Below, piece after piece: positions 1 through 64,000 of a stretch of DNA of 64,000 nucleotides. The DNA is from Flavihumibacter cheonanensis (lineage in GTDB: Bacteria; Bacteroidota; Bacteroidia; Chitinophagales; Chitinophagaceae). The stretch spans positions 434,001-498,000 of the forward strand of contig NZ_JAKRWF010000004.1 of NCBI RefSeq assembly GCF_022352215.1. The letters are read 5' to 3'. The notes beneath the pieces are model-generated. The model ran no database searches, was not told where the DNA came from, and worked only from the letters and a program-made list of their open reading frames with translations. Each line of letters begins with the position of its first letter. Position 1 is the first letter of the stretch. Position numbers and translations under genes: made by a program.

Positions 1-1518
1 CTACTGCTTCTTTCAAAAAATGCTGATGCACAATCCGACAGGCAACAAATCCAGGAACTGCTTCAAACCTTTATGAAGGCCCTTAAGGATAAAGACAGCC
101 TTACCATGTACTCCTTGTTTATTAATAGTCCGGTTACCTGGGTTCGGGTCTGGAAGCCCACTACCCTGGAAGCGAGGCGGAAACAAAACCCTAATGAAAA
201 GGAGCTGGCTGAATCTGATCATAAATCCTGGTTTAGGCGGGTAATGCAGGGTGGTATAAAGGAAGAATATTTTCTAAACCCCGTTATAGCCGAAGATGGA
301 AGTATTGGTTCGGTAACCTTTGATTACAGTTTTTGGAGTAATGGAGTGAAAGGGAACTGGGGAAAAGAAAGCTGGGCGCTTGTTAAAGAAAATGGTAAAT
401 GGAAGATTGCCAGTGTGATTTTTTCCGTTGAGCTGGAGAAAATAGTACCTCAAAAAGAGGGTGTGTTTTCCGATAAGCCAGTACTTCATCCCAAAATGGA
501 TGCCTATTTGAAAGCCCTTGTGGATACCGGCCGCTTTCAGGGTGTAGTGTTGGTAGCAAAAGGAGACAGTCTCTTACACCACCAGGCCTATGGAAAATTT
601 GATTGGTCTACCGGCTCATCTAATCAGTTGGGAACACAATTTTTGATTGGCTCTCTCACTAAGTCAGTGGTGGCGGTTGCTATCATGCAATTAGTGGAAA
701 AGGGAAAGATTAGTTTGAACGCACCCATAAAGCAATACCTGCCTGAGTTAAAGAATAGTATCGCCGATGGTGTTACTGTGCATCACCTGTTAAAGCAGCA
801 ATCCGGACTCAATCAATTCATTGAAGATTGCACTGAAATCGAGGTGATGGATATAAGCTCTCCAGAGTTGATTACTATTATCAATAAGGCGCGCAGGGCA
901 TTTGAGCCCGGTAAAAAATTTGCTTATTCCAACCTGAATTATAATTTACTGGGTATCCTTATAGAAAGAGTAACCGGACTTTCCTATACCGATTACATGC
1001 AGCAAAAAGTCTTTGCACCATTGGGCTTGCAGGCTACAGGAATTGAAAGGCTTTCCAATATCCCCACTAATAAGGCAGTAGGTTATCGTACCATGAATGG
1101 AATTTTCAGACCTATTCAGAATGTTACTTCCTATGCGCTTGGTACCGGAGATATTTATTCAACAGCTGCTGATCTCTTCACATGGGGACAAGCACTGCAT
1201 AAGGGCCTATTGGTAAGCGATGAAAGCAGGAGGCAACTCTTCAACGGAGGAGATAAAGATTGGGGTTATTATGGATATGGTTTCCGAATACAGCCCTACC
1301 AGCGGGCATCTGGAATCAAGAATGCCGGTACCTTAATTCGACATGGAGGAACCATGAATGGTTATATTTCAAACTATCATTACTATAAGGAAGATGAGCT
1401 GACAGTTATCCTGTTATGCAATAACAGGGATATTCCTATTCGGAGAATCACTTATATACTGAAGGAAATAGCAATGGGAGAGCATTCATCAAACAGAATC
1501 AATAAACACCTGGAGTAA
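1..1518 (+). CDS. Serine hydrolase (beta-lactamase/class C-like) with N-terminal NTF2-like domain, 5' partial
   Basis: The reading frame is open from the first base of the window, and the first codons (LLLLSKNADAQ) look like the end of a signal peptide, so the true start lies upstream and the ATG at 73 is internal. The first ~130 visible residues resemble an NTF2/SnoaL-like (DUF4440-type) fold. The rest is a beta-lactamase/penicillin-binding-like serine hydrolase: the SxxK motif SLTK is at 652-663 with the nucleophilic serine, the YSN motif at 925-933, and the HGG triad at 1342-1350. The protein is probably periplasmic. Such proteins are usually peptidases or esterases rather than true antibiotic-resistance enzymes; the substrate cannot be told from the sequence. 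It ends 74 bp before the next gene, on the same strand. Confidence 0.85.
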   Translation, partial: LLLLSKNADAQSDRQQIQELLQTFMKALKDKDSLTMYSLFINSPVTWVRVWKPTTLEARRKQNPNEKELAESDHKSWFRRVMQGGIKEEYFLNPVIAEDGSIGSVTFDYSFWSNGVKGNWGKESWALVKENGKWKIASVIFSVELEKIVPQKEGVFSDKPVLHPKMDAYLKALVDTGRFQGVVLVAKGDSLLHHQAYGKFDWSTGSSNQLGTQFLIGSLTKSVVAVAIMQLVEKGKISLNAPIKQYLPELKNSIADGVTVHHLLKQQSGLNQFIEDCTEIEVMDISSPELITIINKARRAFEPGKKFAYSNLNYNLLGILIERVTGLSYTDYMQQKVFAPLGLQATGIERLSNIPTNKAVGYRTMNGIFRPIQNVTSYALGTGDIYSTAADLFTWGQALHKGLLVSDESRRQLFNGGDKDWGYYGYGFRIQPYQRASGIKNAGTLIRHGGTMNGYISNYHYYKEDELTVILLCNNRDIPIRRITYILKEIAMGEHSSNRINKHLE

Positions 1519-1592
1519 ATGGATTCTTACTTATTAACAATTGTCAATCTGTAGCCTGCAGCTTTTCCCCAATTTTGACATCAAATCATAGT

Positions 1593-2069
1593 ATGGCATT
1601 CTTCTTCGGGTTCCTTTCTTTGCAATTGGTTATCTGGTTGATAAGTAGATATATGAAAAGGGGACCCTTTCAGTCCTTTTGGGCTGCAGCAAGGCTGGCG
1701 CTGCCGCTTATGTTTACTCAAGTGGGTATGGTGCACATCCTGCAACCAGATAGCCTTAGCTATATGATTAATAGTTTGCTGCCAAATGCCCGAATGATTA
1801 TTGTCCTTACAGGAATTTTTGAAATCCTGGTACCCTGGGGACTGCTTTTCCCCGCCTATCGCAAATGGACTGCCTATCTGCTGATTGCTTACCTGGTTGC
1901 CATTTTTCCTGCTAATATCCAGGTGGCTGTGAATGGACTTTCCGCCCCAGGCGGTTTACCCAGCGCTCCCTGGTACACCTGGAGCCGGTTGCTGTTTCAG
2001 CCGGTTTACATGTATTGGATTTGGAGAGCGTCAACCTACAGGCAATTGGCAGTAACCAATTTGCAGTAG
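1593..2069 (+). CDS. DoxX-like small integral membrane protein
   Basis: A 158-residue protein made almost entirely of hydrophobic segments, with four likely membrane helices (about residues 3-20, 35-55, 65-85 and 90-115). The pattern of a Q/H-containing helix followed by an FEILVPWGLLFP-type helix resembles DoxX/DoxD-family proteins. A TTG six codons upstream (1575) could also start it, but ATG 1593 leaves the first helix intact and is preferred. A box CAATTTTG, one mismatch from the Bacteroidota -7 consensus, lies 15 bases upstream. Function unknown. The family is often linked to redox or quinone chemistry, but nothing here proves that. Confidence 0.65.
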   Translation: MAFFFGFLSLQLVIWLISRYMKRGPFQSFWAAARLALPLMFTQVGMVHILQPDSLSYMINSLLPNARMIIVLTGIFEILVPWGLLFPAYRKWTAYLLIAYLVAIFPANIQVAVNGLSAPGGLPSAPWYTWSRLLFQPVYMYWIWRASTYRQLAVTNLQ

Positions 2070-2108
2070 TCGACTAACCTACGTACTTTACTTACAAAGT
2101 TTACACTG

Positions 2109-2708
2109 ATGACTCCAGATAACCCCAACAATATTTTTGAGCGCCTTAGCAATGGCCATTCCATTTCACCACAAGATCCGGATCCACACCTTCTACTGCA
2201 AGCTTCCTATGCTACCAGGGCATTGTTGCTCAAAATGAATAACTCTGCTGATCCCGACGAAGTGAGGCAACTCCTCAGCCAGATTACAGGTGTTGAACTG
2301 GATCCCTCTGTTGCAGTGTTTACCCCCTTGTATATCAATTACGGCCGCAATACCCAAATCGGCAAAAATGTATTTATCAATTTTGATTGCGTTTTCCTGG
2401 ACCTGGGCGGAATTACCATTGAGGACAATGTGATGCTGGCTCCCAGGGTTAGCCTTCTATCGGAGGGGCATCCTGTTTCTCCGGCAGAGCGACATGGACT
2501 GGTGCCCGGCAAAATACATATCAGGAAAAATGCCTGGATCGGAGCCAATGCCACCATTTTACCCGGCGTAACGATTGGTGAAAATTCTATTGTAGCCGCT
2601 GGCGCGGTGGTTAATAAAGATGTGCCGGATAATACGGTGGTGGCCGGCATTCCGGCTAAGGTGATTAAAACTATTGCAATCAATCAACCACACGGAATCC
2701 AGGATTAA
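2109..2708 (+). CDS. Sugar O-acetyltransferase, left-handed beta-helix (maltose/galactoside acetyltransferase type)
   Basis: The C-terminal two thirds carry hexapeptide repeats ([48 protein letters not shown]) typical of LbH acyltransferases, and the stretch ending in [11 protein letters not shown] is the family's usual C-terminal signature. The histidine in LLSEGHP matches the conserved catalytic-site region. The N-terminal ~60 residues resemble the Mac helical domain. It would transfer acetyl from acetyl-CoA to a sugar hydroxyl in the cytosol. The stop overlaps the stop of the opposite-strand hxlR-like gene by four bases, so the two are convergent. The length of 199 residues is normal. Substrate unknown. 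Confidence 0.88.
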
Positions 2709-3046
2709 GATCGGGCAAACAATTTTGTCCGGTGTTTTTTACCCCATTGCCGTAGGGAAACAATGACGTCATCTAATGATTTCCCATACTCAGACAAGCT
2801 GTATTCCACCGTGGCAGGCTTGGTATCGTATACTGTGCGTATTACCAGTTGATTTACTTCCAGATCGCGAAGCTCCTTCGATAACATCCTTGGCGTAATG
2901 CCTTCTACATCCCTTTCCAACTCCTTAAATCGTTTGTTGCCAAAAGATAAAGCAATTAAAATGGGTAGCTTCCATTTGCCATTGATAATATCCAGTACAT
3001 CTCTCACAGGACGTATGTATTCAATACATTCTTTTGATGATTTCAT
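2705..3046 (-). CDS. HxlR-family winged-helix transcriptional regulator
   Basis: A 113-residue protein with the HxlR layout: a cysteine near the N-terminus (C7), then [35 protein letters not shown] as the recognition helix, and a wing region [16 protein letters not shown]. HxlR regulators bind DNA as dimers and often respond to electrophiles or quinones through the conserved Cys. It is transcribed divergently from the NmrA-like reductase at 3160, with a palindrome-rich spacer between them, so local control of that gene is likely. Start at the ATG at 3046; no better start is seen. Confidence 0.9.
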
Positions 3047-3061
3047 ACCAAGGTGTTTTTG

Positions 3062-3116
3062 CTATACTGTAGTATAGTAGTATACAATAGTATAGTAGTT
3101 ACTAATGTATAGTAAA
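3062..3116. promoter_or_regulatory. Palindromic operator array between hxlR-like and nmrA-like genes
   Basis: The spacer holds a perfect dyad with 7-bp arms, CTATACT-GT-AGTATAG, at 3062-3077, followed by further imperfect copies of the same GTATAGTAG/TATAC words up to about 3116. This run of related half-sites sits between two divergent start codons and just upstream of a -7 box at 3123. The likely reader is the adjacent HxlR protein; that is inference from position. Confidence 0.6.
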
Positions 3117-3122
3117 GGTAAA

Positions 3123-3130
3123 TAGCTTTG
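3123..3130 (+). promoter_or_regulatory. Bacteroidota -7 box for nmrA-like gene
   Basis: TAGCTTTG matches the Bacteroidota consensus TAnnTTTG exactly and lies 29 bases upstream of the ATG at 3160. No clear -33 TTG is seen at the right distance; the operator-like repeats occupy that place, which fits repression or activation by the neighbouring regulator. Confidence 0.5.
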
Positions 3131-3159
3131 CTTTATTATTTACTCCAATACATTAAAAA

Positions 3160-4053
3160 ATGAAAGTTTTAGTTTATGGTGCAGGTGGTTCTCAGCAATT
3201 CCCTGTAATTAAAGCATTGAAAGAGAAAGGAGCTACTGTTATAGCTACTACGAGTCAGGAGGATAAGTTGGAACTCCTGCAACAGGCCGGTGCTGAAGCT
3301 CTACTGGCAAATATGGCCGATAAAGACCGCCTGTTGGAGATTACAAAAGGAGTCGATGCGATCTCCTTTTTGGTACCCTTCTTTTTACCTAATCCATTGG
3401 ATGGATATGAGTATGCAAGGAATGCCATTGATGCTGCCGTTGCCAGTAAGGTAAAGTTATTGGTGTGGAACTCCAGTGGTTTTATCCTTCCGGTGAAAAT
3501 TGGAAACCCGGCTATGGATATTCGTATTGACATCGCTGGCTATTTGCAGGAAAGTGGACTACCGCACATTATTATCCAACCCTCGGTATATGCTGAGAAT
3601 TTGTTAGGCCCCTGGACTGCCCCCTTTGTAAAAACAGAACAAACCCTTACGTATCCTACTCCTGAAGCAATGCCGGTGGGATGGATTGCTACCCGGGATG
3701 TAGCCGCATTGGTGGCAAAAGCCTTATATAGTCCAAATTTAGCCGGACAGTCATTCCAGGTAAGTGGAATGGAAAACCTAACTGGAAACATGCTGGCCGA
3801 TAAGTTTTCCATTGGATTGGAGAAACGAATTACCTATCGTCAATTGCCACCCGCTGATTTTGGAAAAATACTGGATGGGCTTTTCGGACCAGGTGTTGGT
3901 AAGGGAGCTGAAACTATGTACCAGGAAATTACGGATACGGGCAACTATCCGGTTATGTACAATCCGGACATGGCGGCTGTTTTGGAGAAGCTACCCATAA
4001 CAATGACCCATATAGAAGAGTGGGTGAGGGAGCAGCATGCCGTTTTTAACTAA
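3160..4053 (+). CDS. NmrA-family NAD(P)-binding protein (atypical SDR, quinone-oxidoreductase-like)
   Basis: The N-terminus has a Rossmann dinucleotide loop (VYGAGGSQQFPVIKALKEKG, residues ~4-23), and the remaining 297 residues follow the NmrA/atypical SDR plan, including NSSGF after beta-4 and IIQPSVYAENLLGPW before the substrate domain. Family members are either NAD(P)H:quinone reductases or redox-sensing proteins. The divergent HxlR regulator is the classic partner of such reductases in electrophile or quinone stress. It is transcribed alone, followed by a hairpin at 4101-4134. Confidence 0.85.
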   Translation: MKVLVYGAGGSQQFPVIKALKEKGATVIATTSQEDKLELLQQAGAEALLANMADKDRLLEITKGVDAISFLVPFFLPNPLDGYEYARNAIDAAVASKVKLLVWNSSGFILPVKIGNPAMDIRIDIAGYLQESGLPHIIIQPSVYAENLLGPWTAPFVKTEQTLTYPTPEAMPVGWIATRDVAALVAKALYSPNLAGQSFQVSGMENLTGNMLADKFSIGLEKRITYRQLPPADFGKILDGLFGPGVGKGAETMYQEITDTGNYPVMYNPDMAAVLEKLPITMTHIEEWVREQHAVFN

Positions 4054-4100
4054 TCACCACAACTGCATGCCGAAACCTAAGTTTTTGGCAATTCACCAGG

Positions 4101-4134
4101 CGTCCCAGGATATAAGTTGAACGCTCCTGGGACG
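4101..4134. repeat. Perfect 10-bp inverted repeat (hairpin)
   Basis: CGTCCCAGGA at 4101-4110 is repeated as its reverse complement TCCTGGGACG at 4125-4134 around a 14-base loop. It lies 47 bases after the stop of the NmrA-like gene, so it may end that transcript, but no T-run follows on either strand. It could instead be an end or remnant of a small mobile element, since the next 100 bases carry other odd repeats. Confidence 0.6.
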
Positions 4135-4163
4135 TTCCTGGGTTATAGCTGGGCTGGTTCAAA

Positions 4164-4203
4164 GACGTAGGATGACGTAGGATTGCGAAGGATTAGGGAG
4201 GAT
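4164..4203. repeat. Four tandem 10-bp repeats ending in AGGAT
   Basis: Four consecutive decamers (GACGTAGGAT, GACGTAGGAT, TGCGAAGGAT, TAGGGAGGAT) run without gaps. The first two are identical and all four end in AGGAT. The array ends 35 bases before the ATG at 4239. A 10-bp period puts each copy on about the same face of the helix. Confidence 0.7.
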
Positions 4204-4238
4204 CAAATTTTTTTCCTATATTAGAAAAAACTCATACA

Positions 4239-4817
4239 ATGGCACATCTTCCTAAAAACCACCTCCTAAACGGAAGCCAGGGGGCGATCGGCAAAAGAGT
4301 AGTGTTGAAAACCATCGGTGGCGAGACATTCGCCTGTAAGTACCCCGATATGACTCGGGTTCAATTCAACGATAAGCAAAAAGAATGTCAGTCGGTCTTT
4401 GGACAGGCTGCCAAATACGGTAAGTCTGTTTTGATGGATTCAGAAAAAATAAAAGAATATCAGAAATTAAAAAGAGATAATAAAAACCTTCGTTCTAAAA
4501 GCATTTATCACCTGGCAGTGCAGGATTTTATTGACAAAAACAGTCCAAAGAAATCCAACAAGAAAATTAAACAGCTGCTTCGCTGGTATCAAAATGAATT
4601 TAACCTAACAGAGAGACAATACATTGCCTTGCAAGAGCTATTTGAAAATGGCTCCCTGACCAATTCCATCTACCAGCAAATCAACCAGGTTTCCAAAGCT
4701 ACCGCCACCCGCGATTTGCAAAACCTGGTGCAACAGGGGATACTTACAACACACTCCAAAGGCGCCGGTGCTACCTATTCTTTAATTGGCTCATCGGGTG
4801 CAATAATTGGCTCATAA
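4239..4817 (+). CDS. Hypothetical protein: Bacteroidota-type N-terminal domain plus C-terminal winged helix
   Basis: A 192-residue protein of unknown function. Residues ~1-90 (with KYPDMTRVQF, FGQAAKYGKSVL, SIYHLAVQDFI) resemble small conserved proteins of unknown role that I have seen in Bacteroidota; this is recall, not a search result. Residues ~115-180 look like a winged helix (LTERQYIALQELFENG, VSKATATRDLQNLVQQGIL, GAGATYSLIG), the kind found at the C-termini of Fic and AlbA-type proteins. The final residues LIGSSGAIIGS are encoded by the first two units of a 21-bp direct repeat that continues past the stop, and the frame stays readable except for two stop codons in the repeats. It is convergent with the toxin-antitoxin pair. 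DNA binding is likely; everything else is open. Confidence 0.7.
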   Translation: MAHLPKNHLLNGSQGAIGKRVVLKTIGGETFACKYPDMTRVQFNDKQKECQSVFGQAAKYGKSVLMDSEKIKEYQKLKRDNKNLRSKSIYHLAVQDFIDKNSPKKSNKKIKQLLRWYQNEFNLTERQYIALQELFENGSLTNSIYQQINQVSKATATRDLQNLVQQGILTTHSKGAGATYSLIGSSGAIIGS

Positions 4818-4888
4818 ATCCTCGAAATTGGCTCAAAAAAGCCATTAATTGGCTCATAAAACTCAATAATTGGCTCAAGACTGCATAA
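4784..4888. repeat. Five direct repeats: 10-bp core AATTGGCTCA at exact 21-bp spacing
   Basis: AATTGGCTCA occurs at 4784, 4805, 4826, 4847 and 4868, always 21 bases apart, with variable 11-base spacers. The array spans the stop codon of the winged-helix gene and ends at the stop codon of the opposite-strand antitoxin. A 21-bp period is both seven codons and two helical turns, so it can be read as a decayed in-frame heptapeptide repeat (xIGSxxx) or as an iteron-like binding array. Confidence 0.85.
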
Positions 4889-5911
4889 CTAAACCGATGC
4901 AAGTTCAAAGGCATAATCCTGGTAGCCTATAATGGCTTTTTTGGCTTCAAGCTCTTTCCACGCTTTTTCGTTATGACTTAATTCTACAATTTTCCAGGTT
5001 GAAGTATTTGCAAACCTGTCAGTTATAATGGAAAGTGTTTTTATTTCCTGCTCACTAAAAAGTGTATTATCAAATTCGGATTCCGAAATAAATAGCTCTC
5101 TGGCACCACCTGTGGACGTTTCTAAAAATTGAGAACTTATGACTTGTTCATTTTCAAGGTACGTGTAGATTGAATCATAGTTCGTTGGTACAGGTCCATA
5201 TTTTATTGCCCGATAGCTCAACCCGGATATTGATACGCCATACATTTTGTAATGAGTAAAGTCGGCAAAAAATAACTGTTTGTTCAGTTTCAATTTATCG
5301 TTGAATTCTGATTTCGAATGCTGAATAAAATAGCTAATTAGGTTTGCAATTTTTGTGGCTTCAGGTTTTTTATAACCGGTAAAATTGTTAGGACGATTGT
5401 AAATATTCAGCATTTCGCAAGGATCATTTTTCTCCTTTTCAGATTGAAGGAGCCATACAACTCTATCTTTTGCTTTCTTAAACGTATTTTCTGAAAAATT
5501 TTCTTTTGCATTCTCCAGAAAATTCAAAAATGTTTGTGGTTCGGATGCAGCCCGTATTAAATTTCCGTATGCAGGCGTTGGAATTTCTCCATGTTCATAA
5601 TTGCTATATCCATTGGCGCCTAACCCCAGCACTTCACTCATTTTGGAAGCAGCTAATCCATATTTCTCCCTGATTGCAGCGATTTCTTCAGGGAAAGGAA
5701 TATTGTTCTTTTCCCGATATTGGTTATGAGCCTGCAATAAACTTATCGTATCTGTTTCCGTTGTTGTAAATTCTTCACCACATTTTTCACATTTATAAAA
5801 ATGGGCAACAATTTTAAATATCTCCTTTCGGTATGCTAACTCTTTTGCTTCTTTCTTAAGAATAGCACCCCCATCACAATACGGGCATTCAATCCTTTGC
5901 TTCATGGTCAT
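4889..5911 (-). CDS. MqsA/Panacea-type antitoxin: zinc finger, XRE helix-turn-helix, DUF4065 domain
   Basis: Three parts are visible in 340 residues: an N-terminal zinc finger with C9/C12 and C41/C44, as in MqsA/YgiT antitoxins; an XRE-type helix-turn-helix at ~75-125 (EEIAAIREKYGLAASKMSEVLGLGANGYSNYE); and a C-terminal DUF4065/Panacea domain at ~195-300 (LNKQLFFADFTHYKMYG, YRAIKYGPVP). Panacea domains are known as interchangeable antitoxin domains that neutralise unrelated toxins. I chose the ATG at 5911 because it overlaps the toxin stop as ATGA; an upstream ATG (5965) would add 18 residues inside the toxin gene. It is transcribed after the toxin and likely represses the pair. Confidence 0.85.
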   Translation of the reverse strand: MTMKQRIECPYCDGGAILKKEAKELAYRKEIFKIVAHFYKCEKCGEEFTTTETDTISLLQAHNQYREKNNIPFPEEIAAIREKYGLAASKMSEVLGLGANGYSNYEHGEIPTPAYGNLIRAASEPQTFLNFLENAKENFSENTFKKAKDRVVWLLQSEKEKNDPCEMLNIYNRPNNFTGYKKPEATKIANLISYFIQHSKSEFNDKLKLNKQLFFADFTHYKMYGVSISGLSYRAIKYGPVPTNYDSIYTYLENEQVISSQFLETSTGGARELFISESEFDNTLFSEQEIKTLSIITDRFANTSTWKIVELSHNEKAWKELEAKKAIIGYQDYAFELASV

Positions 5912-6261
5912 TTGGTTTTTAGTGGGTAGTTCATAGGGCGCTCTGCAATATGAAATGACATGCAATCAGCCGGCTTTTTTGGTTGTCCAGGACTGATTTT
6001 AATGTAGACTTCTTTTCCTTTTATTCGGATACCAAATTCATAATAGTCGGGTTTGTTAGAATCATATGTATCCTTATTTGGACCGGAATAATAATCTTCC
6101 GCTTTTAAACTCATCAGATATTCCTTTCTGGCAAATGCCGAGATATCTAATTCCGCCAAATCATTGAGATTCTTGTCTCTTGGCCTGAAGACAACATCAA
6201 ATACCCTAATCTTTTCTTTTAGTTGGGTTAGGAATTGGTCAATCTCCTGTTTTGTGGCCAT
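5908..6261 (-). CDS. Toxin partner of Panacea/MqsA-type antitoxin (MqsR-like small toxin)
   Basis: A 117-residue protein with the sequence pattern LKAEDYYSGP, YYEFGIRIKGKEVYIKIS, MSFHIAERPMNYP. These blocks recur in Bacteroidota proteins commonly called MqsR-family toxins; the assignment is from memory of the pattern and from the gene order. Its stop overlaps the antitoxin start by four bases. Toxin-first order with an MqsA-like second gene matches the mqsRA arrangement, in which the toxin is an mRNA-cleaving RNase of the RelE fold. The catalytic residues have not been confirmed here. A perfect -7 box lies 8 bases upstream of the ATG. Confidence 0.72.
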   Translation of the reverse strand: MATKQEIDQFLTQLKEKIRVFDVVFRPRDKNLNDLAELDISAFARKEYLMSLKAEDYYSGPNKDTYDSNKPDYYEFGIRIKGKEVYIKISPGQPKKPADCMSFHIAERPMNYPLKTK

Positions 6262-6269
6262 TCGGGCTG

Positions 6270-6277
6270 CAAAGTTA
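6270..6277 (-). promoter_or_regulatory. -7 box of the toxin-antitoxin operon
   Basis: Read on the minus strand the sequence is TAACTTTG, an exact TAnnTTTG match, ending 8 bases before the toxin ATG. The start of transcription would then fall only a few bases before the ATG, giving an almost leaderless message. The upstream 50 bases are very AT-rich. Confidence 0.45.
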
Positions 6278-6323
6278 TTTAATTATTCAATTATAATGTG
6301 TTAATAAGTTAAATATAATCATA

Positions 6324-6347
6324 AAAATCCACTATTTAGTGGATTTT
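6324..6347 (-). terminator. Perfect hairpin terminator at end of VOC gene
   Basis: AAAATCCACTA and its exact reverse complement TAGTGGATTTT flank a 2-base centre. The left arm includes the stop codon of the VOC gene, and a T-run follows the stem on the minus strand. The A/T flanks make it potentially bidirectional. It separates the VOC gene from the toxin-antitoxin operon downstream on the same strand. Confidence 0.7.
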
Positions 6348-7006
6348 AGGATTATGCCTACATCTTCTTTTCGTTCTGACAATTGGAGTTTCCAGTAAAA
6401 GGATTGCGCGGGCAGCTGTGTCGGAAACCAGTTTCTCCCTTCCTGCGAAAGTATCAGCAGGCCCGTTTCATTTCCAATCGCTGCGAAATTCTCCAGTACT
6501 GGTTGCTTCACAAAGGGAAGCAATCCATGTTCAGTTTCGAGCTTTTCCACCAGGCTGGGCACATGCGATGTGACGATGCCCAATTCACTCACGCGCAACA
6601 ACTGTTCCGCACCAAATGCACCACTTGCTTCTTCTTTCTGATCGTGCCTCACAATACATTCCAGCAAATTGCCGGTTGTATCAAAAAAATAAAAGGACTC
6701 TGCCTGCCAGTTTGCAAAATTCATAATGTGACCCCCATCCGGCAGCAGCAATACCTCCACCCGCGCTGCGAACCATTCGAATGCCTCCTGCAGCTTATTA
6801 CGGGGGATATCAAAAGCCATATGATAAACCGGCTCAGCCCCAACCGGCTCAACACCCTCCGCGTCCACAAATACCAACTTTGTATCCCCCAACTGAAAGG
6901 CCAGTTTTCCGGCCCCCCTTTCCACTACTTCCAATCCCAATACCCCGGAGTAAAATTCAAGCGTCCGCTTTAAATCAGGACTCGCCAGTTCCAATTCAAC
7001 TATCAT
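6332..7006 (-). CDS. VOC-family (glyoxalase/bleomycin-resistance fold) protein
   Basis: The N-terminal half begins with LELASPDLKRTLEFYSGVLGLEVV, the first strand and helix of a VOC module, and contains YHMAFDIP and GHIMNFANWQAESFYFFDTTGNLLECI, including the usual late Glu metal ligand. The second half (SELGIVTSHV..., GLLILSQEGRNWFP) looks like a second, more diverged VOC module, so the 224-residue protein may form a complete fold alone. The preferred start is the ATG at 7006, directly before the VOC strand; the ATG at 7048 would leave only 4 bp to the divergent regulator start at 7053. A shared promoter region with that regulator must lie inside one of the two genes. Substrate unknown. Confidence 0.8.
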   Translation of the reverse strand: MIVELELASPDLKRTLEFYSGVLGLEVVERGAGKLAFQLGDTKLVFVDAEGVEPVGAEPVYHMAFDIPRNKLQEAFEWFAARVEVLLLPDGGHIMNFANWQAESFYFFDTTGNLLECIVRHDQKEEASGAFGAEQLLRVSELGIVTSHVPSLVEKLETEHGLLPFVKQPVLENFAAIGNETGLLILSQEGRNWFPTQLPAQSFYWKLQLSERKEDVGIILKSTK

Positions 7007-7052
7007 CGTTTCTGTTTTAATAAAGTTACTTGCATTCTGTATTTTCATAGTT

Positions 7053-7664
7053 ATGTCGGCTCTCTTACTTCAGTCTATTCGCTCCCTGGTTTCGGTTACC
7101 GACGACCAATGGCAACGCATTGAAGCAGCCACCGTGCAACGCTCCTTCAAGAAGGATGAGTTTATTAGTCGCGATGGCGAAATCAACCGCTTCACCAATT
7201 TTATTGAATCCGGCAGCCTGCGCGTGTTTCATATCGACAGCGATGGCCAGGAACGTGTGATCCAACTCGGTGTGAGAGGCTGGTGGGCGAGTGATTTTGC
7301 CAGTTTTACCAACCAGCAACCCGGACTGCTTCATGTGCAGGCGCTGGAACCTACTGAACTTCGTTCCTTTTCCTATGAGGCAGTAAATCGCCTGTTTGAA
7401 GAAGTGCCAGTTTTTGAACGCTTCTATCGCCTGCTGATTCAACGTGCGTATGCGGCTTTCCAAAACCGGGTACTTCAAAACCTGGGTATGGATGCTGAAC
7501 AACGCTACCTGCAATTCCGGCAACTCTATCCGGATCTGAATGACCAGATTTTTCAAAAACATGTTGCATCCTACCTGGGTATCTCAGCCGAATTTCTCAG
7601 TAAAATCAAAAAGCGGGTTTACGAACTGGACAAACAACAAAAAAGGGCTACCAAACCCTCCTAA
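7053..7664 (+). CDS. Crp/Fnr-family transcriptional regulator
   Basis: 203 residues in the order expected for Bacteroidota Crp-like regulators: a cyclic-nucleotide-binding-like beta-roll at ~10-120 (KKDEFISRDGEINRFTNFIESGSLRVF) and a C-terminal helix-turn-helix at ~160-190 (HVASYLGISAEFLSKIKKR). The ligand-binding phosphate cassette of true CRP is not obvious, so cAMP binding is doubtful. Divergent from the VOC gene, which it may control. Its 3' end overlaps the opposite-strand gene at 7648 by 17 bases. Confidence 0.88.
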   Translation: MSALLLQSIRSLVSVTDDQWQRIEAATVQRSFKKDEFISRDGEINRFTNFIESGSLRVFHIDSDGQERVIQLGVRGWWASDFASFTNQQPGLLHVQALEPTELRSFSYEAVNRLFEEVPVFERFYRLLIQRAYAAFQNRVLQNLGMDAEQRYLQFRQLYPDLNDQIFQKHVASYLGISAEFLSKIKKRVYELDKQQKRATKPS

Positions 7665-8277
7665 AATACAAGCCATAATTACTGTAAACCCGTCCCTCTT
7701 TTCCAAATTCATCCAATGTGATACCTGCTCCCACCTGGTTCTTTTTTACCTGCATGCCTAACCGAAAAGCCTGGTAACTTCTATTGTGTCCCTTTACTCC
7801 CACACTGCTCATGCCCTGGTAACGAACTACCACCGGCCATTTTTTATCCGCTCCTAGTTTATATTCCACCAGGCTAAACAATTCATAAGCCTGTACCCGG
7901 GAAAGATTGGCTCTCGGTGATAAAAGCAGTATCCCCTGCTTCAGTTTCCATTTGAATTGAAAAGCTACGGATGGTTGATACCCGCCTACATTGGTATAAA
8001 ACAAGCCGGATTTCACAGCAACTTTCTCTGATAAATGATAAACTAGATAACTCTGGTTCATGAGTTCATCTTTGGGCAGGTTCTTACCTGATCCCTTTTC
8101 ATAGTATTTTATGATGGTTCCTAGTTGCTGCCAGCTGAATTTACCAGAAGCATTCAAGGGAAATTCCACCGAATGCATTTGGTGGAAGTATCGGTTGCCA
8201 GGCATCAGTTCTACATTCCCGGTTTGTGCAACCGCTGCACCTGAAAACAAAACCAACAGGAGTACAATTCTTATCAT
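7648..8277 (-). CDS. Hypothetical secreted/outer-membrane beta-rich protein
   Basis: Starts with a clear signal peptide (MIRIVLLLVLFSGAAVAQ). The rest is 190 residues of alternating aromatic and polar stretches (SYLVYHLSEKVAVKSGLFYTNVGGYQPSVAFQFKW..., SNYGLYFRRVW) ending in W, which suggests a small outer-membrane barrel. I prefer the ATG at 8277 to the one at 8298 because it gives a clean signal peptide. It is not recognised as a named family. Divergent from the DoxX operon and convergent with the Crp-type gene. Confidence 0.62.
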   Translation of the reverse strand: MIRIVLLLVLFSGAAVAQTGNVELMPGNRYFHQMHSVEFPLNASGKFSWQQLGTIIKYYEKGSGKNLPKDELMNQSYLVYHLSEKVAVKSGLFYTNVGGYQPSVAFQFKWKLKQGILLLSPRANLSRVQAYELFSLVEYKLGADKKWPVVVRYQGMSSVGVKGHNRSYQAFRLGMQVKKNQVGAGITLDEFGKEGRVYSNYGLYFRRVW

Positions 8278-8320
8278 GGTGATCAATTGAGACACCAAAA
8301 CTCATTCTCCTGACAACTAT

Positions 8321-8376
8321 AAAAAATGAACCAGTTCAAGTTCTACGCTCCAACAACTTGAACCAGTTCATTTTTT
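8321..8376. promoter_or_regulatory. Duplicated palindrome TGAACCAGTTCA forming a 22-bp-arm hairpin
   Basis: The 12-bp dyad TGAACCAGTTCA occurs at 8327-8338 and again at 8359-8370, 32 bp apart. Because each copy is itself nearly symmetric, the two copies plus flanking A6 and T6 tracts also form one long inverted repeat (8321-8342 with 8355-8376, two mismatches). It lies between two divergent genes, where a terminator is not expected, so a pair of operators is the simpler reading. The LacI-type regulator at the end of the following operon is a candidate reader; the usual central CG of LacI operators is CA here. Confidence 0.55.
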
Positions 8377-8420
8377 TGCCTTCCAAATCGATTCAGTTTT
8401 GTGTTTCAAAATTTTTAAAC

Positions 8421-8858
8421 ATGAAAAAAGTATCTCTTTTATTACTCAGAATCACGTTTGCAGTGGTCGTTTTACCACACGGTTGTCAAATGTTATTGGG
8501 CTGGTTTGGTGGCTATGGCTTTGATGGCACCATGCAGTATCTCACACAAACGGAGGGACTTCCATGGCTGGTTAGCTTTGGTGTGATCCTCCTGGAATTT
8601 GCCGGTAGCCTGGCCATCCTGGCAGGAGCTGCAACGCGACTTATTGCTCTTGGTATGATTGGTCTCTTTATTGGTATGATTGTTACCAGTCACTGGAATC
8701 ATGGCTTTTTCATGAACTGGTCGGGCAGCCAGGCAGGAGAGGGATTTGAATATCATATTTTGGTAATTGGAATTTCTGTTGCTTTGCTGCTCGAAGGTGC
8801 CGGCCAATGGTCGGTAGATGCTATCGTACAGAAAAAACAACAACATGTATTCCAATAA
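8421..8858 (+). CDS. DoxX family membrane protein
   Basis: 145 residues with four membrane helices and the DoxX hallmarks: LLLLRITFAVVVLPHGCQMLLGWFGG near the N-terminus (the conserved H-G), FAGSLAILAGAATRLIALGMI, and SHWNHGFFMNW before the last helix. I took the ATG at 8421 (MKKVSLLLLR) rather than 8358, which lies inside the palindrome and would add 21 unlike residues. First gene of a likely operon: the next ORF overlaps its end by 14 bases. DoxX proteins are linked to quinone redox balance or sulfur metabolism; the role here is not known. Confidence 0.85.
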   Translation: MKKVSLLLLRITFAVVVLPHGCQMLLGWFGGYGFDGTMQYLTQTEGLPWLVSFGVILLEFAGSLAILAGAATRLIALGMIGLFIGMIVTSHWNHGFFMNWSGSQAGEGFEYHILVIGISVALLLEGAGQWSVDAIVQKKQQHVFQ

Positions 8859-9240
8859 GGAAATTATTCAGCGTTTATACCAGTTCTTCAAACAAAAGGA
8901 CTTTGATCAGCTTCGATTGCTGCTTTCCGAAACGATCCGTTGGGAACAAATGAAGGGATTCCCCAATGGAGGAATTCATACCGGAAGAGAGCAGGTAATT
9001 TCTCACGTGCTCGCAGGATTTGATACCAACTGGGAGGAGTGGAAAGCAGTGGTAGAAGAATTTATTGAAGCAGGTGATTCGGTACTGGTAACCGGCTATT
9101 ATGAAGGCAGGTATCGCAACACCGGCAAATATATGAAGGCCGATTTTTTACATCTGTATAAGTTGGCATCCGGACAAGTAACCTCTTTTAAACAGTACAC
9201 GGATACGTTTGAGATTTATGCGGCCACACAGCGAGGCTGA
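8845..9240 (+). CDS. SnoaL/NTF2-like (ketosteroid isomerase-related) protein
   Basis: 131 residues with the NTF2-like cone fold pattern: an N-terminal helix (IIQRLYQFFKQKDFDQLRLLL), IRWEQMKG, GREQVISHVLAGF, and the strands DSVLVTGYYEGRYRNTGKYMKADFLHLYKLASGQVTSFKQYTD. Proteins of this type bind or isomerise small hydrophobic molecules. The ATG at 8845 lies inside the end of the DoxX gene, so the two are translationally linked. It precedes an aldehyde dehydrogenase by 35 bases. Confidence 0.8.
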   Translation: MYSNKEIIQRLYQFFKQKDFDQLRLLLSETIRWEQMKGFPNGGIHTGREQVISHVLAGFDTNWEEWKAVVEEFIEAGDSVLVTGYYEGRYRNTGKYMKADFLHLYKLASGQVTSFKQYTDTFEIYAATQRG

Positions 9241-9275
9241 CAGCCGTATATTTGAGGAGACTAAAAGCTGTCGCT

Positions 9276-10643
9276 ATGCCGATTACTTCCATCAATCCTG
9301 CAACCGGTCAACCAATTCAATCCTACACGGAGCACAGTCCTCAGCAAGTGCAGGAAAAAATTGAACAAACTCAGGAAGCCTGGAAAGCATGGCGACTCAC
9401 ACCCATGGCTACCCGCACCGAAAGGCTCCGGCAACTGGCAACGGTGCTGCGCAACCGAAAAAAGCAGTTGGCTGAATTGATGGCAATGGAAATGGGCAAG
9501 CCTCTTCAACAGGGATTGGCAGAAGTGGAGAAGTGTGCGCGTTGTTGTGAGTACTATGCAGAACACGCAGCAATACATTTGCAGGATCAGCTCATACCTA
9601 CAGAAGCCAGCAAGTCCTATGTGAGCTTTCAACCCCTTGGTATTGTGCTGGCCATCATGCCCTGGAACTTTCCCTTCTGGCAGGTAATCCGTTTTTTAGC
9701 TCCTGCCCTGGCTGCGGGGAATGCGGCCCTGCTCAAACATGCTTCCAATGTACCTGGCTGCGCCATCGCAATAGAAGAAATGGTAATCGAAGCAGGTTTC
9801 CCACAGCAGCTGTTTCAAACCTTGCTTATTAGCAGCAAACAGGTGAACGCTGTATTGGAGCATCCCCATGTGATGGCTGCTACTCTTACTGGCAGTTCTC
9901 CGGCCGGTAAACAGGTGGCACAGAAAGCAGGCTCTTTGCTCAAGAAGGTAGTACTTGAACTGGGAGGGAGTGATCCCTATATCATTCTTGCAGATGCCGA
10001 CCTGGAAGCAGCTGCTGAAGCCAGTGTAAACAGCCGGCTTATTAACAGTGGGCAGTCGTGCATAGCAGCCAAACGATTTATAGTGGAAGCGCCCATCGCT
10101 GAAGCATTCACCCAGCTTATGCTTCAAAAAATGAAAGCCAAAAAGATGGGTGACCCATTGGATGAAACAACCGATATAGGTCCGCAGGCCCGTGCTGATC
10201 TCAGGGATGAATTGCACGAGCAGGTGAAGCATTCGATTGAAAAGGGGGCAGTTTGCCTCCTGGGCGGACAAATCCCAGAAGGAAATCATGCGTTTTATCC
10301 GGCAACCCTTCTAACAAATGTACAACCTGGTATGCCGGCTTATGAAGAGGAGTTGTTTGGTCCGGTTGCTGCTGTTATCAAAGCAAAAGATGAAGCCGAT
10401 GCCATCCTAATCGCCAATGATACTGAGTTTGGTTTAGGTTCCGCCATTTTCACCAGGGATCTTGCAAAAGGAGAGCGCATCGCCCGAAATGAATTGCAAT
10501 CCGGTTCCAGTTTCGTGAACCAGCTGGTGCAGTCGGATAGCCGGCTTCCTTTTGGCGGAATTAAAACCTCCGGTTTTGGAAGAGAACTCGGTATGTTTGG
10601 CATTCATGAATTCGTGAACATCAAAACGATCTCTATTAAGTAA
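9276..10643 (+). CDS. NAD(P)-dependent aldehyde dehydrogenase, succinate-semialdehyde type
   Basis: 455 residues following the GabD/Sad pattern: INPATGQPI at the start, PLGIVLAIMPWNFPFWQ for the cofactor region, catalytic Glu228 in VLELGGSDP, catalytic Cys262 in SGQSCIAAKRF, and EELFGPVAAVI plus LPFGGIKTSGFGRELG near the end. The start is set at the ATG at 9276 (MPITSINPATG), since the upstream ATG adds residues with no family match. It oxidises a small aldehyde, with succinate semialdehyde the default guess. It sits in a DoxX-NTF2-ALDH-LacI operon, so the aldehyde may be specific to that pathway. Confidence 0.88.
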   Translation: MPITSINPATGQPIQSYTEHSPQQVQEKIEQTQEAWKAWRLTPMATRTERLRQLATVLRNRKKQLAELMAMEMGKPLQQGLAEVEKCARCCEYYAEHAAIHLQDQLIPTEASKSYVSFQPLGIVLAIMPWNFPFWQVIRFLAPALAAGNAALLKHASNVPGCAIAIEEMVIEAGFPQQLFQTLLISSKQVNAVLEHPHVMAATLTGSSPAGKQVAQKAGSLLKKVVLELGGSDPYIILADADLEAAAEASVNSRLINSGQSCIAAKRFIVEAPIAEAFTQLMLQKMKAKKMGDPLDETTDIGPQARADLRDELHEQVKHSIEKGAVCLLGGQIPEGNHAFYPATLLTNVQPGMPAYEEELFGPVAAVIKAKDEADAILIANDTEFGLGSAIFTRDLAKGERIARNELQSGSSFVNQLVQSDSRLPFGGIKTSGFGRELGMFGIHEFVNIKTISIK

Positions 10644-10660
10644 TTTTATTACTAAGAACC

Positions 10661-11692
10661 ATGGCAGAAGATAAAGAAGTCACGATTTACGATATTGCCA
10701 AACACCTCAATTTATCCGCGGCTACGGTCAGTCGGGGTTTGAAAGGCAGTACGCTGATCAATAAGAATACCCGGAAAAAAATCCAGGAAGCTGCCAAGGA
10801 ATTGGGGTATCGATCCAATACTTTTGCCAGTAACCTGCGCAGTAAACAAAGCCTCACGCTAGGCGTACTTACCCCCAGGTTAAATAGTCATTTTGTATCT
10901 GCTGCCCTCGCTGGCATGGAAGATGTAGCTAGTAAGGAAGGGTATCGGCTGATTATTTCTCAATCGCTCGAAGAGGTGGAGAAGGAGAAGCTGAATGCGC
11001 AGAACATGTTCAATAACCGGGTGGACGGACTCCTGGTTTCGCTGGCTGCCAATACCGAAAACCTGGATCATTTTGAGCCTTTTTTCAATCGCCGTATACC
11101 GGTGGTATTTTTTGACCGCGTGGCCAATCATCCGGATAGTATTTCTGTTGTAATTGATAATTATACCGCGGCCTATAATGTAACCAAACACCTGATAGAG
11201 CAGGGCTGCACCCGGATTATGCACCTCGGTGGCAACCTGCTGCGCAATGTGTACAGCGATCGCCTAAGGGGTTTTAAAGATGCACTGAAAGAGCATAATC
11301 TGTCCCTGCCGGCGAAATTCCACCAGGTGAGTAATCTCTCCAGCGAAGCAGGCGCCCAGGCTGCTGAATGGATTCTTTCTTTGCCACCGGATAAACGTCC
11401 CGATGCAGTGTTTTCTGCCAACGATACTGCCGCAGTTTTTTGCATGCTGCGGTTAAAAGCAGCTGGGATTAAGATCCCGGATGAGATCGCGTTTGCCGGC
11501 TTTAACAATGATCCTATTAGCCTGGTGATCGAGCCGAATCTAACCACGGTTGATTATTCCGGCTATAATATTGGGAAAACAGCTGCCAAGAACCTGATCA
11601 ATCACCTGAAAGGCGTGATTGATATTTTTATGACGGATACCATCTCTTTACGCGCGGAACTAATTATTCGGGCGTCGTCGAAGAAGAAGTGA
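10661..11692 (+). CDS. LacI-family transcriptional regulator
   Basis: The N-terminal helix-turn-helix and hinge are complete (TIYDIAKHLNLSAATVSRGLKGS, residues ~8-30), followed by a periplasmic-binding-protein-like effector domain (LTLGVLTPRLNSHFVSAALAGMEDVA, VDGLLVSLAAN, PVVFFDRV, DAVFSANDTAAV, AFAGFNNDPIS). 343 residues is typical. It begins 17 bases after the aldehyde dehydrogenase, so it is probably the operon's own regulator, and the duplicated palindrome at 8321-8376 is its best candidate site. The effector is unknown. Confidence 0.92.
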   Translation: MAEDKEVTIYDIAKHLNLSAATVSRGLKGSTLINKNTRKKIQEAAKELGYRSNTFASNLRSKQSLTLGVLTPRLNSHFVSAALAGMEDVASKEGYRLIISQSLEEVEKEKLNAQNMFNNRVDGLLVSLAANTENLDHFEPFFNRRIPVVFFDRVANHPDSISVVIDNYTAAYNVTKHLIEQGCTRIMHLGGNLLRNVYSDRLRGFKDALKEHNLSLPAKFHQVSNLSSEAGAQAAEWILSLPPDKRPDAVFSANDTAAVFCMLRLKAAGIKIPDEIAFAGFNNDPISLVIEPNLTTVDYSGYNIGKTAAKNLINHLKGVIDIFMTDTISLRAELIIRASSKKK

Positions 11693-11741
11693 GATGTCAG
11701 ACGTGAGAAGGGAGGAGGGAGACGGGAGACGGGAGGTCAAG
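11691..11741. repeat. GA-rich low-complexity repeat
   Basis: A purine-rich stretch of GAGA/GGGA words, with GGGAGAC repeated directly at 11717 and 11724, lies directly after the LacI stop. It codes for nothing visible. Similar GAGAC-type strings occur between genes in related genomes as I recall them; it may be a dispersed intergenic element. Confidence 0.5.
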
Positions 11742-11810
11742 AAAATATATTTCCGTAAAAAATACCGGAAAAAATTTAAATTCGGCAAATTTGTGGTTGG
11801 ATAAGGTCAT

Positions 11811-14729
11811 ATGAAATTTGTAGCGCTGAAACAAAAAGGTTACCTGGTTCTGATACTGTCTTTGTTGTTGATTATTCTTGGATCGGTTCTTTATTTCCGG
11901 AATCTTCAGCATCAACAGGAGTTAGGCCGTCAATTGGTAGCCAATGAGCAGAAGTCCAACTTATTGCTCGAACTGAATACCCTGCAATTAAAAGCCTTGA
12001 GGGACAAAAGAGGGTATCAATTAAATCGCCTGGAGAGTATGCGATTCTCCTACCTACAGCACAAACAGCAAGCTGCTGCACTTTCCAGAAATTTAGTGAA
12101 TCAATTTCGAACTGATTCTCTGCTGAACCAGATTGAATTGTTGAAGCGCATAACAGAGGAACGTTTTGCAGATTGGGACAGGCAATTAATGCTCTTCGCT
12201 ACACTTCCCGAAGCAGAAGCCAATCAAAAAATCAGAGAGTATATCTCAAAGAATATTCCGCTGGCAGAACGTTGGGAAGAAAATTTAGTAGGGGTACAGA
12301 ATGAATTGAATAAAAGAAGTGAAATTCTTTCGGGCAAACTTGATAAGCTATCTGATCAGAATAATATCAGTTTTATTATACTGCTGGTGGTAGTAATTGG
12401 ATTGTTGACCTGGTCTTATTTTGCACTCCGGAATCAGGACTACATGAAAGAGCGAAATGAGACGGCCATGCGGATAAATGCTGCTATCCGTTCAAGCAGG
12501 CAGGAGTTTAGTTCCGCCTTTGAATTTGCATCCATTGGCATGGCGCTTGTAAGTTTGGATGGAAAATTTACAAGAGTTAACAGTAGCTTATGTAAACTCC
12601 TGGGGTATTCTTCCAAAGAGTTAAAAGCACTCAGCTTCCAGGAAATTACGCACCCGGATGATCTGAATACCGATCTGGGATATGTTGAGAAAATGCTCTC
12701 AGGAGAAATTGACTCCTATTCCATGGAGAAGCGGTATTTCCGTAAAGATGGAAGCATTATCTGGATCAATCTTAGCGGATCCAAAGTAAATGATGCGGAA
12801 GGAAAGCCCTTGTATTTTATTGCCCAGATTGAAAATATCAACGAGTGGAAAAAGGCGCAAACGGAACTGCTTCAGCAAAAGGAGCGTATTTCCAATATCC
12901 TGGAAGGTACCCATGCTGGTACCTGGGAGTGGAATGTTCAAACAGGAGAGACTCGCTTTAATGCAGTATGGGCAGAAATTATTGGTTATACACTGGAAGA
13001 GTTAGGCCCTATTAGTATTGAAACCTGGTTGAAATATGCGCATCCGGATGACCTGGCCGAATCAGAGAGGAGATTGAAAGCCTGCTTTAATCGCGAAGCT
13101 GATTTTTATGAATGTGAGTGCCGCATGAAACACAAGGATGGTCATTATGTTTGGGTGCTTGACCGGGGTAAGGTAATGAGCTGGACGGAAGACGGAAAAC
13201 CGCTTTGGATGTTTGGTACGCATCTGGATATAACAAAGTCCAAAGAACTGGAACTTCAATTAGTGCAACAGAAGGCATTTATTGACTCGGTGCTGCAAAC
13301 GATCAATGTTGGAATTGTTGTATGTAATAATGAAGGTCGGCTTACGCTCTTTAATAATGCTACAAGGCAAATGCATGGCATAGAAGAAAAAGATTTGCCT
13401 GCTGAGGAATGGGGGGCTTATTACCAGTTATTCGAAGCCGACAAAAAAACGCACCTAACTACAGAACGTATACCCTTATACAGGGCATGGAAAGGAGAAA
13501 GTCCCATAATTAGTGAAATGGCTATTAAGCACCGATCCGGTAAAATGATTGATGTACTGGCAACGGGTACAAAAGTAATTGGGGCAGGTGGGGAAACAAT
13601 AGGAGCAGTGGTAGCCATGACAGATGTTACACAATTGAATACCATCCGGCAGCAACTAGCAGAAAGTGAAGCCAAGTTTCGGGGCATATTTAATTCCACC
13701 CTCCAGTTCATTGGTTTTTTGAAGCTCGATGGCGAATTGATAGAAGCCAATCAGACGGCGCTTGATTTTGCCGGACTTACAGTCGAGGATGTAAAAGGAA
13801 AAAAATTCTGGGACTGTTACTGGTGGCAGAAAGATGAGCAAACAAAAACAGAGTTGCAACAGGCGATTGCAAAAGCAGCAGCCGGTGAATCGGTGGTTTA
13901 TGAAGTGGAAGTGCTTGGAAAAAATCAACAGATAATAACTATCCTTTTTAGCCTTAAGCCACTTTTTGATTCAAGTGGCAAGGTGGTAGCTATTATTCCC
14001 GAAGGCCGCCCTATTGATGAAATTGTTCAGGCCCGCCATCAACTGGAACAGAAGAATGAAGAATTGGAGCAGTTTGCATCCATTGCAGCGCATGATTTGA
14101 AAGAGCCATTGAGAATGGTTGGTAATTTTATGAGTTTGCTGAAGGCAAAACATTCTTCGCAACTGGATAGTACCGCACTCAAATATGTTGATTTTGCAGT
14201 CAATGGCTCCAACCGAATGAGCCAACTGATCACCGACTTATTGGATTATGCCAAGGTTGGTAGTGAAGAGGTTCCTTTTGAATCCATTGATCCGGAACCC
14301 ATGTTGCTGGATATTCTCTCTTTAAATGACTCTTTAATTACGGAAAAGGGAGTTAAAGTCAGCTGGTCTAAACTTCCCAGTTTCCGGGGGCAACAAACAG
14401 CTATCAAGTTACTCTTCCAGAACCTGATCATGAATGGTATCAAATACCAGGAACCGGATCATGCACCTGTTATTCGTATAACGGGTAAAGAATTAGCTGA
14501 AAACTGGCTATTCAGCATCGAAGACAATGGTATTGGTATTCCGGCACAGTATCATGAAAAGATTTTCCAGGTATTTACCCGCTTGCATTCGAAAGACAAA
14601 TACAGCGGTACAGGTATGGGTCTTGCTACCTGTAAAAAAATTGTTACCATTCATGGTGGCAGAATCTGGGTGGAATCAAAAGAAGGAGAGGGGAGTTGTT
14701 TTCATTTTACGATTAGTAAGTCGGTATAA
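11811..14729 (+). CDS. Membrane-anchored multi-PAS sensor histidine kinase
   Basis: 972 residues. Two membrane helices (~10-30 and ~184-207) enclose a ~150-residue helical extracytoplasmic segment of CHASE3-like character. Four PAS domains follow at about 236-350, 361-475, 489-605 and 622-735 (for example GYSSKELKALSFQEITHPDDL and GYTLEELGPISIETWLKYAHPDDL). The HisKA domain has the phosphorylated His761 in AAHDLKEPLRMV, and the HATPase domain shows the N box (NLIMNGIKY), DNGIGIP and GTGMGLATCKKIV. No response regulator is adjacent, so its partner lies elsewhere. The signal is unknown; the PAS stack suggests several inputs. Confidence 0.92.
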   Translation: MKFVALKQKGYLVLILSLLLIILGSVLYFRNLQHQQELGRQLVANEQKSNLLLELNTLQLKALRDKRGYQLNRLESMRFSYLQHKQQAAALSRNLVNQFRTDSLLNQIELLKRITEERFADWDRQLMLFATLPEAEANQKIREYISKNIPLAERWEENLVGVQNELNKRSEILSGKLDKLSDQNNISFIILLVVVIGLLTWSYFALRNQDYMKERNETAMRINAAIRSSRQEFSSAFEFASIGMALVSLDGKFTRVNSSLCKLLGYSSKELKALSFQEITHPDDLNTDLGYVEKMLSGEIDSYSMEKRYFRKDGSIIWINLSGSKVNDAEGKPLYFIAQIENINEWKKAQTELLQQKERISNILEGTHAGTWEWNVQTGETRFNAVWAEIIGYTLEELGPISIETWLKYAHPDDLAESERRLKACFNREADFYECECRMKHKDGHYVWVLDRGKVMSWTEDGKPLWMFGTHLDITKSKELELQLVQQKAFIDSVLQTINVGIVVCNNEGRLTLFNNATRQMHGIEEKDLPAEEWGAYYQLFEADKKTHLTTERIPLYRAWKGESPIISEMAIKHRSGKMIDVLATGTKVIGAGGETIGAVVAMTDVTQLNTIRQQLAESEAKFRGIFNSTLQFIGFLKLDGELIEANQTALDFAGLTVEDVKGKKFWDCYWWQKDEQTKTELQQAIAKAAAGESVVYEVEVLGKNQQIITILFSLKPLFDSSGKVVAIIPEGRPIDEIVQARHQLEQKNEELEQFASIAAHDLKEPLRMVGNFMSLLKAKHSSQLDSTALKYVDFAVNGSNRMSQLITDLLDYAKVGSEEVPFESIDPEPMLLDILSLNDSLITEKGVKVSWSKLPSFRGQQTAIKLLFQNLIMNGIKYQEPDHAPVIRITGKELAENWLFSIEDNGIGIPAQYHEKIFQVFTRLHSKDKYSGTGMGLATCKKIVTIHGGRIWVESKEGEGSCFHFTISKSV

Positions 14730-14767
14730 ACAAAAGCTGTATTTTCATCCCGGAAAATTCAACGGAT

Positions 14768-15154
14768 ATGAAAACCACAGATCTCCATACCTGGCTGGAA
14801 GAGCTGGAGCATCCGCTCAAACAGGAAATGTTGGAATTGCGTGAAATTATTCTGGAAGCGAATAAACAGCTTACTGAGCATATCAAATGGAATGCGCCCA
14901 GTTATTGTATCAATGAGGAAGACCGGATAACCTTCAATCTACGTGCTAAGGATAAGATCCGGCTCGTATTTCATTGTGGAGTAAAAATCAAAGCCCGTAA
15001 ATTAAAAGGTAAAATAAGTTCAGACACACAGCAATGGCTGGAATGGGCTGCTGAAGATCGGGCATTGCTTTCCTTTAGCGACATGATTGAAATCATGCAG
15101 AAAAAAAAGACCATTCAGCAAATCATCAAAGAATGGATTAAGGTGACTTCCTGA
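14768..15154 (+). CDS. DUF1801 (YdhG-like) domain protein
   Basis: 128 residues matching the DUF1801 pattern: a helical start (LHTWLEELEHPLKQEMLELREIIL), then IKWNAPSYCINEEDRITFNLRAKDKIRLVFHCG, with the conserved W-x-x-P-x-Y, and a C-terminal helix. Small cytosolic protein of the YdhG/YjdI group; biochemical role unknown. It begins 38 bases after the kinase on the same strand and is convergent with the DUF2490 gene three bases downstream. Confidence 0.78.
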   Translation: MKTTDLHTWLEELEHPLKQEMLELREIILEANKQLTEHIKWNAPSYCINEEDRITFNLRAKDKIRLVFHCGVKIKARKLKGKISSDTQQWLEWAAEDRALLSFSDMIEIMQKKKTIQQIIKEWIKVTS

Positions 15155-15157
15155 TGC

Positions 15158-15970
15158 TTAAAAATTTTCTGTCAGCAATACCGGTGCCTGTTTGCGGCGA
15201 TTTAATTTTTTGGTGAAGAAATCAAGGTTGTGATACACACTGAGCCGTGGGATATGCCTGCTCTCATATACATTCGGTGCTCCCCGATGCCTGAAAGTCC
15301 ACATATAGGCAAGTTGCAATTGTATATTATCATTCAGGATATATCCCAGTCCCGCTGTTACCCGGTTGTCTTCAAAATGATCATAGGTAATGGTCTTTCC
15401 CGCCTGCATAAAGATCTCTTCAGATAAAGCAAGAAACAGGGTTTTCTGCTTGAGTTCTGTGCTGTTCAACGGAACATAGGCCAGTATCTTATACCGGAAC
15501 CGGTGTGTCAGATTAAAGGAGGAGTTTTTGGTGAAATCTCTTCTCCATCGTTGTTCCAGCCTGAACTGGTGATAGAGCTTGACATGGTTGATCGGTTGCA
15601 CCAACAGGAACTGCTGCCAAAACCGGAATTGCGGCACTACTTTATCAATATTCGGAGCCTCCTTGTTTGGCGCCCAGTAAAAAGGTGTTACAATTCCCGC
15701 GGTTACTTCAAACTGTTTGTTTACCAGGTAGGTGAGTCCGAAGCGCAGGTACAATTGTCCCATGTCATTGATGAACTGGTTTCTTCTCCGGTAATTGTAT
15801 TCACCATAATAAAACAACTTTTCACTTAGCCTGTATTTCGTATAGAGGCCAAGCCAGGTTTCTGTGTTATTGGTAATGGTTTTACCTGGCGCGGGTGCTT
15901 GCTGGCTAAATGCCTGGTAGTGCAACACCAATCCGATTATCAAAGTGTAATATCTCAGCTTCCTGCTCAT
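15158..15970 (-). CDS. DUF2490 outer-membrane protein
   Basis: 270 residues with a signal peptide (LRYYTLIIGLVLHYQAFSQ) and then a long series of beta strands typical of DUF2490: TETWLGLYTKYRLSEKLFYYGEYNYRRR, QFRFWQQFLLVQPINHVKLYHQFRLEQRW, GLGYILNDNIQLQLAYMW. It is predicted to be a porin-like outer-membrane barrel. Its ATG overlaps the stop of the upstream 640-residue gene (ATGA), so the two are co-translated and probably work together. Function unknown. Confidence 0.82.
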   Translation of the reverse strand: MSRKLRYYTLIIGLVLHYQAFSQQAPAPGKTITNNTETWLGLYTKYRLSEKLFYYGEYNYRRRNQFINDMGQLYLRFGLTYLVNKQFEVTAGIVTPFYWAPNKEAPNIDKVVPQFRFWQQFLLVQPINHVKLYHQFRLEQRWRRDFTKNSSFNLTHRFRYKILAYVPLNSTELKQKTLFLALSEEIFMQAGKTITYDHFEDNRVTAGLGYILNDNIQLQLAYMWTFRHRGAPNVYESRHIPRLSVYHNLDFFTKKLNRRKQAPVLLTENF

Positions 15971-17889
15971 ACCTTTATCACTTCCAGTTTGTCCTGTATG
16001 CTGCTGCCTTTCCTCAGTTTTCGTTCGAGTTTGCGGGTGTCTTTATCGTGCAGAAATAGCAATCGTTCCTGGATATCATAGAGCCGGCGAATACCTGTCC
16101 GTACTTCAGATATTGATGGATTGATACTGATTTGTTTCAGCAAATCCGAATACAGTTCAACGGCAATGAGATCATATAATTTCTTTTTAATCCTGCGTGG
16201 AAATTTATCATTGAACGTGAAGGGATCGAAGGTGTAAATGGTGTACAGGCTGTCTATTCTTTTGGATCGAACGGGTAACCGTACTGCGATTTCCTGGATC
16301 ATCTGCACGGATTCCAGCAAATAGGTGATGGAGTCAGCAACCATGGAATTCGTAAAACTTTCATAGAGTCTTGGATATTCCATTTCCATGAAATAATGCT
16401 TGAGGTGCGCCATAAGAGGCTCGATGGAAGCATCGTAACTACTGTCTTTCAATTGCTCTTCCACTTCTTTTTTGAGTGCGTTGACTCTTTGTATAAGTGC
16501 TTGTTTTTCCCGACTTACAGCCTGCTCGCGACTGATCCCTTTCAATTCACCCAGGATGGAATCTGCTTTTTGTTTTCGCAGCTCAAAATTGCTGCTGATA
16601 TAACTGAGGAAATCCGTTGTACTGAATACGGGAACTTCATATTCAATTGTACGAATGCTACTGTCTGCTTTTCTGATTTCATCTCTGTCGAGTAATTCTC
16701 TGGCATATTTGATCAGTTCCCCTTTGCGATAATAATATTCGATCTCTTTCCTTGAAAGAATATTGTTCCAGGGTTTGATATAATCGAGGATGTATTCCTG
16801 CCGGTTGGTCCAGTTACGAATCCAGGTGAGTGCGGGAGCATTGGCAGTAGCCAGGCTGGTATCCAGTTCTGCTTTGATAGTATTCACTTTTTCACGGTAA
16901 GAATATTCGAGGTCGGGCCATTTATCCAGCAAGTTTTTTTCTTTCTGTGTAAGTACATAAAAACCGCGGTTGGTTCCAACTGGTAAACCATTGGTTGGTA
17001 TATATCCGGGATCATACTGGAACAATTGCCTTAACATTTCTTCCAGGTACTGATTGGCATCTTTTTGTGCAAGCAGGTATTCAGAGGTTCTTGGGTAACC
17101 ATCACTGAAACTGAGGCTAACCGGAAGATTGACTGCCTGGTCTTCTCCTGATGCTTCGTTTAAGGATGCCTGTATGAGCTGGCTGAGCGGGTATTTCAGG
17201 TTGGTGATGGTATCTGACTGAAATGCTTTCGTAAGTGAAAGCAGAAATCCTTTTTTATACTGTCGTTGTTCGCGGATCAGGCTATCGCCTTTCCGGATGT
17301 CAAAATTCCAGACACTATCCATCAGGCCGTTTTTGGCAAACCCGCTAACCCTGCCACTGCGGGTGGAATCCATTTGGTAGTACAATTCAATTGGTCCATT
17401 GATACGCTGATTTTGGAGGACCGTCTTTAATTTTTCTGTCTGTTGTACTGCTTCTTTATTTAGAAAAACTGTTCTGATTAGTTCCCATTCCTTATCAGGT
17501 AAATCATTGGTATAATGGGCTTTGATAATTCTTTCTTCTGTTTTTAACTGGTATTGTACATCCCATTCTTTTACATCTTCCAGTTGAACCCATTGGCGGG
17601 TTTTTTTATAGGTCCAGGTTCCCTGTTTTTTGTTACCTGCATATTGTCCCTTCCACTCTTCGTAAATGAAAAGAGATGGATTCAGACTGTCTCTTTTTTT
17701 GGATTGAAACTGAAAGGGGCCCTCTTTGATTCGTTTCCCTTCTTTATTGAGATAATAAGTAAACCGGGCATGTCCGGATTGTCCAAGTATGGGCTGATAA
17801 CTACTGTCGTAGGATCTTTTTTCCTGAGCTGAGAGCTGAACAGCCAGAAAAAGTAAACAGGCAGTAAGGGTTTTAGTGTAGAGGTTCAT
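15967..17889 (-). CDS. Large secreted protein with MORN-like start and helical C-terminal half, function unknown
   Basis: 640 residues. A signal peptide (TACLLFLAVQLSAQ) is followed by a region with YwqK/MORN-like strands (GHARFTYYLNKEGKRIKEGPFQF, WKGQYAGNKKQGTWTYKK, FAKNGLMDSVWNF). From ~residue 300 on it turns strongly helical and charged, with likely coiled coils (QKADSILGELKGISREQAVSREKQALIQRVNALKKEVEEQLKD). I do not recognise a named family. It is translationally coupled to the DUF2490 barrel, so a periplasmic partner of that barrel is plausible, but this is inference only. Confidence 0.65.
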   Translation of the reverse strand: MNLYTKTLTACLLFLAVQLSAQEKRSYDSSYQPILGQSGHARFTYYLNKEGKRIKEGPFQFQSKKRDSLNPSLFIYEEWKGQYAGNKKQGTWTYKKTRQWVQLEDVKEWDVQYQLKTEERIIKAHYTNDLPDKEWELIRTVFLNKEAVQQTEKLKTVLQNQRINGPIELYYQMDSTRSGRVSGFAKNGLMDSVWNFDIRKGDSLIREQRQYKKGFLLSLTKAFQSDTITNLKYPLSQLIQASLNEASGEDQAVNLPVSLSFSDGYPRTSEYLLAQKDANQYLEEMLRQLFQYDPGYIPTNGLPVGTNRGFYVLTQKEKNLLDKWPDLEYSYREKVNTIKAELDTSLATANAPALTWIRNWTNRQEYILDYIKPWNNILSRKEIEYYYRKGELIKYARELLDRDEIRKADSSIRTIEYEVPVFSTTDFLSYISSNFELRKQKADSILGELKGISREQAVSREKQALIQRVNALKKEVEEQLKDSSYDASIEPLMAHLKHYFMEMEYPRLYESFTNSMVADSITYLLESVQMIQEIAVRLPVRSKRIDSLYTIYTFDPFTFNDKFPRRIKKKLYDLIAVELYSDLLKQISINPSISEVRTGIRRLYDIQERLLFLHDKDTRKLERKLRKGSSIQDKLEVIKV

Positions 17890-18010
17890 AACATTCGAAC
17901 CGCTATTTTCAAGAACAATGCCAGAACAGGCTGTTTATTTGAACGAAACCTTTTTATATTGCCGTTTTACCGGAAAAGCCGGAATTCTAATTTGGTTTTA
18001 ATCTCATTAC

Positions 18011-19267
18011 ATGAAACATTCTCCTTTGATCAGCAATGATGCGGTTGTTTTTGGCATTTTGATGGGCCTGCTGGCACTGGTTTTTTATACTTCCAAACTG
18101 GAGCATAAGGGCTTTAAGAAATTTTATAGTGTGGTTCCGGCATTGCTGCTCTGTTATTTTATTCCGGCATTGCTGAATACATTTGGAGTTATTTCAGGAG
18201 AACAATCAGCTTTGTATCCAATGGCTTCACGGTACCTGCTACCAGCCAGCCTGGTACTGCTTACTATTGGAATCGATATTAAAAGTTTGCGCCGGCTTGG
18301 AGGCAAATCGGTCCTGATTTTTTTTGCCGGCACCATAGGAGTAATCCTGGGCGGACCGATTGCCATGGCTATTACAGGAGTTCTGTTTCCTGAATCACTG
18401 TATTTTGAAGGGGAGGAAACCTGGCGCGGACTGGCCACCATTGCAGGTAGCTGGATCGGTGGTGGAGCCAACCAGGCGGCGATGCTGGAAGTATTTGGAT
18501 CTGGTAAATCCTTATTCGGACAAATGATTGCAGTAGATGTGCTGATCGGAAATATCTGGACCGGTGTGCTGCTTTTTGGGATCACGAGAAATAAAGCAAT
18601 CAACAAATGGCTCAGGGCCGATGATAGTTCTATCGTAGAGTTGGAGCAACGCGTGGAGCAGATGAAACTGGAGCAGGGTGCCATGAAATCCGGCGTAAGT
18701 CCCTGGATCCAGGTGTTGGGAGTTGCTTTTGCCTTTACGGCAATTTCACATCTTGGTGGCGATTGGCTGGCCCCCTGGTTTGCTGAAAACTACCCTGCAT
18801 CCGCCAGTTATAGTCTAACGAGTACTTTTTTCTGGATTGTAATCATTGCCACTACACTGGGCATGGTGGCTTCGTTTACCCCACTCCGTAAGTTGGAAAA
18901 TTCCGGTGCTTCTGATATCGGTACTGTTTTTCTGTATGTGCTGGTGGCTACCATTGGCATGAATATGAACCTGAAGGCATTGGTGAATAGTCCGGTTTTC
19001 TTTCTTACCGGCATCATCTGGATGTTGGTGCATATCACTGTACTGTTGATTGTAGCCCGCTGGATTAAAGCACCTTATTTCTTTGTGGCAGTTGGAAGCC
19101 AGGCCAATATCGGGGGCGCAGCTTCCGCACCGGTGGTAGCCGGTTTCTTCAACAAGTTCCTGGCACCGGTAGGGGTGTTGCTGGCAGTACTGGGATATGC
19201 AGTGGGTACTTATGGTGCTTATATATGTGGACTATTAATGCAGGCCGTTTTTCATTTTCTGCGATAG
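18011..19267 (+). CDS. DUF819 (YjcL-like) integral membrane protein
   Basis: 418 residues with ten or more membrane helices. The stretches ATIAGSWIGGGANQAAMLEVFG, GASDIGTVFLYVLVATIGMNMNLKAL and VGSQANIGGAASAPVVAGFFN are typical of DUF819 proteins, which share the helical plan of glutamate/aspartate-type carriers with duplicated halves. Substrate unknown. Its last 16 bases overlap the end of the convergent P-type ATPase gene. A degenerate -7 box (TAATTTGG) precedes it. Confidence 0.85.
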   Translation: MKHSPLISNDAVVFGILMGLLALVFYTSKLEHKGFKKFYSVVPALLLCYFIPALLNTFGVISGEQSALYPMASRYLLPASLVLLTIGIDIKSLRRLGGKSVLIFFAGTIGVILGGPIAMAITGVLFPESLYFEGEETWRGLATIAGSWIGGGANQAAMLEVFGSGKSLFGQMIAVDVLIGNIWTGVLLFGITRNKAINKWLRADDSSIVELEQRVEQMKLEQGAMKSGVSPWIQVLGVAFAFTAISHLGGDWLAPWFAENYPASASYSLTSTFFWIVIIATTLGMVASFTPLRKLENSGASDIGTVFLYVLVATIGMNMNLKALVNSPVFFLTGIIWMLVHITVLLIVARWIKAPYFFVAVGSQANIGGAASAPVVAGFFNKFLAPVGVLLAVLGYAVGTYGAYICGLLMQAVFHFLR

Positions 19268-21825
19268 TACCTGTTGCGGATCCATTTTTCGATTTCCACT
19301 GCATGAAAAATAACTGCAGCAATACCGATACAGATCAATAAATCCTCCAGGCTCAAGGGGGCAGTTTTAAAAATCTTATTGGCAAAAGGCAGGTAGATTA
19401 CTCCCAATTGAATGAAGAAAGTTCCTATCACTGCAATGGCCAGGGATGGATTCGAGAATAGTCCTTTTTTATAAATAAAGGTATGATCACTTCGGATGGC
19501 GACTACATGTCCCAATTGTGCCAATGATAAAACCGTAAACACCATGGTCTGCCAGTTTTCATGATTGGTTTGTATGGCCCAGGCTTGTGTGCCAAGTGTT
19601 ACCACGGCCATTAAGAGTCCCACCCATACGATATGATAACCTGTTCCTTCTGAGAACAAACCCTCATCTGTTCTGCGGGGTGGGCGTTGCATGATATCAT
19701 CCTCGGCTTTTTCAGCACTCAGTGCAAGTCCGGGTAATCCATCTGTTACCAGGTTGATCCACAAAATATGAATGGGAAGCAGAGGGATTGGCATTCCTAA
19801 TAAAGGCGCCATAAAGATGGTCCAGATCTCCGCACCATTACAGGTCATGATGTACTTCACAAATTTTCGGATATTGTCATAAATACGCCGGCCTTCTTTA
19901 ACTGCTTTTACAATAGTGGTGAAATTATCATCCAGCAGTATCATATGCGCAGCTTCCTTGCTTACATCTGTACCTGTGATGCCCATCGCCACACCGATAT
20001 TGGATGATTTCAGTGAAGGTGCGTCATTCACTCCATCTCCCGTCATGGCTACAAAATGATGTTTGCGTTGGAGCGATTGTACAATATGTAATTTTTGTTC
20101 TGGTGAAACCCGTGCATACACTTTAATTCGTTCCACTTTCTGATCCAGTTCTGCTTCTGTAAATTCTGCCAGCTCTCTTCCATTCACCACCAACTCATCT
20201 TTTTCCAGCAAACCAATTTCCCGGGCGATAGCTGCAGCTGTTTCGGGATGATCTCCCGTAATCATAACAGGCTGTATGCCGGCGGTTTTACAGGCTTTGA
20301 TTGCATCTTTTACTTCTTCCCTGGGAGGATCAATCATGCCGGCCATGCCTGCAGGATGCAACTCCGTTTCCACCTGGTCGTAATCGAATGGTTCCGGCAA
20401 CTGATTTACTACCCGGTATGCATAGGCGATTACCCGTTTGCCTTCTTTGGCCATGCGACTGGCTTCCTGCAGCCAGGGCTTGGGATCATAGGATTTCTCC
20501 AGTCTTTGTGCAATGGATTCAGAAGCGCCTTTTGAAACCAGGAGGTACTTATTTTCCCACCTGTGTACAGTGGTCATACATTTGCGATCTGAATCAAAGG
20601 GTAACTCAGCCACCCTGGGCAGGGTTTCCTGCAATTGGTCGTATTGTTCTTCTCCTTTGCTTTTATAAATGTATTCAACAAGCGCAATCTCTGTAGGATC
20701 ACCAATCCATTTGCTATCAGCTCCTTTTTTTACATCCTGGTTCACGGCCATGCAGGTTTCGAGTAGGCCTGCGGGTAAGTTCGGTTCTTCCTTACCGTTA
20801 TAGGGTACTGTTTCTACTACCGTCATCTTGTTCTGCGTAAGGGTGCCTGTTTTATCGGAACAGATGAAAGTGACAGAACCGAGGGTTTCAACAGCAGGCA
20901 GTTTGCGGATCAGCGCATTTTTGGCAACCAATCGTTTGGCTCCTCTTGCCAGGGCGATGGTGATCAGGGCTGGCAGTGCTTCCGGAATTGCCGCCACTGC
21001 AAGGGAGATGGCAACCAGTAACATGGATACAGGTTCTTCGCCGCGCAGCAAGCCCACAACAAACAAAGCAACACAGATGAGCAGAATCAGATAGGAGAGT
21101 TTTTTACCGAATTCATTCATGCGCTTTTGCAATGGCGTTAAGGCATCTCCTGTTTGCAGCATACCGGCAATTTTTCCGATTTCGGTTTGCATGCCGGTAG
21201 CAACAGCAATACCTATACCCCGGCCCGCACTTACCTGGGTTCCTTTATACGCCATATTGATCCGGTCGCCCAGGCTGCTGTCTGCTTCCTCCAGTGGTTT
21301 ATGGATCTTATCAATAGGAATCGATTCTCCGGTAAGAGAGGATTCTTCAACCCGGAGACTGTGTACTTCCATCAGGCGCAAATCTGCCGGTACGAGGTTT
21401 CCTGCTTCAAGTACAACCAGGTCGCCGGGAACAATTTCTTTGGAAGATAGCAATTCCGGTTTTCGGTTGCGGATGACTGTTGCCTGCGGGGTGGCGAGCT
21501 GGCTCAAGGCATCCATGGCTTTTTCTGCCCGGTATTCCTGAACAAATCCCATAATCGCATTCAGCAGAACGATGATAAGGATGATGATGGTATCTGTAAG
21601 ATCGCCTGCAATACCTGATATAATCGCAGCTGCTATTAATACCAGGATCATGAAATCATTGAACTGGTTCAGGAAAAGCAGCCAGGCTGGTTTCTTCTTT
21701 TTCTCCTGCAGTAAATTCCATCCAAACTGCGCCCGCTTTTGCTCTACAGCTGAATTGTCCAGTCCCGCTTCTGAGCTGTTTAACTCAGTGAGCACTGTTT
21801 CAATTGATTTGGTATGCCAGTTCAT
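19252..21825 (-). CDS. Cation-translocating P-type ATPase, probable Ca2+ pump
   Basis: 857 residues. N-terminal actuator loop with SSLTGES, phosphorylation site Asp324 in CSDKTGTLT, nucleotide-binding MITGDHPETA, hinge VAMTGDGVNDAPSLKSSNIGVAMGITGTDVSKEAA, and about ten membrane helices. The PEALPA motif in helix 4 (AIPEALPALITIALA) and the long C-terminal membrane block are those of type IIA/SERCA-like pumps rather than heavy-metal or K+ pumps. It probably exports Ca2+ (or Mn2+) from the cytosol. The next gene on the same strand, five bases upstream, is a Ca2+/cation antiporter, which supports a calcium role. Confidence 0.88.
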   Translation of the reverse strand: MNWHTKSIETVLTELNSSEAGLDNSAVEQKRAQFGWNLLQEKKKKPAWLLFLNQFNDFMILVLIAAAIISGIAGDLTDTIIILIIVLLNAIMGFVQEYRAEKAMDALSQLATPQATVIRNRKPELLSSKEIVPGDLVVLEAGNLVPADLRLMEVHSLRVEESSLTGESIPIDKIHKPLEEADSSLGDRINMAYKGTQVSAGRGIGIAVATGMQTEIGKIAGMLQTGDALTPLQKRMNEFGKKLSYLILLICVALFVVGLLRGEEPVSMLLVAISLAVAAIPEALPALITIALARGAKRLVAKNALIRKLPAVETLGSVTFICSDKTGTLTQNKMTVVETVPYNGKEEPNLPAGLLETCMAVNQDVKKGADSKWIGDPTEIALVEYIYKSKGEEQYDQLQETLPRVAELPFDSDRKCMTTVHRWENKYLLVSKGASESIAQRLEKSYDPKPWLQEASRMAKEGKRVIAYAYRVVNQLPEPFDYDQVETELHPAGMAGMIDPPREEVKDAIKACKTAGIQPVMITGDHPETAAAIAREIGLLEKDELVVNGRELAEFTEAELDQKVERIKVYARVSPEQKLHIVQSLQRKHHFVAMTGDGVNDAPSLKSSNIGVAMGITGTDVSKEAAHMILLDDNFTTIVKAVKEGRRIYDNIRKFVKYIMTCNGAEIWTIFMAPLLGMPIPLLPIHILWINLVTDGLPGLALSAEKAEDDIMQRPPRRTDEGLFSEGTGYHIVWVGLLMAVVTLGTQAWAIQTNHENWQTMVFTVLSLAQLGHVVAIRSDHTFIYKKGLFSNPSLAIAVIGTFFIQLGVIYLPFANKIFKTAPLSLEDLLICIGIAAVIFHAVEIEKWIRNRYYRRK

Positions 21826-21830
21826 TGTAA

Positions 21831-22832
21831 TTACGTATTCAGATGATACAATAGAATTAGGTTCAGAATGTATACAAAGAAAATCAGCAAAGCATCCCAG
21901 CCCAGTTTATATCGTTTACCGGCAGGCCGTACACTCAATCCAATGATAACAATTGCGGACATAATAATTGTTGCCAGTACCGATAACTGGTGACTATCCG
22001 ACGCTTCCTTCAGTAATGGACCACCGGGATAAAAAATATCATCAAGTGAAAGTATCAGAATATTAAAAATATTACTTCCAAGCAGTCCTCCTACAGCCAT
22101 ATCTAATGCACCCATACGAACAGCAGCAATCGATACTGCAATTTCAGGTAAGGAAGTGCTTGCGGCGAGAAATAAAGTTCCTACAAAGGATTTATTGAGT
22201 CCGGCTGATTCTGCTAAATGATCTGCAAAAAAAGGCAGTGCCAGTGCAGCGAGGATAATTATTAAAGCAAAGAAAATATAATTACGCACAACCACTTTCA
22301 AAGGCATATCCGGACCTGGATGAGTTGTTTCACTGATTACAACTGCAGCTTTTAATTTCTGATCCTGCAGAAAAATGATGCGAATTGAAACCAGGTAGAC
22401 AACAATAAAAATAATACTGAATATTCCAAGAATCGAACTTACTAATATATCTTCCGGGAGAAACAAACCCGCGCCTGCCAGTGTCAGTAGTATAATCCCA
22501 AGAGCAGCACTTACAATATGACTTGGGGATGCCTCACTGAAAATGGGTCTTCGTCTGGGTACAAATGCGTCCAATATAGCCAGTATGCCCAGGTTGAAAG
22601 CACAACTGCCCAATATATCGCCAACTGCCAGATCCGGTGATTTTACAATAACAACAGAGCTGATGCCTACCATCAATTCTGGCAGGGATGTGATAGATGC
22701 CATTAGAATCAGTCCTACCCAGGCTTTTCCCCAACCGGTATGTTCAGCTAACAGGTCGCCATATTTCGATAATTGCCTGCCGGCAAAGAAAATGATGAGG
22801 GCGCATGAAAGAAATCCTGCGATATAAAGCAT
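21831..22832 (-). CDS. Sodium/calcium exchanger family protein (YrbG/CaCA type)
   Basis: 333 residues with two homologous membrane halves, each with the alpha-repeat signature: ILMASITSLPELMVGISSV plus GDILGSCAFNLGI in the first half, and LFLAASTSLPEIAVSIAAV plus GGLLGSNIFNILI in the second. These Glu-containing repeats bind Ca2+ and the counter-ion. It lies five bases before the P-type ATPase and forms an operon with it, so the pair would export calcium by exchange and by ATP hydrolysis. Confidence 0.9.
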   Translation of the reverse strand: MLYIAGFLSCALIIFFAGRQLSKYGDLLAEHTGWGKAWVGLILMASITSLPELMVGISSVVIVKSPDLAVGDILGSCAFNLGILAILDAFVPRRRPIFSEASPSHIVSAALGIILLTLAGAGLFLPEDILVSSILGIFSIIFIVVYLVSIRIIFLQDQKLKAAVVISETTHPGPDMPLKVVVRNYIFFALIIILAALALPFFADHLAESAGLNKSFVGTLFLAASTSLPEIAVSIAAVRMGALDMAVGGLLGSNIFNILILSLDDIFYPGGPLLKEASDSHQLSVLATIIMSAIVIIGLSVRPAGKRYKLGWDALLIFFVYILNLILLYHLNT

Positions 22833-23006
22833 ACTAAACTCATTTATTGATTTTAATAGGCATCCTGCGAAAGTCTGGCAATTGCAAAGCCCTGCCCTTG
22901 ATTCTTGTCAAGTTACACAATGATCCTGCTTAATTGACAATAAATGCGGCGCTGAGTTTGCTAATTCCCTGATTTTGTTGTATTTTTTAAAAAAATCCAT
23001 CCTGGC

Positions 23007-24635
23007 ATGAAAAAACACATTTCCCGTTCAGGGGGAATGAAGGATCGTTTAACTGGATTGCTTCAATCCGTACGCCAATGGTGGAATTCCTTCTATAGTG
23101 ATGGTGTCAGAGAAAAAATCAACAATTCAAAATTAAGTTGGGAAGAGCGACTCCTGTTAATGGGGTTGGTAATCGTTGCCGGTATTTTATTGCTGGGCAT
23201 CAAGTTGTATGAAAACAACCGGTCTAACCAGCAAGCCTATACGCAATTGGATGAGTCAAGGGCTGTGCTGATGGAAACGATCCAGCTAAGAACAGAGATC
23301 AAAGAACAACTGGAGGGCAGCCAGGAAAGTCCCGGTTTATCCAGGCTGAATGCACAGATTGCTACCATCCGTGCTATAAAAAAACATTCTGCTGTTCAGG
23401 AAAACCGGCTCAGGTCATTGCAGGGCATGTTGCTGAGTTGGCAGGCTTCCGGAAATCAAACCCAAACAGATGAAAAAAAGCTGCAAAACCTGCTGGATGG
23501 AATCATGGCTGAAGAACAGCGAAATCTGGAGATCCGAAAAGCCGACGTAGAGTTAGGCAATTCCATTGATCAGCGATTGTATGTGCTGTTGCTGGTAACC
23601 CTGGTAATTCTTGTACTTTTTGCCGGGTATGTGTTATATAAAAACCAGTTGGCTACACTACAGGCCAAACAACAACTGGAAAACAACAAACAGATTTTAC
23701 AGTCGATCATTGATAACAGTTCCACCATGGTGTATGTAAAGGACATGCTGGGGCGCTTTATCTTCAAGAATAAAAACTTTGAAGAGGTTTTTGGCAAATC
23801 CGGAGAACACCTTAATGAAAGCCTGGATGAAACTGTTCTCGAAACGAGGACCACTACTGAGATCCAGGAAAATCTTCTTATCAATGGTGCTACCTGTCAT
23901 TTTTATTCCATTCGTTTTCCATTGCTTAATAAACACAACCAGGTATATGCTACCGCCGGAATTCTCACAGATATCACGGAAATGATCCAGAAACAGGAGG
24001 CCAGTAAGGAGAAGGAGATCCTTAAAAATACATTGGCTGTTCAGGAATCAGAACGTATGGAAATTGGCATGGAGCTGCATGATAATATTACACAGCTGCT
24101 TGCTTCCGCTAAACTGATGCTGGATACAGCGATCCGTCAAACCAAGAGAAAGGATGAACACCTGGAAAAAGCCCGGGACGATGTGTTTACCGCAATTCAT
24201 GAAGCAAGAAAATTATCGCATAGCCTGGTGGTACCCGGACTTGAAACCGAATCACTCACGGATGCGGTTATGCGCTTATTGGAAAGGCTCAAAACAGATA
24301 ACCGGTTGATGGTTCAATTAAAACTGGTTGCCAGGAAAAAAATCAATAGCATGGAACCGGGTGTACGATTGGCCTTGTATCGTATTCTCCAGGAGCAGGT
24401 GAACAATATCATCAAACATGCGGAAGCCAGTTCCGTGCTGGTGGAACTGAGGCATGTATCGGATTCCATCCAACTGATTGTTCAGGATGACGGTGTCGGA
24501 TTTGATCCAGATCAATATCAACCGGGCATTGGTTTATCCAATATCAATCGCAGGGTCAGGCACCTGGGAGGCGATTGCCGGGTACATAGCATGCCCGGAG
24601 AAGGATGCCAGCTAAAGATTCTCATTCCACTCTAG
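23007..24635 (+). CDS. Membrane sensor histidine kinase, PAS plus HisKA_3 (NarX/DegS type)
   Basis: 542 residues: two membrane helices (~45-66 and ~190-212) around a helical periplasmic segment, a PAS domain (~230-330, FIFKNKNFEEVFGKSGEHL), a HisKA_3 dimerisation helix with His358 in ERMEIGMELHDNITQLLA, and a HATPase (VNNIIKHAEASSVLVELRH; DDGVGFD; GIGLSNINRRV). This type pairs with LuxR-like response regulators, but none lies in this window. It ends 53 bases before the amino-alcohol permease on the same strand, so it may sense that substrate; this is a guess from position. Confidence 0.9.
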   Translation: MKKHISRSGGMKDRLTGLLQSVRQWWNSFYSDGVREKINNSKLSWEERLLLMGLVIVAGILLLGIKLYENNRSNQQAYTQLDESRAVLMETIQLRTEIKEQLEGSQESPGLSRLNAQIATIRAIKKHSAVQENRLRSLQGMLLSWQASGNQTQTDEKKLQNLLDGIMAEEQRNLEIRKADVELGNSIDQRLYVLLLVTLVILVLFAGYVLYKNQLATLQAKQQLENNKQILQSIIDNSSTMVYVKDMLGRFIFKNKNFEEVFGKSGEHLNESLDETVLETRTTTEIQENLLINGATCHFYSIRFPLLNKHNQVYATAGILTDITEMIQKQEASKEKEILKNTLAVQESERMEIGMELHDNITQLLASAKLMLDTAIRQTKRKDEHLEKARDDVFTAIHEARKLSHSLVVPGLETESLTDAVMRLLERLKTDNRLMVQLKLVARKKINSMEPGVRLALYRILQEQVNNIIKHAEASSVLVELRHVSDSIQLIVQDDGVGFDPDQYQPGIGLSNINRRVRHLGGDCRVHSMPGEGCQLKILIPL

Positions 24636-24688
24636 ATTTTCCAAAAAAGCGAATTCCGTTTTTTCTTAAATTCACCGAAAAGCAAGTA

Positions 24689-26089
24689 ATGGAGGCCCAA
24701 CACCCAACAACAGCCTCCGAGACTCATCTGGCAAGGTCACTCGGACCCTTGATGCTATGGGGTCTTGGAGTTGGATATGTTATTTCTGGAATGTACTTCG
24801 GTTGGAATCTTGGATTAGCGGAAGGCGGCACATTGGGAATGGCAATCGCAACCGGTCTGATTATTCTTCTTTACATCACCTTTACTTTTTCTTATACTGA
24901 ACTGGCTTGCTCCATCCCCAAAGCGGGTGGAGTTTTTGATTATGCACACCGGGCATTGGGAAAAAAATGGGGCTTTATTGCAGGCATGGCCCAGGTGATT
25001 GAATTTGTATTTGCGCCACCCGCCATTGCTGCTGCCATCGGGGCTTATTTTCATATTTTTTTGCCGGCTGTTCCGGTAGTAGTCATCGCTATCTTTGCCT
25101 ATTTTGTTTTCACTACCTTAAATATAGTAGGAGTAAAAGCAGCTGCCAGTTTTGAATTAATCATTACGGTGTTTGCGGTATTGGAACTCCTGATTTTTGC
25201 AGGCATCACATTGCCTCATTTTGAATGGACTAACCTGGAGCAAAATGCATTGCCCCATGGTATTACGGGTATCTGGGCTTCTATTCCTTTTGCCATCTGG
25301 TTTTTTCTGGGACTGGAGGGAATTGCGAATGTGGCAGAGGAAACCATCAATCCGCAGAAGACCATCCTGAAAGGATTTGGTTCAGCCTTGCTCACCCTTA
25401 TCATTCTTTGTGTATTAGTTTTTGTTTCAGGAATTGGAGTGGCAGGCTGGGAAGCCATCGTGTATGCATCACCGGGAGCGCCACCATCTGATTCACCCTT
25501 GCCACTGGCCATGGCAAAGGTAACCGGCAACAGTGGCTGGATTTATCATTTGCTGATCACTATAGGTTTGCTGGGACTCATTGCTTCCTTTCATGGTATC
25601 ATCCTCGCCGCGGGGAGAGCCAGTTTTGAATTCGGCCGGATGGGTTATTTTATAAAAGCCATGGGGCGCATTCATCCCAAATTCAAAACACCTGCAACCG
25701 CCTTGCTGGTGAATATGGGTATCGGGATTCTTGCCCTGCTTACCGGTGAAACCGGTTCTATTATTACCATTGCCTGTTTTGGTGCTGTAACACTTTATAT
25801 TCTTTCAATGATTACCTTGTTACGGTTACGTAAACAGGAGCCGAACCTGGAACGCCCTTTTAAAGTTCCGTTTTATCCTTATTTCCCTGTGATCGCTTTG
25901 ATCATTGGCATTGTTTGTATGATTGCCATGATTACGCTGTATCCATTGTTAAGCCTGTTCTATTTTGGAATTCTGGCAATAGCTTATGCCTGGTTTTATT
26001 TCTTCGTAAAAAATAATGCTGATGAGCAACACCCAATCGCTTCAGGACCTGTTAACCTACCTGGAGAGCCAATCGATCACCAAGGTTAA
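24689..26089 (+). CDS. APC-superfamily permease, ethanolamine-permease-like
   Basis: 466 residues and about twelve membrane helices. The opening stretch GPLMLWGLGVGYVISGMYFGWNLG and the later GMAQVIEFVFAPPAIAAAIGAYF are very close to the ethanolamine permease group as I recall it, closer than to other amino-acid permeases. The ATG at 24689 (MEAQHPTTASE) is preferred; an ATG at 24605 would overlap the kinase gene and add unlike residues. First gene of a five-gene operon; it overlaps the glutamine-synthetase-like gene by about 68 bases. Likely imports the amino-alcohol that the next enzyme glutamylates. Confidence 0.85.
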   Translation: MEAQHPTTASETHLARSLGPLMLWGLGVGYVISGMYFGWNLGLAEGGTLGMAIATGLIILLYITFTFSYTELACSIPKAGGVFDYAHRALGKKWGFIAGMAQVIEFVFAPPAIAAAIGAYFHIFLPAVPVVVIAIFAYFVFTTLNIVGVKAAASFELIITVFAVLELLIFAGITLPHFEWTNLEQNALPHGITGIWASIPFAIWFFLGLEGIANVAEETINPQKTILKGFGSALLTLIILCVLVFVSGIGVAGWEAIVYASPGAPPSDSPLPLAMAKVTGNSGWIYHLLITIGLLGLIASFHGIILAAGRASFEFGRMGYFIKAMGRIHPKFKTPATALLVNMGIGILALLTGETGSIITIACFGAVTLYILSMITLLRLRKQEPNLERPFKVPFYPYFPVIALIIGIVCMIAMITLYPLLSLFYFGILAIAYAWFYFFVKNNADEQHPIASGPVNLPGEPIDHQG

Positions 26090-27383
26090 GATCGCAGTTA
26101 CGGATATGGATGGTATCCTGCGCGGTAAACTGATTAGCTGGGATAAATTCAAGTCAGTTGTACAATCCGGTTTTGGATTTTGCAATGTGGTGTTTGGATG
26201 GGATTCCAGTGATGTTGCCTACGACAATGTGCAATACACAGGATGGCACAGTGGTTATCCGGATGCACAGGCCACTATTGATATTTCCACCTTTCGCCAG
26301 ATTCCCTGGGAAGAAAATGGTGCTTTCTTCCTGGCCGACTTTACCAACGAGCAGGGTTATAGCCTGGATATTTGTCCGCGTAGCCTGCTTAAGAAAATAG
26401 CAGCAGAAGCACAGGCTATGGGATTTTATCCTTCCTTCAGCCAGGAGTTTGAATGGTTTAACTACAAACGCCCATCCGAGATCCGGGATTTTCAATCCCT
26501 CGAACCGATTACCCAGGGCATGTTCGGTTATTCCATACTGAGAGCTTCCCAGCAATCCGCATTTTGCCAGGATCTTTTTGATCAGCTGACCAAATTTGGT
26601 GTACCCATTGAAGGTTTGCATACAGAAACGGGTCCGGGTGTATATGAAGCCGCCGTATTATATGGGCATATCCTGGAAGCTGCCGATCGGGCCGTATTAT
26701 TTAAATCAGGCGTGAAAGAAATCGCGCACCGGCATGGGTACCTGGCTACTTTTATGGCCAAAGTGAGTGAAACATTACCCGGTTGCAGCGGCCATGTGCA
26801 CCAAAGTTTATGGACACTGGATAAATCGGAGAACCTGTTTTATAGCAGCAGTTCGGCTAACCATATCAGTGGGTTAATGGAAAGTTATATGGCCGGACAA
26901 TTGTATTGTCTTCCTTATATACTCCCCATGTTAGCACCCACGATCAACAGTTATAAGCGATTGGTAGAAGGGGCCTGGGCACCAACTACCCTAACCTGGG
27001 CAGTCGATAACCGCACAACAGCATTGCGCGCATTGCCGGGTAGTCCCTATTCAACGCGACTCGAAACAAGAGTAGTAGGTTCTGACAGCAATCCCTACCT
27101 GGCGATGGCTGCCTGCCTGGCTGCCGGTTTGTATGGAATAAAACACAAATTGAAACTGGAGATTCCTGAGACTGTGGGTAACGGATATGCGAATAAAGTA
27201 CATGGTATATTGCCATCCAACCTGTATGAAGCTACCCAGGCTATGAAAAACTCACCGGTTGCCAGGGAATTATTCGGAGATGCCTTCACCGATCATTTCA
27301 CTGCATCGCGTGAGTGGGAGTGGAGAGCATTTGCCAAAGTAGTAACCAATTGGGAAACACAACGATATTTAGAAATCATATAA
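26022..27383 (+). CDS. Glutamine-synthetase-like gamma-glutamyl ligase (GlnA4/PuuA type)
   Basis: 453 residues of the class I GS-like fold: an N-terminal beta-grasp (VKIAVTDMDGILRGKLI), SFSQEFEWF with the conserved Glu metal ligands, GLHTETGPGVYEAAV, and the ATP-site block HGYLATFMAKVSETLPGCSGHVHQSLW. The canonical GS block NRxxxxRVP is replaced by VDNRTTALRALPGSPYSTRLETRVVGSDSNPYLAMAACLAAGL, as in PuuA, IpuC and GlnA4 enzymes that join glutamate to an amine other than ammonia. The neighbouring permease and alcohol dehydrogenase point to ethanolamine or another amino-alcohol. An ATG at 26016 is equally possible as start. Confidence 0.85.
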   Translation: MSNTQSLQDLLTYLESQSITKVKIAVTDMDGILRGKLISWDKFKSVVQSGFGFCNVVFGWDSSDVAYDNVQYTGWHSGYPDAQATIDISTFRQIPWEENGAFFLADFTNEQGYSLDICPRSLLKKIAAEAQAMGFYPSFSQEFEWFNYKRPSEIRDFQSLEPITQGMFGYSILRASQQSAFCQDLFDQLTKFGVPIEGLHTETGPGVYEAAVLYGHILEAADRAVLFKSGVKEIAHRHGYLATFMAKVSETLPGCSGHVHQSLWTLDKSENLFYSSSSANHISGLMESYMAGQLYCLPYILPMLAPTINSYKRLVEGAWAPTTLTWAVDNRTTALRALPGSPYSTRLETRVVGSDSNPYLAMAACLAAGLYGIKHKLKLEIPETVGNGYANKVHGILPSNLYEATQAMKNSPVARELFGDAFTDHFTASREWEWRAFAKVVTNWETQRYLEII

Positions 27384-27392
27384 TAGCAGTTT

Positions 27393-28544
27393 ATGACAAG
27401 TTTTGATGTAGTACGTCAGTATAATTTTCCAACTACCATTCGTTTCGGTGCAGGAGCCTCCGAAGAATTAGGACCTCATCTGAAAAGTGCTGGATTTAGT
27501 CGCCCTTTAGTAGTTACAGACCCTACCGTGCGGGATTTACCTTTCTTTAAAAAGATCCTTGCTGATCTGGAACGCCTGGGATTAAAGCCGGATGTTTTTT
27601 CCAACATTCATAAGAACCCGGTGAAGTCGGATGTACTGGCCGGCAAGCAGGCATTTCAGGATGCCGGTGCAGATTGTATTGTGGGTATTGGTGGCGGTGC
27701 AGGCATGGATGTAGCAAGAGCCATTACGTTAAGTATTCACCACCATCGGGATCTGTTTGATTATGATGATCTGATTGGTGGAGATAAATACGTTACAGAA
27801 GAAGTGCCCTATTTCGTGACATTGCCTACTACCAGTGGAACCGGAAGTGAGGTTGGTCGCAGTGCAATTATATCTGAAGATGAAACCCATCGCAAACGCA
27901 TTCTTTTTTCTCCCAAGTTGCTCGCGAAGATGGTATTTGCTGATCCCGTACTGACCATGGATTTGCCACCTTTTATAACAGCAGCAACAGGAATGGATGC
28001 ACTGACGCACAATATGGAAGCCTACATTGCAAAAGGATTTCATCCCATGTGTGAAGGCATCGCCTTGCAGGGGATGACCCTTATTAGTGAATCTATTGTG
28101 CAGGCAACCACTGCACCAGACCTGGCTTCCCGTTCCAAAATGATGATCGCTTCTTTGATGGGCGCCGTTGCCTTTCAGAAAGGATTGGGGGTTGTGCACT
28201 CCCTGGCGCATCCGCTTTCGTCGTTACTGGATACACACCACGGTTTGGCGAATGCAGTGAATCTTCCCTACGGAATGGATTTTAATGCACCCGGATTGGA
28301 GCCAGCGTTTCAGCGAATGGCACAGGCAATGAATGTAACAGGTGGTGATGCAGCTTCCCTGGTAGCTTATCTGTTTTATCTGAACGAACAGTTAGGCCTA
28401 CCCGAAAATTTAGGAGCCATCGGAGTAAAAGAAGAGCATCTTGAAACGCTTGCGACCCTGGCGGAGGCGGATTTCTGTCACCCAAATAATCCCAAACCGG
28501 TAAGCAGGGAAGATTTCCTGGCGATCTATAAAAAAGCATTGTAA
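27393..28544 (+). CDS. Iron-containing (group III) alcohol dehydrogenase
   Basis: 383 residues with the group III layout: TIRFGAGASEELG at the start, the NAD loop IVGIGGGAGMDVARAI (~residues 92-107), LPTTSGTGSEVGRSA, and the metal-binding histidines in ALTHNMEAYIAKG and VVHSLAHPLSSLLDTHHGLANAVNLP. It would oxidise the free hydroxyl of the gamma-glutamylated amino-alcohol to the aldehyde. A standard putrescine (Puu) pathway uses the flavoprotein PuuB here instead, so this gene is the main sign that the substrate has a hydroxyl. It lies 9 bases after the ligase gene. Confidence 0.9.
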   Translation: MTSFDVVRQYNFPTTIRFGAGASEELGPHLKSAGFSRPLVVTDPTVRDLPFFKKILADLERLGLKPDVFSNIHKNPVKSDVLAGKQAFQDAGADCIVGIGGGAGMDVARAITLSIHHHRDLFDYDDLIGGDKYVTEEVPYFVTLPTTSGTGSEVGRSAIISEDETHRKRILFSPKLLAKMVFADPVLTMDLPPFITAATGMDALTHNMEAYIAKGFHPMCEGIALQGMTLISESIVQATTAPDLASRSKMMIASLMGAVAFQKGLGVVHSLAHPLSSLLDTHHGLANAVNLPYGMDFNAPGLEPAFQRMAQAMNVTGGDAASLVAYLFYLNEQLGLPENLGAIGVKEEHLETLATLAEADFCHPNNPKPVSREDFLAIYKKAL

Positions 28545-28549
28545 GTGTC

Positions 28550-29257
28550 ATGAAGAAGAAAATCGGGATCAGTTTTTCTCGTACCAATTTCCAGCATTAC
28601 TGGGATTGGTTTACGGAAGCAGATCTTGGCAAAGACCTGGAGCTGGTATTGTTATCGTTTGAAACACCTGATCACGAGGCGATTAAGCAATGTGATGCCT
28701 ATGTATTAACAGGTGGTGTAGATATTGATCCTGTTTATTACCAGGGTGCCGCAGTATATCCAAATCAACCGGACGACTATCAACCTCATCGCGATGAGTT
28801 TGAAGCTACCATATATCGGCACGCCAAAGAAAAACAGGCACCGCTACTTGCGATTTGCAGGGGTATGCAACTGGTGCATACCCTGGAAGGAGGTAAACTG
28901 ATCCAGGACCTGGGTGAGCAGAATCGCCGGCATAAAAAAGATAGTGACGAGGATAAACAACACGCGGTACAACTGCAACCCGGAAGCCGGCTGGCAGCAT
29001 GGGCTGCGGATTCGGTTGGACAGGTGAATAGTGCACATCACCAGGCATTGGATAAAGAAACACTTTCAAATAATTGGCGAATCAGTGCGCTTGATGATAC
29101 AGGTCTGATTGAAGCAATTGAGTGGAAAGATGAAAAGGATCAGCCCTTTCTCATTGGTGTTCAATGGCACCCGGAAAGAATGCTGAATAAAGAAAAGAAT
29201 CCGCTATCACAAGCTATTAAAGAACATTTTATACAAACTATCCGAGAACAATCATGA
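28550..29257 (+). CDS. Class I glutamine amidotransferase-like gamma-glutamyl hydrolase (PuuD type)
   Basis: 235 residues: VLTGGVDIDPVYY, the nucleophile elbow LLAICRGMQLVHTLEGGKL with Cys103, NSAHHQALD, and GVQWHPERM with His207 and Glu209 completing the triad. This is the peptidase C26/PuuD family, which frees glutamate from gamma-glutamyl-amino acids. It starts five bases after the alcohol dehydrogenase and its stop overlaps the next start (ATGA). In the proposed pathway it would release glutamate and glycine from gamma-glutamylglycine. Confidence 0.88.
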   Translation: MKKKIGISFSRTNFQHYWDWFTEADLGKDLELVLLSFETPDHEAIKQCDAYVLTGGVDIDPVYYQGAAVYPNQPDDYQPHRDEFEATIYRHAKEKQAPLLAICRGMQLVHTLEGGKLIQDLGEQNRRHKKDSDEDKQHAVQLQPGSRLAAWAADSVGQVNSAHHQALDKETLSNNWRISALDDTGLIEAIEWKDEKDQPFLIGVQWHPERMLNKEKNPLSQAIKEHFIQTIREQS

Positions 29258-30627
29258 GCACATTTAACGTTATAAATCCGGCTACTGAAGAAGTACTGGC
29301 AACGCTGGATGAAGACAACCAGCAAACCATACAGGAAAAATATAACCTGGTAAAAAAGGAACAAGCAGCATGGGCGGAAGTTCCATTAACCGATCGGATT
29401 AATTGCATCCGGCGGTTTGACCAGGCTTTGGGAGAGCAAATCGAAAAGCTGGCTGGTATCCTGAGTGATGAAGTAGGTAAGCCCATCCAGCAGGCCAGAA
29501 ATGAAATTAATGGAGCAAGAGGACGCATTGCATTCTTCCTCAATAATTCAGAGAAATGGTTGCAGGATGAGTGGATGGTACTGGATGGTGCTACAAAAGA
29601 GAGAATCAGTTATGAACCGCTGGGTGTAATCGCCAATATTTCTGCATGGAATTATCCTTACCTGGTAGGTGTGAATGTGTTTATTCCTGCTTTGATTGGA
29701 GGAAACGCAGTACTATATAAACCATCGGAGTTTTCCAGTTTAACCGGACTCGCCATTCGTGACCTACTCTATCAGTCTGGCATACCCGAAAACGTATTCC
29801 AGGTAGTATTAGGCGGCGGACTGGTGGGAAGTTATCTGCTGGATCTTCCCCTGAATGGATATTATTTCACAGGAAGCAATCGCACCGGTAAAATCATTGC
29901 ATCCAAAGTAGCGGAGAAAATGGTTCCCTGTCAGTTGGAACTGGGTGGCAAGGATCCCCTGTATGTTACGGATGAAGTGGCTGATATCAACCAGGTGGCT
30001 GCCGCTGCATTGGAAGGAGTTGTATACAACAATGGCCAGAGCTGTTGTGCAGTGGAAAGAATCTATGTGCACGAAAAAGTGTATGATGATTTCCTGAAGT
30101 CATTTACAGAACAGGCAAGCGCATTGAAAATTGGAAACCCAAAGGAGGAAGGAATTGATATTGGTCCGCTTACCCGCAAAGAACAACTGGCATTTATTCT
30201 GAATCAGATCCAGGATGCGCAAAACAAAGGAGCGGAATTAATAGCAGGTGGTTATCGTCTTCAGCAACCGGGTTATTATATGGCGCCGGCGGTTCTTTCT
30301 AATGTGAATCACAGCATGAGTGTGATGAAGGAAGAAAGTTTCGGTCCGGTTATTGGCATCCAGAAAGTAAGCAGTGATGCGGAGGCCATTGATTTAATGA
30401 AAGATACCAGTTATGGATTAACAGCGGCTGTATATACTTCCAATGAAGAGAGAGCAGAAAAGATCCTGAAGCAAATGAATACCGGAACGGTATACTGGAA
30501 TTGCTGCGACCGGGTGAGTGCCAATCTTCCCTGGTCAGGAAGAAAGGACTCGGGTCTGGGTTCTACTTTATCTTACACTGGAATACGAGCTTTTGTTCAA
30601 CCCAAAGCCTGGCATCTCAGAAAATAA
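29254..30627 (+). CDS. Aldehyde dehydrogenase of the gamma-glutamyl pathway
   Basis: 457 residues with NAD-ALDH signatures: PLGVIANISAWNYPYLVGVNVFIPALI, catalytic Glu229 in QLELGGKDPLY, catalytic Cys264 in NGQSCCAVERIYV, and EESFGPVIGIQ. It resembles the aminobutyraldehyde/PuuC group, but SANLPWSGRKDSGLGSTLSYTG at the end is a less usual form. It would oxidise gamma-glutamyl-aminoaldehyde to the acid. Last gene of the operon, convergent with the RRM gene 12 bases away. Confidence 0.88.
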   Translation: MSTFNVINPATEEVLATLDEDNQQTIQEKYNLVKKEQAAWAEVPLTDRINCIRRFDQALGEQIEKLAGILSDEVGKPIQQARNEINGARGRIAFFLNNSEKWLQDEWMVLDGATKERISYEPLGVIANISAWNYPYLVGVNVFIPALIGGNAVLYKPSEFSSLTGLAIRDLLYQSGIPENVFQVVLGGGLVGSYLLDLPLNGYYFTGSNRTGKIIASKVAEKMVPCQLELGGKDPLYVTDEVADINQVAAAALEGVVYNNGQSCCAVERIYVHEKVYDDFLKSFTEQASALKIGNPKEEGIDIGPLTRKEQLAFILNQIQDAQNKGAELIAGGYRLQQPGYYMAPAVLSNVNHSMSVMKEESFGPVIGIQKVSSDAEAIDLMKDTSYGLTAAVYTSNEERAEKILKQMNTGTVYWNCCDRVSANLPWSGRKDSGLGSTLSYTGIRAFVQPKAWHLRK

Positions 30628-30639
30628 AATCAGAAAGAA

Positions 30640-30918
30640 TCAATAGAAGTTGCGGCCGCTAGACTTGCTACGGTCTTCGCGTGGCTTGGCTTCATTCACT
30701 TTGATGGTTCTTCCTTCCATGGAAACACCATTCAATTCTTTGATCGCGTTTTCAGCTGCAGTAGCATTGGGCATGTCTACAAATCCGAAACCGCGACTTC
30801 TATTAGTCACTTTGTCGATGATTACGTTTACAGAGGAAACTTCTCCATAGGGAGTGAATAACTTCTCTAATTCTTCGTTCTGAACCCCGAATCCGAGGTT
30901 GGATACATAAATGTTCAT
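30640..30918 (-). CDS. RRM-type RNA-binding protein
   Basis: 92 residues: RNP2 NIYVSNLGFG at the very start, RNP1 RGFGFVDM at about residues 41-48, and a short basic Ser/Arg-rich tail (AKPREDRSKSSGRNFY). The ATG at 30918 starts right at the first beta strand; the longer start at 30978 adds 20 unlike residues. Single-domain RRM proteins of this kind are found in cyanobacteria and Bacteroidota and bind RNA in the cold or in stress. A 145-base upstream stretch to the GH20 gene holds its leader and promoter; AT-rich, no clear box. Confidence 0.9.
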   Translation of the reverse strand: MNIYVSNLGFGVQNEELEKLFTPYGEVSSVNVIIDKVTNRSRGFGFVDMPNATAAENAIKELNGVSMEGRTIKVNEAKPREDRSKSSGRNFY

Positions 30919-31063
30919 TTCAGTAAATTTTTTAATGAAAATTTTCTGAGGAAAAAAGCAGGAGGTAATTGAAGGCAATTAAGAAGGGATTCTTTTACAA
31001 GATGCTGATTAACTCAAATCGTTAACACGCTCAAGGTAGACTTATTAATCGGTATGGTGAGAT

Positions 31064-32176
31064 TTATTTTGATTCTGTTGGAAACATTGTCCTGAAACAG
31101 TTCCAGGGAGTATTGACCTGCGGTTGTTTCCGATCGTCTTTGTTTTTATCGTAATAGCCTGTGAAGAAAGAAGTTACGGGCGACCAAACAGTTTCCATCA
31201 CACCCAGGAAACGGTCTTTCATGGGGCCTGTTGCCGATTGCCGGAACTCTGCCATATCCCGCACCTGTTGTGCTCCTACAGCAGGTTTATTCCAGGAACA
31301 GGTAATTACCGAGAAACCTTTCATTGCAAAATAGACTGCCGTTTTATCCGGTCGTTCATAATGCCAGTCGCATATCACTACATCTTTTGGAATCAGATCA
31401 ATGGCACGATGCGTGGAATTAAAACTTGCTTCCCACATACCTATTCCGGTTGTTTTTCCATCAATGAGACGATCACCCCAGATCCAGAGTTTACGGTTGC
31501 TGGTTGCCAATCGGTTACGGATGGCTGTTAGTTCTTTTGCAAATAATTCTGCTTTATCCAGTCCTCCGCAGCGTGGGCATTTTTCTTCACCTATATAAAA
31601 TACTTCATCCATTCCGGCATGAAAAGCAGTTGATTCAAAAGCATCACATAATTCATCCATCAGGGCAAAAACAATTTTATGCACATCCGGGTGAGAGGGG
31701 CAATAGCTTTTGCAATAGAGCCCGTCTTTATTGGGCCACTCATATTTTTCAGGCATCTGCACCCAGGGAGTTTCATCAAATTGGGGGTACACCCGCAGGA
31801 GCTTACCTGTTTTACTGGCCCAGGATTGATGACCCAGCAGGTTGATCTGTGGAATAATTTCAATTCCATTGGTGCGTGCTGCAGTCACCAGCTTTTTTAC
31901 ATCTTCTTTCCGGAGAAAAGGAGTGTCAATAAGTTCGGGATGAGATTGAAACTGGTAAGCATAATCTACCCGTAAAACCAGGTGATTAATTTTTCTGGGT
32001 GCCAGTTCCTTTTGCATGAATACCAGGAAAGAATCCAGGTTTTGTTGTGTTGGGGCAGCAATGCTGAAAGCACGCACCGGGAAGGAATCGGTAAGCGGTT
32101 TTTGTGCTATCGCGTTCAAACCTGTAACAAGTACGAATAACAAACAAAACTGCCGTAGATAATTTACTGGTATCAT
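31064..32176 (-). CDS. Secreted glycoside hydrolase family 20-like protein
   Basis: 370 residues: signal peptide (FCLLFVLVTGLNAIAQ), then a TIM-barrel-like domain with the GH20 signature, including INLLGHQSW and the catalytic Asp190-Glu191 pair in FHAGMDEVFYIGEEKCPRCGG. The protein is shorter than typical hexosaminidases, as it lacks the N-terminal GH20b domain, and has unusual pairs of Cys (CPRC). Likely cuts N-acetylhexosamine or a related sugar from glycans in the periplasm or outside. It starts two bases after the S10 peptidase gene ends, so they are one operon. Confidence 0.82.
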   Translation of the reverse strand: MIPVNYLRQFCLLFVLVTGLNAIAQKPLTDSFPVRAFSIAAPTQQNLDSFLVFMQKELAPRKINHLVLRVDYAYQFQSHPELIDTPFLRKEDVKKLVTAARTNGIEIIPQINLLGHQSWASKTGKLLRVYPQFDETPWVQMPEKYEWPNKDGLYCKSYCPSHPDVHKIVFALMDELCDAFESTAFHAGMDEVFYIGEEKCPRCGGLDKAELFAKELTAIRNRLATSNRKLWIWGDRLIDGKTTGIGMWEASFNSTHRAIDLIPKDVVICDWHYERPDKTAVYFAMKGFSVITCSWNKPAVGAQQVRDMAEFRQSATGPMKDRFLGVMETVWSPVTSFFTGYYDKNKDDRKQPQVNTPWNCFRTMFPTESK

Positions 32177-32178
32177 GT

Positions 32179-33666
32179 TTAATATTTTGCCGGTTGATTG
32201 GATGCTGGCAGGCTTTGCTTAATGAATTGACGAATGTCTTCATTGCTGCTAGCCAGGTCTTCTTTTCTAAGATACATCATATGTCCGCTCCGATATCCTT
32301 TAAAACTCATCCGGTTCGTAAATCTTCCCGCCGCATCTAGTTGCCAGAGATTATATTTCGCATTAAAATAATCACAGGCACCATCATAATAGCCCGACTG
32401 CACCATCACATGTAGATAGGGATTCATAGCCATTGCTTTTCGCAGGTCTTCACCGGTTTGATCATTGTTGCGATCCCAGGGTGAAACATTACCAAATACA
32501 TTGTATTTGAAATCCGTTTTGTATTTCAGGGTTTCTCTCAGATACATATTGATGGGTGGAGTAAAAGAGTGTAACCAGGAGTTTAATTCGGCATTGTAAT
32601 CGGGGCGGTCTCCTGCATCTTTCCGGTCGATGCCCAGGTAACGGGAATCCAGCCGGCCGATGGTAAATCCTTTATCTCGCATCAACTCTTTCCAGAAAAA
32701 ATTAACCGGTAGATCCAGGTTGTGCTGCAACCAAACCTGTTCAGCAATGCCGGAATACCTGGCCATACGAGCCGCAATTGATTTTTTTTCAGCGCTGCTT
32801 AATTGCCCGCCTCTGTGGATGGCAGGTAATACTTCACGCATGGTGAACTCTTCCACTTCCGGAAGCACTTGCAACAGATCCTTTTGTTGTAGATCTGCCG
32901 GCAGTTTTTTATGATACCAGGCAGTAGCTGCATAATAGGGTAGGCGCAAAGCAGCATCGGTTGCAGTTCCTCTTTCAATACCCAATTCAGTTGGAGATAC
33001 CAGGATTACGCCATTCAGGTAAATCCATTGTGATTCCTGGAGTTCACGTGCGAGTCCGGATACCCGGGTAGTACCATAACTTTCACCAATCAGGTATTTG
33101 GGTGAGGCCCATCGCTGGTAACGGGATAGAAAACTGTTAATCCATCCCGCCAGGTATTTGATATCTGCCTGCACACCAAAGAAGGTTGACTTAGGAACAG
33201 TGGAATCCACTATCCTGGAGAAGCCGGTATTTACCGGGTCAATAAATACGATATCCGCTACATCCAGGATACTGTGGGGATTGTCCTTGAACCCATAGGG
33301 CTGCAACGGATAGCCCTCATCGTCAATGTGGAGGATTTTTGGTCCCGTATAAGCAAGATGCATCCACACGGAAGCGGAGCCCGGTCCTCCATTAAATGAA
33401 AATACCAGTGGACGGGTTGCCCTGTCCTTTATATCGGTTCGTTCATAATAAGTGTAAAAGAGTCCGGCTATTGCTTTTCCCTGCTCATTCCATACCGGTA
33501 AAGTACCTGCAATAGCCTTATAGGTGATTTTCTGGCCTTTTACCTGAACTTCTTGCGGGGTTACTATACTTGTATCAGGATTAAACGAAATAGAAAATTT
33601 GGATTGCGCCTGAGCAAAAATACCTGTTGTTAAGAGGGCAACCAGTAATCGGAGTTTGAAAAGCAT
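32179..33666 (-). CDS. Secreted S10-family serine carboxypeptidase
   Basis: 495 residues with a signal peptide and the S10 alpha/beta hydrolase pattern: FSFNGGPGSASVWMH (oxyanion region), nucleophile Ser196 in IGESYGTTR, the Asp region SGYYDGACDYFNAKY and the His region YRSGHMMYLRKEDL near the C-terminus. S10 enzymes remove C-terminal residues at acidic pH. The gene is the first of a two-gene operon with the GH20-like hydrolase, a pairing that would suit glycopeptide or cell-wall debris breakdown. Confidence 0.88.
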   Translation of the reverse strand: MLFKLRLLVALLTTGIFAQAQSKFSISFNPDTSIVTPQEVQVKGQKITYKAIAGTLPVWNEQGKAIAGLFYTYYERTDIKDRATRPLVFSFNGGPGSASVWMHLAYTGPKILHIDDEGYPLQPYGFKDNPHSILDVADIVFIDPVNTGFSRIVDSTVPKSTFFGVQADIKYLAGWINSFLSRYQRWASPKYLIGESYGTTRVSGLARELQESQWIYLNGVILVSPTELGIERGTATDAALRLPYYAATAWYHKKLPADLQQKDLLQVLPEVEEFTMREVLPAIHRGGQLSSAEKKSIAARMARYSGIAEQVWLQHNLDLPVNFFWKELMRDKGFTIGRLDSRYLGIDRKDAGDRPDYNAELNSWLHSFTPPINMYLRETLKYKTDFKYNVFGNVSPWDRNNDQTGEDLRKAMAMNPYLHVMVQSGYYDGACDYFNAKYNLWQLDAAGRFTNRMSFKGYRSGHMMYLRKEDLASSNEDIRQFIKQSLPASNQPAKY

Positions 33667-33808
33667 AAAAAAGCAATTAGGAAATGAATGTAAAAAAAAG
33701 ATTTATTCAGTTGGATGTCATATCAAAAATTCGCTGAAACCCTTTACTGTAGATGGTTTTAGTAATTCTTTAAGAGGTTTAAAGTCAGTAAAATCTATAA
33801 AACTTGGC

Positions 33809-33839
33809 TTGCACTACAGTAAATAGCGTTCTATGTTTG
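33809..33839 (+). promoter_or_regulatory. Bacteroidota promoter (-33 TTG, -7 TATGTTTG)
   Basis: TTG at 33809-33811 and TATGTTTG at 33832-33839 are separated by 20 bases, matching the Bacteroidota sigma consensus in both boxes and spacing. Transcription would begin near 33844, giving a ~98-base leader before the ATG at 33943. The best promoter in the window by eye. Confidence 0.7.
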
Positions 33840-33942
33840 CATTATCCCTTCCGATTGCTACTTCCATAGCCAACTATTGCTACCATCTTCGATTGCCGCC
33901 GCAAAGAGTTTTTTAAATTATCTAACCGCAAAAAGAATTACA

Positions 33943-34362
33943 ATGAAAAACACAAGTATGAATCTGAAATCAGTGCTGGCAAGTTTGGCAATCGCTGCAT
34001 TATTGGCTGTATCTGCTAATCCTGTTTTGGCTAACACCGAAAAAAGAGCCAGCAAAAATCGCGTTCCTGTAGAAGTAAAATATGTTGGTAGCAATAACCA
34101 GTCTCCTGTTGTTGAAATCAGTCTTGATAACGAAGAAGGAAAAGAAGTAATTGTTCAATTAAGAGATCTCGACGGATATGTGCTGTACACAGCAACTACT
34201 TCTGAAAAGAAAATTACCCGCAAATTCCAGATTGACAACTACAGCCAGGAGCCAATTCAACTGAAAGTTGCAGTAACCGTAAATGGTAAAGTTCAAACCG
34301 AGGTTTTCCAGATCAATCGTAACCGCACGGTAGTTGAAGACGTAGTAGTTTCTAAATTATAA
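33943..34362 (+). CDS. Small secreted protein of unknown function
   Basis: 139 residues with a long signal peptide (KSVLASLAIAALLAVSANPVLAN) and a mature part that looks like one Ig-like beta sandwich (VEVKYVGSNNQSPVVEISLDN, VIVQLRDLDGYVLYTATTSEKK, IQLKVAVTVNGKVQTEVFQINRNR). A consensus promoter, a ~98-base leader and a strong terminator surround it, so it is probably a highly expressed single-gene transcript. No known family; possibly a cell-surface or periplasmic structural protein. The ATG at 33943 begins the signal peptide; an upstream in-frame ATG at 33877 would lie inside the leader. Confidence 0.75.
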   Translation: MKNTSMNLKSVLASLAIAALLAVSANPVLANTEKRASKNRVPVEVKYVGSNNQSPVVEISLDNEEGKEVIVQLRDLDGYVLYTATTSEKKITRKFQIDNYSQEPIQLKVAVTVNGKVQTEVFQINRNRTVVEDVVVSKL

Positions 34363-34394
34363 GATCAAGTGTAGGGTTAACCTTTAATTTTTTT

Positions 34395-34415
34395 GGGGCT
34401 TCCGGGCCCCTTTTT
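34395..34415 (+). terminator. Intrinsic terminator after small secreted protein
   Basis: GGGGC and GCCCC pair around a TTCCGG loop and are followed by TTTTT. It lies 33 bases after the stop at 34362 and 14 bases before the next gene. Confidence 0.85.
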
Positions 34416-34428
34416 GTATTTTAGGAAA

Positions 34429-35847
34429 ATGAAAAATTTCCTTCAGCGATGCCTGCCAGCGCTGCTGCTCCTGATCTGCAGTGCCGGTTTTTCACAATTG
34501 CGACTCCCCGCTATCCTTCAATCCGGTGTGGTTCTTCAACAAAAAGATTCTGTCAATCTTTGGGGTTGGGCCGGTCCCGGTGAAAAAGTAATAGTTACTA
34601 CAGGGTGGGATAAAAAGCAATATGAAACAACTGCATCCGATCTGGCAAGATGGCTACTTAAAGTGAAAACGCCTGTCGCAGGAGGTCCTTATTCCATTAC
34701 TATCACCAGCAGAAATACCATCGTACTGGAGGATGTGCTAATTGGAGAAGTTTGGGTCTGCTCAGGACAGTCCAATATGGAGTGGAGTTTTTACAATGGC
34801 GTCAAGGATATCGCGCAGGAATTTCCAACTGCGGCCAATGCTTCTATCCGACTCTTTCATGTAAATAAAACCGGTGCTGATTATCCGCAGGAAGACCTGA
34901 AAGCCTCCTGGGCCAAAGCTGATTCCAACCAGTTGAAAGCCTTTAGTGCAGTGGGCTATTTCTTTGGAAAAAATCTTCATGAAAAACTGAATGTTCCCAT
35001 TGGTTTGATCAATGTTAGCTGGGGTGGTACACCTGCTGAAGCATGGACGCCGGAGGCAGTTGTTGCCGCTGATCCCCAACTCAAAGCAGCAGCGGCACAA
35101 CTGAAAAAAGTAGCCTGGTGGCCTACAACTCCGGCGCAAGCTTATAATGGCATGATTGCTCCTATTACCCCCCATGGAATCGCAGGAGTAATCTGGTACC
35201 AGGGGGAAAGTAATACCGGCACCTATTCCACCTACCGGCAATTGTTTACCAGCATGATCGATAGCTGGCGGGCTGCCTGGAAAAAAGACCTTCCGTTTTA
35301 TTATGTTCAGATAGCACCGTTTAAATATGGAACTACCGGTATCGGCGCACTTTTGCGCGAAGCCCAGGCAGCAGCAGCCTCCCATCCGAATACCGGCATG
35401 GTTGTCATAACAGACCTGGTAGATACGGTTACCGATATTCACCCTTCCAGGAAAAAGCCCGTGGGCACCCGGCTTGCCAATTATGCACTTGCATCAACGT
35501 ATAATTTGCCAATAGGAGACTTCAGGAGTCCGGAGTATAGTTCATCCGCTATTGAAAAAGGTAAAATCCTGGTGAAATTCAATTATGCCGAGAATGGTAT
35601 CCGCATGAAGGGGTCTAATCCGGAGGGTTGGTTAATCTCAGATATCAATGGTACTAATTGGCTGGCACCCAAAGTAAAAATTGAAAAAAATACTGTGATT
35701 CTCTGGCACCCGGATCTCAAAAATCCCATGTTCGTACGCTATGGCTTTGGAAATACCAGTATCGGAAATATGGAGTCAACTGCAGGGCTACCACTTGCGC
35801 CATTCCGGACAGATCATTTCCCCATTGAACAGATTCCTGAAAATTAA
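34429..35847 (+). CDS. Secreted sialate O-acetylesterase-type (SASA) SGNH hydrolase
   Basis: 472 residues with a signal peptide. The SGNH blocks are present: VCSGQSNMEWSF with Ser115, WYQGESNTG as block III and DIHPSRKKPVGTRLANYAL with the Asp-x-x-His pair. The family deacetylates sialic acids or plant xylans; in a non-host bacterium hemicellulose deacetylation is as likely as sialate. It is followed by NIPSNAP 11 bases later. Confidence 0.88.
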   Translation: MKNFLQRCLPALLLLICSAGFSQLRLPAILQSGVVLQQKDSVNLWGWAGPGEKVIVTTGWDKKQYETTASDLARWLLKVKTPVAGGPYSITITSRNTIVLEDVLIGEVWVCSGQSNMEWSFYNGVKDIAQEFPTAANASIRLFHVNKTGADYPQEDLKASWAKADSNQLKAFSAVGYFFGKNLHEKLNVPIGLINVSWGGTPAEAWTPEAVVAADPQLKAAAAQLKKVAWWPTTPAQAYNGMIAPITPHGIAGVIWYQGESNTGTYSTYRQLFTSMIDSWRAAWKKDLPFYYVQIAPFKYGTTGIGALLREAQAAAASHPNTGMVVITDLVDTVTDIHPSRKKPVGTRLANYALASTYNLPIGDFRSPEYSSSAIEKGKILVKFNYAENGIRMKGSNPEGWLISDINGTNWLAPKVKIEKNTVILWHPDLKNPMFVRYGFGNTSIGNMESTAGLPLAPFRTDHFPIEQIPEN

Positions 35848-35858
35848 AAGTGGCAAAA

Positions 35859-36629
35859 ATGTTACGTCTGCTCTTCTTTGCTCTTGCCTCCCTGCTGTTT
35901 GTCAACAGTCAGGCTCAAACGAAAAACGAGTTCTATGAGCTGAGAATATACCGCTATGAATCCCAGGAACAAAAAGCTGCCATTCTTCGCTATGCGGAAG
36001 AAGCCCTGCTGCCTGCTTTACATCGGTTGAAAATCAGGAATATTGGGGTGCTTGAACCGAGTCCGACTGATACTATCAGCCCACCTGCTATATACTTTAT
36101 TCTCCCTGTCAATTCTGTTCAATCTGCTGCTGAGATAAGTGTGCGTCTTGAGAAGGATGCCGTTTACCAAACCGCAGCTGCATTTTTTATCAATGTACCT
36201 TTTGATAAGCCACCGTTTACCCGGCTTGAAACGGTCTGGATGAAATCCTTCAAGCTGGCTCCTCCTCTGCAGACGCCGGTTTTTTCTACCGAACGCCAAA
36301 GCCGAATTTATGAATTACGAAATTATGAATCGGCTACAGTAGACCGTTATAAAAGCAAAGTGCACATGTTCAATGAAGGAGGCGAAATTGAACTGTTTAA
36401 AGAACTGAATTTCAATGCTGCTTTTTATGGTGAAGTAATTACCGGGAGCCGGATGCCGAATTTTTATTACCTGACCTGTTTCGAAAATTTTGCTTCCCGG
36501 GAAGCGCATTGGAAAGCGTTTTTCAGTCATCCCAAGTGGAAGGAAATGCTTGCAAAAGACATGTATAAAAATAATGTGTCGAAAGCAGGTATACATTTAT
36601 TAAGGCCGGCTGCCTGCAGCGATTGGTAA
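35859..36629 (+). CDS. NIPSNAP-family secreted protein
   Basis: 256 residues: a signal peptide (MLRLLFFALASLLFVNSQAQ) and two NIPSNAP modules (FYELRIYRYESQEQKAAILRYAEEALLPAL, and IYELRNYESATVDRYKSKVHMFNEGGEIELFKEL). These are dimeric alpha/beta-barrel folds of uncertain role. A GTG three codons upstream (35850) could also start it, but the ATG at 35859 begins the signal peptide. It probably belongs to the operon of the esterase just before it. Confidence 0.8.
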   Translation: MLRLLFFALASLLFVNSQAQTKNEFYELRIYRYESQEQKAAILRYAEEALLPALHRLKIRNIGVLEPSPTDTISPPAIYFILPVNSVQSAAEISVRLEKDAVYQTAAAFFINVPFDKPPFTRLETVWMKSFKLAPPLQTPVFSTERQSRIYELRNYESATVDRYKSKVHMFNEGGEIELFKELNFNAAFYGEVITGSRMPNFYYLTCFENFASREAHWKAFFSHPKWKEMLAKDMYKNNVSKAGIHLLRPAACSDW

Positions 36630-36633
36630 TAAA

Positions 36634-37266
36634 TCACAGCGAATATTTATAAACAGATATATCAGTTCCTTTTACTGTTCGTATTTCTGTATGCCTGCAA
36701 AATTCATGGAGCGACTGTAACAATTCCCTTGCTGCCAAACGGTGTGGGGTTGTCAGTAAGACCGTGGATCCCTGGTTCAAATAATGTCTTATGAGCTTTT
36801 CAACAGCAGCCTGATCTTCTGTGTCATAATTGGTATCGCTGAGTAAAATCAGTTCAGCTTTCCAATCAGGTAATCCATCTCTCCAATTGTAAAGGGCAGC
36901 TTTCATGTTGGTAAACCTGTTGGTATGTATGGATCTACTGATGCAATCAACTGCTTCCTCCAGGTAATCGGATGCAATGACAGATTCTGCTCGGGTTGCA
37001 GCCAAAAGAGAAGGCAGTCCAAGTCCGGCTGCAAATTCAATTACCTTTTTTTGATTGAATAATTCGAGGTGTTCATCCAGGTATTCAGTCATCGCCCAGG
37101 CGGATGGCCAGATTCGTGCCCAATAAGGAAATTCATTTTTTTTACCTTCGGCTACTGATTGCTGATAGTTCAGCCGAATACTTTCCTCATCAGGAATTGC
37201 TATCTGGATACTTCCACTAGAATATTCCAATTGATGAATAGGGTGGGTCAGCTTATTTACTGGCAT
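36634..37266 (-). CDS. Class I SAM-dependent methyltransferase (METTL/EEF-KMT-like)
   Basis: 210 residues with the motif-I region VIEFAAGLGLPSLLAA and the YWARIWPSAWAM start typical of methyltransferase family 16 proteins (the METTL20/21/ETFB-KMT relatives), which methylate protein lysines. Asp in VIASDYLEEAV marks the SAM ribose-binding acid. Target unknown. It starts eight bases after the end of the LacI-type gene on the same strand, so it is probably cotranscribed with that regulator. Confidence 0.78.
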   Translation of the reverse strand: MPVNKLTHPIHQLEYSSGSIQIAIPDEESIRLNYQQSVAEGKKNEFPYWARIWPSAWAMTEYLDEHLELFNQKKVIEFAAGLGLPSLLAATRAESVIASDYLEEAVDCISRSIHTNRFTNMKAALYNWRDGLPDWKAELILLSDTNYDTEDQAAVEKLIRHYLNQGSTVLLTTPHRLAARELLQSLHEFCRHTEIRTVKGTDISVYKYSL

Positions 37267-37274
37267 ACCGGATA

Positions 37275-38315
37275 TTATAGGGTGATAGTCTGTCGAGTGG
37301 AAGCCCTCACCTGTAACTGAACCGGTAAAACTATTTTTTCAGGTGTGAAGGATTTATGCTTTTTTTCAATTCGTTCAATCAGCAGTACGGCTGCTCTTTT
37401 TCCCATTTCAAATGCGTCCTGAACCACTGTAGTGAGGGCAGGAGAAAATAGTTCAGGTGCATTAAAATTGCTGAAGCCAGCTAATGCTATATCCTCCGGA
37501 ATTTTTTTGCCCTTTCTTCGTAAATATTGAAAACTGGATTGTGTCATCCGATCGCTGGCAGCCAGTATAGCATCAGGCAGTTGAGGTAGTGCAAATAACT
37601 CATCCAGCGCCTGTTCCACTTCTGCTACAATAGCCCCGCCGTGTGCACAATGTTTCAGTAAACTTTCGTCAACTGTTAAACCTGCTTCCCTGTAGGCTCT
37701 TCGGTAGCCTTTCAGTCGCTCCTGCGTCATTGCCAGATGAGTCGGACTTGTAATATGAGCTATTCGCCGGTAACCCTGATCAAGCAGGTGTTTGGTCAGT
37801 TCAAATGCACCTCCCTCATTATCGGATTGTACAATATGAGTAGGAAGTCCTTCACATATCCTGTCAAAAAATACGATAGGCAATCCGCGTTCATGATAGG
37901 CTTCCAGGTGTTTGACATCCCTGGTTTCGGTTGAGACCGAAATCAGCAGGCCATCAATCGCGCGCATGGTAAGATGATCCAGGGCTTTTTTTTCATTTTC
38001 CAGTGATTCATTGGTTTGCGTGATGATCACCAGGTATCCTTTGGAAGAAGCAACGGATTCGATCCCATTGATGACTTCACCCAAAAAACTGTTGGGGATG
38101 GTGCATAAAACCAGACCAATACATCTGCTGTTTTTATTCTTCAGGCTCTGGGCCAGCAGGTTAGGGCGATAGTTATGTTCCCTGGCATAAGCCAGCACTT
38201 TTTCCCTGACAGGTTCAGATATCTGGTAGCTTCCTTTCAGTGCCCTGGAAACAGTAGAGTACGAAAGATTCAGCGCTTTCGCAATATCTTTTATGGTAAT
38301 CGATTGAATATTCAC
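37275..38315 (-). CDS. LacI-family regulator of the uronate cluster
   Basis: 346 residues: N-terminal helix-turn-helix (TIKDIAKALNLSYSTVSRALKGSYQIS), hinge (YRPNLLAQSLKNK) and a sugar-binding-protein-like effector domain (IGLVLCTIPNSFLGEVINGIESVA, IDGLLISVSTET, PIVFFDRICE, DAILAASDRMTQS, ALAGFSNF). It is divergent from the sugar porter and adjacent to the uronate genes. A LacI-type dyad with central AAACGTTT at 39718-39733 is the likely site. The effector may be KDG or a uronate; not shown by sequence. Confidence 0.9.
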   Translation of the reverse strand: MNIQSITIKDIAKALNLSYSTVSRALKGSYQISEPVREKVLAYAREHNYRPNLLAQSLKNKNSRCIGLVLCTIPNSFLGEVINGIESVASSKGYLVIITQTNESLENEKKALDHLTMRAIDGLLISVSTETRDVKHLEAYHERGLPIVFFDRICEGLPTHIVQSDNEGGAFELTKHLLDQGYRRIAHITSPTHLAMTQERLKGYRRAYREAGLTVDESLLKHCAHGGAIVAEVEQALDELFALPQLPDAILAASDRMTQSSFQYLRRKGKKIPEDIALAGFSNFNAPELFSPALTTVVQDAFEMGKRAAVLLIERIEKKHKSFTPEKIVLPVQLQVRASTRQTITL

Positions 38316-38367
38316 TAGTTTTTCTACAGTATATTTAAAGAATATTGCTCGCCTAAAATTACAATCA

Positions 38368-39705
38368 ATGGGGAATAGCTCCGGAACTAATTTCGCCGTA
38401 CGTGTTTCTCTTATCGCTGCACTGGGTGGTTTTCTTTTTGGATTTGAAACTGCCGTTATATCGGGTGCAGAAAAAACAATTCAGTCGTTGTGGAATCTGA
38501 GCTCAGGATGGCAGGGATTTACAGTTGCCTCCAGCCTGATCGGAACAGTCATCGGCTCACTGATTGCAGGTATGCCTGCACAGCGTTATGGAAGAAAAAA
38601 AGTACTGCTTATTATCGCATTTTTATACCTGTTATCTGCGATTGGATGTTCACTTACTTCCATTTGGGAATTATTCATTTTGTTTCGCTTTATAGGTGGA
38701 TTGGCAGTTGGTGCATCCTCTGTGGTAGGACCCATGTATATTTCTGAAATCGCTCCGGCAGACATAAGAGGACGACTGGCGGGTTCTTTTCAACTCAATA
38801 TTGTAGCAGGTATTTTCGTAGCCTACCTTACAAATTTTTTGTTTGTTGGTATGGGCGAAGATTCCTGGCGATGGATGCTGGGTGTGATGGTGGTTCCTTC
38901 TCTGCTCTTTGCTATTTTGTTGCGAAGCATACCTGAAAGTCCGCGTTGGTTATGGATCAATGGAAAGCCGGACGAAGCAAAAAAAATCTTTGAACGAACC
39001 GGTGATCTGCAGGCTGTTACTGAGATTCAGGAAGAAACCAGGAGCGATAGTAGTCCGGTTCCTGAAAAATTATTTACATCGAAATTCAGGAAACCCATTT
39101 TGTTTGCTGTACTGCTGGCGATGTTCAATCAACTGGCTGGCATCAATGCAATTTTATATTACGCTCCACGCATATTTGAAATGGCGGGATTTTCTCAGGC
39201 TGATGCCTACTTACAACCTGTTTATATTGGAGCTGCCAACCTGTTGTTTACCTTGCTGGCCATGACCATGATTGATCGTTTTGGTAGGAAAAAACTGCTG
39301 GTCATCGGTTCACTGGGTATGATTCTTTTTTTGGGCCTGACAGCAATGGCTTTCAGAGGGGATATGGCAGGAAATCAACTGGTGTTGATTTACCTGATCG
39401 GCTTTATTGCCTTCTTTGCTTTTTCACAGGGAGCTGTGATCTGGGTTTTCATTGCAGAAATTTTTCCCAACTCGGTGCGTTCCCAGGGGGGATCATTAGG
39501 CAGTTTCACACACTGGATCATGGCAGCCATTATATCCTGGACCTTCCCGATTATCGTGGAAGGGAGTCCGCAGGGTGGTTATTACTCCTTTCTTTTTTAT
39601 ACTGTGATGATGGTGTTGCACCTGATCTTTGTGGTTCGTTTTCTTCCTGAAACAAAAGGCAAAAGCCTGGAACAGATCCAGCAGGAGCTTGGTATTGAGA
39701 AGTGA
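38368..39705 (+). CDS. MFS sugar porter (XylE/GLUT type)
   Basis: 445 residues, about twelve membrane helices, with sugar-porter signatures RYGRKKVLLI, RFIGGLAVGASSVVGPMYISEIAPADIRGRL, PESPRWLW, DRFGRKKLLVI and PETKGKSLEQIQ. Imports a monosaccharide, likely by proton symport. Divergent from the LacI gene; the 52-base spacer holds no clear operator. Confidence 0.9.
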   Translation: MGNSSGTNFAVRVSLIAALGGFLFGFETAVISGAEKTIQSLWNLSSGWQGFTVASSLIGTVIGSLIAGMPAQRYGRKKVLLIIAFLYLLSAIGCSLTSIWELFILFRFIGGLAVGASSVVGPMYISEIAPADIRGRLAGSFQLNIVAGIFVAYLTNFLFVGMGEDSWRWMLGVMVVPSLLFAILLRSIPESPRWLWINGKPDEAKKIFERTGDLQAVTEIQEETRSDSSPVPEKLFTSKFRKPILFAVLLAMFNQLAGINAILYYAPRIFEMAGFSQADAYLQPVYIGAANLLFTLLAMTMIDRFGRKKLLVIGSLGMILFLGLTAMAFRGDMAGNQLVLIYLIGFIAFFAFSQGAVIWVFIAEIFPNSVRSQGGSLGSFTHWIMAAIISWTFPIIVEGSPQGGYYSFLFYTVMMVLHLIFVVRFLPETKGKSLEQIQQELGIEK

Positions 39706-39717
39706 AAATTGGCTCCG

Positions 39718-39733
39718 TGAAAACGTTTGCACA
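39718..39733. promoter_or_regulatory. LacI-type operator upstream of kduI
   Basis: GTGAAAACGTTTGCAC is a 16-bp near-perfect dyad around the AAACGTTT core, with one unmatched position per arm, and matches the general shape of LacI/PurR-family operators. It sits between the sugar porter stop and the kduI start, upstream of a weak -7-like TAGTTTAG. Confidence 0.7.
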
Positions 39734-39789
39734 ATTAAATAGCAGACGCTGCCGGTGTTTTGCTTGCTGAATCCTTAGTTTAGCCAGTA

Positions 39790-40632
39790 ATGCAAAACAG
39801 TATGGAAATCCGATTTCAGCAAAGCCCGAAAGAAACCAGGTTGATGGATACTTCCGGGCTCAGGGAAAATTTTTTGATCGAAAGCCTGATGCAACCCGAA
39901 CAGGTTACACTTGTGTATTCTCATTATGACCGGATGATCATTGGAGGAATTCATCCTGTGAGCCAGCCGCTTGAATTACCTAATCATCCTGAACTCAGAG
40001 CTGGATTTTTCCTGGAAAGAAGGGAAGCAGGTATAATTAATGTTGGAGGCAAGGGAATTATCATTGCGGACGGACAAACCTATGAACTGAATAAACTCGA
40101 TTGTCTCTATATTGGGAAGGGTGTTCAGTCAGTAACCTTTCAGTCATCCGATTCATCCAGTCCCGCCATTTTTTATTTGCTGTCTGCCCCCGCACACATG
40201 GCATATCCAACCAGGCTAATGAAAAAAGAAGAAGTGGTACCTGTTCAGATGGGCGCTTCAACCACTTCCAATCAGCGAACCATTTACAAATACATTTTCG
40301 AAGAAGGCATACGGAGTTGTCAGTTGGTGATGGGACTCACAGTGCTTACCGAAGGCAGCGTATGGAATACCATGCCTGCGCATACACATACCCGTAGGAT
40401 GGAAGCTTATTTTTATTTTGATCTGGATCCCAGCCAGCGGGTACTGCATCTTATGGGAGAACCCACCGAAACCCGTCACCTGCTGATAGCCAATCACGAG
40501 GCTGTTATATCTCCACCCTGGTCGATTCATTCCGGCTGCGGAACTGCGAGCTATTCCTTTATCTGGGGAATGGCCGGAGAGAATTATACCTATACAGATA
40601 TGGATCCTGCTCCCATTGCTAGCCTGAAATAA
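39790..40632 (+). CDS. kduI: 5-dehydro-4-deoxy-D-glucuronate isomerase (KduI)
   Basis: 280 residues aligning along their length with KduI: RMIIGGIHPV, FFLERREAGIINVGGKG, WNTMPAHTHTRRMEAYFYF, ISPPWSIHSGCGTASYSFIWGMAGEN. The zinc ligands are in place: His198, His200, Glu205 and His247, with the same spacing as in the enterobacterial enzyme. It converts 4-deoxy-L-threo-5-hexosulose uronate (from pectin or alginate-type oligosaccharides) to the 2,5-diketo form. First gene after the LacI-type operator. No KduD lies in the cluster. Confidence 0.95.
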   Translation: MQNSMEIRFQQSPKETRLMDTSGLRENFLIESLMQPEQVTLVYSHYDRMIIGGIHPVSQPLELPNHPELRAGFFLERREAGIINVGGKGIIIADGQTYELNKLDCLYIGKGVQSVTFQSSDSSSPAIFYLLSAPAHMAYPTRLMKKEEVVPVQMGASTTSNQRTIYKYIFEEGIRSCQLVMGLTVLTEGSVWNTMPAHTHTRRMEAYFYFDLDPSQRVLHLMGEPTETRHLLIANHEAVISPPWSIHSGCGTASYSFIWGMAGENYTYTDMDPAPIASLK

Positions 40633-40647
40633 CGAATGCCGACTGCT

Positions 40648-41928
40648 ATGCGAACTATTTTTCATTTATACTTTCTGTCACTGGGAATTGTATTAAGTGG
40701 CTGTTCCTTGCAAAAAGGAAATATTTCCATGGAAGTGGAAAATCCGGCCGAAACAGTTCGATCATCTGCGCTGGTGATTCTATCACGTTCGGCCATTACA
40801 AAAAAAGCAAATGGGAAACTCGCCCCTTATTACGAGGTGAACATCCATAACAAAAATATACCTGTGCAGTTTGACGATCTGGATGGTGATGGTCAGTGGG
40901 ATGAACTGGTTTTTCTGCATGATTTCAGGCCTAAGGAAAAACTTACTGTTATCCTTCGTTCATCAGCAATTAAACCCATCGGAATCAGTGGTAGTAAAGC
41001 CCATGTACGTCATCAGCGGCTATTGGAGAATGGTAGTTTTGGTCCTTCACTTGCAGCAGATACTATTGATGGGAAACAAAAACCAACTGATTTCAGTAAA
41101 CAGAAATTACCACCTTTTCTCACTGAAGGTCCCGCCTGGGAAAATGATCGCGTAGGTTTCAGACTCTATTTCGATACCCGCAATGGGAAAGATATCTGGG
41201 GTAAACTCAAACCAGAGATGGTGCTGGATAGCGTTGGAACAAATAGTACTGCCAATTACCATGCACTGAATGAATGGGGAATGGATCTGCTTAAAGTGGG
41301 GTCTTCCCTGGGTGCAGGCGCACTGGCCTTGTTTATTCCAGATATGGAAGGAAAGGATACCCTGGTTCGGGTGGGCGGTTCCAATATGGAAAATATTCTC
41401 TATGAACGCGTGGCAGATGGTCCGGTTCGGGCCATTTTCCGGATGCATTATAAAAATTGGAAGCTTCATCCTGCTCTCTCACCTGTATCCCTAACCGAGG
41501 AAATTCAGATCTGGGGCGGACAGTTATTTTATGAATCAGTTGTTCATGTTACGGGGCTGCCCGCAAATGCAGCACTGGTTACAGGTATCGTAAATTTGTA
41601 TGATGCGCCTGAAAATGAAATACTCGAGGGTAAGGCGACTGCGATCTTCACTCATCATAAGCAGAGTGAGAACAAAGATAAACTCGCAATGGCCATTTTG
41701 CTGAATAAAGAGGAACTGCAGGAATTCAGCACGGCAAAAAATTCTGATACAGATATACGTAATACTTATCTTGTAAAAATGAAAACCCGGAACAATGAGC
41801 CGAACCGATTCCGGTTTTATGCTGCCTGGGAAAAATCAGTTCCCGCCCTGTCTGATTCGGCTCGTTTTGAAGCATTTTTGAGAGATGAGTTAAAAGCATT
41901 CCAGCAACCAATAATAGTTAATGAATGA
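40648..41928 (+). CDS. DUF4861 lipoprotein
   Basis: 426 residues with a lipoprotein signal (FLSLGIVLSGC, lipidated Cys19) and a beta-rich body matching the DUF4861 family (FDDLDGDGQWDELVFLHDF, WENDRVGFRLYFDTRNGKDIWGK, WGMDLLKVGSSLGAGALALFI). DUF4861 genes are common in pectin or uronate loci of Bacteroidota and may encode secreted uronate-active enzymes, but no reaction is proven that I know of. The ATG at 40648 begins the lipoprotein signal. Its stop overlaps the kdgK start (ATGA). Confidence 0.8.
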   Translation: MRTIFHLYFLSLGIVLSGCSLQKGNISMEVENPAETVRSSALVILSRSAITKKANGKLAPYYEVNIHNKNIPVQFDDLDGDGQWDELVFLHDFRPKEKLTVILRSSAIKPIGISGSKAHVRHQRLLENGSFGPSLAADTIDGKQKPTDFSKQKLPPFLTEGPAWENDRVGFRLYFDTRNGKDIWGKLKPEMVLDSVGTNSTANYHALNEWGMDLLKVGSSLGAGALALFIPDMEGKDTLVRVGGSNMENILYERVADGPVRAIFRMHYKNWKLHPALSPVSLTEEIQIWGGQLFYESVVHVTGLPANAALVTGIVNLYDAPENEILEGKATAIFTHHKQSENKDKLAMAILLNKEELQEFSTAKNSDTDIRNTYLVKMKTRNNEPNRFRFYAAWEKSVPALSDSARFEAFLRDELKAFQQPIIVNE

Positions 41929-42941
41929 AAAAGATTGCCTGCCTGGGAGAATTTCTTTTGCGGATGTCGCCGGAATTACCTGCTACCTGGATGCAACAGG
42001 CTTCCATGCCGGTTTACCTTGGTGGAGCCGAGTTTAATGTGGCAGCAGCACTCAGTCATTGGCAGCATCCGGTTAAATATATTTCTGCCCTGCCGGAGAA
42101 CAGCATGGCCGATGATGTGCTAGTTGAAATGCAGCGCATGGGAATAGATACATCAGCTATACAGCGTATCGGAAATCGCATCGGAATTTATTTTCTTCCC
42201 CAGGGAGCAGATCTTAAAAATGCAGGGGTAATTTATGATCGCGCGGGTTCATCTTTTGCTACGCTGCAACCAGGAACCATAGATTGGAAAAACCTGCTCA
42301 GCGATTGTGAGCTCTTTCATTTCAGCGCGATTAGTCCCGCCCTGAATGCAACTGCCGCCAGGGTCTGCAAAGAAGCTGTTGAAGCTGCCGCTGCATTAGG
42401 ACTCACCATCTCCGTTGATCTCAATTACCGGAATAAACTTTGGAAATATGGTACAGCTCCAAAAGAAGTGATGCCGGAATTGATTCAGCATTGCAGTATT
42501 GTAATGGGAAATATCTGGTCGGCAGCTGAATTACTTGGAGCACCACTGGATAATTCATTGATAGCATCAAAAACTAAAGCAGCTTATCTTCAACAAGCCA
42601 CAACTACGGCTGCCTATATCCGTGAGTTGGCACCTTCCTGCAGTTGGGTTGCCAATACATTCCGGTTTGATCAACAGGACAGTATTCAGTATTACGCAAC
42701 ATTAGACACAAGGGATAGCCAGGTTGTTTCAAATGAATGGCAGATTCAGTATATAATTGACCGGGTTGGCAGTGGCGACTGTTTCATGGCCGGATTACTA
42801 CACAGTTGGGTACAGCAGTCAGATATTGCTGCTGCTGTAAACCTGGCGGCAGCTGCTGCGGTTGGCAAACTGCAGGAAAAAGGCGATTTTACCCGACAAA
42901 CCCTTGATTCGATTCATCAAAAAATGGCGCAACATGGCTGA
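41925..42941 (+). CDS. kdgK: 2-keto-3-deoxygluconate kinase (PfkB family)
   Basis: 338 residues of the PfkB/ribokinase fold: GEFLLRMSP, GGAEFNVAAALS near the sugar site, and the catalytic region DRVGSGDCFMAGLLH with Asp285 as base. The opening LGEFLLRMSPE and its place between kduI and eda point to KDG kinase, which makes 2-keto-3-deoxy-6-phosphogluconate from KDG. It overlaps both neighbours, by 4 and 8 bases. Confidence 0.85.
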   Translation: MKKIACLGEFLLRMSPELPATWMQQASMPVYLGGAEFNVAAALSHWQHPVKYISALPENSMADDVLVEMQRMGIDTSAIQRIGNRIGIYFLPQGADLKNAGVIYDRAGSSFATLQPGTIDWKNLLSDCELFHFSAISPALNATAARVCKEAVEAAAALGLTISVDLNYRNKLWKYGTAPKEVMPELIQHCSIVMGNIWSAAELLGAPLDNSLIASKTKAAYLQQATTTAAYIRELAPSCSWVANTFRFDQQDSIQYYATLDTRDSQVVSNEWQIQYIIDRVGSGDCFMAGLLHSWVQQSDIAAAVNLAAAAAVGKLQEKGDFTRQTLDSIHQKMAQHG

Positions 42942-43593
42942 TCATTCAACTATTTACACCAAACTCAGGGAGCAGGGGGTATTGCCTTTGTTTTATCATC
43001 CTGACTATACTGTTTGTGAACAAACCATGCAGGCCTTGTATGAGGGTGGTATCCGAATGGTGGAGTTTACCAACAGGGGAGAGCAGGCGTTGGATCATTT
43101 TACGGAACTGATCAAAAAAAGAAATATCAGTTGGCCGGATTTGACCCTGGCAATTGGAACTATCAAAACACCTGCGCAGGCTACTGCTTTTCTTAATGCA
43201 GGGGCAGACCTGGTGATTTGTCCGGGTACTGTACAGATAGTAGGAGAAACCGTACATGCAGCAGGTAAACCCTGGATCCCGGGAGCAATGACCGTTTCAG
43301 AAATTTTACTGGCGCAAGCTACCGGTGCTGAGTTCATCAAACTATTCCCCGGAAATCTGCTCGGGCCATCCTTTATGGCAGGCATCCGGGATATATTTCC
43401 GGAACTTAGTTTTATGCCAACAGGAGGAGTAGAACTAACGATTGACAATTTACAGTCCTGGTTTAGGGCGGGAGTAAGCGCAGTTGGATTGGGCAGTAAA
43501 TTTCTGTCGAAGGAATTGCTGGCCAGTGGCGATTATGCGCAGATCACAAAGGATGCCAAACGAGCGCTTGAACTGGTGAAGCAGGTAAAATAA
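42934..43593 (+). CDS. eda: KDPG/KHG aldolase
   Basis: 219 residues of the class I KDPG aldolase fold, with the catalytic Glu in MVEFTNRG and the Schiff-base Lys136 in EFIKLFPGN; the phosphate-binding glycine run is FMPTGGVELT. It splits KDPG to pyruvate and glyceraldehyde-3-phosphate. The ATG at 42934, eight bases inside the kdgK end, gives the usual length; the ATG at 42862 would add 24 foreign residues. Confidence 0.93.
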   Translation: MADHSTIYTKLREQGVLPLFYHPDYTVCEQTMQALYEGGIRMVEFTNRGEQALDHFTELIKKRNISWPDLTLAIGTIKTPAQATAFLNAGADLVICPGTVQIVGETVHAAGKPWIPGAMTVSEILLAQATGAEFIKLFPGNLLGPSFMAGIRDIFPELSFMPTGGVELTIDNLQSWFRAGVSAVGLGSKFLSKELLASGDYAQITKDAKRALELVKQVK

Positions 43594-43607
43594 ATGTACT
43601 TGACCAT

Positions 43608-44900
43608 ATGAAAAATGAAAAAACAAAGTATCGGTGGACGATATGCGGACTGGTATTTTTTGCCACTACGATTAACTATCTCGACCGGGCAGTTATAAGT
43701 CTATTAAAAGGTCCGCTTGAACTGGAATTCGGCTGGTCTGAATCAGACTATGCAAATATTGTAATTGCCTTTCAGTTATCCTATGCCATTGGTTTATTGT
43801 TGATGGGTCCCCTGGTCGATAAGATAGGAACCAAAATGGGCTATGCACTTGCCATTATCGGCTGGAGTTTCGCAGCAGGTGGTCATGCGCTGGTGAGTTC
43901 CACACTTGGATTTATTGTTGCAAGAGCTGCCCTGGGTATAACTGAGGCTGGTAACTTTCCGGCGGCTATCAAAACCGTAGCGGAATGGTTTCCCAAAAAA
44001 GAGAGAGCACTGGCAACCGGTCTCTTTAATTCAGGCGCCAATGTAGGCGCCATCCTGGCACCACTGACTGTACCCTATATTGCAGCCACCTGGGGATGGG
44101 AGTGGGCATTCATCCTGACTGCTGCAACCGGTTTTATCTGGCTGATCTTCTGGTTTAAATCTTATAGCGCCCCTGCTGTACATCCAAAAGTTAACAGTGA
44201 AGAACTGGCCCATATCAATAGTGATACAGCTGCAGAACCTACGACTGATGAAAGTCCTAAACTCCCCTGGTTCAGCCTGCTTGGTTTCCGGCAGACCTGG
44301 GCCTTTGTGCTTGGGAAGTTTCTTACCGATCCCGTTTGGTGGTTTTACCTTTTCTGGCTGCCTTCTTTTCTGAAAGCGGAATACCAGATGGATAATACTG
44401 CCATCGCTATACCGGTTGCACTGGTTTACATGATGTCAACGGTAGGTAGCGTGGTAGGAGGCTGGTTGCCCTTATGCTTTATCAAATCTGGTTGGCCGGT
44501 ATTCAGAAGCCGAAAAACAGCCATGTTCATTTATGCATTGGGAGCTTTGCCGGTGATGCTGGCTCAATGGTTGGGAAGTATCAATATGTGGCTGGCTGTT
44601 TTGATAATCGGACTGGCGGCAGCTGCCCACCAGGCCTGGAGTGCTAATATATTTACTACTGTATCCGATATGTTTCCCAAATCTTCTGTTGGATCAGTAA
44701 CCGGATTGGGTGGGATGGCTGGCGCATTGGGGGGGATCTTAATTGCTAAGATGGCCGGACTGCTCTTCGATCATTATAAAGCGCTGGGCAAGATTGAAGC
44801 CGGTTATTTTATCATGTTTCTGGTATGTTCAATGGCCTACCTGGTTGCCTGGGGAATCATGCACCTGCTGGTTCCTAAAATGAAAGAGATCAAAGTTTGA
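43608..44900 (+). CDS. MFS hexuronate transporter (ExuT/ACS family)
   Basis: 430 residues and twelve membrane helices. The first helix TTINYLDRAVISLLKGPL, followed by LSYAIGLLLMGPLVDKIGTKMGYA and ALGITEAGNFPAAIKTVAEWFPKKERALATGLFNSGANVGAILAP, is characteristic of the anion:cation symporter (ACS) family to which ExuT and GudP belong. Takes up galacturonate, glucuronate or a related acid by proton symport. It follows eda by 14 bases. Confidence 0.88.
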   Translation: MKNEKTKYRWTICGLVFFATTINYLDRAVISLLKGPLELEFGWSESDYANIVIAFQLSYAIGLLLMGPLVDKIGTKMGYALAIIGWSFAAGGHALVSSTLGFIVARAALGITEAGNFPAAIKTVAEWFPKKERALATGLFNSGANVGAILAPLTVPYIAATWGWEWAFILTAATGFIWLIFWFKSYSAPAVHPKVNSEELAHINSDTAAEPTTDESPKLPWFSLLGFRQTWAFVLGKFLTDPVWWFYLFWLPSFLKAEYQMDNTAIAIPVALVYMMSTVGSVVGGWLPLCFIKSGWPVFRSRKTAMFIYALGALPVMLAQWLGSINMWLAVLIIGLAAAAHQAWSANIFTTVSDMFPKSSVGSVTGLGGMAGALGGILIAKMAGLLFDHYKALGKIEAGYFIMFLVCSMAYLVAWGIMHLLVPKMKEIKV

Positions 44901-44925
44901 TTATTTTAGACCTCAAAAAGCAATC

Positions 44926-45843
44926 ATGCCAACTGCCATTTGGGGAATCGATTTGGGAGGAACAAAAATAGAAGGGGTAATCCTGCCTGCTACCGGTGAT
45001 CCGCAACCGATCCTTCGAACCCGCATTCCAACAGAAGCCGACAAAGGCTATCAACATATTGTTTCCCAAATAGGCGTACTGGTAAAGCGCATGAAAGAGG
45101 AATCCGGCCTTAAACCTGAAAGAATAGGAATAGGAACCCCGGGTGTACTGGACCCTATCCTGCAAACCATGAAGAACTGCAACAGTACAGCACTGAATGG
45201 TAATCCCCTGAAAGCGGACCTGGAAAAAGAGCTGGGAATACCTGTGGTGCTGGCAAATGATGCCAACTGCTTTGCCCTGGCAGAAGCCCAATGGGGAGCA
45301 GTAAAGCAGGTGGTTCCCGATGCCAGGATGGTTTTTGGTATCATTATGGGTACCGGCGTAGGTGGAGGCATTGTTCATAATGGACTCATCTGGGAAGGCA
45401 AAAATGGAATTGCAGGAGAATGGGGACATATCTTTCTCGATGAATCCGGTGGCCCCTGTTATTGCGGTCGCGCTGGTTGTGTGGAAACCATATTAAGCGG
45501 ACCTGCATTACAGCGGTATTATACAAAGGAGTCCGGATTAAGAAAGACCCTGAAGGAAATTGTGGAAGCTGCCAGCCAGGGTGAAGAAGCAGCCATTATG
45601 ACCCTGGACCGACTGCATCAATATTTCGGGAAAGCAGTATCAATAATCACCAATTTGCTGGATCCGGATGTAATCCTTGTTGGGGGAGGAGTTGGAAATA
45701 TTGCCAGTATCTATACCGAAGGGAAAGCCAGCCTTGAAAAACATATCTTCAATAACCGGCTGGATACACCTGTTCTGGCACCGAAATTGGGCGACAGTGC
45801 GGGTGTTTTTGGTGCAGCTGCATTGGTAGCTGGGCCTCGCTAG
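44926..45843 (+). CDS. ROK-family sugar kinase
   Basis: 305 residues: ATP-binding IDLGGTKIEGVIL at the start, FGIIMGTGVGGGIVHNG, and the ROK zinc motif GPCYCGRAGCVETILSGP with the Cys residues. The family phosphorylates free hexoses (fructokinase- or glucokinase-like). Last gene of the uronate block; its role could be entry of a neutral sugar released together with the uronate. Substrate not certain. Confidence 0.86.
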   Translation: MPTAIWGIDLGGTKIEGVILPATGDPQPILRTRIPTEADKGYQHIVSQIGVLVKRMKEESGLKPERIGIGTPGVLDPILQTMKNCNSTALNGNPLKADLEKELGIPVVLANDANCFALAEAQWGAVKQVVPDARMVFGIIMGTGVGGGIVHNGLIWEGKNGIAGEWGHIFLDESGGPCYCGRAGCVETILSGPALQRYYTKESGLRKTLKEIVEAASQGEEAAIMTLDRLHQYFGKAVSIITNLLDPDVILVGGGVGNIASIYTEGKASLEKHIFNNRLDTPVLAPKLGDSAGVFGAAALVAGPR

Positions 45844-45857
45844 GAGTCGGAGCCAAC

Positions 45858-47072
45858 ATGGAAGTTTTTTTTCAAATATTGTTTTGGGTTAGCCTGCTGT
45901 TACTCTTATATATTTATATAGTATATGGGCTACTGGTGTATATCCTGGCGCAAAGAAAACCGGGGTCCGCGCCAGGCAAGCTGACCGACAGGGAGCTGCC
46001 ATCTCTCACAGTCCTGATCCCTGCCTTTAATGAGGCTGCCGTAATAGGGGGGAAAATCCGTAATACTCTTTCCCTTCGATATCCAAGGGAGAAATTCAGA
46101 GTGCTTATTATAACCGATGGGTCCACTGACGGTACAGAACAGATTGTGCGGGCATTTCCCCAGGTGGACCTGCTGCATGAGGCTGTACGGCTTGGAAAGG
46201 CAGCTGCTATCAACCGGGCTATGCAGGATATAACAAGTGACCTGGTTGTTCTGACAGATGCCAATACCGTGTTGAATGAAGAGGCGCTGCTGCAACTGGT
46301 ACAATCCTTTGACAACCCAGCTATAGGTGCAGTATCAGGAGAGAAACTGGTAGTGAGTTCAGGAGCTGAAGAACTCTCATCAGAAGGAGAAGGCCTTTAC
46401 TGGAAATATGAATCCTTTCTGAAGCAGAATGACGCCCGGCTTCACAGCATTGTGGGAGCCGCTGGAGAATTGCTGGCTTTGAGGACCAACCTGTTTACTC
46501 CGCTGGAACCAGATACAGTGCTGGATGATTTTATACTTTCCATGCGGATCTGTGAAGCGGGCTACCGGGTAGCCTATCAGCCGGATGCAAGAGCTGTAGA
46601 GGCTGGTTCTTTTAATCTGGCAGAGGAACAAAAAAGAAAGATCCGGATTGCTGCAGGAGGCTTCCAGGCGCTGGGCAGATTATCCAAAAGCTGGGAATAC
46701 AGGAACAACCCACTTTTGTTTTTTCAATTCTTTTCCCACCGGGTTTTGCGCTGGGTGGCAGCAGCACCGGCATTGATACTGTTGGCGCTAAGCACGATTT
46801 ACCTGGTTGTAAAAGGAGCAGGTGGGGTATACGAACTGGCTGGGTTGGTTCAGCTTCTCTTTTATGGCCTGGCTGTAATTGGCTGGCTGGGAGCTCGTAC
46901 AAATACGAAATGGCCCATCGTATATATCCCCTATTATTTTGTTTTCATGCATTGGGCAATCCTGGCCGGACTAATAAAATATCTTACTGGCGGAACAGAT
47001 GCCAGGTGGGAAAAAGCAAACCGCATAAGGGTTCCCGTTAATCCGGAGTCTGGGGATGCATCCGGTGAATAA
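45858..47072 (+). CDS. Membrane GT2-family glycosyltransferase
   Basis: 404 residues: one N-terminal helix (FWVSLLLLLYIYIVYGLLVYI), a cytosolic GT2 domain (LIPAFNEAAVIGGKI, IITDGSTDGTEQI, LTDANTVLNEEAL, EPDTVLDDF, with an RKIRIAAG region near the acceptor site) and three or four C-terminal helices. It resembles processive synthases for surface polysaccharide. The canonical QxxRW is weak here. It starts 14 bases after the ROK gene, but belongs functionally with the sugar-transferase genes that follow. Confidence 0.82.
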   Translation: MEVFFQILFWVSLLLLLYIYIVYGLLVYILAQRKPGSAPGKLTDRELPSLTVLIPAFNEAAVIGGKIRNTLSLRYPREKFRVLIITDGSTDGTEQIVRAFPQVDLLHEAVRLGKAAAINRAMQDITSDLVVLTDANTVLNEEALLQLVQSFDNPAIGAVSGEKLVVSSGAEELSSEGEGLYWKYESFLKQNDARLHSIVGAAGELLALRTNLFTPLEPDTVLDDFILSMRICEAGYRVAYQPDARAVEAGSFNLAEEQKRKIRIAAGGFQALGRLSKSWEYRNNPLLFFQFFSHRVLRWVAAAPALILLALSTIYLVVKGAGGVYELAGLVQLLFYGLAVIGWLGARTNTKWPIVYIPYYFVFMHWAILAGLIKYLTGGTDARWEKANRIRVPVNPESGDASGE

Positions 47073-47152
47073 GTATTTTTACGCTGAAATAGAAAAAAGT
47101 CCTCCGTAGATTTCTTAAAATCGAAATATATATTACTTTTACCCCACGATAG

Positions 47153-47172
47153 CCTAAGTACATGCACTTAGG
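47153..47172. repeat. Inverted repeat upstream of receiver gene
   Basis: CCTAAGT and ACTTAGG, perfect 7-bp arms, enclose ACATGC. It lies in the 274-base gap between the GT2 gene and the receiver gene, which holds no open gene; the rest of the gap shows repeated ACCGTTCCA words (near 47183 and 47285) but no clear promoter. Could end the GT2 transcript or bind a regulator. Confidence 0.4.
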
Positions 47173-47346
47173 AAGCTTGCTTACCGTTCCACAATCCTAA
47201 GAACTCGCCTCCATTAGTAGTATTTTTCTGATTACCCATCAGGTAGCGCTGATGTTGATTGTTCCAAGTACCCATTGAAAGCCTAACCGTTCCAATTGAA
47301 CTCCTATTGAAAAATTGAGTTTCTAACAAAACTTAATTATTCAAGG

Positions 47347-47751
47347 ATGAAAAGAAAAATACTCGTAATCACAGCTAGTAAATCGATTCGATTTTTACTG
47401 CACACTGTTTTGAGTGAACAATTTTCAGCCATCACTGCTTCAGAAGCAGGAGATGCCATGTATTGGTTAACCAGGTCAGAGCTGCCATCTGCTATTGTAG
47501 TAGATCCTGAACTGCCTGATACCGCTAACTGGGAAATTGTCGAATACTTTAAAACAAGTGAGCTGTATAAGAATATACCTATGGTAGTGATTTCGTCTTT
47601 GGAAGAAGAAGAAATTGCAACTGTATGTACCCGTTATGATGTGGAAGCAGCGTTTCACAAACCATTTAATCCCGTTGACCTTATAAAAACACTGGAAGCT
47701 TTGACCAAATCGCCTGTAGCAGGATCGAAAAAACTGTTGAAAGTGGTTTGA
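47347..47751 (+). CDS. Stand-alone receiver (CheY-like) domain protein
   Basis: 134 residues of receiver fold: phospho-acceptor Asp53 in IVVDPELPD, and the conserved Lys105 in FHKPFNPVDLI. The two acidic metal-binding residues normally near the N-terminus are replaced (ITASKSIRF), so phosphorylation may be poor or absent. No output domain. It lies 27 bases before a sugar transferase that itself carries a receiver-like domain, which suggests joint control of polysaccharide synthesis. Confidence 0.82.
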   Translation: MKRKILVITASKSIRFLLHTVLSEQFSAITASEAGDAMYWLTRSELPSAIVVDPELPDTANWEIVEYFKTSELYKNIPMVVISSLEEEEIATVCTRYDVEAAFHKPFNPVDLIKTLEALTKSPVAGSKKLLKVV

Positions 47752-47778
47752 TAAAACTTTCGAATAAATCTTACCTGA

Positions 47779-48942
47779 ATGGAACAAACTTTACAATTAA
47801 CCCCAATAGCTTCCCAGCAGCCAACCTATCGCAGGTATTCAATTACCCGCGAGCATCAGGCCGCACCGGTGGCTGTTTTGCATAACAGGGAATTTTTCTT
47901 TATTGGAAAAAATTCCCGCAATATTGATTATCTCGTTCACCTGTTTGAAGGTGGATATGCCGCTGAATCCGTTCCGAAGGCGATAGCTATTCTTCAGCGC
48001 ATCGATTCTCAATCAAAAACTATACCACAAGTTATTATTGTGGAAGGAAATTTGGAATTGGCTGAAGCAGCTAACCTGAATGCCTACCTGAAGTCAATTG
48101 AAAAGTTCCGTGCTATACCGGTAATCATGGATTCTGCCGGTAAAATGGTGGAAGCAAAAGATAAGGCATTGCTGATGCGTTTATTCGATGACGTTATTGA
48201 TACCCGCAAAGCAGACGACAAACTGATCCAGCGTGTTGATTTTCTTTCAAAAGTGAAAAAGAGGAACTGTTCCCGATCTGAATATAAAATGGAGCAGGTG
48301 GCTGAGCAGGCGAAACTGACGCCACTTGGAGTTGGAAGAAGATTGTTTGATATCCTGGTATCTTCAATAGCTCTGATTCTTTTGAGTCCGGTTATGTTAC
48401 TGATCGCAATGATCATCAAACTGGAGAGCAGGGGTCCTGTTTTTTATATTTCGAAAAGAGCAGGTCGTGGTTATCGGATCTTCAACTTTTATAAGTTCCG
48501 CACCATGAAACTCGATGCCGAAGAGCTGAAAGATGCGGTTAAGCATAGAAATGAGTACAACGAGGACAATGGATGTGTATTCTTTAAAATCACCAATGAC
48601 CCGCGTGCAACCCGCTTTGGTCGATTCCTGAGAAACTCCAGTTTGGATGAGCTTCCACAGTTTTTCAATGTATTGCTGGGGGATATGTCAATAGTTGGTA
48701 ATCGTCCTTTACCCTTGTATGAAGCTGCAATGCTTACTACAGATGAATGGTCAAAGCGGTTCATGGCTCCAGCAGGTATAACGGGTTTATGGCAGATCCG
48801 TAAAAAAGATCGCCATTGCATGTCTGTGGAAGAACGCATCAAGCTGGACATCACTTATGCGCAAAAACAGAATTTCTTATTTGATTTATGGATCATAGCT
48901 CATACACCTCCAGCCCTGATTCAAAAATCAAATATTTCCTGA
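47779..48942 (+). CDS. Polyprenyl-phosphate sugar transferase with N-terminal receiver-like domain
   Basis: 387 residues. Residues ~185-385 are a bacterial sugar transferase (PF02397 type): one membrane helix (RRLFDILVSSIALILLSPVM), FNFYKFRTMK, LDELPQFFNVLLGDMSIVGNRPLPL and TGLWQI. The first ~165 residues have the alternating pattern of a receiver (FFIGKNSRNIDYLVHLFEGGY, VIIVEGNLELAEAANL, RAIPVIMDSAGKM), but the phospho-Asp position is Glu and the Lys is lost, so it looks like a pseudo-receiver. It loads the first sugar onto undecaprenyl phosphate for a surface polysaccharide. Confidence 0.88.
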   Translation: MEQTLQLTPIASQQPTYRRYSITREHQAAPVAVLHNREFFFIGKNSRNIDYLVHLFEGGYAAESVPKAIAILQRIDSQSKTIPQVIIVEGNLELAEAANLNAYLKSIEKFRAIPVIMDSAGKMVEAKDKALLMRLFDDVIDTRKADDKLIQRVDFLSKVKKRNCSRSEYKMEQVAEQAKLTPLGVGRRLFDILVSSIALILLSPVMLLIAMIIKLESRGPVFYISKRAGRGYRIFNFYKFRTMKLDAEELKDAVKHRNEYNEDNGCVFFKITNDPRATRFGRFLRNSSLDELPQFFNVLLGDMSIVGNRPLPLYEAAMLTTDEWSKRFMAPAGITGLWQIRKKDRHCMSVEERIKLDITYAQKQNFLFDLWIIAHTPPALIQKSNIS

Positions 48943-48962
48943 GCAACATATTTCCCAACCTA

Positions 48963-48986
48963 AAGCCGGCCTTACGCCGGCTTTTT
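48963..48986 (+). terminator. Intrinsic terminator after sugar transferase
   Basis: AAGCCGGC and GCCGGCTT pair around a CTTAC loop and run into TTT. It lies 20 bases after the stop at 48942 and ends the receiver-sugar transferase transcript. Confidence 0.88.
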
Positions 48987-49033
48987 AGGTTGTATTTAGA
49001 ATACGGTTCTTTTTTTATACTTTTCCGATTAAT

Positions 49034-50239
49034 GTGGTAACATTTTTATACATAGCCGGATTATTGATTTTTATCTACCTGTTTTGCAGCATAACCTATT
49101 TACTGGTTGTTGCAATAGCCGGACTTATGTACCGCGAAGACCCTATCCCGGAAGCCAGTGAACTGGCAAACATCCTGATATTAATTCCAAGTTTCCGCGA
49201 TGATCACATTATCTGCCATACTGTACAGGAAGCAATTTTGCACAATTATCCCAGGGATAAATTTGATGTGATGGTTGTGGCGGATTCTCTGAAGCCGATG
49301 ACTGTACAACAACTCCGGCATTTTGGTGCAAGTGTACTGGAGGTTAATACCAGGATGAAATCGCGCTCCATCCATTCCGCATTGGAAACATTGCTGCCTG
49401 GTCAATACGATCTGGTAATGTTGCTGGATGCAGACAATATTATGAAACCGGATTGCCTTCGCCTTGTAAACAATGCATATAAAGCAGGTCACCAGGCTAT
49501 TCAATGTCATCGGACTGCAAAAAATGAACAAACCAGTGTTGCCCTGCTGGATGCAATCAGCGAAGAAATCAATAACCACCTCTTTCGCCAGGGGCAACAG
49601 GCGCTTGGTTTTTCAGCAGCACCTTCCGGCTCCGGAATGGCATTCGAATTTAACCTGCTTAAATCCATCTTCAACTGGAAGCCGATTTTGGAGAACCCAG
49701 GTGAAGACAGAGAAATTGATATGCAATTATTGAAAAGGGGTATCCAAATGCATTATCTGCCGGAAGCATGGGTGCTGGACGAAAAAGTAGCCAGTCACGA
49801 TGTTTTCGAAAAGCAACGCCTTCGCTGGCTGGAAGCCCAGTGGTACCATCTTCGGATGTTTTGGGAACCGGATATGATTGGCATCTATAAAGACCGCCAC
49901 TATTACAACAAACTGGTGCAAAACTTATTGTTGCCAAGGTCTTTATACCTGGTTGTTTTTTCGGCTATCCTGGTATTGGTAATCATTCGATATGCCACCG
50001 GATGGGCTTTTTTCTTTCCGGTACCCGGTTGGTGGCTGAGCCTGCTCCTGTTTTTCCTGCTAACACTTGCCATTGCCATGCCTTCCAGGTATTATTCTTC
50101 TCCCACCATTAAAGCATTACTCAGTTTACCCGCTTTGATGGTAGCCATGTTAAGAGCATTGCTGAAAGTTAAAACCGGTAGAAAAGAATTTATTCCAACA
50201 CCCAAATCCTATACCGGGCTGAAAGAATCTCAGAAATAA
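49034..50239 (+). CDS. Membrane GT2-family glycosyltransferase (cellulose-synthase-like)
   Basis: 401 residues: an N-terminal helix (YIAGLLIFIYLFCSITYLLV), a GT2 domain with LILIPSFRDD, MVVADS, LDADN (DxD-type) and the QRLRW motif, and C-terminal helices. GEDREID supplies the catalytic acid. A good match to processive beta-glycan synthases. The start is GTG at 49034, as no in-frame ATG precedes the domain; the nearby ATG is out of frame. It is separated from the sugar transferase by a terminator and so has its own promoter. Confidence 0.82.
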   Translation: MVTFLYIAGLLIFIYLFCSITYLLVVAIAGLMYREDPIPEASELANILILIPSFRDDHIICHTVQEAILHNYPRDKFDVMVVADSLKPMTVQQLRHFGASVLEVNTRMKSRSIHSALETLLPGQYDLVMLLDADNIMKPDCLRLVNNAYKAGHQAIQCHRTAKNEQTSVALLDAISEEINNHLFRQGQQALGFSAAPSGSGMAFEFNLLKSIFNWKPILENPGEDREIDMQLLKRGIQMHYLPEAWVLDEKVASHDVFEKQRLRWLEAQWYHLRMFWEPDMIGIYKDRHYYNKLVQNLLLPRSLYLVVFSAILVLVIIRYATGWAFFFPVPGWWLSLLLFFLLTLAIAMPSRYYSSPTIKALLSLPALMVAMLRALLKVKTGRKEFIPTPKSYTGLKESQK

Positions 50240-50250
50240 TCCCGGTATGC

Positions 50251-50258
50251 TAATTTTG
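50251..50258 (+). promoter_or_regulatory. -7 box upstream of recG
   Basis: TAATTTTG is an exact TAnnTTTG match, ending 8 bases before the TTG start codon of recG. Transcription would begin about 4 bases before the start codon. No -33 TTG is seen 19-21 bases upstream. Confidence 0.45.
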
Positions 50259-50266
50259 AGCCCAAA

Positions 50267-52387
50267 TTGTCTTCCATCAACTTTGATGCACCCATATTAT
50301 CCAGTCCGATTGAATACCTGAAAGGGGTAGGTCCGCTGCGGGCAGACATCCTGAAAAAAGAATTGCAAATTTTCACCTTCCGTGATCTGCTGGATCATTT
50401 TCCCCTCCGGCATATTGATCGAACTAAAATTACTCAACTCGCTGCGGTTAGTCCCTCCATGGAATACATCCAGGTAGCCGGTACTATTCAATCCATGCAA
50501 GTCCTGGGAGAAAACCGGGGCCGAAGATTGGTTGCCCAACTCAAAGATGGAACCGGTGTATTGGAACTCGTCTGGTTCCAGGGAATTAACTGGATACAGA
50601 AAAACATACAAATCGGACAGGCTTATCTGGTTTATGGCAAAACAGGTTATTTCAATGGGATGCTCCAGCTTACACATCCGGAAATGGAAGTTTATACACC
50701 TGCCAAAGCAGGGGGAAAAGCATTTCTTGAGCCTATCTATCCAAGCACAGAAAAACTAAAAGCCAAATCCCTTGGCGGGCGGCAATTAGGCAAACTACTG
50801 TTTACCCTGCTGGAAGCTTTGCAGGAAAGAGATCTTCCCGAAAACCTGCCGGCTCGTTTGTTGCAGGAATACCAGTTTCCTACGAGATATGAAGCCTATC
50901 AGCAGATCCATTTTCCCATATCAGACCCGGCCTACCAGCGCGCACTTGCCAGGCTGAAATTTGAAGAATTATTCATTGCACAACTCCGGCTTGGATTGAT
51001 AAAACTCGAACGGCACCGGTATTCAAGAGGAGTTGTCTTTTCTCAGGTAGGTGAACATTTCAATAACTTTTATCATAATCACCTGCCTTTTGCTCTTACC
51101 AATGCACAGAAACGGGTGTTAAAGGAAATCAGGCAGGATATGGCGCATGGAAGGCAGATGAACCGCCTCTTGCAGGGGGATGTTGGTAGCGGCAAAACCA
51201 TTGTGGCATTACTTTCCATGTTACTGGCTGTTGATAACGGATTCCAGGCCAGCCTGATGGCACCCACTGAAATATTAGCCACTCAGCATTACCAGGGACT
51301 CTCTGCACTTTTAAAAGAGATGCCAGTTAAAATTGCATTGCTAACCGGATCCACAAAAGCAGCAGCAAGAAAAAAAATACTGAAAGAACTGGCGGAGGGT
51401 GAGTTGCATTTATTGGTAGGTACACATGCTTTATTAGAGGATCCGGTTCAATTCCGGCAACTGGGATTGGCCATAATTGATGAACAGCATCGCTTTGGTG
51501 TGGCACAAAGAGCGCGACTCTGGAAAAAAGCAAGCATTCCTCCCCATGTGCTGGTTATGACAGCTACGCCTATCCCAAGAACACTGGCCATGACTGCTTA
51601 CGGGGATCTTGATTATAGTATTATTGACGAATTGCCTCCTGGCAGACAACCCATCACAACGGTTCATCGTTTTGACTATTCAAGGGCTCAGGTAATGGAT
51701 TTCATAAAAGAGGAAATTCAGAAAGGCCGGCAGGCGTATTGCATTTTTCCACTCATTGAAGAATCTGAAAAACTGGACCTGGAGAACCTGATGCGGGGAT
51801 ACGAAAACATCAAAGCATTTTTTCCCGAGCCTAAATACTGGATCAGCATGGTGCATGGAAGAATGGCGCCGGATATCAAGGAAACCAATATGCAACGATT
51901 CGTGCAAAACGATACTCAGATCATGGTGGCAACAACAGTGATAGAAGTAGGTGTTAACGTACCCAATGCGAGTGTTATGGTTATTGAAAGTGCAGAAAAA
52001 TTCGGTTTATCACAGCTCCACCAGTTAAGAGGAAGAGTCGGAAGAGGAAGTGAAAAGAGTTTTTGCATATTATTAACAGGCACCCAGCTAACCAATGAGG
52101 CACGCGAACGGTTGAAAATTATGTGTGCTACGAATGATGGTTTCCGGATAGCAGAAAAGGATCTGGAATTGAGAGGCCCGGGTGATATTGAAGGCACCCG
52201 GCAAAGTGGAATGTTGAACTTCAAGCTGGCAGATCTCATAAAAGATAAACAATGGCTGGATGCCGCAAAATACCAGGCAGCACAGGTGCTGGAGACAGAT
52301 CCGGAATTGAAGCGGGAAGAAAACAGCGCGTTAAAATTCTACCTTCAGGCGCAGAAAGGAAAACTGGCCTGGAGCAGGATATCGTAA
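50267..52387 (+). CDS. recG: ATP-dependent DNA helicase RecG
   Basis: 706 residues: the wedge/OB-fold domain first (FPLRHIDRTKITQL, VAGTIQSMQVLGENRGRRLVAQLKDGTGVLELVWF), then the SF2 motor with Walker A Lys310 in GDVGSGKTIVA, motif II DEQH at 405-408, motif III MTATPIPRTLAM, and motif VI QLRGRVGRG. RecG remodels stalled forks and branches Holliday junctions. The start is TTG (50267): no in-frame ATG lies upstream, and the MSSINFDAPILSSPIEYLKGVG start aligns with other RecG proteins. Confidence 0.95.
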   Translation: MSSINFDAPILSSPIEYLKGVGPLRADILKKELQIFTFRDLLDHFPLRHIDRTKITQLAAVSPSMEYIQVAGTIQSMQVLGENRGRRLVAQLKDGTGVLELVWFQGINWIQKNIQIGQAYLVYGKTGYFNGMLQLTHPEMEVYTPAKAGGKAFLEPIYPSTEKLKAKSLGGRQLGKLLFTLLEALQERDLPENLPARLLQEYQFPTRYEAYQQIHFPISDPAYQRALARLKFEELFIAQLRLGLIKLERHRYSRGVVFSQVGEHFNNFYHNHLPFALTNAQKRVLKEIRQDMAHGRQMNRLLQGDVGSGKTIVALLSMLLAVDNGFQASLMAPTEILATQHYQGLSALLKEMPVKIALLTGSTKAAARKKILKELAEGELHLLVGTHALLEDPVQFRQLGLAIIDEQHRFGVAQRARLWKKASIPPHVLVMTATPIPRTLAMTAYGDLDYSIIDELPPGRQPITTVHRFDYSRAQVMDFIKEEIQKGRQAYCIFPLIEESEKLDLENLMRGYENIKAFFPEPKYWISMVHGRMAPDIKETNMQRFVQNDTQIMVATTVIEVGVNVPNASVMVIESAEKFGLSQLHQLRGRVGRGSEKSFCILLTGTQLTNEARERLKIMCATNDGFRIAEKDLELRGPGDIEGTRQSGMLNFKLADLIKDKQWLDAAKYQAAQVLETDPELKREENSALKFYLQAQKGKLAWSRIS

Positions 52388-52434
52388 ATCTACTGACTGG
52401 AATAATCGATTATTTGATGTAAATTCAATAGACC

Positions 52435-55400
52435 TTGAGACGCACAATCCAAATACTCATCTTGACCCTATGTTCTTTTGCAGGATTTACTCAAAAGAAT
52501 ACACTTGGCCTTGAGTTTGTTGAAAACAAAGGGCAATGGGATCCTTCTGTAACTTTTAAAGGGGATCTCGGCAACGGTGCTTTTTTCCTTCAGCATAAAG
52601 GATTCACGGTACTGCAGCACAATCCCGATGATCTAAAAAAACTGGCCTCTCTCGGGCATGGGCATATGCATGATGAACCATCCGGTGGAGGAAAAGGAAA
52701 TAAGAATAAAGCAACGGCTTCCAAAGCAAGTATTGCCATACCAACAGAAGGCGGAGCAACGGATGAAACATTTGTATTGCGTTCACATGCTTACAGAATG
52801 GAATTGGTGGGTATGACTGCCAACCCGCAACTTATTCCCGAAAAACCATTGCCGGGAGTGGTATCTTATTTTTTAGGAAATGATCCTTCTAAATTCGGAT
52901 CGAGTTGTCGTGTATACAGCACCGTTACTTACAAGAATGTATACCCGAATATTGATATTCGCTACTATTCCGATGAAGGTTTCCTCAAATATGAATTCAT
53001 AGTGCAGCCTGGTGGTAATCCTTCCCAGATTGTAATGAAATACGATGGGGTAGATAAACTATCCCTGAGTAAAGGAGAACTGGTTATAAAAACAAGTGTA
53101 GGAGAAGTCCGGGAATTGCCCCCTTATACTTTTCAGGTTGGTCTAAAAGGCAGAACTGAAATTCCTTCGCGATACGCAGTGCGTGGCAACCAGGTTTTCT
53201 TTCAGCTGGAAGCCTACGATAAAACTGTTCCACTGATCATTGATCCTACGCTGATCTTTGCAACCTTCACCGGCAGCCGTTCAGATAACTGGGGTTATAC
53301 AGCTACTTATGGTCCGGATGGTAGTTTATACAGCGGAGGAATTGTTTTTGGCGATGGGTTTCCTACTTCACCGGGAGCATTTCAGTCAACCTTCCAGGCA
53401 ACCCGGGGCCAAAGTAAATTCAATATGGGGATCATGAAATTTGATCCTTCGGGAACCCAGCGTTTGTATGCTACTTATATCGGAGGTGATAATGCAGATC
53501 AGCCACATAGCTTAATCGTTGACCCACAGGGTGATCTCGTAATTGCTGGAAGAACCAATTCCTCCAATTTTCCCGCACTCCGCAGTTTTGGTCCGCAAGG
53601 CGGATATGATATTGTATTGGCAAAACTGAATCCAAGTGGTACCGGTCTTATTGGATCCATCCGGATCGGTGGTAGTGAAAACGATGGAGAGAATTCCGGC
53701 GACAGTCATACTGGTACTACAAGACAACTCATTAATTTCTATGGAGACGATGCCAGAAGTGAAGTGAATATTGACCGGGCTGGTAATATCTACCTCGCTT
53801 CCTGTACCCGTTCTAATAATTTTTTCACAACTGCCAATGCTCCTTATCGAACCTTTGGTGGCGGACAGGATGCTGTACTGATTAAAACAGATCCAACATT
53901 ATCGAATATATTGGTATCCACTTACCTTGGAGGTTCAGCCTTTGATGCTGGTTTTGTATTGGGTATACATCCCTTCAATGGCGATATCTGGATTTGTGGT
54001 GCAACCCTAAGTAATAATTTCCCGGGTGACAAGTCGGGTACTTTAGGGCAAACATTTGGAGGAGACCAACCGGATGGTTTTATTGCCATATTCTCCAGCG
54101 ATGGATCAGTACATAAAAAATCAACTTATATCGGTACACCACAACGGGATGCAGTACTGGGTTTTGAATTTGACCGGCAAGGTGATCCTTATGTAATGGG
54201 CATTACTTTTGGTGACTGGCCACGCATCAATGCTGTGTATGGTACAGATGGTGCCAAACAATTTATTGGTAAACTCCGCCCGGATCTTTCAGGCTGGGTA
54301 TATACCACTACTTATGGTACCAATTCCAGCTTACCTAATATTTCACCTGTTGCTTTCCTGGTAGATCGTTGCGAGAATGTGTATGTATCGGGCTGGGGTG
54401 GCACCAACCTTGCCAATTTTAATATGGCAGGCACCAGCGGTATGCCGGTTACAGATGATGCAATTAAGCGTACCACGGATAACAATGATTTTTATTTCAT
54501 CGTGATCAAACGCGATGCAACTGAGTTGCTCTATGGTAGCTTCTTTGGCCAGAATGGAAATTTCTCCGAACATGTGGATGGAGGTACCAGCAGATTCGAC
54601 CAGGAAGGAGTAATCTACCAGGCCATGTGTGCAAACTGTTACAGTTCATCCCTGACTCCAACAAGGCCAGTATTTCCGGTGACTCCTGGTGCATGGTGTT
54701 GCTCCAATCGTTTTTCCGGTTCCCACAATACAGGGAATGGTGCGGAATGTAATCTTGCTGCCCTTAAAATCGCCTTTAATTTTGCAGGTGTTGGCGCTGG
54801 CGTTACTGCTGCTATCGGTGGCGTATTTGATACATCCGGTTGTGTTCCTCTTACAGTAACATTAAGAGATACGATCCGGAATGCGCAAAGTTATGAATGG
54901 AATTTCGGAGACGGTTCACCGGATCAGATTACAACTAATTTTGAAGTTCAGCATACTTATACGCGGGTCGGTAATTTCCGCGTACGATTAATTGCTGTGG
55001 ATTCAAACAGTTGTAATATCAGGGATACTGCCTATATCAATATGCGGGTTCGGGCAGATGAAGCATTACTGGATTTCAATGCAGTCAAATTGGATCCCTG
55101 TGAATCCCTCTCATTCCGATTTGATAACTTATCTACTCCTCCGGCCGGTAAACCTTTTACCGATACCAGTTTCATATGGGATTTTGGAGATGGCACCAGG
55201 ATTATATCCGGACCGCAATCGGTTACCCACAGTTACCAGTCTGCGGGTACTTACAGAATCCGGCTAATAATCAGAGATACGATCTATTGTAATTCGGGTG
55301 ATTCTGTATTGAAAGAATTCAACCTGGCTCCCCTTGTAGAAGCCCGCTTTGAACTTCCAAACGGATGTGCTCCTTACACGGCGGAAATTGAAAATACTAG

Positions 55401-56100
55401 TATAGCCGGACAAACCTATTTATGGGATTTCGGGGATGGCACCACTTCCACAGAAAAAACTCCTGTCAAGATATTCCAGAATCCGGGAACCTATCGGGTA
55501 ACCCTCACCGTTACTGATCCCAATACCTGTAATATTACAGATCAAACATTCAGGGATGTATTGGTTCAAAGTGCCCCAACTGCTGCCTTTACGCATAGTC
55601 CCGTTACGCCCATTGAAAATACGCCCACCATTTTCCGGAATAACTCTTCTGCAGATGCTATTGCATTTGCCTGGGATTTTGGAGATGGAGAAAGTCTGAA
55701 TACCTCCAGCAGGTTGCCAATTGAACATCAATACAATCGTACCGGTCAGTACGATGCCTGCCTGGTTGCTGTTAATCAGTCTGGTTGTGCGGATACGCTC
55801 TGCCTTCCGGTGGAAGCACTGATCGTTCCCAAGGTGGATGTGCCGAATGCCTTCACACCACTCGGATCAGCTCCCAACAATGTGATCTTTGTCCGTGGAT
55901 TTGGAATTGGCAGAATGCGATTCATGATCTTCAATCGCTTTGGTCAGAAAGTATTTGAATCCAATAGCACCAAACTTGGATGGGATGGTCGGTTTAACGG
56001 TGTCGTACAACCGATGGATGCCTATGCCTATATCCTGGAAGTTGAATTTACAGATGGCACCAGAACCACCAAAAAAGGTGATATAACCCTGATCCGTTAA
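52435..56100 (+). CDS. Giant PKD-repeat, gliding-motility-associated T9SS type B cargo protein
   Basis: 1221 residues. A signal peptide (IQILILTLCSFAGFTQ) leads to a beta-rich N-terminal domain (~20-260, FVENKGQWDPSVTFKG and TYKNVYPNIDIRYYSDEGFLKYEF), an SBBP/beta-propeller-like middle (repeats such as YATYIGGDNADQPHSLIVDPQGDLVIAGRTNSSNFP), four PKD domains (~790-1110, each with WNFGDG or WDFGDG), and a type B C-terminal sorting domain (PNAFTPLGSAPNN, FGQKVFES, GWDGRFNG, YAYILEVEF). It is exported by the type IX system. The start is TTG. A PorP/SprF gene follows, which often accompanies such cargo. Confidence 0.9.
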   Translation: MRRTIQILILTLCSFAGFTQKNTLGLEFVENKGQWDPSVTFKGDLGNGAFFLQHKGFTVLQHNPDDLKKLASLGHGHMHDEPSGGGKGNKNKATASKASIAIPTEGGATDETFVLRSHAYRMELVGMTANPQLIPEKPLPGVVSYFLGNDPSKFGSSCRVYSTVTYKNVYPNIDIRYYSDEGFLKYEFIVQPGGNPSQIVMKYDGVDKLSLSKGELVIKTSVGEVRELPPYTFQVGLKGRTEIPSRYAVRGNQVFFQLEAYDKTVPLIIDPTLIFATFTGSRSDNWGYTATYGPDGSLYSGGIVFGDGFPTSPGAFQSTFQATRGQSKFNMGIMKFDPSGTQRLYATYIGGDNADQPHSLIVDPQGDLVIAGRTNSSNFPALRSFGPQGGYDIVLAKLNPSGTGLIGSIRIGGSENDGENSGDSHTGTTRQLINFYGDDARSEVNIDRAGNIYLASCTRSNNFFTTANAPYRTFGGGQDAVLIKTDPTLSNILVSTYLGGSAFDAGFVLGIHPFNGDIWICGATLSNNFPGDKSGTLGQTFGGDQPDGFIAIFSSDGSVHKKSTYIGTPQRDAVLGFEFDRQGDPYVMGITFGDWPRINAVYGTDGAKQFIGKLRPDLSGWVYTTTYGTNSSLPNISPVAFLVDRCENVYVSGWGGTNLANFNMAGTSGMPVTDDAIKRTTDNNDFYFIVIKRDATELLYGSFFGQNGNFSEHVDGGTSRFDQEGVIYQAMCANCYSSSLTPTRPVFPVTPGAWCCSNRFSGSHNTGNGAECNLAALKIAFNFAGVGAGVTAAIGGVFDTSGCVPLTVTLRDTIRNAQSYEWNFGDGSPDQITTNFEVQHTYTRVGNFRVRLIAVDSNSCNIRDTAYINMRVRADEALLDFNAVKLDPCESLSFRFDNLSTPPAGKPFTDTSFIWDFGDGTRIISGPQSVTHSYQSAGTYRIRLIIRDTIYCNSGDSVLKEFNLAPLVEARFELPNGCAPYTAEIENTSIAGQTYLWDFGDGTTSTEKTPVKIFQNPGTYRVTLTVTDPNTCNITDQTFRDVLVQSAPTAAFTHSPVTPIENTPTIFRNNSSADAIAFAWDFGDGESLNTSSRLPIEHQYNRTGQYDACLVAVNQSGCADTLCLPVEALIVPKVDVPNAFTPLGSAPNNVIFVRGFGIGRMRFMIFNRFGQKVFESNSTKLGWDGRFNGVVQPMDAYAYILEVEFTDGTRTTKKGDITLIR

Positions 56101-56116
56101 CACAAAAAGAAGTAGC

Positions 56117-57163
56117 ATGATGAAACGTGGAATGTACTTGTGGCGCTTCGGATTCTGCATCCTGCTGGCGCTTTTTACAATGAACCTGAGTTTTGCACAG
56201 GATCTCCGGTTTTCGCAGTGGTTTAATTCTCCGCTGACTACCAACCCTGCCAACACCGGATTTATTCCGGATGCGGATTTTCGGATTGGTGCCAATTACC
56301 GGAGTCAGTTTATCAATGTGATGGATGTGCCATATAAAACCATCAGTATTTTTGGTGATGCGCAGATCATGCGCGATCGAATTGAAAATGGCTGGCTGGG
56401 TGTGGGTGGAGTTATCCTGAGAGATGTTGCCGGAAGTGGAAACCTTACTTCTACCAAGGTATATGGATCTCTTGCCTATCACCAGATGCTTGGGTTATCC
56501 AGTTTGCTTTCTGCCGGTTTTAACCTGGGATGGGCGAATAAACGCATTGATCCAACCCGCTTGAAATTTCCGGATCAGTTCAACCAGGCTACCGGTTTCT
56601 TTGATGCAGGTGTGCCAACCAATGTGGCTTTTAATTCTACCAGTATCGGTTATATGGATATGCAGGTGGGACTGAACTATGCCTATTTCCCGACAGAAGA
56701 TCTTTATGTGAATGGTGGTTTTTCTGTTCATCATATCAATCGTCCCAGGGAAACATTCTTTACTGAAACGGGTTTTGACAATCGCCTTGCTCCCCGTTAT
56801 ATCGGTTTTGTGAATGCTAGTGTGAAAGTGAATCAGCAGGTAATCGTTAATCCCATGGCTTATTATACCAACCAGGCAAGCGCCTCTGAACTGGTTGGTG
56901 GTTTAAGTGCCAACTACAATCTGAGCGGGGATGGTGAAACCCAGGTAATCGGCGGAATGTACTACAGGGTAGGAGAGTCGCTGATTCCTTTAATCGGATT
57001 TCAATGGAAAAATTTCAGGATGAGTTTCACCTATGATGTTACCACTTCCTCTCTTGCACAATACAACGGTGCCCGCGGCGCTATTGAATTTTCTCTGTTG
57101 AAACATGGATTTTACAGTGAAGGCCAGGGTAATCTCCGGCAATCCCTCTGTCCGACTTTTTAG
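56117..57163 (+). CDS. PorP/SprF-family type IX secretion outer-membrane protein
   Basis: 348 residues with a signal peptide (RFGFCILLALFTMNLSFAQD) and the PorP/SprF pattern: DLRFSQWFNSPLTTNPANTGFI, RIGANYRSQF, DAQIM, GVGGVILRDVAGSGNL, and a C-terminal barrel. The family assists secretion or surface anchoring of large T9SS adhesins. It is directly downstream (16 bases) of the PKD-repeat cargo gene, forming the usual cargo plus PorP pair. Confidence 0.93.
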   Translation: MMKRGMYLWRFGFCILLALFTMNLSFAQDLRFSQWFNSPLTTNPANTGFIPDADFRIGANYRSQFINVMDVPYKTISIFGDAQIMRDRIENGWLGVGGVILRDVAGSGNLTSTKVYGSLAYHQMLGLSSLLSAGFNLGWANKRIDPTRLKFPDQFNQATGFFDAGVPTNVAFNSTSIGYMDMQVGLNYAYFPTEDLYVNGGFSVHHINRPRETFFTETGFDNRLAPRYIGFVNASVKVNQQVIVNPMAYYTNQASASELVGGLSANYNLSGDGETQVIGGMYYRVGESLIPLIGFQWKNFRMSFTYDVTTSSLAQYNGARGAIEFSLLKHGFYSEGQGNLRQSLCPTF

Positions 57164-57165
57164 AG

Positions 57166-57173
57166 TAAATTTG
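57166..57173 (+). promoter_or_regulatory. -7 box upstream of outer-membrane protein gene
   Basis: TAAATTTG is an exact TAnnTTTG match ending 4 bases before the ATG at 57178. If used, the message would begin at or next to the start codon, that is, leaderless. Confidence 0.4.
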
Positions 57174-57177
57174 AACC

Positions 57178-57780
57178 ATGAAGAAAAGAATCGTACTTGC
57201 GCTAACCTGCCTATGCCTTGTTACAGGAAGCCTGTTTGCACAGGATGATACTGCAGAAGAAACACCCAAAGGATTTGAGAGAAGCCGCCTCTTTGTAGGA
57301 GGGAACTTTGGTTTGAGTTTTGGCAACTTTACCTTTATCAATATTTCTCCGCAACTGGGGTATCGGTTCAATGATATGTTTGCTGCGGGTATTGGAATCA
57401 ATGGACAGTTTTCTCAAAGGAAATATCGTTTTAATGGAACCTTGGTAGAAAAAGACCGCTACGGTGTTGCTGGTATGAATCTATTCGGAAGATTTTACCC
57501 TATTAAACAAGGGTTTATTCAATTACAGCCGGAAATGAATTATATCTGGGGCAGTAATATTGAATATACCTCTCAACAGCAGGTGAAAAGATCCATTAAT
57601 GGAAAGATCCTACCTTCCTTATTAGCTGGTGCTGGTGCCTACCTTCCAGCAGGCAGAGCTGGTGGTCTGATCATCATGGCCCAATATGATCTGCTAAACA
57701 AACAGGGAGCCTGGCCTAATCCGGGAACTCCATACGGCAATAATATTTTCATGACCGTAGGCTTCAACGCAGGATTCTGA
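57178..57780 (+). CDS. Outer-membrane beta-barrel protein
   Basis: 200 residues: signal peptide (RIVLALTCLCLVTGSLFAQ) and OmpW/OmpX-like strands (LFVGGNFGLSFGNFTFINISPQLGYRF, GINGQFSQRKYRFNG, NLFGRFYPIKQGFIQLQPEMNYIW), ending NIFMTVGFNAGF with a terminal Phe that fits the Bam recognition signal. Eight strands are likely. Function unknown; it may belong to the same transcript as the PorP gene or be started from the -7 box at 57166. Confidence 0.78.
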   Translation: MKKRIVLALTCLCLVTGSLFAQDDTAEETPKGFERSRLFVGGNFGLSFGNFTFINISPQLGYRFNDMFAAGIGINGQFSQRKYRFNGTLVEKDRYGVAGMNLFGRFYPIKQGFIQLQPEMNYIWGSNIEYTSQQQVKRSINGKILPSLLAGAGAYLPAGRAGGLIIMAQYDLLNKQGAWPNPGTPYGNNIFMTVGFNAGF

Positions 57781-57782
57781 TC

Positions 57783-58322
57783 CTATTGAATCTTATTGAA
57801 CAACTCTACCGGGTTATCACACACGATAATCCGGTCTTCAACAGGTTCATATAAAAACTGCTCCGTAGCAGCCTGCCGCATAAACAGGATGAGATGCTGA
57901 TAATACCCTCCTGAATTCAAGAGGTATATTTTCTTATCATGAATCTTGAGCTGATTCCAGGTGAGCATTTCAAAAAACTCATCCATGGTGCCAAATCCTC
58001 CCGGTAAAATAATGGCGGCATCACTCATCTCATACATCATTCGCTTGCGGGTATGCATGTCGGGTACCACTGCCAGTTCTGTTATTCCGGTATGTTGTTG
58101 TTCCCATTCAGTCAATACCTTTGGAATCACTCCCATCACTTCTCCGCCATGTTCCAGCACAGAATCTGCAATAATGCCCATCAATCCTTTTTTCCCTCCG
58201 CCATACACGAGTTTGATCTGCAGCATGGCCAGCAATTTGCCCAGTTCTGCTGTGTGTTTCGCGAATATGGGGTTATTGCCGGTCTGCGATCCGCAAAAAA
58301 CAGCAATTGCTTTTATATTCAT
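57783..58322 (-). CDS. LOG-family nucleoside 5'-monophosphate phosphoribohydrolase
   Basis: 179 residues of the TIGR00730/LOG Rossmann fold: KAIAVFCGSQTGNNP, LVYGGGKKGLMGIIADSVLEHGG and the PGGFGTMDEFFEMLTW motif with the catalytic Glu. These enzymes release free base from nucleotide monophosphates (cytokinin activation or nucleotide salvage). I prefer the ATG at 58322; a TTG at 58337 lies in a promoter-like TTGACAC element. A second LOG gene is at 59947. Confidence 0.9.
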   Translation of the reverse strand: MNIKAIAVFCGSQTGNNPIFAKHTAELGKLLAMLQIKLVYGGGKKGLMGIIADSVLEHGGEVMGVIPKVLTEWEQQHTGITELAVVPDMHTRKRMMYEMSDAAIILPGGFGTMDEFFEMLTWNQLKIHDKKIYLLNSGGYYQHLILFMRQAATEQFLYEPVEDRIIVCDNPVELFNKIQ

Positions 58323-58389
58323 AGATAATTGTGTCAAAGTAAGCGTATTCCTATTTACATTGTGTCAATTTTTATAAAATCTTTGTCGC

Positions 58390-59844
58390 ATGTCCTCTAC
58401 CTTGCTCTTCACTTTTGTGATCGCATATTTTGCTGTTTTACTGGTTGTTGCCTATATCACTTCCCGGAATTCCAATAACGAAAGTTTCTTTATCGGAAAC
58501 AAAAATTCGAATTGGATGCTGGTAGCTTTTGGTATGATCGGTACCTCATTGAGTGGAGTGACCTTCGTATCCGTTCCCGGCACTGTTGCCACCTCCGCCT
58601 TCAGTTATATGCAGGTGGTTATCGGGTACCTGTTGGGTTATATTGTGATCGCCTATGTGTTGTTGCCGATCTATTATAAAATGAACCTGACTTCCATTTA
58701 CAATTACCTGCAACAACGATTTGGCTTCACCGCCTATAAAACCGGCGCCCTGTTCTTTATCATTTCACGTACCATCGGCGCAACTGCCAGGCTTTACCTC
58801 GTGATAAATGTTCTGCAATTATTCATACTCGATGATTTGGGGATTCCTTTTGTAGTTACCTCCCTGATCATCCTGCTCATGATCCTGCTTTATACCTTTG
58901 AAGGGGGCGTAAAAACAATTGTTTATACCGATACGCTTCAAACCAGTTTCATGTTACTCGGATTGGTTGTTTGTGTTGTGTATATCATGAACAACCTGGG
59001 ACTCAATTTCAGTGAAACCATGTCTGCGCTCTCCGTCAAAGGGTATACCAATATTTTCAATTTTGATGTAAACAGCAAGGGGTTCTTCCTTAAGCAGATA
59101 CTGGGAGGTGCTTTTATTACCATCGCCATGACAGGCCTCGACCAGGAAATGATGCAGAAGAATATTTCAGTTAAAACGCTGAAAGATTCTCAGAAAAACA
59201 TCATGACTTTCAGTGTGATCATCGTTTTCGTGAATTTTCTTTTCCTGCTGCTGGGCGGGTTACTCTATATTTTTGCTGCACAAAAAGGACTGAATGTAGC
59301 AGGCGATGATCTCTTCCCAACTGTGGCACTGAGTTATCTTCCACCGATTACAGCTGTGATTTTTATCATTGCCCTCATCTCCGCCCTTTTCCCCAGTGCA
59401 GATGGTGCACTTACAGCCCTCACTTCTTCTTTCTGTATCGATATGCTCGGAATTAAGAGAAATCCATCCCTGTCGGAAAAAGATCAAAAGCGCATACGAA
59501 TGACCGTTCACCTGAGTTTTACGGTCATTTTCATGGTCTGTATCCTGATCTTCAAACTGATTGACAACAAATCAATTATAGGGGTGATACTGGATCTGGC
59601 AGGGTATACCTATGGGCCACTACTCGGACTTTTCTCCTTCGGTATCCTGACCAACAGGAAATTTGCTGACAGTATTACGGTTACTATTATCTGTCTGCTT
59701 TCACCGGTTCTCAGTTACCTGATCAGTGAAAATGCAGATCGTCTGTTTGGCGGATACCAGATCGGTATTGAACTGCTGCTTATCAACGGTTTAATCACTT
59801 TCCTGGGCTTGTTAATGATCTCCAAAAAACCTGCCCTGGCATAA
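58390..59844 (+). CDS. Sodium:solute symporter family protein
   Basis: 484 residues and about thirteen membrane helices, with SSS features: NSNNESFFIGNKNSNWMLVAFGMIGTSLSGVTFVSVPG, QRFGFTAYKTGALFFIISRTIGATARLYLV, and ALISALFPSADGALTALTSSF near the sodium site. It imports a metabolite with Na+; the substrate (sugar, nucleoside or amino acid) is open. It lies between two LOG-family genes, which might hint at nucleoside transport, but this is weak. Confidence 0.88.
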   Translation: MSSTLLFTFVIAYFAVLLVVAYITSRNSNNESFFIGNKNSNWMLVAFGMIGTSLSGVTFVSVPGTVATSAFSYMQVVIGYLLGYIVIAYVLLPIYYKMNLTSIYNYLQQRFGFTAYKTGALFFIISRTIGATARLYLVINVLQLFILDDLGIPFVVTSLIILLMILLYTFEGGVKTIVYTDTLQTSFMLLGLVVCVVYIMNNLGLNFSETMSALSVKGYTNIFNFDVNSKGFFLKQILGGAFITIAMTGLDQEMMQKNISVKTLKDSQKNIMTFSVIIVFVNFLFLLLGGLLYIFAAQKGLNVAGDDLFPTVALSYLPPITAVIFIIALISALFPSADGALTALTSSFCIDMLGIKRNPSLSEKDQKRIRMTVHLSFTVIFMVCILIFKLIDNKSIIGVILDLAGYTYGPLLGLFSFGILTNRKFADSITVTIICLLSPVLSYLISENADRLFGGYQIGIELLLINGLITFLGLLMISKKPALA

Positions 59845-59886
59845 ACTAAAGCAGGAAAATCTACGTTTTAAGTAAGTAAACCTACG

Positions 59887-59916
59887 ATGCCATCCATCGA
59901 ATCATATGGGTGGCAT
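59887..59916. repeat. Inverted repeat in leader of the second LOG gene
   Basis: ATGCCATCC at 59887-59895 pairs with GGGTGGCAT at 59908-59916 (one mismatch), enclosing a 12-base loop, 31 bases before the LOG ATG at 59947. It could end the symporter transcript or shape the LOG leader. No T-run follows. Confidence 0.35.
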
Positions 59917-59946
59917 TGTTGTCTCCTAACCTTAAAATGGAAGACT

Positions 59947-60642
59947 ATGAACGATACGATCCGTATGACGAAGCAAAGGCGCTGGAGTGAATCAAAAGCG
60001 CAGTCGAGCTGGCAGATCTTTAAAATCATGGCAGAGTTTGTGGATGGATTTGAAGCCCTGGCTAAACTAGGACCCTGTATCTCCATTTTTGGATCCGCAC
60101 GCACAGAACCAGGTCACCCTGCATATGAACTGACGGTAGATGTTGCCAAGCGATTGGCAGATGAAGGTTTCGGTATTATTTCAGGTGGAGGTCCGGGTAT
60201 TATGGAAGCTGCCAATAAAGGTGCCCAGCTGGGTGGTGGAAAATCCGTGGGATTGAATATCGAGCTTCCTTTCGAACAGCATGCCAACCCCTACATCGAC
60301 AGAGACGCCAACCTGCATTTCGAATATTTCTTTGTGCGCAAAACCATGTTTACTAAATATTCCCAGGGTTTCGTTATGATGCCCGGTGGATTTGGTACCA
60401 TGGATGAATTCTTCGAAGTGGGTACCCTGATCCAAACAGGTAAAATGTTGCAGGTGCCGCTGATCCTGGTGGATAGCTCTTATTGGGGCGGACTTATGAA
60501 CTGGCTCGAATCAACCATGCTGAAGGAAGGTTATATCTCTCCGGAAGACCTCGACCTGCTGAAAATGGTGGATACGGCTGATGAAGTAGCTGAACAGGTC
60601 TTACATTTCTACAGTAAACATCCGCTTCAACCGAATTTCTAA
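59947..60642 (+). CDS. LOG-family nucleoside 5'-monophosphate phosphoribohydrolase, second copy
   Basis: 231 residues with CISIFGSARTEPGHPAY, IISGGGPGIMEAANKGAQLGGGKSVGLNIELP and MMPGGFGTMDEFFEVGTLIQT. It belongs to the longer, class II LOG group with an N-terminal helical extension and a C-terminal helix. The start is the ATG at 59947 (MNDTIRMTKQRRW); an ATG at 59887 falls in the hairpin. The two LOG genes differ in length and in the region after the PGG motif, so they are old paralogues rather than a recent duplication. Confidence 0.9.
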   Translation: MNDTIRMTKQRRWSESKAQSSWQIFKIMAEFVDGFEALAKLGPCISIFGSARTEPGHPAYELTVDVAKRLADEGFGIISGGGPGIMEAANKGAQLGGGKSVGLNIELPFEQHANPYIDRDANLHFEYFFVRKTMFTKYSQGFVMMPGGFGTMDEFFEVGTLIQTGKMLQVPLILVDSSYWGGLMNWLESTMLKEGYISPEDLDLLKMVDTADEVAEQVLHFYSKHPLQPNF

Positions 60643-60653
60643 GAATTTGGGCC

Positions 60654-60661
60654 TATTTTTG
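60654..60661 (+). promoter_or_regulatory. -7 box upstream of O-methyltransferase
   Basis: TATTTTTG is an exact TAnnTTTG match, 14 bases before the TTG start at 60676, directly after the LOG stop codon. Confidence 0.4.
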
Positions 60662-60675
60662 CACAAATTGTCCAC

Positions 60676-61317
60676 TTGGAGGAATTAATTGATCAGCCGA
60701 TAAATGAGTATGCAGAGCGGTTCAGTTCTGCAGAATCCCCGTTACTGGAGGAGATCAACAGGTATACACAGGCAAATCATCCGCATGCGCATATGCTGAG
60801 CGGGCGGCTGCAGGGGCGATTTCTTTCCATGCTCAGCAAACTCCTGCAACCTCAATACATCCTGGAGATTGGAACTTTCACCGGATACAGTGCGCTTTGC
60901 CTGGCTGAAGGACTGGCTCCAATGGGTAGCCTGCATACCATTGAAATAAGAGAGGAAGATGCAGCAACTGCAAAAGGGTATTTTGATCGTTCTGCATATT
61001 CCAACCAAATTCATCTGATGGTTGGTCCGGCTGCCACCATCATTCCTCAATTGCCTTTTACCTGGGACCTTGTTTTTATCGATGCAGATAAAACCGGGTA
61101 CATTGAATATTATGAACTGGTGGTACCAAGGCTCAGAAAAGGTGGACTGATTATCGCAGATAATGTGTTGTTCCATGGTCAGGTGCTTGAAACTGTGATC
61201 AGTGGAAAAAACGCGAAAGCCATACATGCATTTAATGAACATGTAAAGTCTGATCCAAGGGTGGAAACCAGCCTGGTTACCCTTCGCGACGGACTTTTAT
61301 TAATCCGGAAAAACTAA
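60676..61317 (+). CDS. O-methyltransferase (class I SAM-dependent)
   Basis: 213 residues of the catechol/caffeoyl-CoA O-methyltransferase-like family: QYILEIGTFTGYSALCLAEGL (SAM site), SLHTIEIREEDAATAKGYF, LVFIDADKTGYIEYYELV (metal-binding Asp) and LIIADNVLFHGQVLE. It methylates a hydroxyl on a small acceptor. The start is TTG at 60676, since no ATG precedes MEELIDQPINEYAERF in frame. The autolysin gene follows four bases after the stop. Confidence 0.88.
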   Translation: MEELIDQPINEYAERFSSAESPLLEEINRYTQANHPHAHMLSGRLQGRFLSMLSKLLQPQYILEIGTFTGYSALCLAEGLAPMGSLHTIEIREEDAATAKGYFDRSAYSNQIHLMVGPAATIIPQLPFTWDLVFIDADKTGYIEYYELVVPRLRKGGLIIADNVLFHGQVLETVISGKNAKAIHAFNEHVKSDPRVETSLVTLRDGLLLIRKN

Positions 61318-61321
61318 GATC

Positions 61322-62530
61322 ATGAAGCGTCCAATCCTATTGATTCTGTTTATCGCTTTTCTCAGCCGGACCAATGCCCAACAAAATCAGACGGTACTGG
61401 CTTATATTCAGGAATACCGGCAACTGGCAGTTGATGAAATGCTACGCACCGGCGTTCCGGCTGCCATCAAACTTGCCCAGGGAATTCATGAAACCATGGC
61501 CGGCCAGAGTGACCTGGTGATGCGTTCAAACAATCATTTCGGAATCAAGTGTAAATCTACCTGGACAGGTGATAAAGTTTATCATGATGATGATGCCGCC
61601 GGTGAATGTTTCAGAAGTTATTCTTCGGCTTCTGATTCATATCGTGATCACTCTGATTTTTTAAAGTCCAACCAACGCTATGGTTTTCTTTTCAAACTGG
61701 ATCCAACCGATTACGAAGCCTGGGCATACGGACTCAAAAAAGCAGGTTATGCAACCAATATCAAGTATTCCCAGATTCTGATCAAACTGATTGAGACCTA
61801 TAACCTGCAGGATTATACGCTGATTGCACTCGGTAAAAAAGCTCCATCTGATCAGCTGCTGGTTGGTATTCGTCCGCCAAAGGAAGATATTATAGAAATC
61901 CCCGTACCACCCGTTGTTACAAATTATCCTTCCGGAGTTTTTGAGATCAATCATACCAAAGTGTTATTTGCGAAGGCTGGAACCAGTTTGCTGGCCCTGG
62001 CAGATGAACATCGGGTATCTCTGGCACGCTTACTCGATTATAATGATATCACCCCGGGAGAAGGAGACCTCCTGGTAACCGATCAACTTATTTTTCTGCA
62101 ACGTAAAAAGAAAACCGGCGCCGGACTTTTTCATATAGTTGGATCAAATGAAAGCTTGTATGATATCGCGCAGGCTGAAGGTATACGCTATGGTTCCCTC
62201 CTGGAATTAAACCACCTGCACCCTGATATGGAACCGGCACCCGGAGAACGTTTGTACCTCAAAGAAAAATCGCCCAAACAGCCACTGCTGGCGGGTGATA
62301 AACGTCCGCAACAACGATCCGAGCTGGCTTATACCAGTTCCAGGCCAACTGATCTGGTACAGCAGGCTTCCTTTAAACAAAAACCGGTACAGCACATCGT
62401 GCGGGAAAAGGAAACCCTCTATGGGATCAGTAAAAAATACGGGGTTAGTATTGAGCAGGTGAAAGAATGGAACCGGCTGAATTCTAATGGACTGAAAGCC
62501 GGCCAACAATTACTTATTTACACCAACTGA
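61322..62530 (+). CDS. Secreted N-acetylglucosaminidase (GH73-like) with LysM domains
   Basis: 402 residues: signal peptide (LLILFIAFLSRTNA), a glucosaminidase domain at ~30-165 (AAIKLAQGIHETMAGQSDLVMRSNNHFGIKCKSTWTGD, with a catalytic-type Glu in IHETMA), then LysM-like modules (FHIVGSNESLYDIAQAEGIRYGSLLELN and QHIVREKETLYGISKKYGVSIEQVKEWNRLNSNGLKAGQQL). LysM binds peptidoglycan, so it acts on the cell wall for growth or separation. It is linked to the O-methyltransferase upstream and to hpt two bases downstream. Confidence 0.92.
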   Translation: MKRPILLILFIAFLSRTNAQQNQTVLAYIQEYRQLAVDEMLRTGVPAAIKLAQGIHETMAGQSDLVMRSNNHFGIKCKSTWTGDKVYHDDDAAGECFRSYSSASDSYRDHSDFLKSNQRYGFLFKLDPTDYEAWAYGLKKAGYATNIKYSQILIKLIETYNLQDYTLIALGKKAPSDQLLVGIRPPKEDIIEIPVPPVVTNYPSGVFEINHTKVLFAKAGTSLLALADEHRVSLARLLDYNDITPGEGDLLVTDQLIFLQRKKKTGAGLFHIVGSNESLYDIAQAEGIRYGSLLELNHLHPDMEPAPGERLYLKEKSPKQPLLAGDKRPQQRSELAYTSSRPTDLVQQASFKQKPVQHIVREKETLYGISKKYGVSIEQVKEWNRLNSNGLKAGQQLLIYTN

Positions 62531-62531
62531 T

Positions 62532-63074
62532 ATGTCTGTTTTACAGGTTAAGGATAAACAGTTTGAGCCCTATCTGACGGCTGAAGAAATTAATGGGCAG
62601 GTACAGCGACTGGCAGCAGAAATCAACCGGGAGTATGAAGGAAAGAAACCCCTCTTCATTGCCATCCTGAATGGCTCCTTCATGTTTGCTTCAGATCTCT
62701 TTAAAGCCATCCGCATAGACGCAGAAATCTGTTTCATAAAACTGGCTTCTTATAAAGGAACCAAGTCTACTGGCCAGGTGATTACTGCTATTGGACTGGA
62801 TACAGATATCCATGACCGGCACGTTATCATAGTGGAGGATATTGTAGACACCGGCAAAACCTTGCACGAGTTTTTGCCCCAGTTACACCACCAGCAACCA
62901 GCCTCGCTGGAACTGGCTGTTTTGTTGCACAAACCGGAAGCCACCCGATTCCCGGTTCCGATCCGATACCTGGGATTCAGTATCCCGGATAAGTTTGTGC
63001 TGGGTTATGGATTAGATTATGATGGGCTTGGACGCAATATTCCGGAGATTTACCAGTTAAAGGAGAACCAGTAA
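62532..63074 (+). CDS. hpt: Hypoxanthine phosphoribosyltransferase
   Basis: 180 residues with the type I phosphoribosyltransferase loop VIIVEDIVDTGKTL (PRPP site), the LNGSFMFASDL loop, the SYKGTKSTGQV flexible loop, and DKFVLGYGLDYDGLGRNIPEIY at the C-terminus, as in Hpt. It makes IMP or GMP from bases and PRPP. It begins two bases after the glucosaminidase stop. Confidence 0.94.
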   Translation: MSVLQVKDKQFEPYLTAEEINGQVQRLAAEINREYEGKKPLFIAILNGSFMFASDLFKAIRIDAEICFIKLASYKGTKSTGQVITAIGLDTDIHDRHVIIVEDIVDTGKTLHEFLPQLHHQQPASLELAVLLHKPEATRFPVPIRYLGFSIPDKFVLGYGLDYDGLGRNIPEIYQLKENQ

Positions 63075-63092
63075 AGCTTATCCGGCTTTTTT
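63073..63092 (+). terminator. Weak hairpin with T-run after hpt
   Basis: AAAGC and GCTTT pair around a 7-base loop, with a run of six Ts, overlapping the hpt stop codon. The stem is short, so it is only a possible terminator. Confidence 0.4.
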
Positions 63093-63144
63093 GGTACCCC
63101 TAAAACCTAATATGACCTAATTTCGAGTAGAAATTCCCGCCGTC

Positions 63145-64000
63145 CTGAAAACTGTAGTTGCCATATTATTCCTTGTACTGGCAGGATCGTACGCAGATGC
63201 ACAGTATTATTTTCGAGGTGAGATCAGGGATGAAACCCAGAAATCGCTTTCGAATGTAAAAATGACCATGCATTCTACGGGCTACCTCTTTTATTCCGGT
63301 GCTTCAGGAGGTTTTGGTATCACTTCTGCCAAAGCGGAGGACTCGGTTACCCTGAGCCTCGACGGCTATAAAGTTTCCACCTTTCTTCTTAAAAGCAATA
63401 AGGAAAATAACCTCGTTTTACCACTCCTGGTAAAGAAGGCATCCCAGCCTGAAAAAAGACTGATGTCGCTGGCCCGGGATATCAAACCTGCCGAGCTGGC
63501 AAAATTCTCCGTAGGTGGTGAAACCTATAGCAGCCTGCGGGAGAACGATTACATGGAAGCAGCTAAATTTCCCACTATTGATTTCGCAGTAAATACGGAT
63601 AAAGCTTCCTATAGTAATATTCGTCGATTTATTAATATGGGTAGCACAGTACCGCCGGATGCTGTGCGTATTGAAGAAATGCTGAATTATTTTGCCCTGG
63701 AATATGAACAGCCTGAAGCTGGCCAGGATTTTTCTGTTCGGACCAGTTTATCTGAGTGCCCCTGGCGGCCTGCGAATCAGCTCTTCTATGTGAAGCTAAG
63801 TGCCCGCAAACTGGATATGACCCAAGTTCCGCCCAGCAACCTGGTATTTCTGATTGACGTATCAGGATCTATGGATATGCCCAACAGGCTGCCCCTTCTC
63901 AAAACAGCCTTTAAGCTGATGGTGAATAACCTTCGCCCGATTGATACCATCTCAATTGTTGTATATGGAGGCACAGTGGGCGTTTGGCTGCAGCCTACTT
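63145..64000 (+). CDS. Secreted von Willebrand factor A-domain protein, 3' partial
   Basis: The frame is open from after a TAA at 63118-63120 to the window end. The best reading begins at CTG 63145, giving an ideal signal peptide (lysine, a VVAILFLVLAG core, then the ADA cleavage site) that no ATG would give; the first in-frame ATG is at 63262 and lies after the signal peptide. The mature part has a carboxypeptidase-regulatory-like segment (~25-90), then the YfbK-type region (NMGSTVPPDAVRIEEMLNYFALEY) and a VWA domain with the MIDAS motif DVSGS at 63856-63870. A weak -7-like TAATTTCG at 63118-63125 lies 19 bases upstream. The 3' end is outside the window. Confidence 0.78.
   Translation, partial: MKTVVAILFLVLAGSYADAQYYFRGEIRDETQKSLSNVKMTMHSTGYLFYSGASGGFGITSAKAEDSVTLSLDGYKVSTFLLKSNKENNLVLPLLVKKASQPEKRLMSLARDIKPAELAKFSVGGETYSSLRENDYMEAAKFPTIDFAVNTDKASYSNIRRFINMGSTVPPDAVRIEEMLNYFALEYEQPEAGQDFSVRTSLSECPWRPANQLFYVKLSARKLDMTQVPPSNLVFLIDVSGSMDMPNRLPLLKTAFKLMVNNLRPIDTISIVVYGGTVGVWLQPT

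Follow-up and report, generated by a model that had tools for sequence, protein, structure and literature searches.

A probable gamma-glutamylation operon for B12-independent ethanolamine catabolism in Flavihumibacter cheonanensis

The window analyzed here, a 64,000-nucleotide stretch of the Flavihumibacter cheonanensis genome, carries a five-gene operon that probably serves the B12-independent catabolism of ethanolamine by gamma-glutamylation. From the genes present, their families, active sites and order in the operon, the absence of EutB, and the partition of the permease among genomes, all of which were observed directly, we infer the substrate, the order of the reactions, and the activity of each enzyme. 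What is new here is the lineage of the ligase and the combination of an ethanolamine-type permease (EAT) with a C26 hydrolase. A preliminary description of this DNA had pointed out that a full operon of this kind would need no B12; such an operon is not new in itself, a comparable one being already known in Phaeobacter, as described in the available part of PMC10132767. Searches of the open-licence literature found no report of glutamylated-ethanolamine breakdown in Bacteroidetes, nor of a gamma-glutamyl route pairing an ethanolamine permease with an alcohol dehydrogenase (ADH) and an aldehyde dehydrogenase (ALDH).

Layout of the operon and the proposed pathway

The five ORFs are intact and lie on the + strand where the preliminary description had placed them. 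The operon opens with an EAT-type APC permease (positions 24689..26089), probably an ethanolamine uptake protein, which passes the TIGR00908 "ethanolamine permease" model with 435.1 bits against a cut-off of 381.75. It is followed by a glutamine synthetase (GS)-like gamma-glutamyl-amine ligase (26022..27383; PF00120, 307.6 bits), a probable gamma-glutamylethanolamide synthetase; an iron-containing alcohol dehydrogenase (Fe-ADH; 27393..28544; PF00465/PF25137), the putative gamma-glutamylethanolamide dehydrogenase; a peptidase-C26/PuuD-like hydrolase (28550..29257; PF07722, 150.9 bits), predicted to act on gamma-glutamylglycine; and an ALDH (29254..30627; PF00171, 427.2 bits), the likely gamma-glutamylacetaldehyde dehydrogenase. 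The ORF-finding tool began the permease at 24605 and the ligase at 26016; we adopted later starts, that of the permease being the one in the preliminary description. The successive spacings are -68 (EAT/GS), 9 (GS/ADH), 5 (ADH/hydrolase) and -4 bp (hydrolase/ALDH), which bears out the earlier picture of five tightly packed genes of these families. Tandem repeats were absent from the sequence examined, promoter-like sites were fewer than the shuffle mean, and terminator-like sites numbered 12 versus 7.8 (sd 2.8) in shuffles; neither count enters the reading of the operon.

Upstream, a histidine kinase gene (23007..24635, + strand; Pfam PAS_4, HisKA_3 and HATPase_c) ends 53 bp from the permease start, and its product is possibly the sensor of the operon. 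A histidine kinase occupies the equivalent position in four of the compared loci (L022-L025), the GS of L022 being 98% identical to the F. cheonanensis ligase. One is also at that position in L028 (40% identical) and, some 3 kb off, there is one in L026 (41% identical), while none was detected in the remaining compared loci except Flavihumibacter fragments.

In the proposed pathway, EAT would import ethanolamine, and the GS-like ligase would use ATP to join the side-chain carboxyl of glutamate to the amine, giving gamma-glutamylethanolamide. With the amine masked by the glutamyl group, the Fe-ADH would oxidize the terminal hydroxyl to an aldehyde, the ALDH would convert this to gamma-glutamylglycine, and the C26 hydrolase would release glycine and regenerate glutamate. 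This route, already put forward in the preliminary description, is the best supported reading, although the ligase by itself does not reveal which substrate is used.

The ligase, its partner enzymes and known systems

The ligase scored below the cut-offs of the models for ammonia-using GS types I and III (TIGR00653, 204.9 versus 429.15 bits; TIGR03105, 210.2 versus 469.6 bits) and of the PuuA equivalog NF045547 (202.5 versus 650 bits). The metal and ATP site residues of GS are kept, as are most glutamate-site residues (Asn264 is replaced by Pro253), and the ammonium-site residues Tyr179 and Glu327 (Salmonella numbering) are replaced by F168 and W319; the roles of most of the residues compared are those we take them to have in GS. 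The Asp50 column holds D68, but the alignment is poor in that stretch. With scores below both cut-offs and F and W at the ammonium site, the reading of this protein as an ammonia-using GS was rejected. The F. cheonanensis genome has just one further PF00120 match, in an open frame of 733 aa that might account for glutamine synthesis.

In trees the ligase forms a lineage of its own, grouping with neither PuuA nor GlnA, both on very long branches; the placement within PuuA or ammonia-using GS that the preliminary description had named as counting against its proposal was thus not found. The first ligase tree was built from quick searches, as were the ADH, ALDH and EAT trees. A careful ligase tree of 59 rows, with six plasmid ligases added and with four long-branch rows (Shinella, Ensifer, Streptomyces and E. 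coli GlnA) and most rows of the F. cheonanensis type left out, puts the ligase outside the ligases linked to a short-chain dehydrogenase (SDR), which stand in for GlnA4, itself not in the tree. IpuC of Paenarthrobacter (39.3% identical) is the closest specifically named ligase among the best 60 of 205 plasmid records; in the careful tree its group joins the wider F. cheonanensis ligase clade weakly (87/46), and the ligase is not within the IpuC branch. The ligases of Paracoccus and Ruegeria are ~34-35% identical and fall in a separate clade with PDB 5dm3, presumably the C. salexigens enzyme. As far as our searches show, the F. cheonanensis ligase clade is without any characterized member.

The partner enzymes retain their catalytic residues. 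The ADH keeps D202, H206, H269 and H283, which we take to be its iron ligands; the ALDH keeps E229 and C264; and C103, H207 and E209 of the hydrolase align with C114, H222 and E224 of PuuD, although the hydrolase reaches 71 bits against a PuuD equivalog cut-off of 266. The ADH and ALDH pair implies a primary alcohol substrate. The best NCBIfam models are 4-hydroxybutyrate dehydrogenase for the ADH (328.7 bits, cut-off 500) and succinic semialdehyde dehydrogenase for the ALDH (369.3 bits, cut-off 521). NF058672, the top model for the F. cheonanensis ADH, is also the top one for the ADHs encoded at the GS loci of Paracoccus, Ruegeria and Legionella (352-358 bits), and PRK09407, the top model for the F. 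cheonanensis ALDH, is likewise that of the Paracoccus and Legionella ALDHs (312-315 bits). Plasmid relatives of the ADH were taken from the best 60 of 446, 30 being tabulated and 30 Pseudosulfitobacter rows (217-218 bits) left out; each of the 18 tabulated relatives with at least 251 bits has a GS-like gene no more than 6 kb away, an ADH counting as not linked when none of the 60 listed GS records lay within that distance. The same proximity holds for 33 of 38 plasmid relatives of the ALDH (E <= 1e-70). In the ADH tree a three-way split remains among ADHs of the F. cheonanensis operon type, other GS-linked ADHs and one from Cupriavidus that has no GS, which counts against the proposed reading; neither this tree nor the ALDH tree proves orthology with the enzymes of other phyla.

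According to the available part of PMC10132767, the operon of Phaeobacter sp. MED193 encodes a ligase together with a dehydrogenase for gamma-glutamylethanolamide, an ALDH and an amidohydrolase for gamma-glutamylglycine, and its authors traced it to C. salexigens and A. tumefaciens. On that account the four reactions (ligase, alcohol-oxidizing dehydrogenase, ALDH and hydrolase) are like those of F. cheonanensis; the dehydrogenase is not named there as an iron ADH, and operons of this make-up in Paracoccus and Ruegeria have an annotated iron-containing ADH. The Phaeobacter and Paracoccus operons have a TRAP transporter where F. cheonanensis has EAT, and those of Paracoccus and Ruegeria an annotated N-formylglutamate-amidohydrolase-type enzyme in place of the C26 hydrolase. 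In Streptomyces coelicolor, GlnA4 forms gamma-glutamylethanolamide in vitro (PMC6529630, available part). The two pathways would share this first product; both also have an ALDH, and the Streptomyces cluster includes a glutamine amidotransferase and, in some species, a permease gene. By that paper's account the permease is unlike Eat, and the cluster has an SDR where the F. cheonanensis operon has an iron ADH and no SDR.

The Ipu clusters of Paenarthrobacter aurescens TC1 (pTC1) and Arthrobacter D5-1 share a GS-like ligase, an ALDH and an amidotransferase-type hydrolase, which ranks near the top of the plasmid matches to the F. cheonanensis hydrolase, but differ in having a cytochrome P450 with ferredoxin and reductase, an SDR, and ligases that are 38-39% identical and on a separate branch. 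Uncharacterized plasmid loci of Legionella lytica and Photobacterium combine a GS-like ligase with an ALDH and an iron ADH, and the former has an annotated amidotransferase-type gene. Their ligases (43-45% identical) are among the nearest outside Bacteroidota among the matches listed; their gene order differs, however, and an EAT-like gene (35%) is present only in Photobacterium GJ3. Equally near ligases occur without an iron ADH. Across the eight plasmid loci examined that are nearest in ligase outside Bacteroidota, seven have an ALDH and three an iron ADH; two carry an aminotransferase and a polyamine-type ABC transporter, and one a GMC oxidoreductase. This mixture of contexts weighs against the proposed reading. 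The E. coli Puu pathway, whose substrate is a diamine, shares glutamylation, an ALDH and PuuD-type hydrolysis but uses the flavoprotein PuuB, not an ADH.

Distribution of the permease and of the gene order

EAT (E <= 1e-90) is present in 19 of 395 sampled Bacteroidota genomes. Eight of the 19 also hold a ligase and ADH of the window type, named after the F. cheonanensis operon with its gene order EAT-GS-ADH-GAT-ALDH (GAT being the hydrolase). In another three the ligase belongs to the SDR-linked clade; two of these genomes have it at a single locus together with SDR, ALDH and EAT, and the third has it elsewhere in the genome. EutB is found in eight, adjoining EAT in seven and on a different contig in one, and in none of the 19 does it co-occur with either glutamylating set (Fisher p 1.3e-5, kinship between genomes ignored). 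This split between EutB and glutamylating ligases strengthens the glutamylation reading. The partition covers EAT-bearing genomes: four of 12 EutB genomes lack EAT at E <= 1e-90, as do eight of 11 genomes with more distant ligases (272 bits or less) at the cut-off used. EutB had no match in the F. cheonanensis genome, the E. coli control being positive. In a quick-search tree the F. cheonanensis EAT clusters with the EATs of glutamylating loci, separate from EutB-linked ones. As a point against the ethanolamine reading, one plasmid EAT adjoins a primary-amine oxidase.

The same gene order turns up in 36 of the 77 clade loci considered, the F. cheonanensis locus included, so the five-gene arrangement is not due to chance; the 77 are those with at least 1.5 kb of upstream and 5 kb of downstream flank, from a set mostly picked by similarity to the F. 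cheonanensis GS. The enzyme set is constant across the 36. On the opposing side, six of the 42 loci that have GS, ADH and ALDH show no EAT inside the flank.

A second ligase module and alternative readings

Most of the ligase clade sits in another setting. The phylum sample holds 41 clade genomes, of which 34 were classified by context, 26 with a module we call GS-KIN-HAD and eight as window-type, and seven remain unclassified, some short loci showing part of a gene set only. In this module the ligase is followed by an uncharacterized ~347-aa protein (KIN) and a HAD-IIA phosphatase, sometimes adjoined by a GGACT-type gamma-glutamyl cyclotransferase gene. KIN may be a kinase, an idea drawn solely from a motif that looks kinase-like by eye (VDWNIGNF...WDYDW). 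It has no Pfam match, no notable PDB match and one weak NCBIfam match (TIGR03034, E 4e-4, 19.9 bits versus a cut-off of 156); its profile gave nothing significant against two APH/choline-kinase-annotated proteins, and a two-sequence AlphaFold model has a mean pLDDT of 45. Window-type and GS-KIN-HAD ligases have identical letters at nearly all active-site columns compared, so the attempt to read the substrate from these columns failed: the pocket, shared by ligases with other gene neighbors, does not single out ethanolamine, and because the clade is mostly found in the GS-KIN-HAD module, the ligase alone is insufficient for a substrate call. We see an even chance that one Bacteroidota ligase clade serves two pathways, ethanolamine catabolism and an undescribed gamma-glutamyl-amine pathway (GS-KIN-HAD), the window-type operon being a derived, ethanolamine-directed offshoot of the older module.

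The same chemistry could act on a different primary amino alcohol (e.g., L-alaninol, 3-aminopropanol or serinol) and end in a different amino acid, which we consider unlikely. The Ipu route passes through gamma-glutamyl-L-alaninol, IpuC is the closest specifically named ligase in the plasmid sample, its group weakly joined to the wider clade, and the compared active-site residues fail to separate substrates. Against this, the operon has no Ipu-like P450/ferredoxin set, its permease belongs to the ethanolamine family common to Eut and glutamylating genomes, and of the natural amino alcohols ethanolamine is the most common. An IpuC-P450 pathway as such was rejected, the operon having no P450 and the ligase lying outside the IpuC branch. 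It is very improbable that the five genes form a broad amine detoxification or nitrogen salvage system with no single physiological substrate, as the several gene contexts of related ligases might suggest, given the 68-bp overlap of the permease and ligase genes and the constancy of the enzyme set in the same-order loci.

The best NCBIfam models of the ADH and ALDH would suit action on free 4-hydroxybutyrate and succinic semialdehyde, with the GS-like gene serving a separate function. Both scores are below their cut-offs, however, the same models are matched by enzymes of GS loci in other phyla, and the order with GS, EAT and the hydrolase is conserved; we rejected this reading and leave it a very slim chance. 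Least credible is a Puu-type polyamine pathway, also rejected: a GS-like ligase, a PuuD-like hydrolase and an ALDH are common to both, and related ligases adjoin polyamine-type transporters in the two plasmid loci mentioned above, but the operon has no PuuB-like oxidase or aminotransferase, the PuuA equivalog score is far below its cut-off, and the permease, an EAT, shares 21% identity with PuuP.

With ethanolamine catabolism by gamma-glutamylation as the preferred reading, Bacteroidota without ethanolamine ammonia-lyase gain a plausible route to ethanolamine, a common product of membrane-lipid breakdown, and the partner of the ethanolamine permease is either EutBC or one of two sets of glutamylating enzymes. 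The annotation "glutamine synthetase family" hides several pathways, and substrate prediction for many genes that carry it becomes testable.

Operon architecture and conservation

The preliminary description had placed five consecutive genes at window positions 24689-30627, and all five were found there on the + strand, with successive gaps of -68, 9, 5, and -4 bp. The first product, described as an ethanolamine-permease-like transporter, scores 435.1 bits with the ethanolamine permease (EAT) family model against a curated cut-off of 381.75. The glutamine synthetase-like (GS-like) gamma-glutamyl ligase is a PF00120 protein scoring well under the cut-offs for glutamine synthetase types I/III and PuuA, and family models identify the remaining three products as an iron alcohol dehydrogenase (ADH), a C26 hydrolase, and an aldehyde dehydrogenase (ALDH). 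By residue comparison, the active sites of the operon's enzymes appear intact; the ligase retains the metal and ATP residues, and Tyr179 and Glu327 of the ammonia-using GS correspond to Phe168 and Trp319.

A PAS-histidine kinase gene (window 23007-24635, + strand) lies 53 bp upstream of the permease gene, with no response regulator gene seen beside it. A histidine kinase gene holds the same place in four close loci, three of them titled Flavihumibacter (L022, L024, L025) and one Flavipsychrobacter (L023), and also in L028. The nearest named locus is that of Flavihumibacter fluminis, with a ligase identity of 98%.

Among 77 ligase-clade loci with sufficient flank, the window counted in and most of them chosen by likeness to its ligase, the GS occurs with both ADH and ALDH in 42; the full window gene order is present in 36 of these, and EAT is absent from the flank in six. 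EAT-GS-ADH without ALDH was found at three loci, EAT-GS alone at five, and a different module around the ligase at 19, with the remaining eight in no assigned class. The ligase was detected at E <= 1e-40 in 48 of 195 genomes in the family sample and at E <= 1e-60 in 52 of 395 Bacteroidota genomes in the phylum sample, where the matches divide into a discrete group of 41 at at least 516 bits and 11 at no more than 272 bits.

Ligase phylogeny and a second genomic context

The preliminary description had proposed a phylogeny of the ligase against PuuA, IpuC, and GlnA4. The trees built here separate it from the Paracoccus/Ruegeria/5dm3 ligases and the ligases linked to a short-chain dehydrogenase (SDR), join it weakly with IpuC, and leave PuuA and GlnA unsurely placed on long branches. 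In the careful tree of 59 ligases, built without authenticated GlnA4, the window's ligase sits in a Bacteroidota clade of 32 rows (97/89) whose sister group is eight proteobacterial-plasmid ligases (jointly 100/100), the IpuC branch attaches to both at 87/46, and the Paracoccus/Ruegeria/5dm3 and SDR-linked ligases form a separate group of 15 rows (100/99). A quick wider tree of 97 rows concurs; its PuuA, GlnA, Shinella, Ensifer, and Streptomyces rows sit on long, unsure branches.

ALDH adjoins the ligase in seven of the eight plasmid relatives, iron ADH in just three (Legionella and two Photobacterium), an aminotransferase with a polyamine-type ABC transporter in two, and a GMC oxidoreductase in one. 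The rhizobial/rhodobacterial plasmid ligases of L177 and L179, 41-44% identical to the window's, have genes for an aminotransferase and a polyamine-type ABC transporter beside them but none for an iron ADH, which suggests a diamine version. Other Bacteroidota (L167, L169) carry a GS-ALDH-ADH set whose ligase falls within or near the Paracoccus/Ruegeria type; that of L167, like Ruegeria, has an inositol-monophosphatase-like gene.

The ligase clade also occupies an unexpected second context, in which the GS is followed by an unknown protein of ~347 aa and a HAD-IIA hydrolase. Of the 34 clade genomes in the phylum sample that were classified, 26 have this arrangement, and the module is conserved across Bacteroidota loci (L154 4090-7365; L159, L160, L148, L152, L096, L100, and others), some having a further glutamine synthetase gene and a divergent gene of GGACT type adjoining. 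No EAT was seen in the fetched flanks of these ligases; EAT occurs elsewhere in five of the 26 genomes, all five with EutB. Ligases of this context branch basally in the trees as a paraphyletic set, with the window type nested inside (11 rows, 100/99 in the 59-ligase tree, a few being EAT-GS only or without assigned context). Mainly because the same clade occupies this context, the substrate is not to be read from the ligase.

Substrate clues from the dehydrogenases and the permease

An ADH paired with an ALDH implies that the glutamylated amine carries a primary alcohol. Among the best 60 of 446 plasmid ADH relatives, 30 were tabulated, the other 30 being Pseudosulfitobacter at 217-218 bits; all 18 tabulated ADHs at at least 251 bits have a listed GS-like gene within 6 kb, and the 12 at no more than 244 bits have none listed within that distance. 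For the ALDH, 33 of 38 plasmid relatives have a listed GS-like gene at the same maximum distance. The family model that scores highest with the window ADH also comes first for the Paracoccus, Ruegeria, and Legionella ADHs, and the top model of the window ALDH likewise ranks first for the Paracoccus and Legionella ALDHs. Window-type ADHs and ALDHs nevertheless each form their own clade, the ADH tree giving no resolution of the split against a Cupriavidus ADH without GS.

The strongest new argument for ethanolamine use by glutamylation is the distribution of the permease. EAT was detected at E <= 1e-90 in 19 of the 395 phylum-sample genomes, eight of which have a window-type ligase with ADH, three an SDR-linked ligase (two in one locus with SDR, ALDH, and EAT, one elsewhere in the genome), and eight EutB (adjoining EAT in seven, on another contig in one). 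Among these 19, EutB never occurs together with one of the two glutamylating sets (Fisher p 1.3e-5, kinship ignored), and EutB was not found in the window's own genome. The converse fails, as four of 12 EutB genomes lack EAT at this threshold; so do eight of 11 genomes with a distant ligase. The permease tree places glutamylation-linked EATs in one group and EutB-linked EATs in another (SH-aLRT 84 and 86).

EAT was also found in 17 plasmid records; among three inspected, EutBC adjoins it in two and a primary-amine oxidase in one, a plasmid of Paraburkholderia caffeinilytica (L195) on which the oxidase gene follows the EAT gene in place of Eut or glutamylation genes. In two Bacteroidota loci (L171, L172), an SDR-linked ligase, SDR, and ALDH accompany an EAT that shares 66-68% identity with the window's; this is a second glutamylating enzyme set with the same kind of permease.

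Relation to described glutamylation pathways

In PMC10132767, the pathway is described by proteomics in Phaeobacter sp. MED193; according to its authors, the genes are close relatives of genes from C. salexigens and A. tumefaciens whose role in ethanolamine use has been demonstrated. PMC6529630 reports that S. coelicolor GlnA4, whose cluster includes a short-chain dehydrogenase, forms gamma-glutamylethanolamide in vitro and is required for growth on ethanolamine. Since the pathway is already described in these organisms, the window operon is a variant of it. In contrast to the Phaeobacter-type operon, its ligase comes from another lineage and EAT replaces TRAP, and its C26 hydrolase replaces the annotated N-formylglutamate-amidohydrolase type of Paracoccus and Ruegeria. 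No published account of such an operon in Bacteroidota was found in the open-licence literature searched. Taken as a whole, the operon very likely acts on some primary amino alcohol by glutamylation, and it probably degrades ethanolamine by this route.
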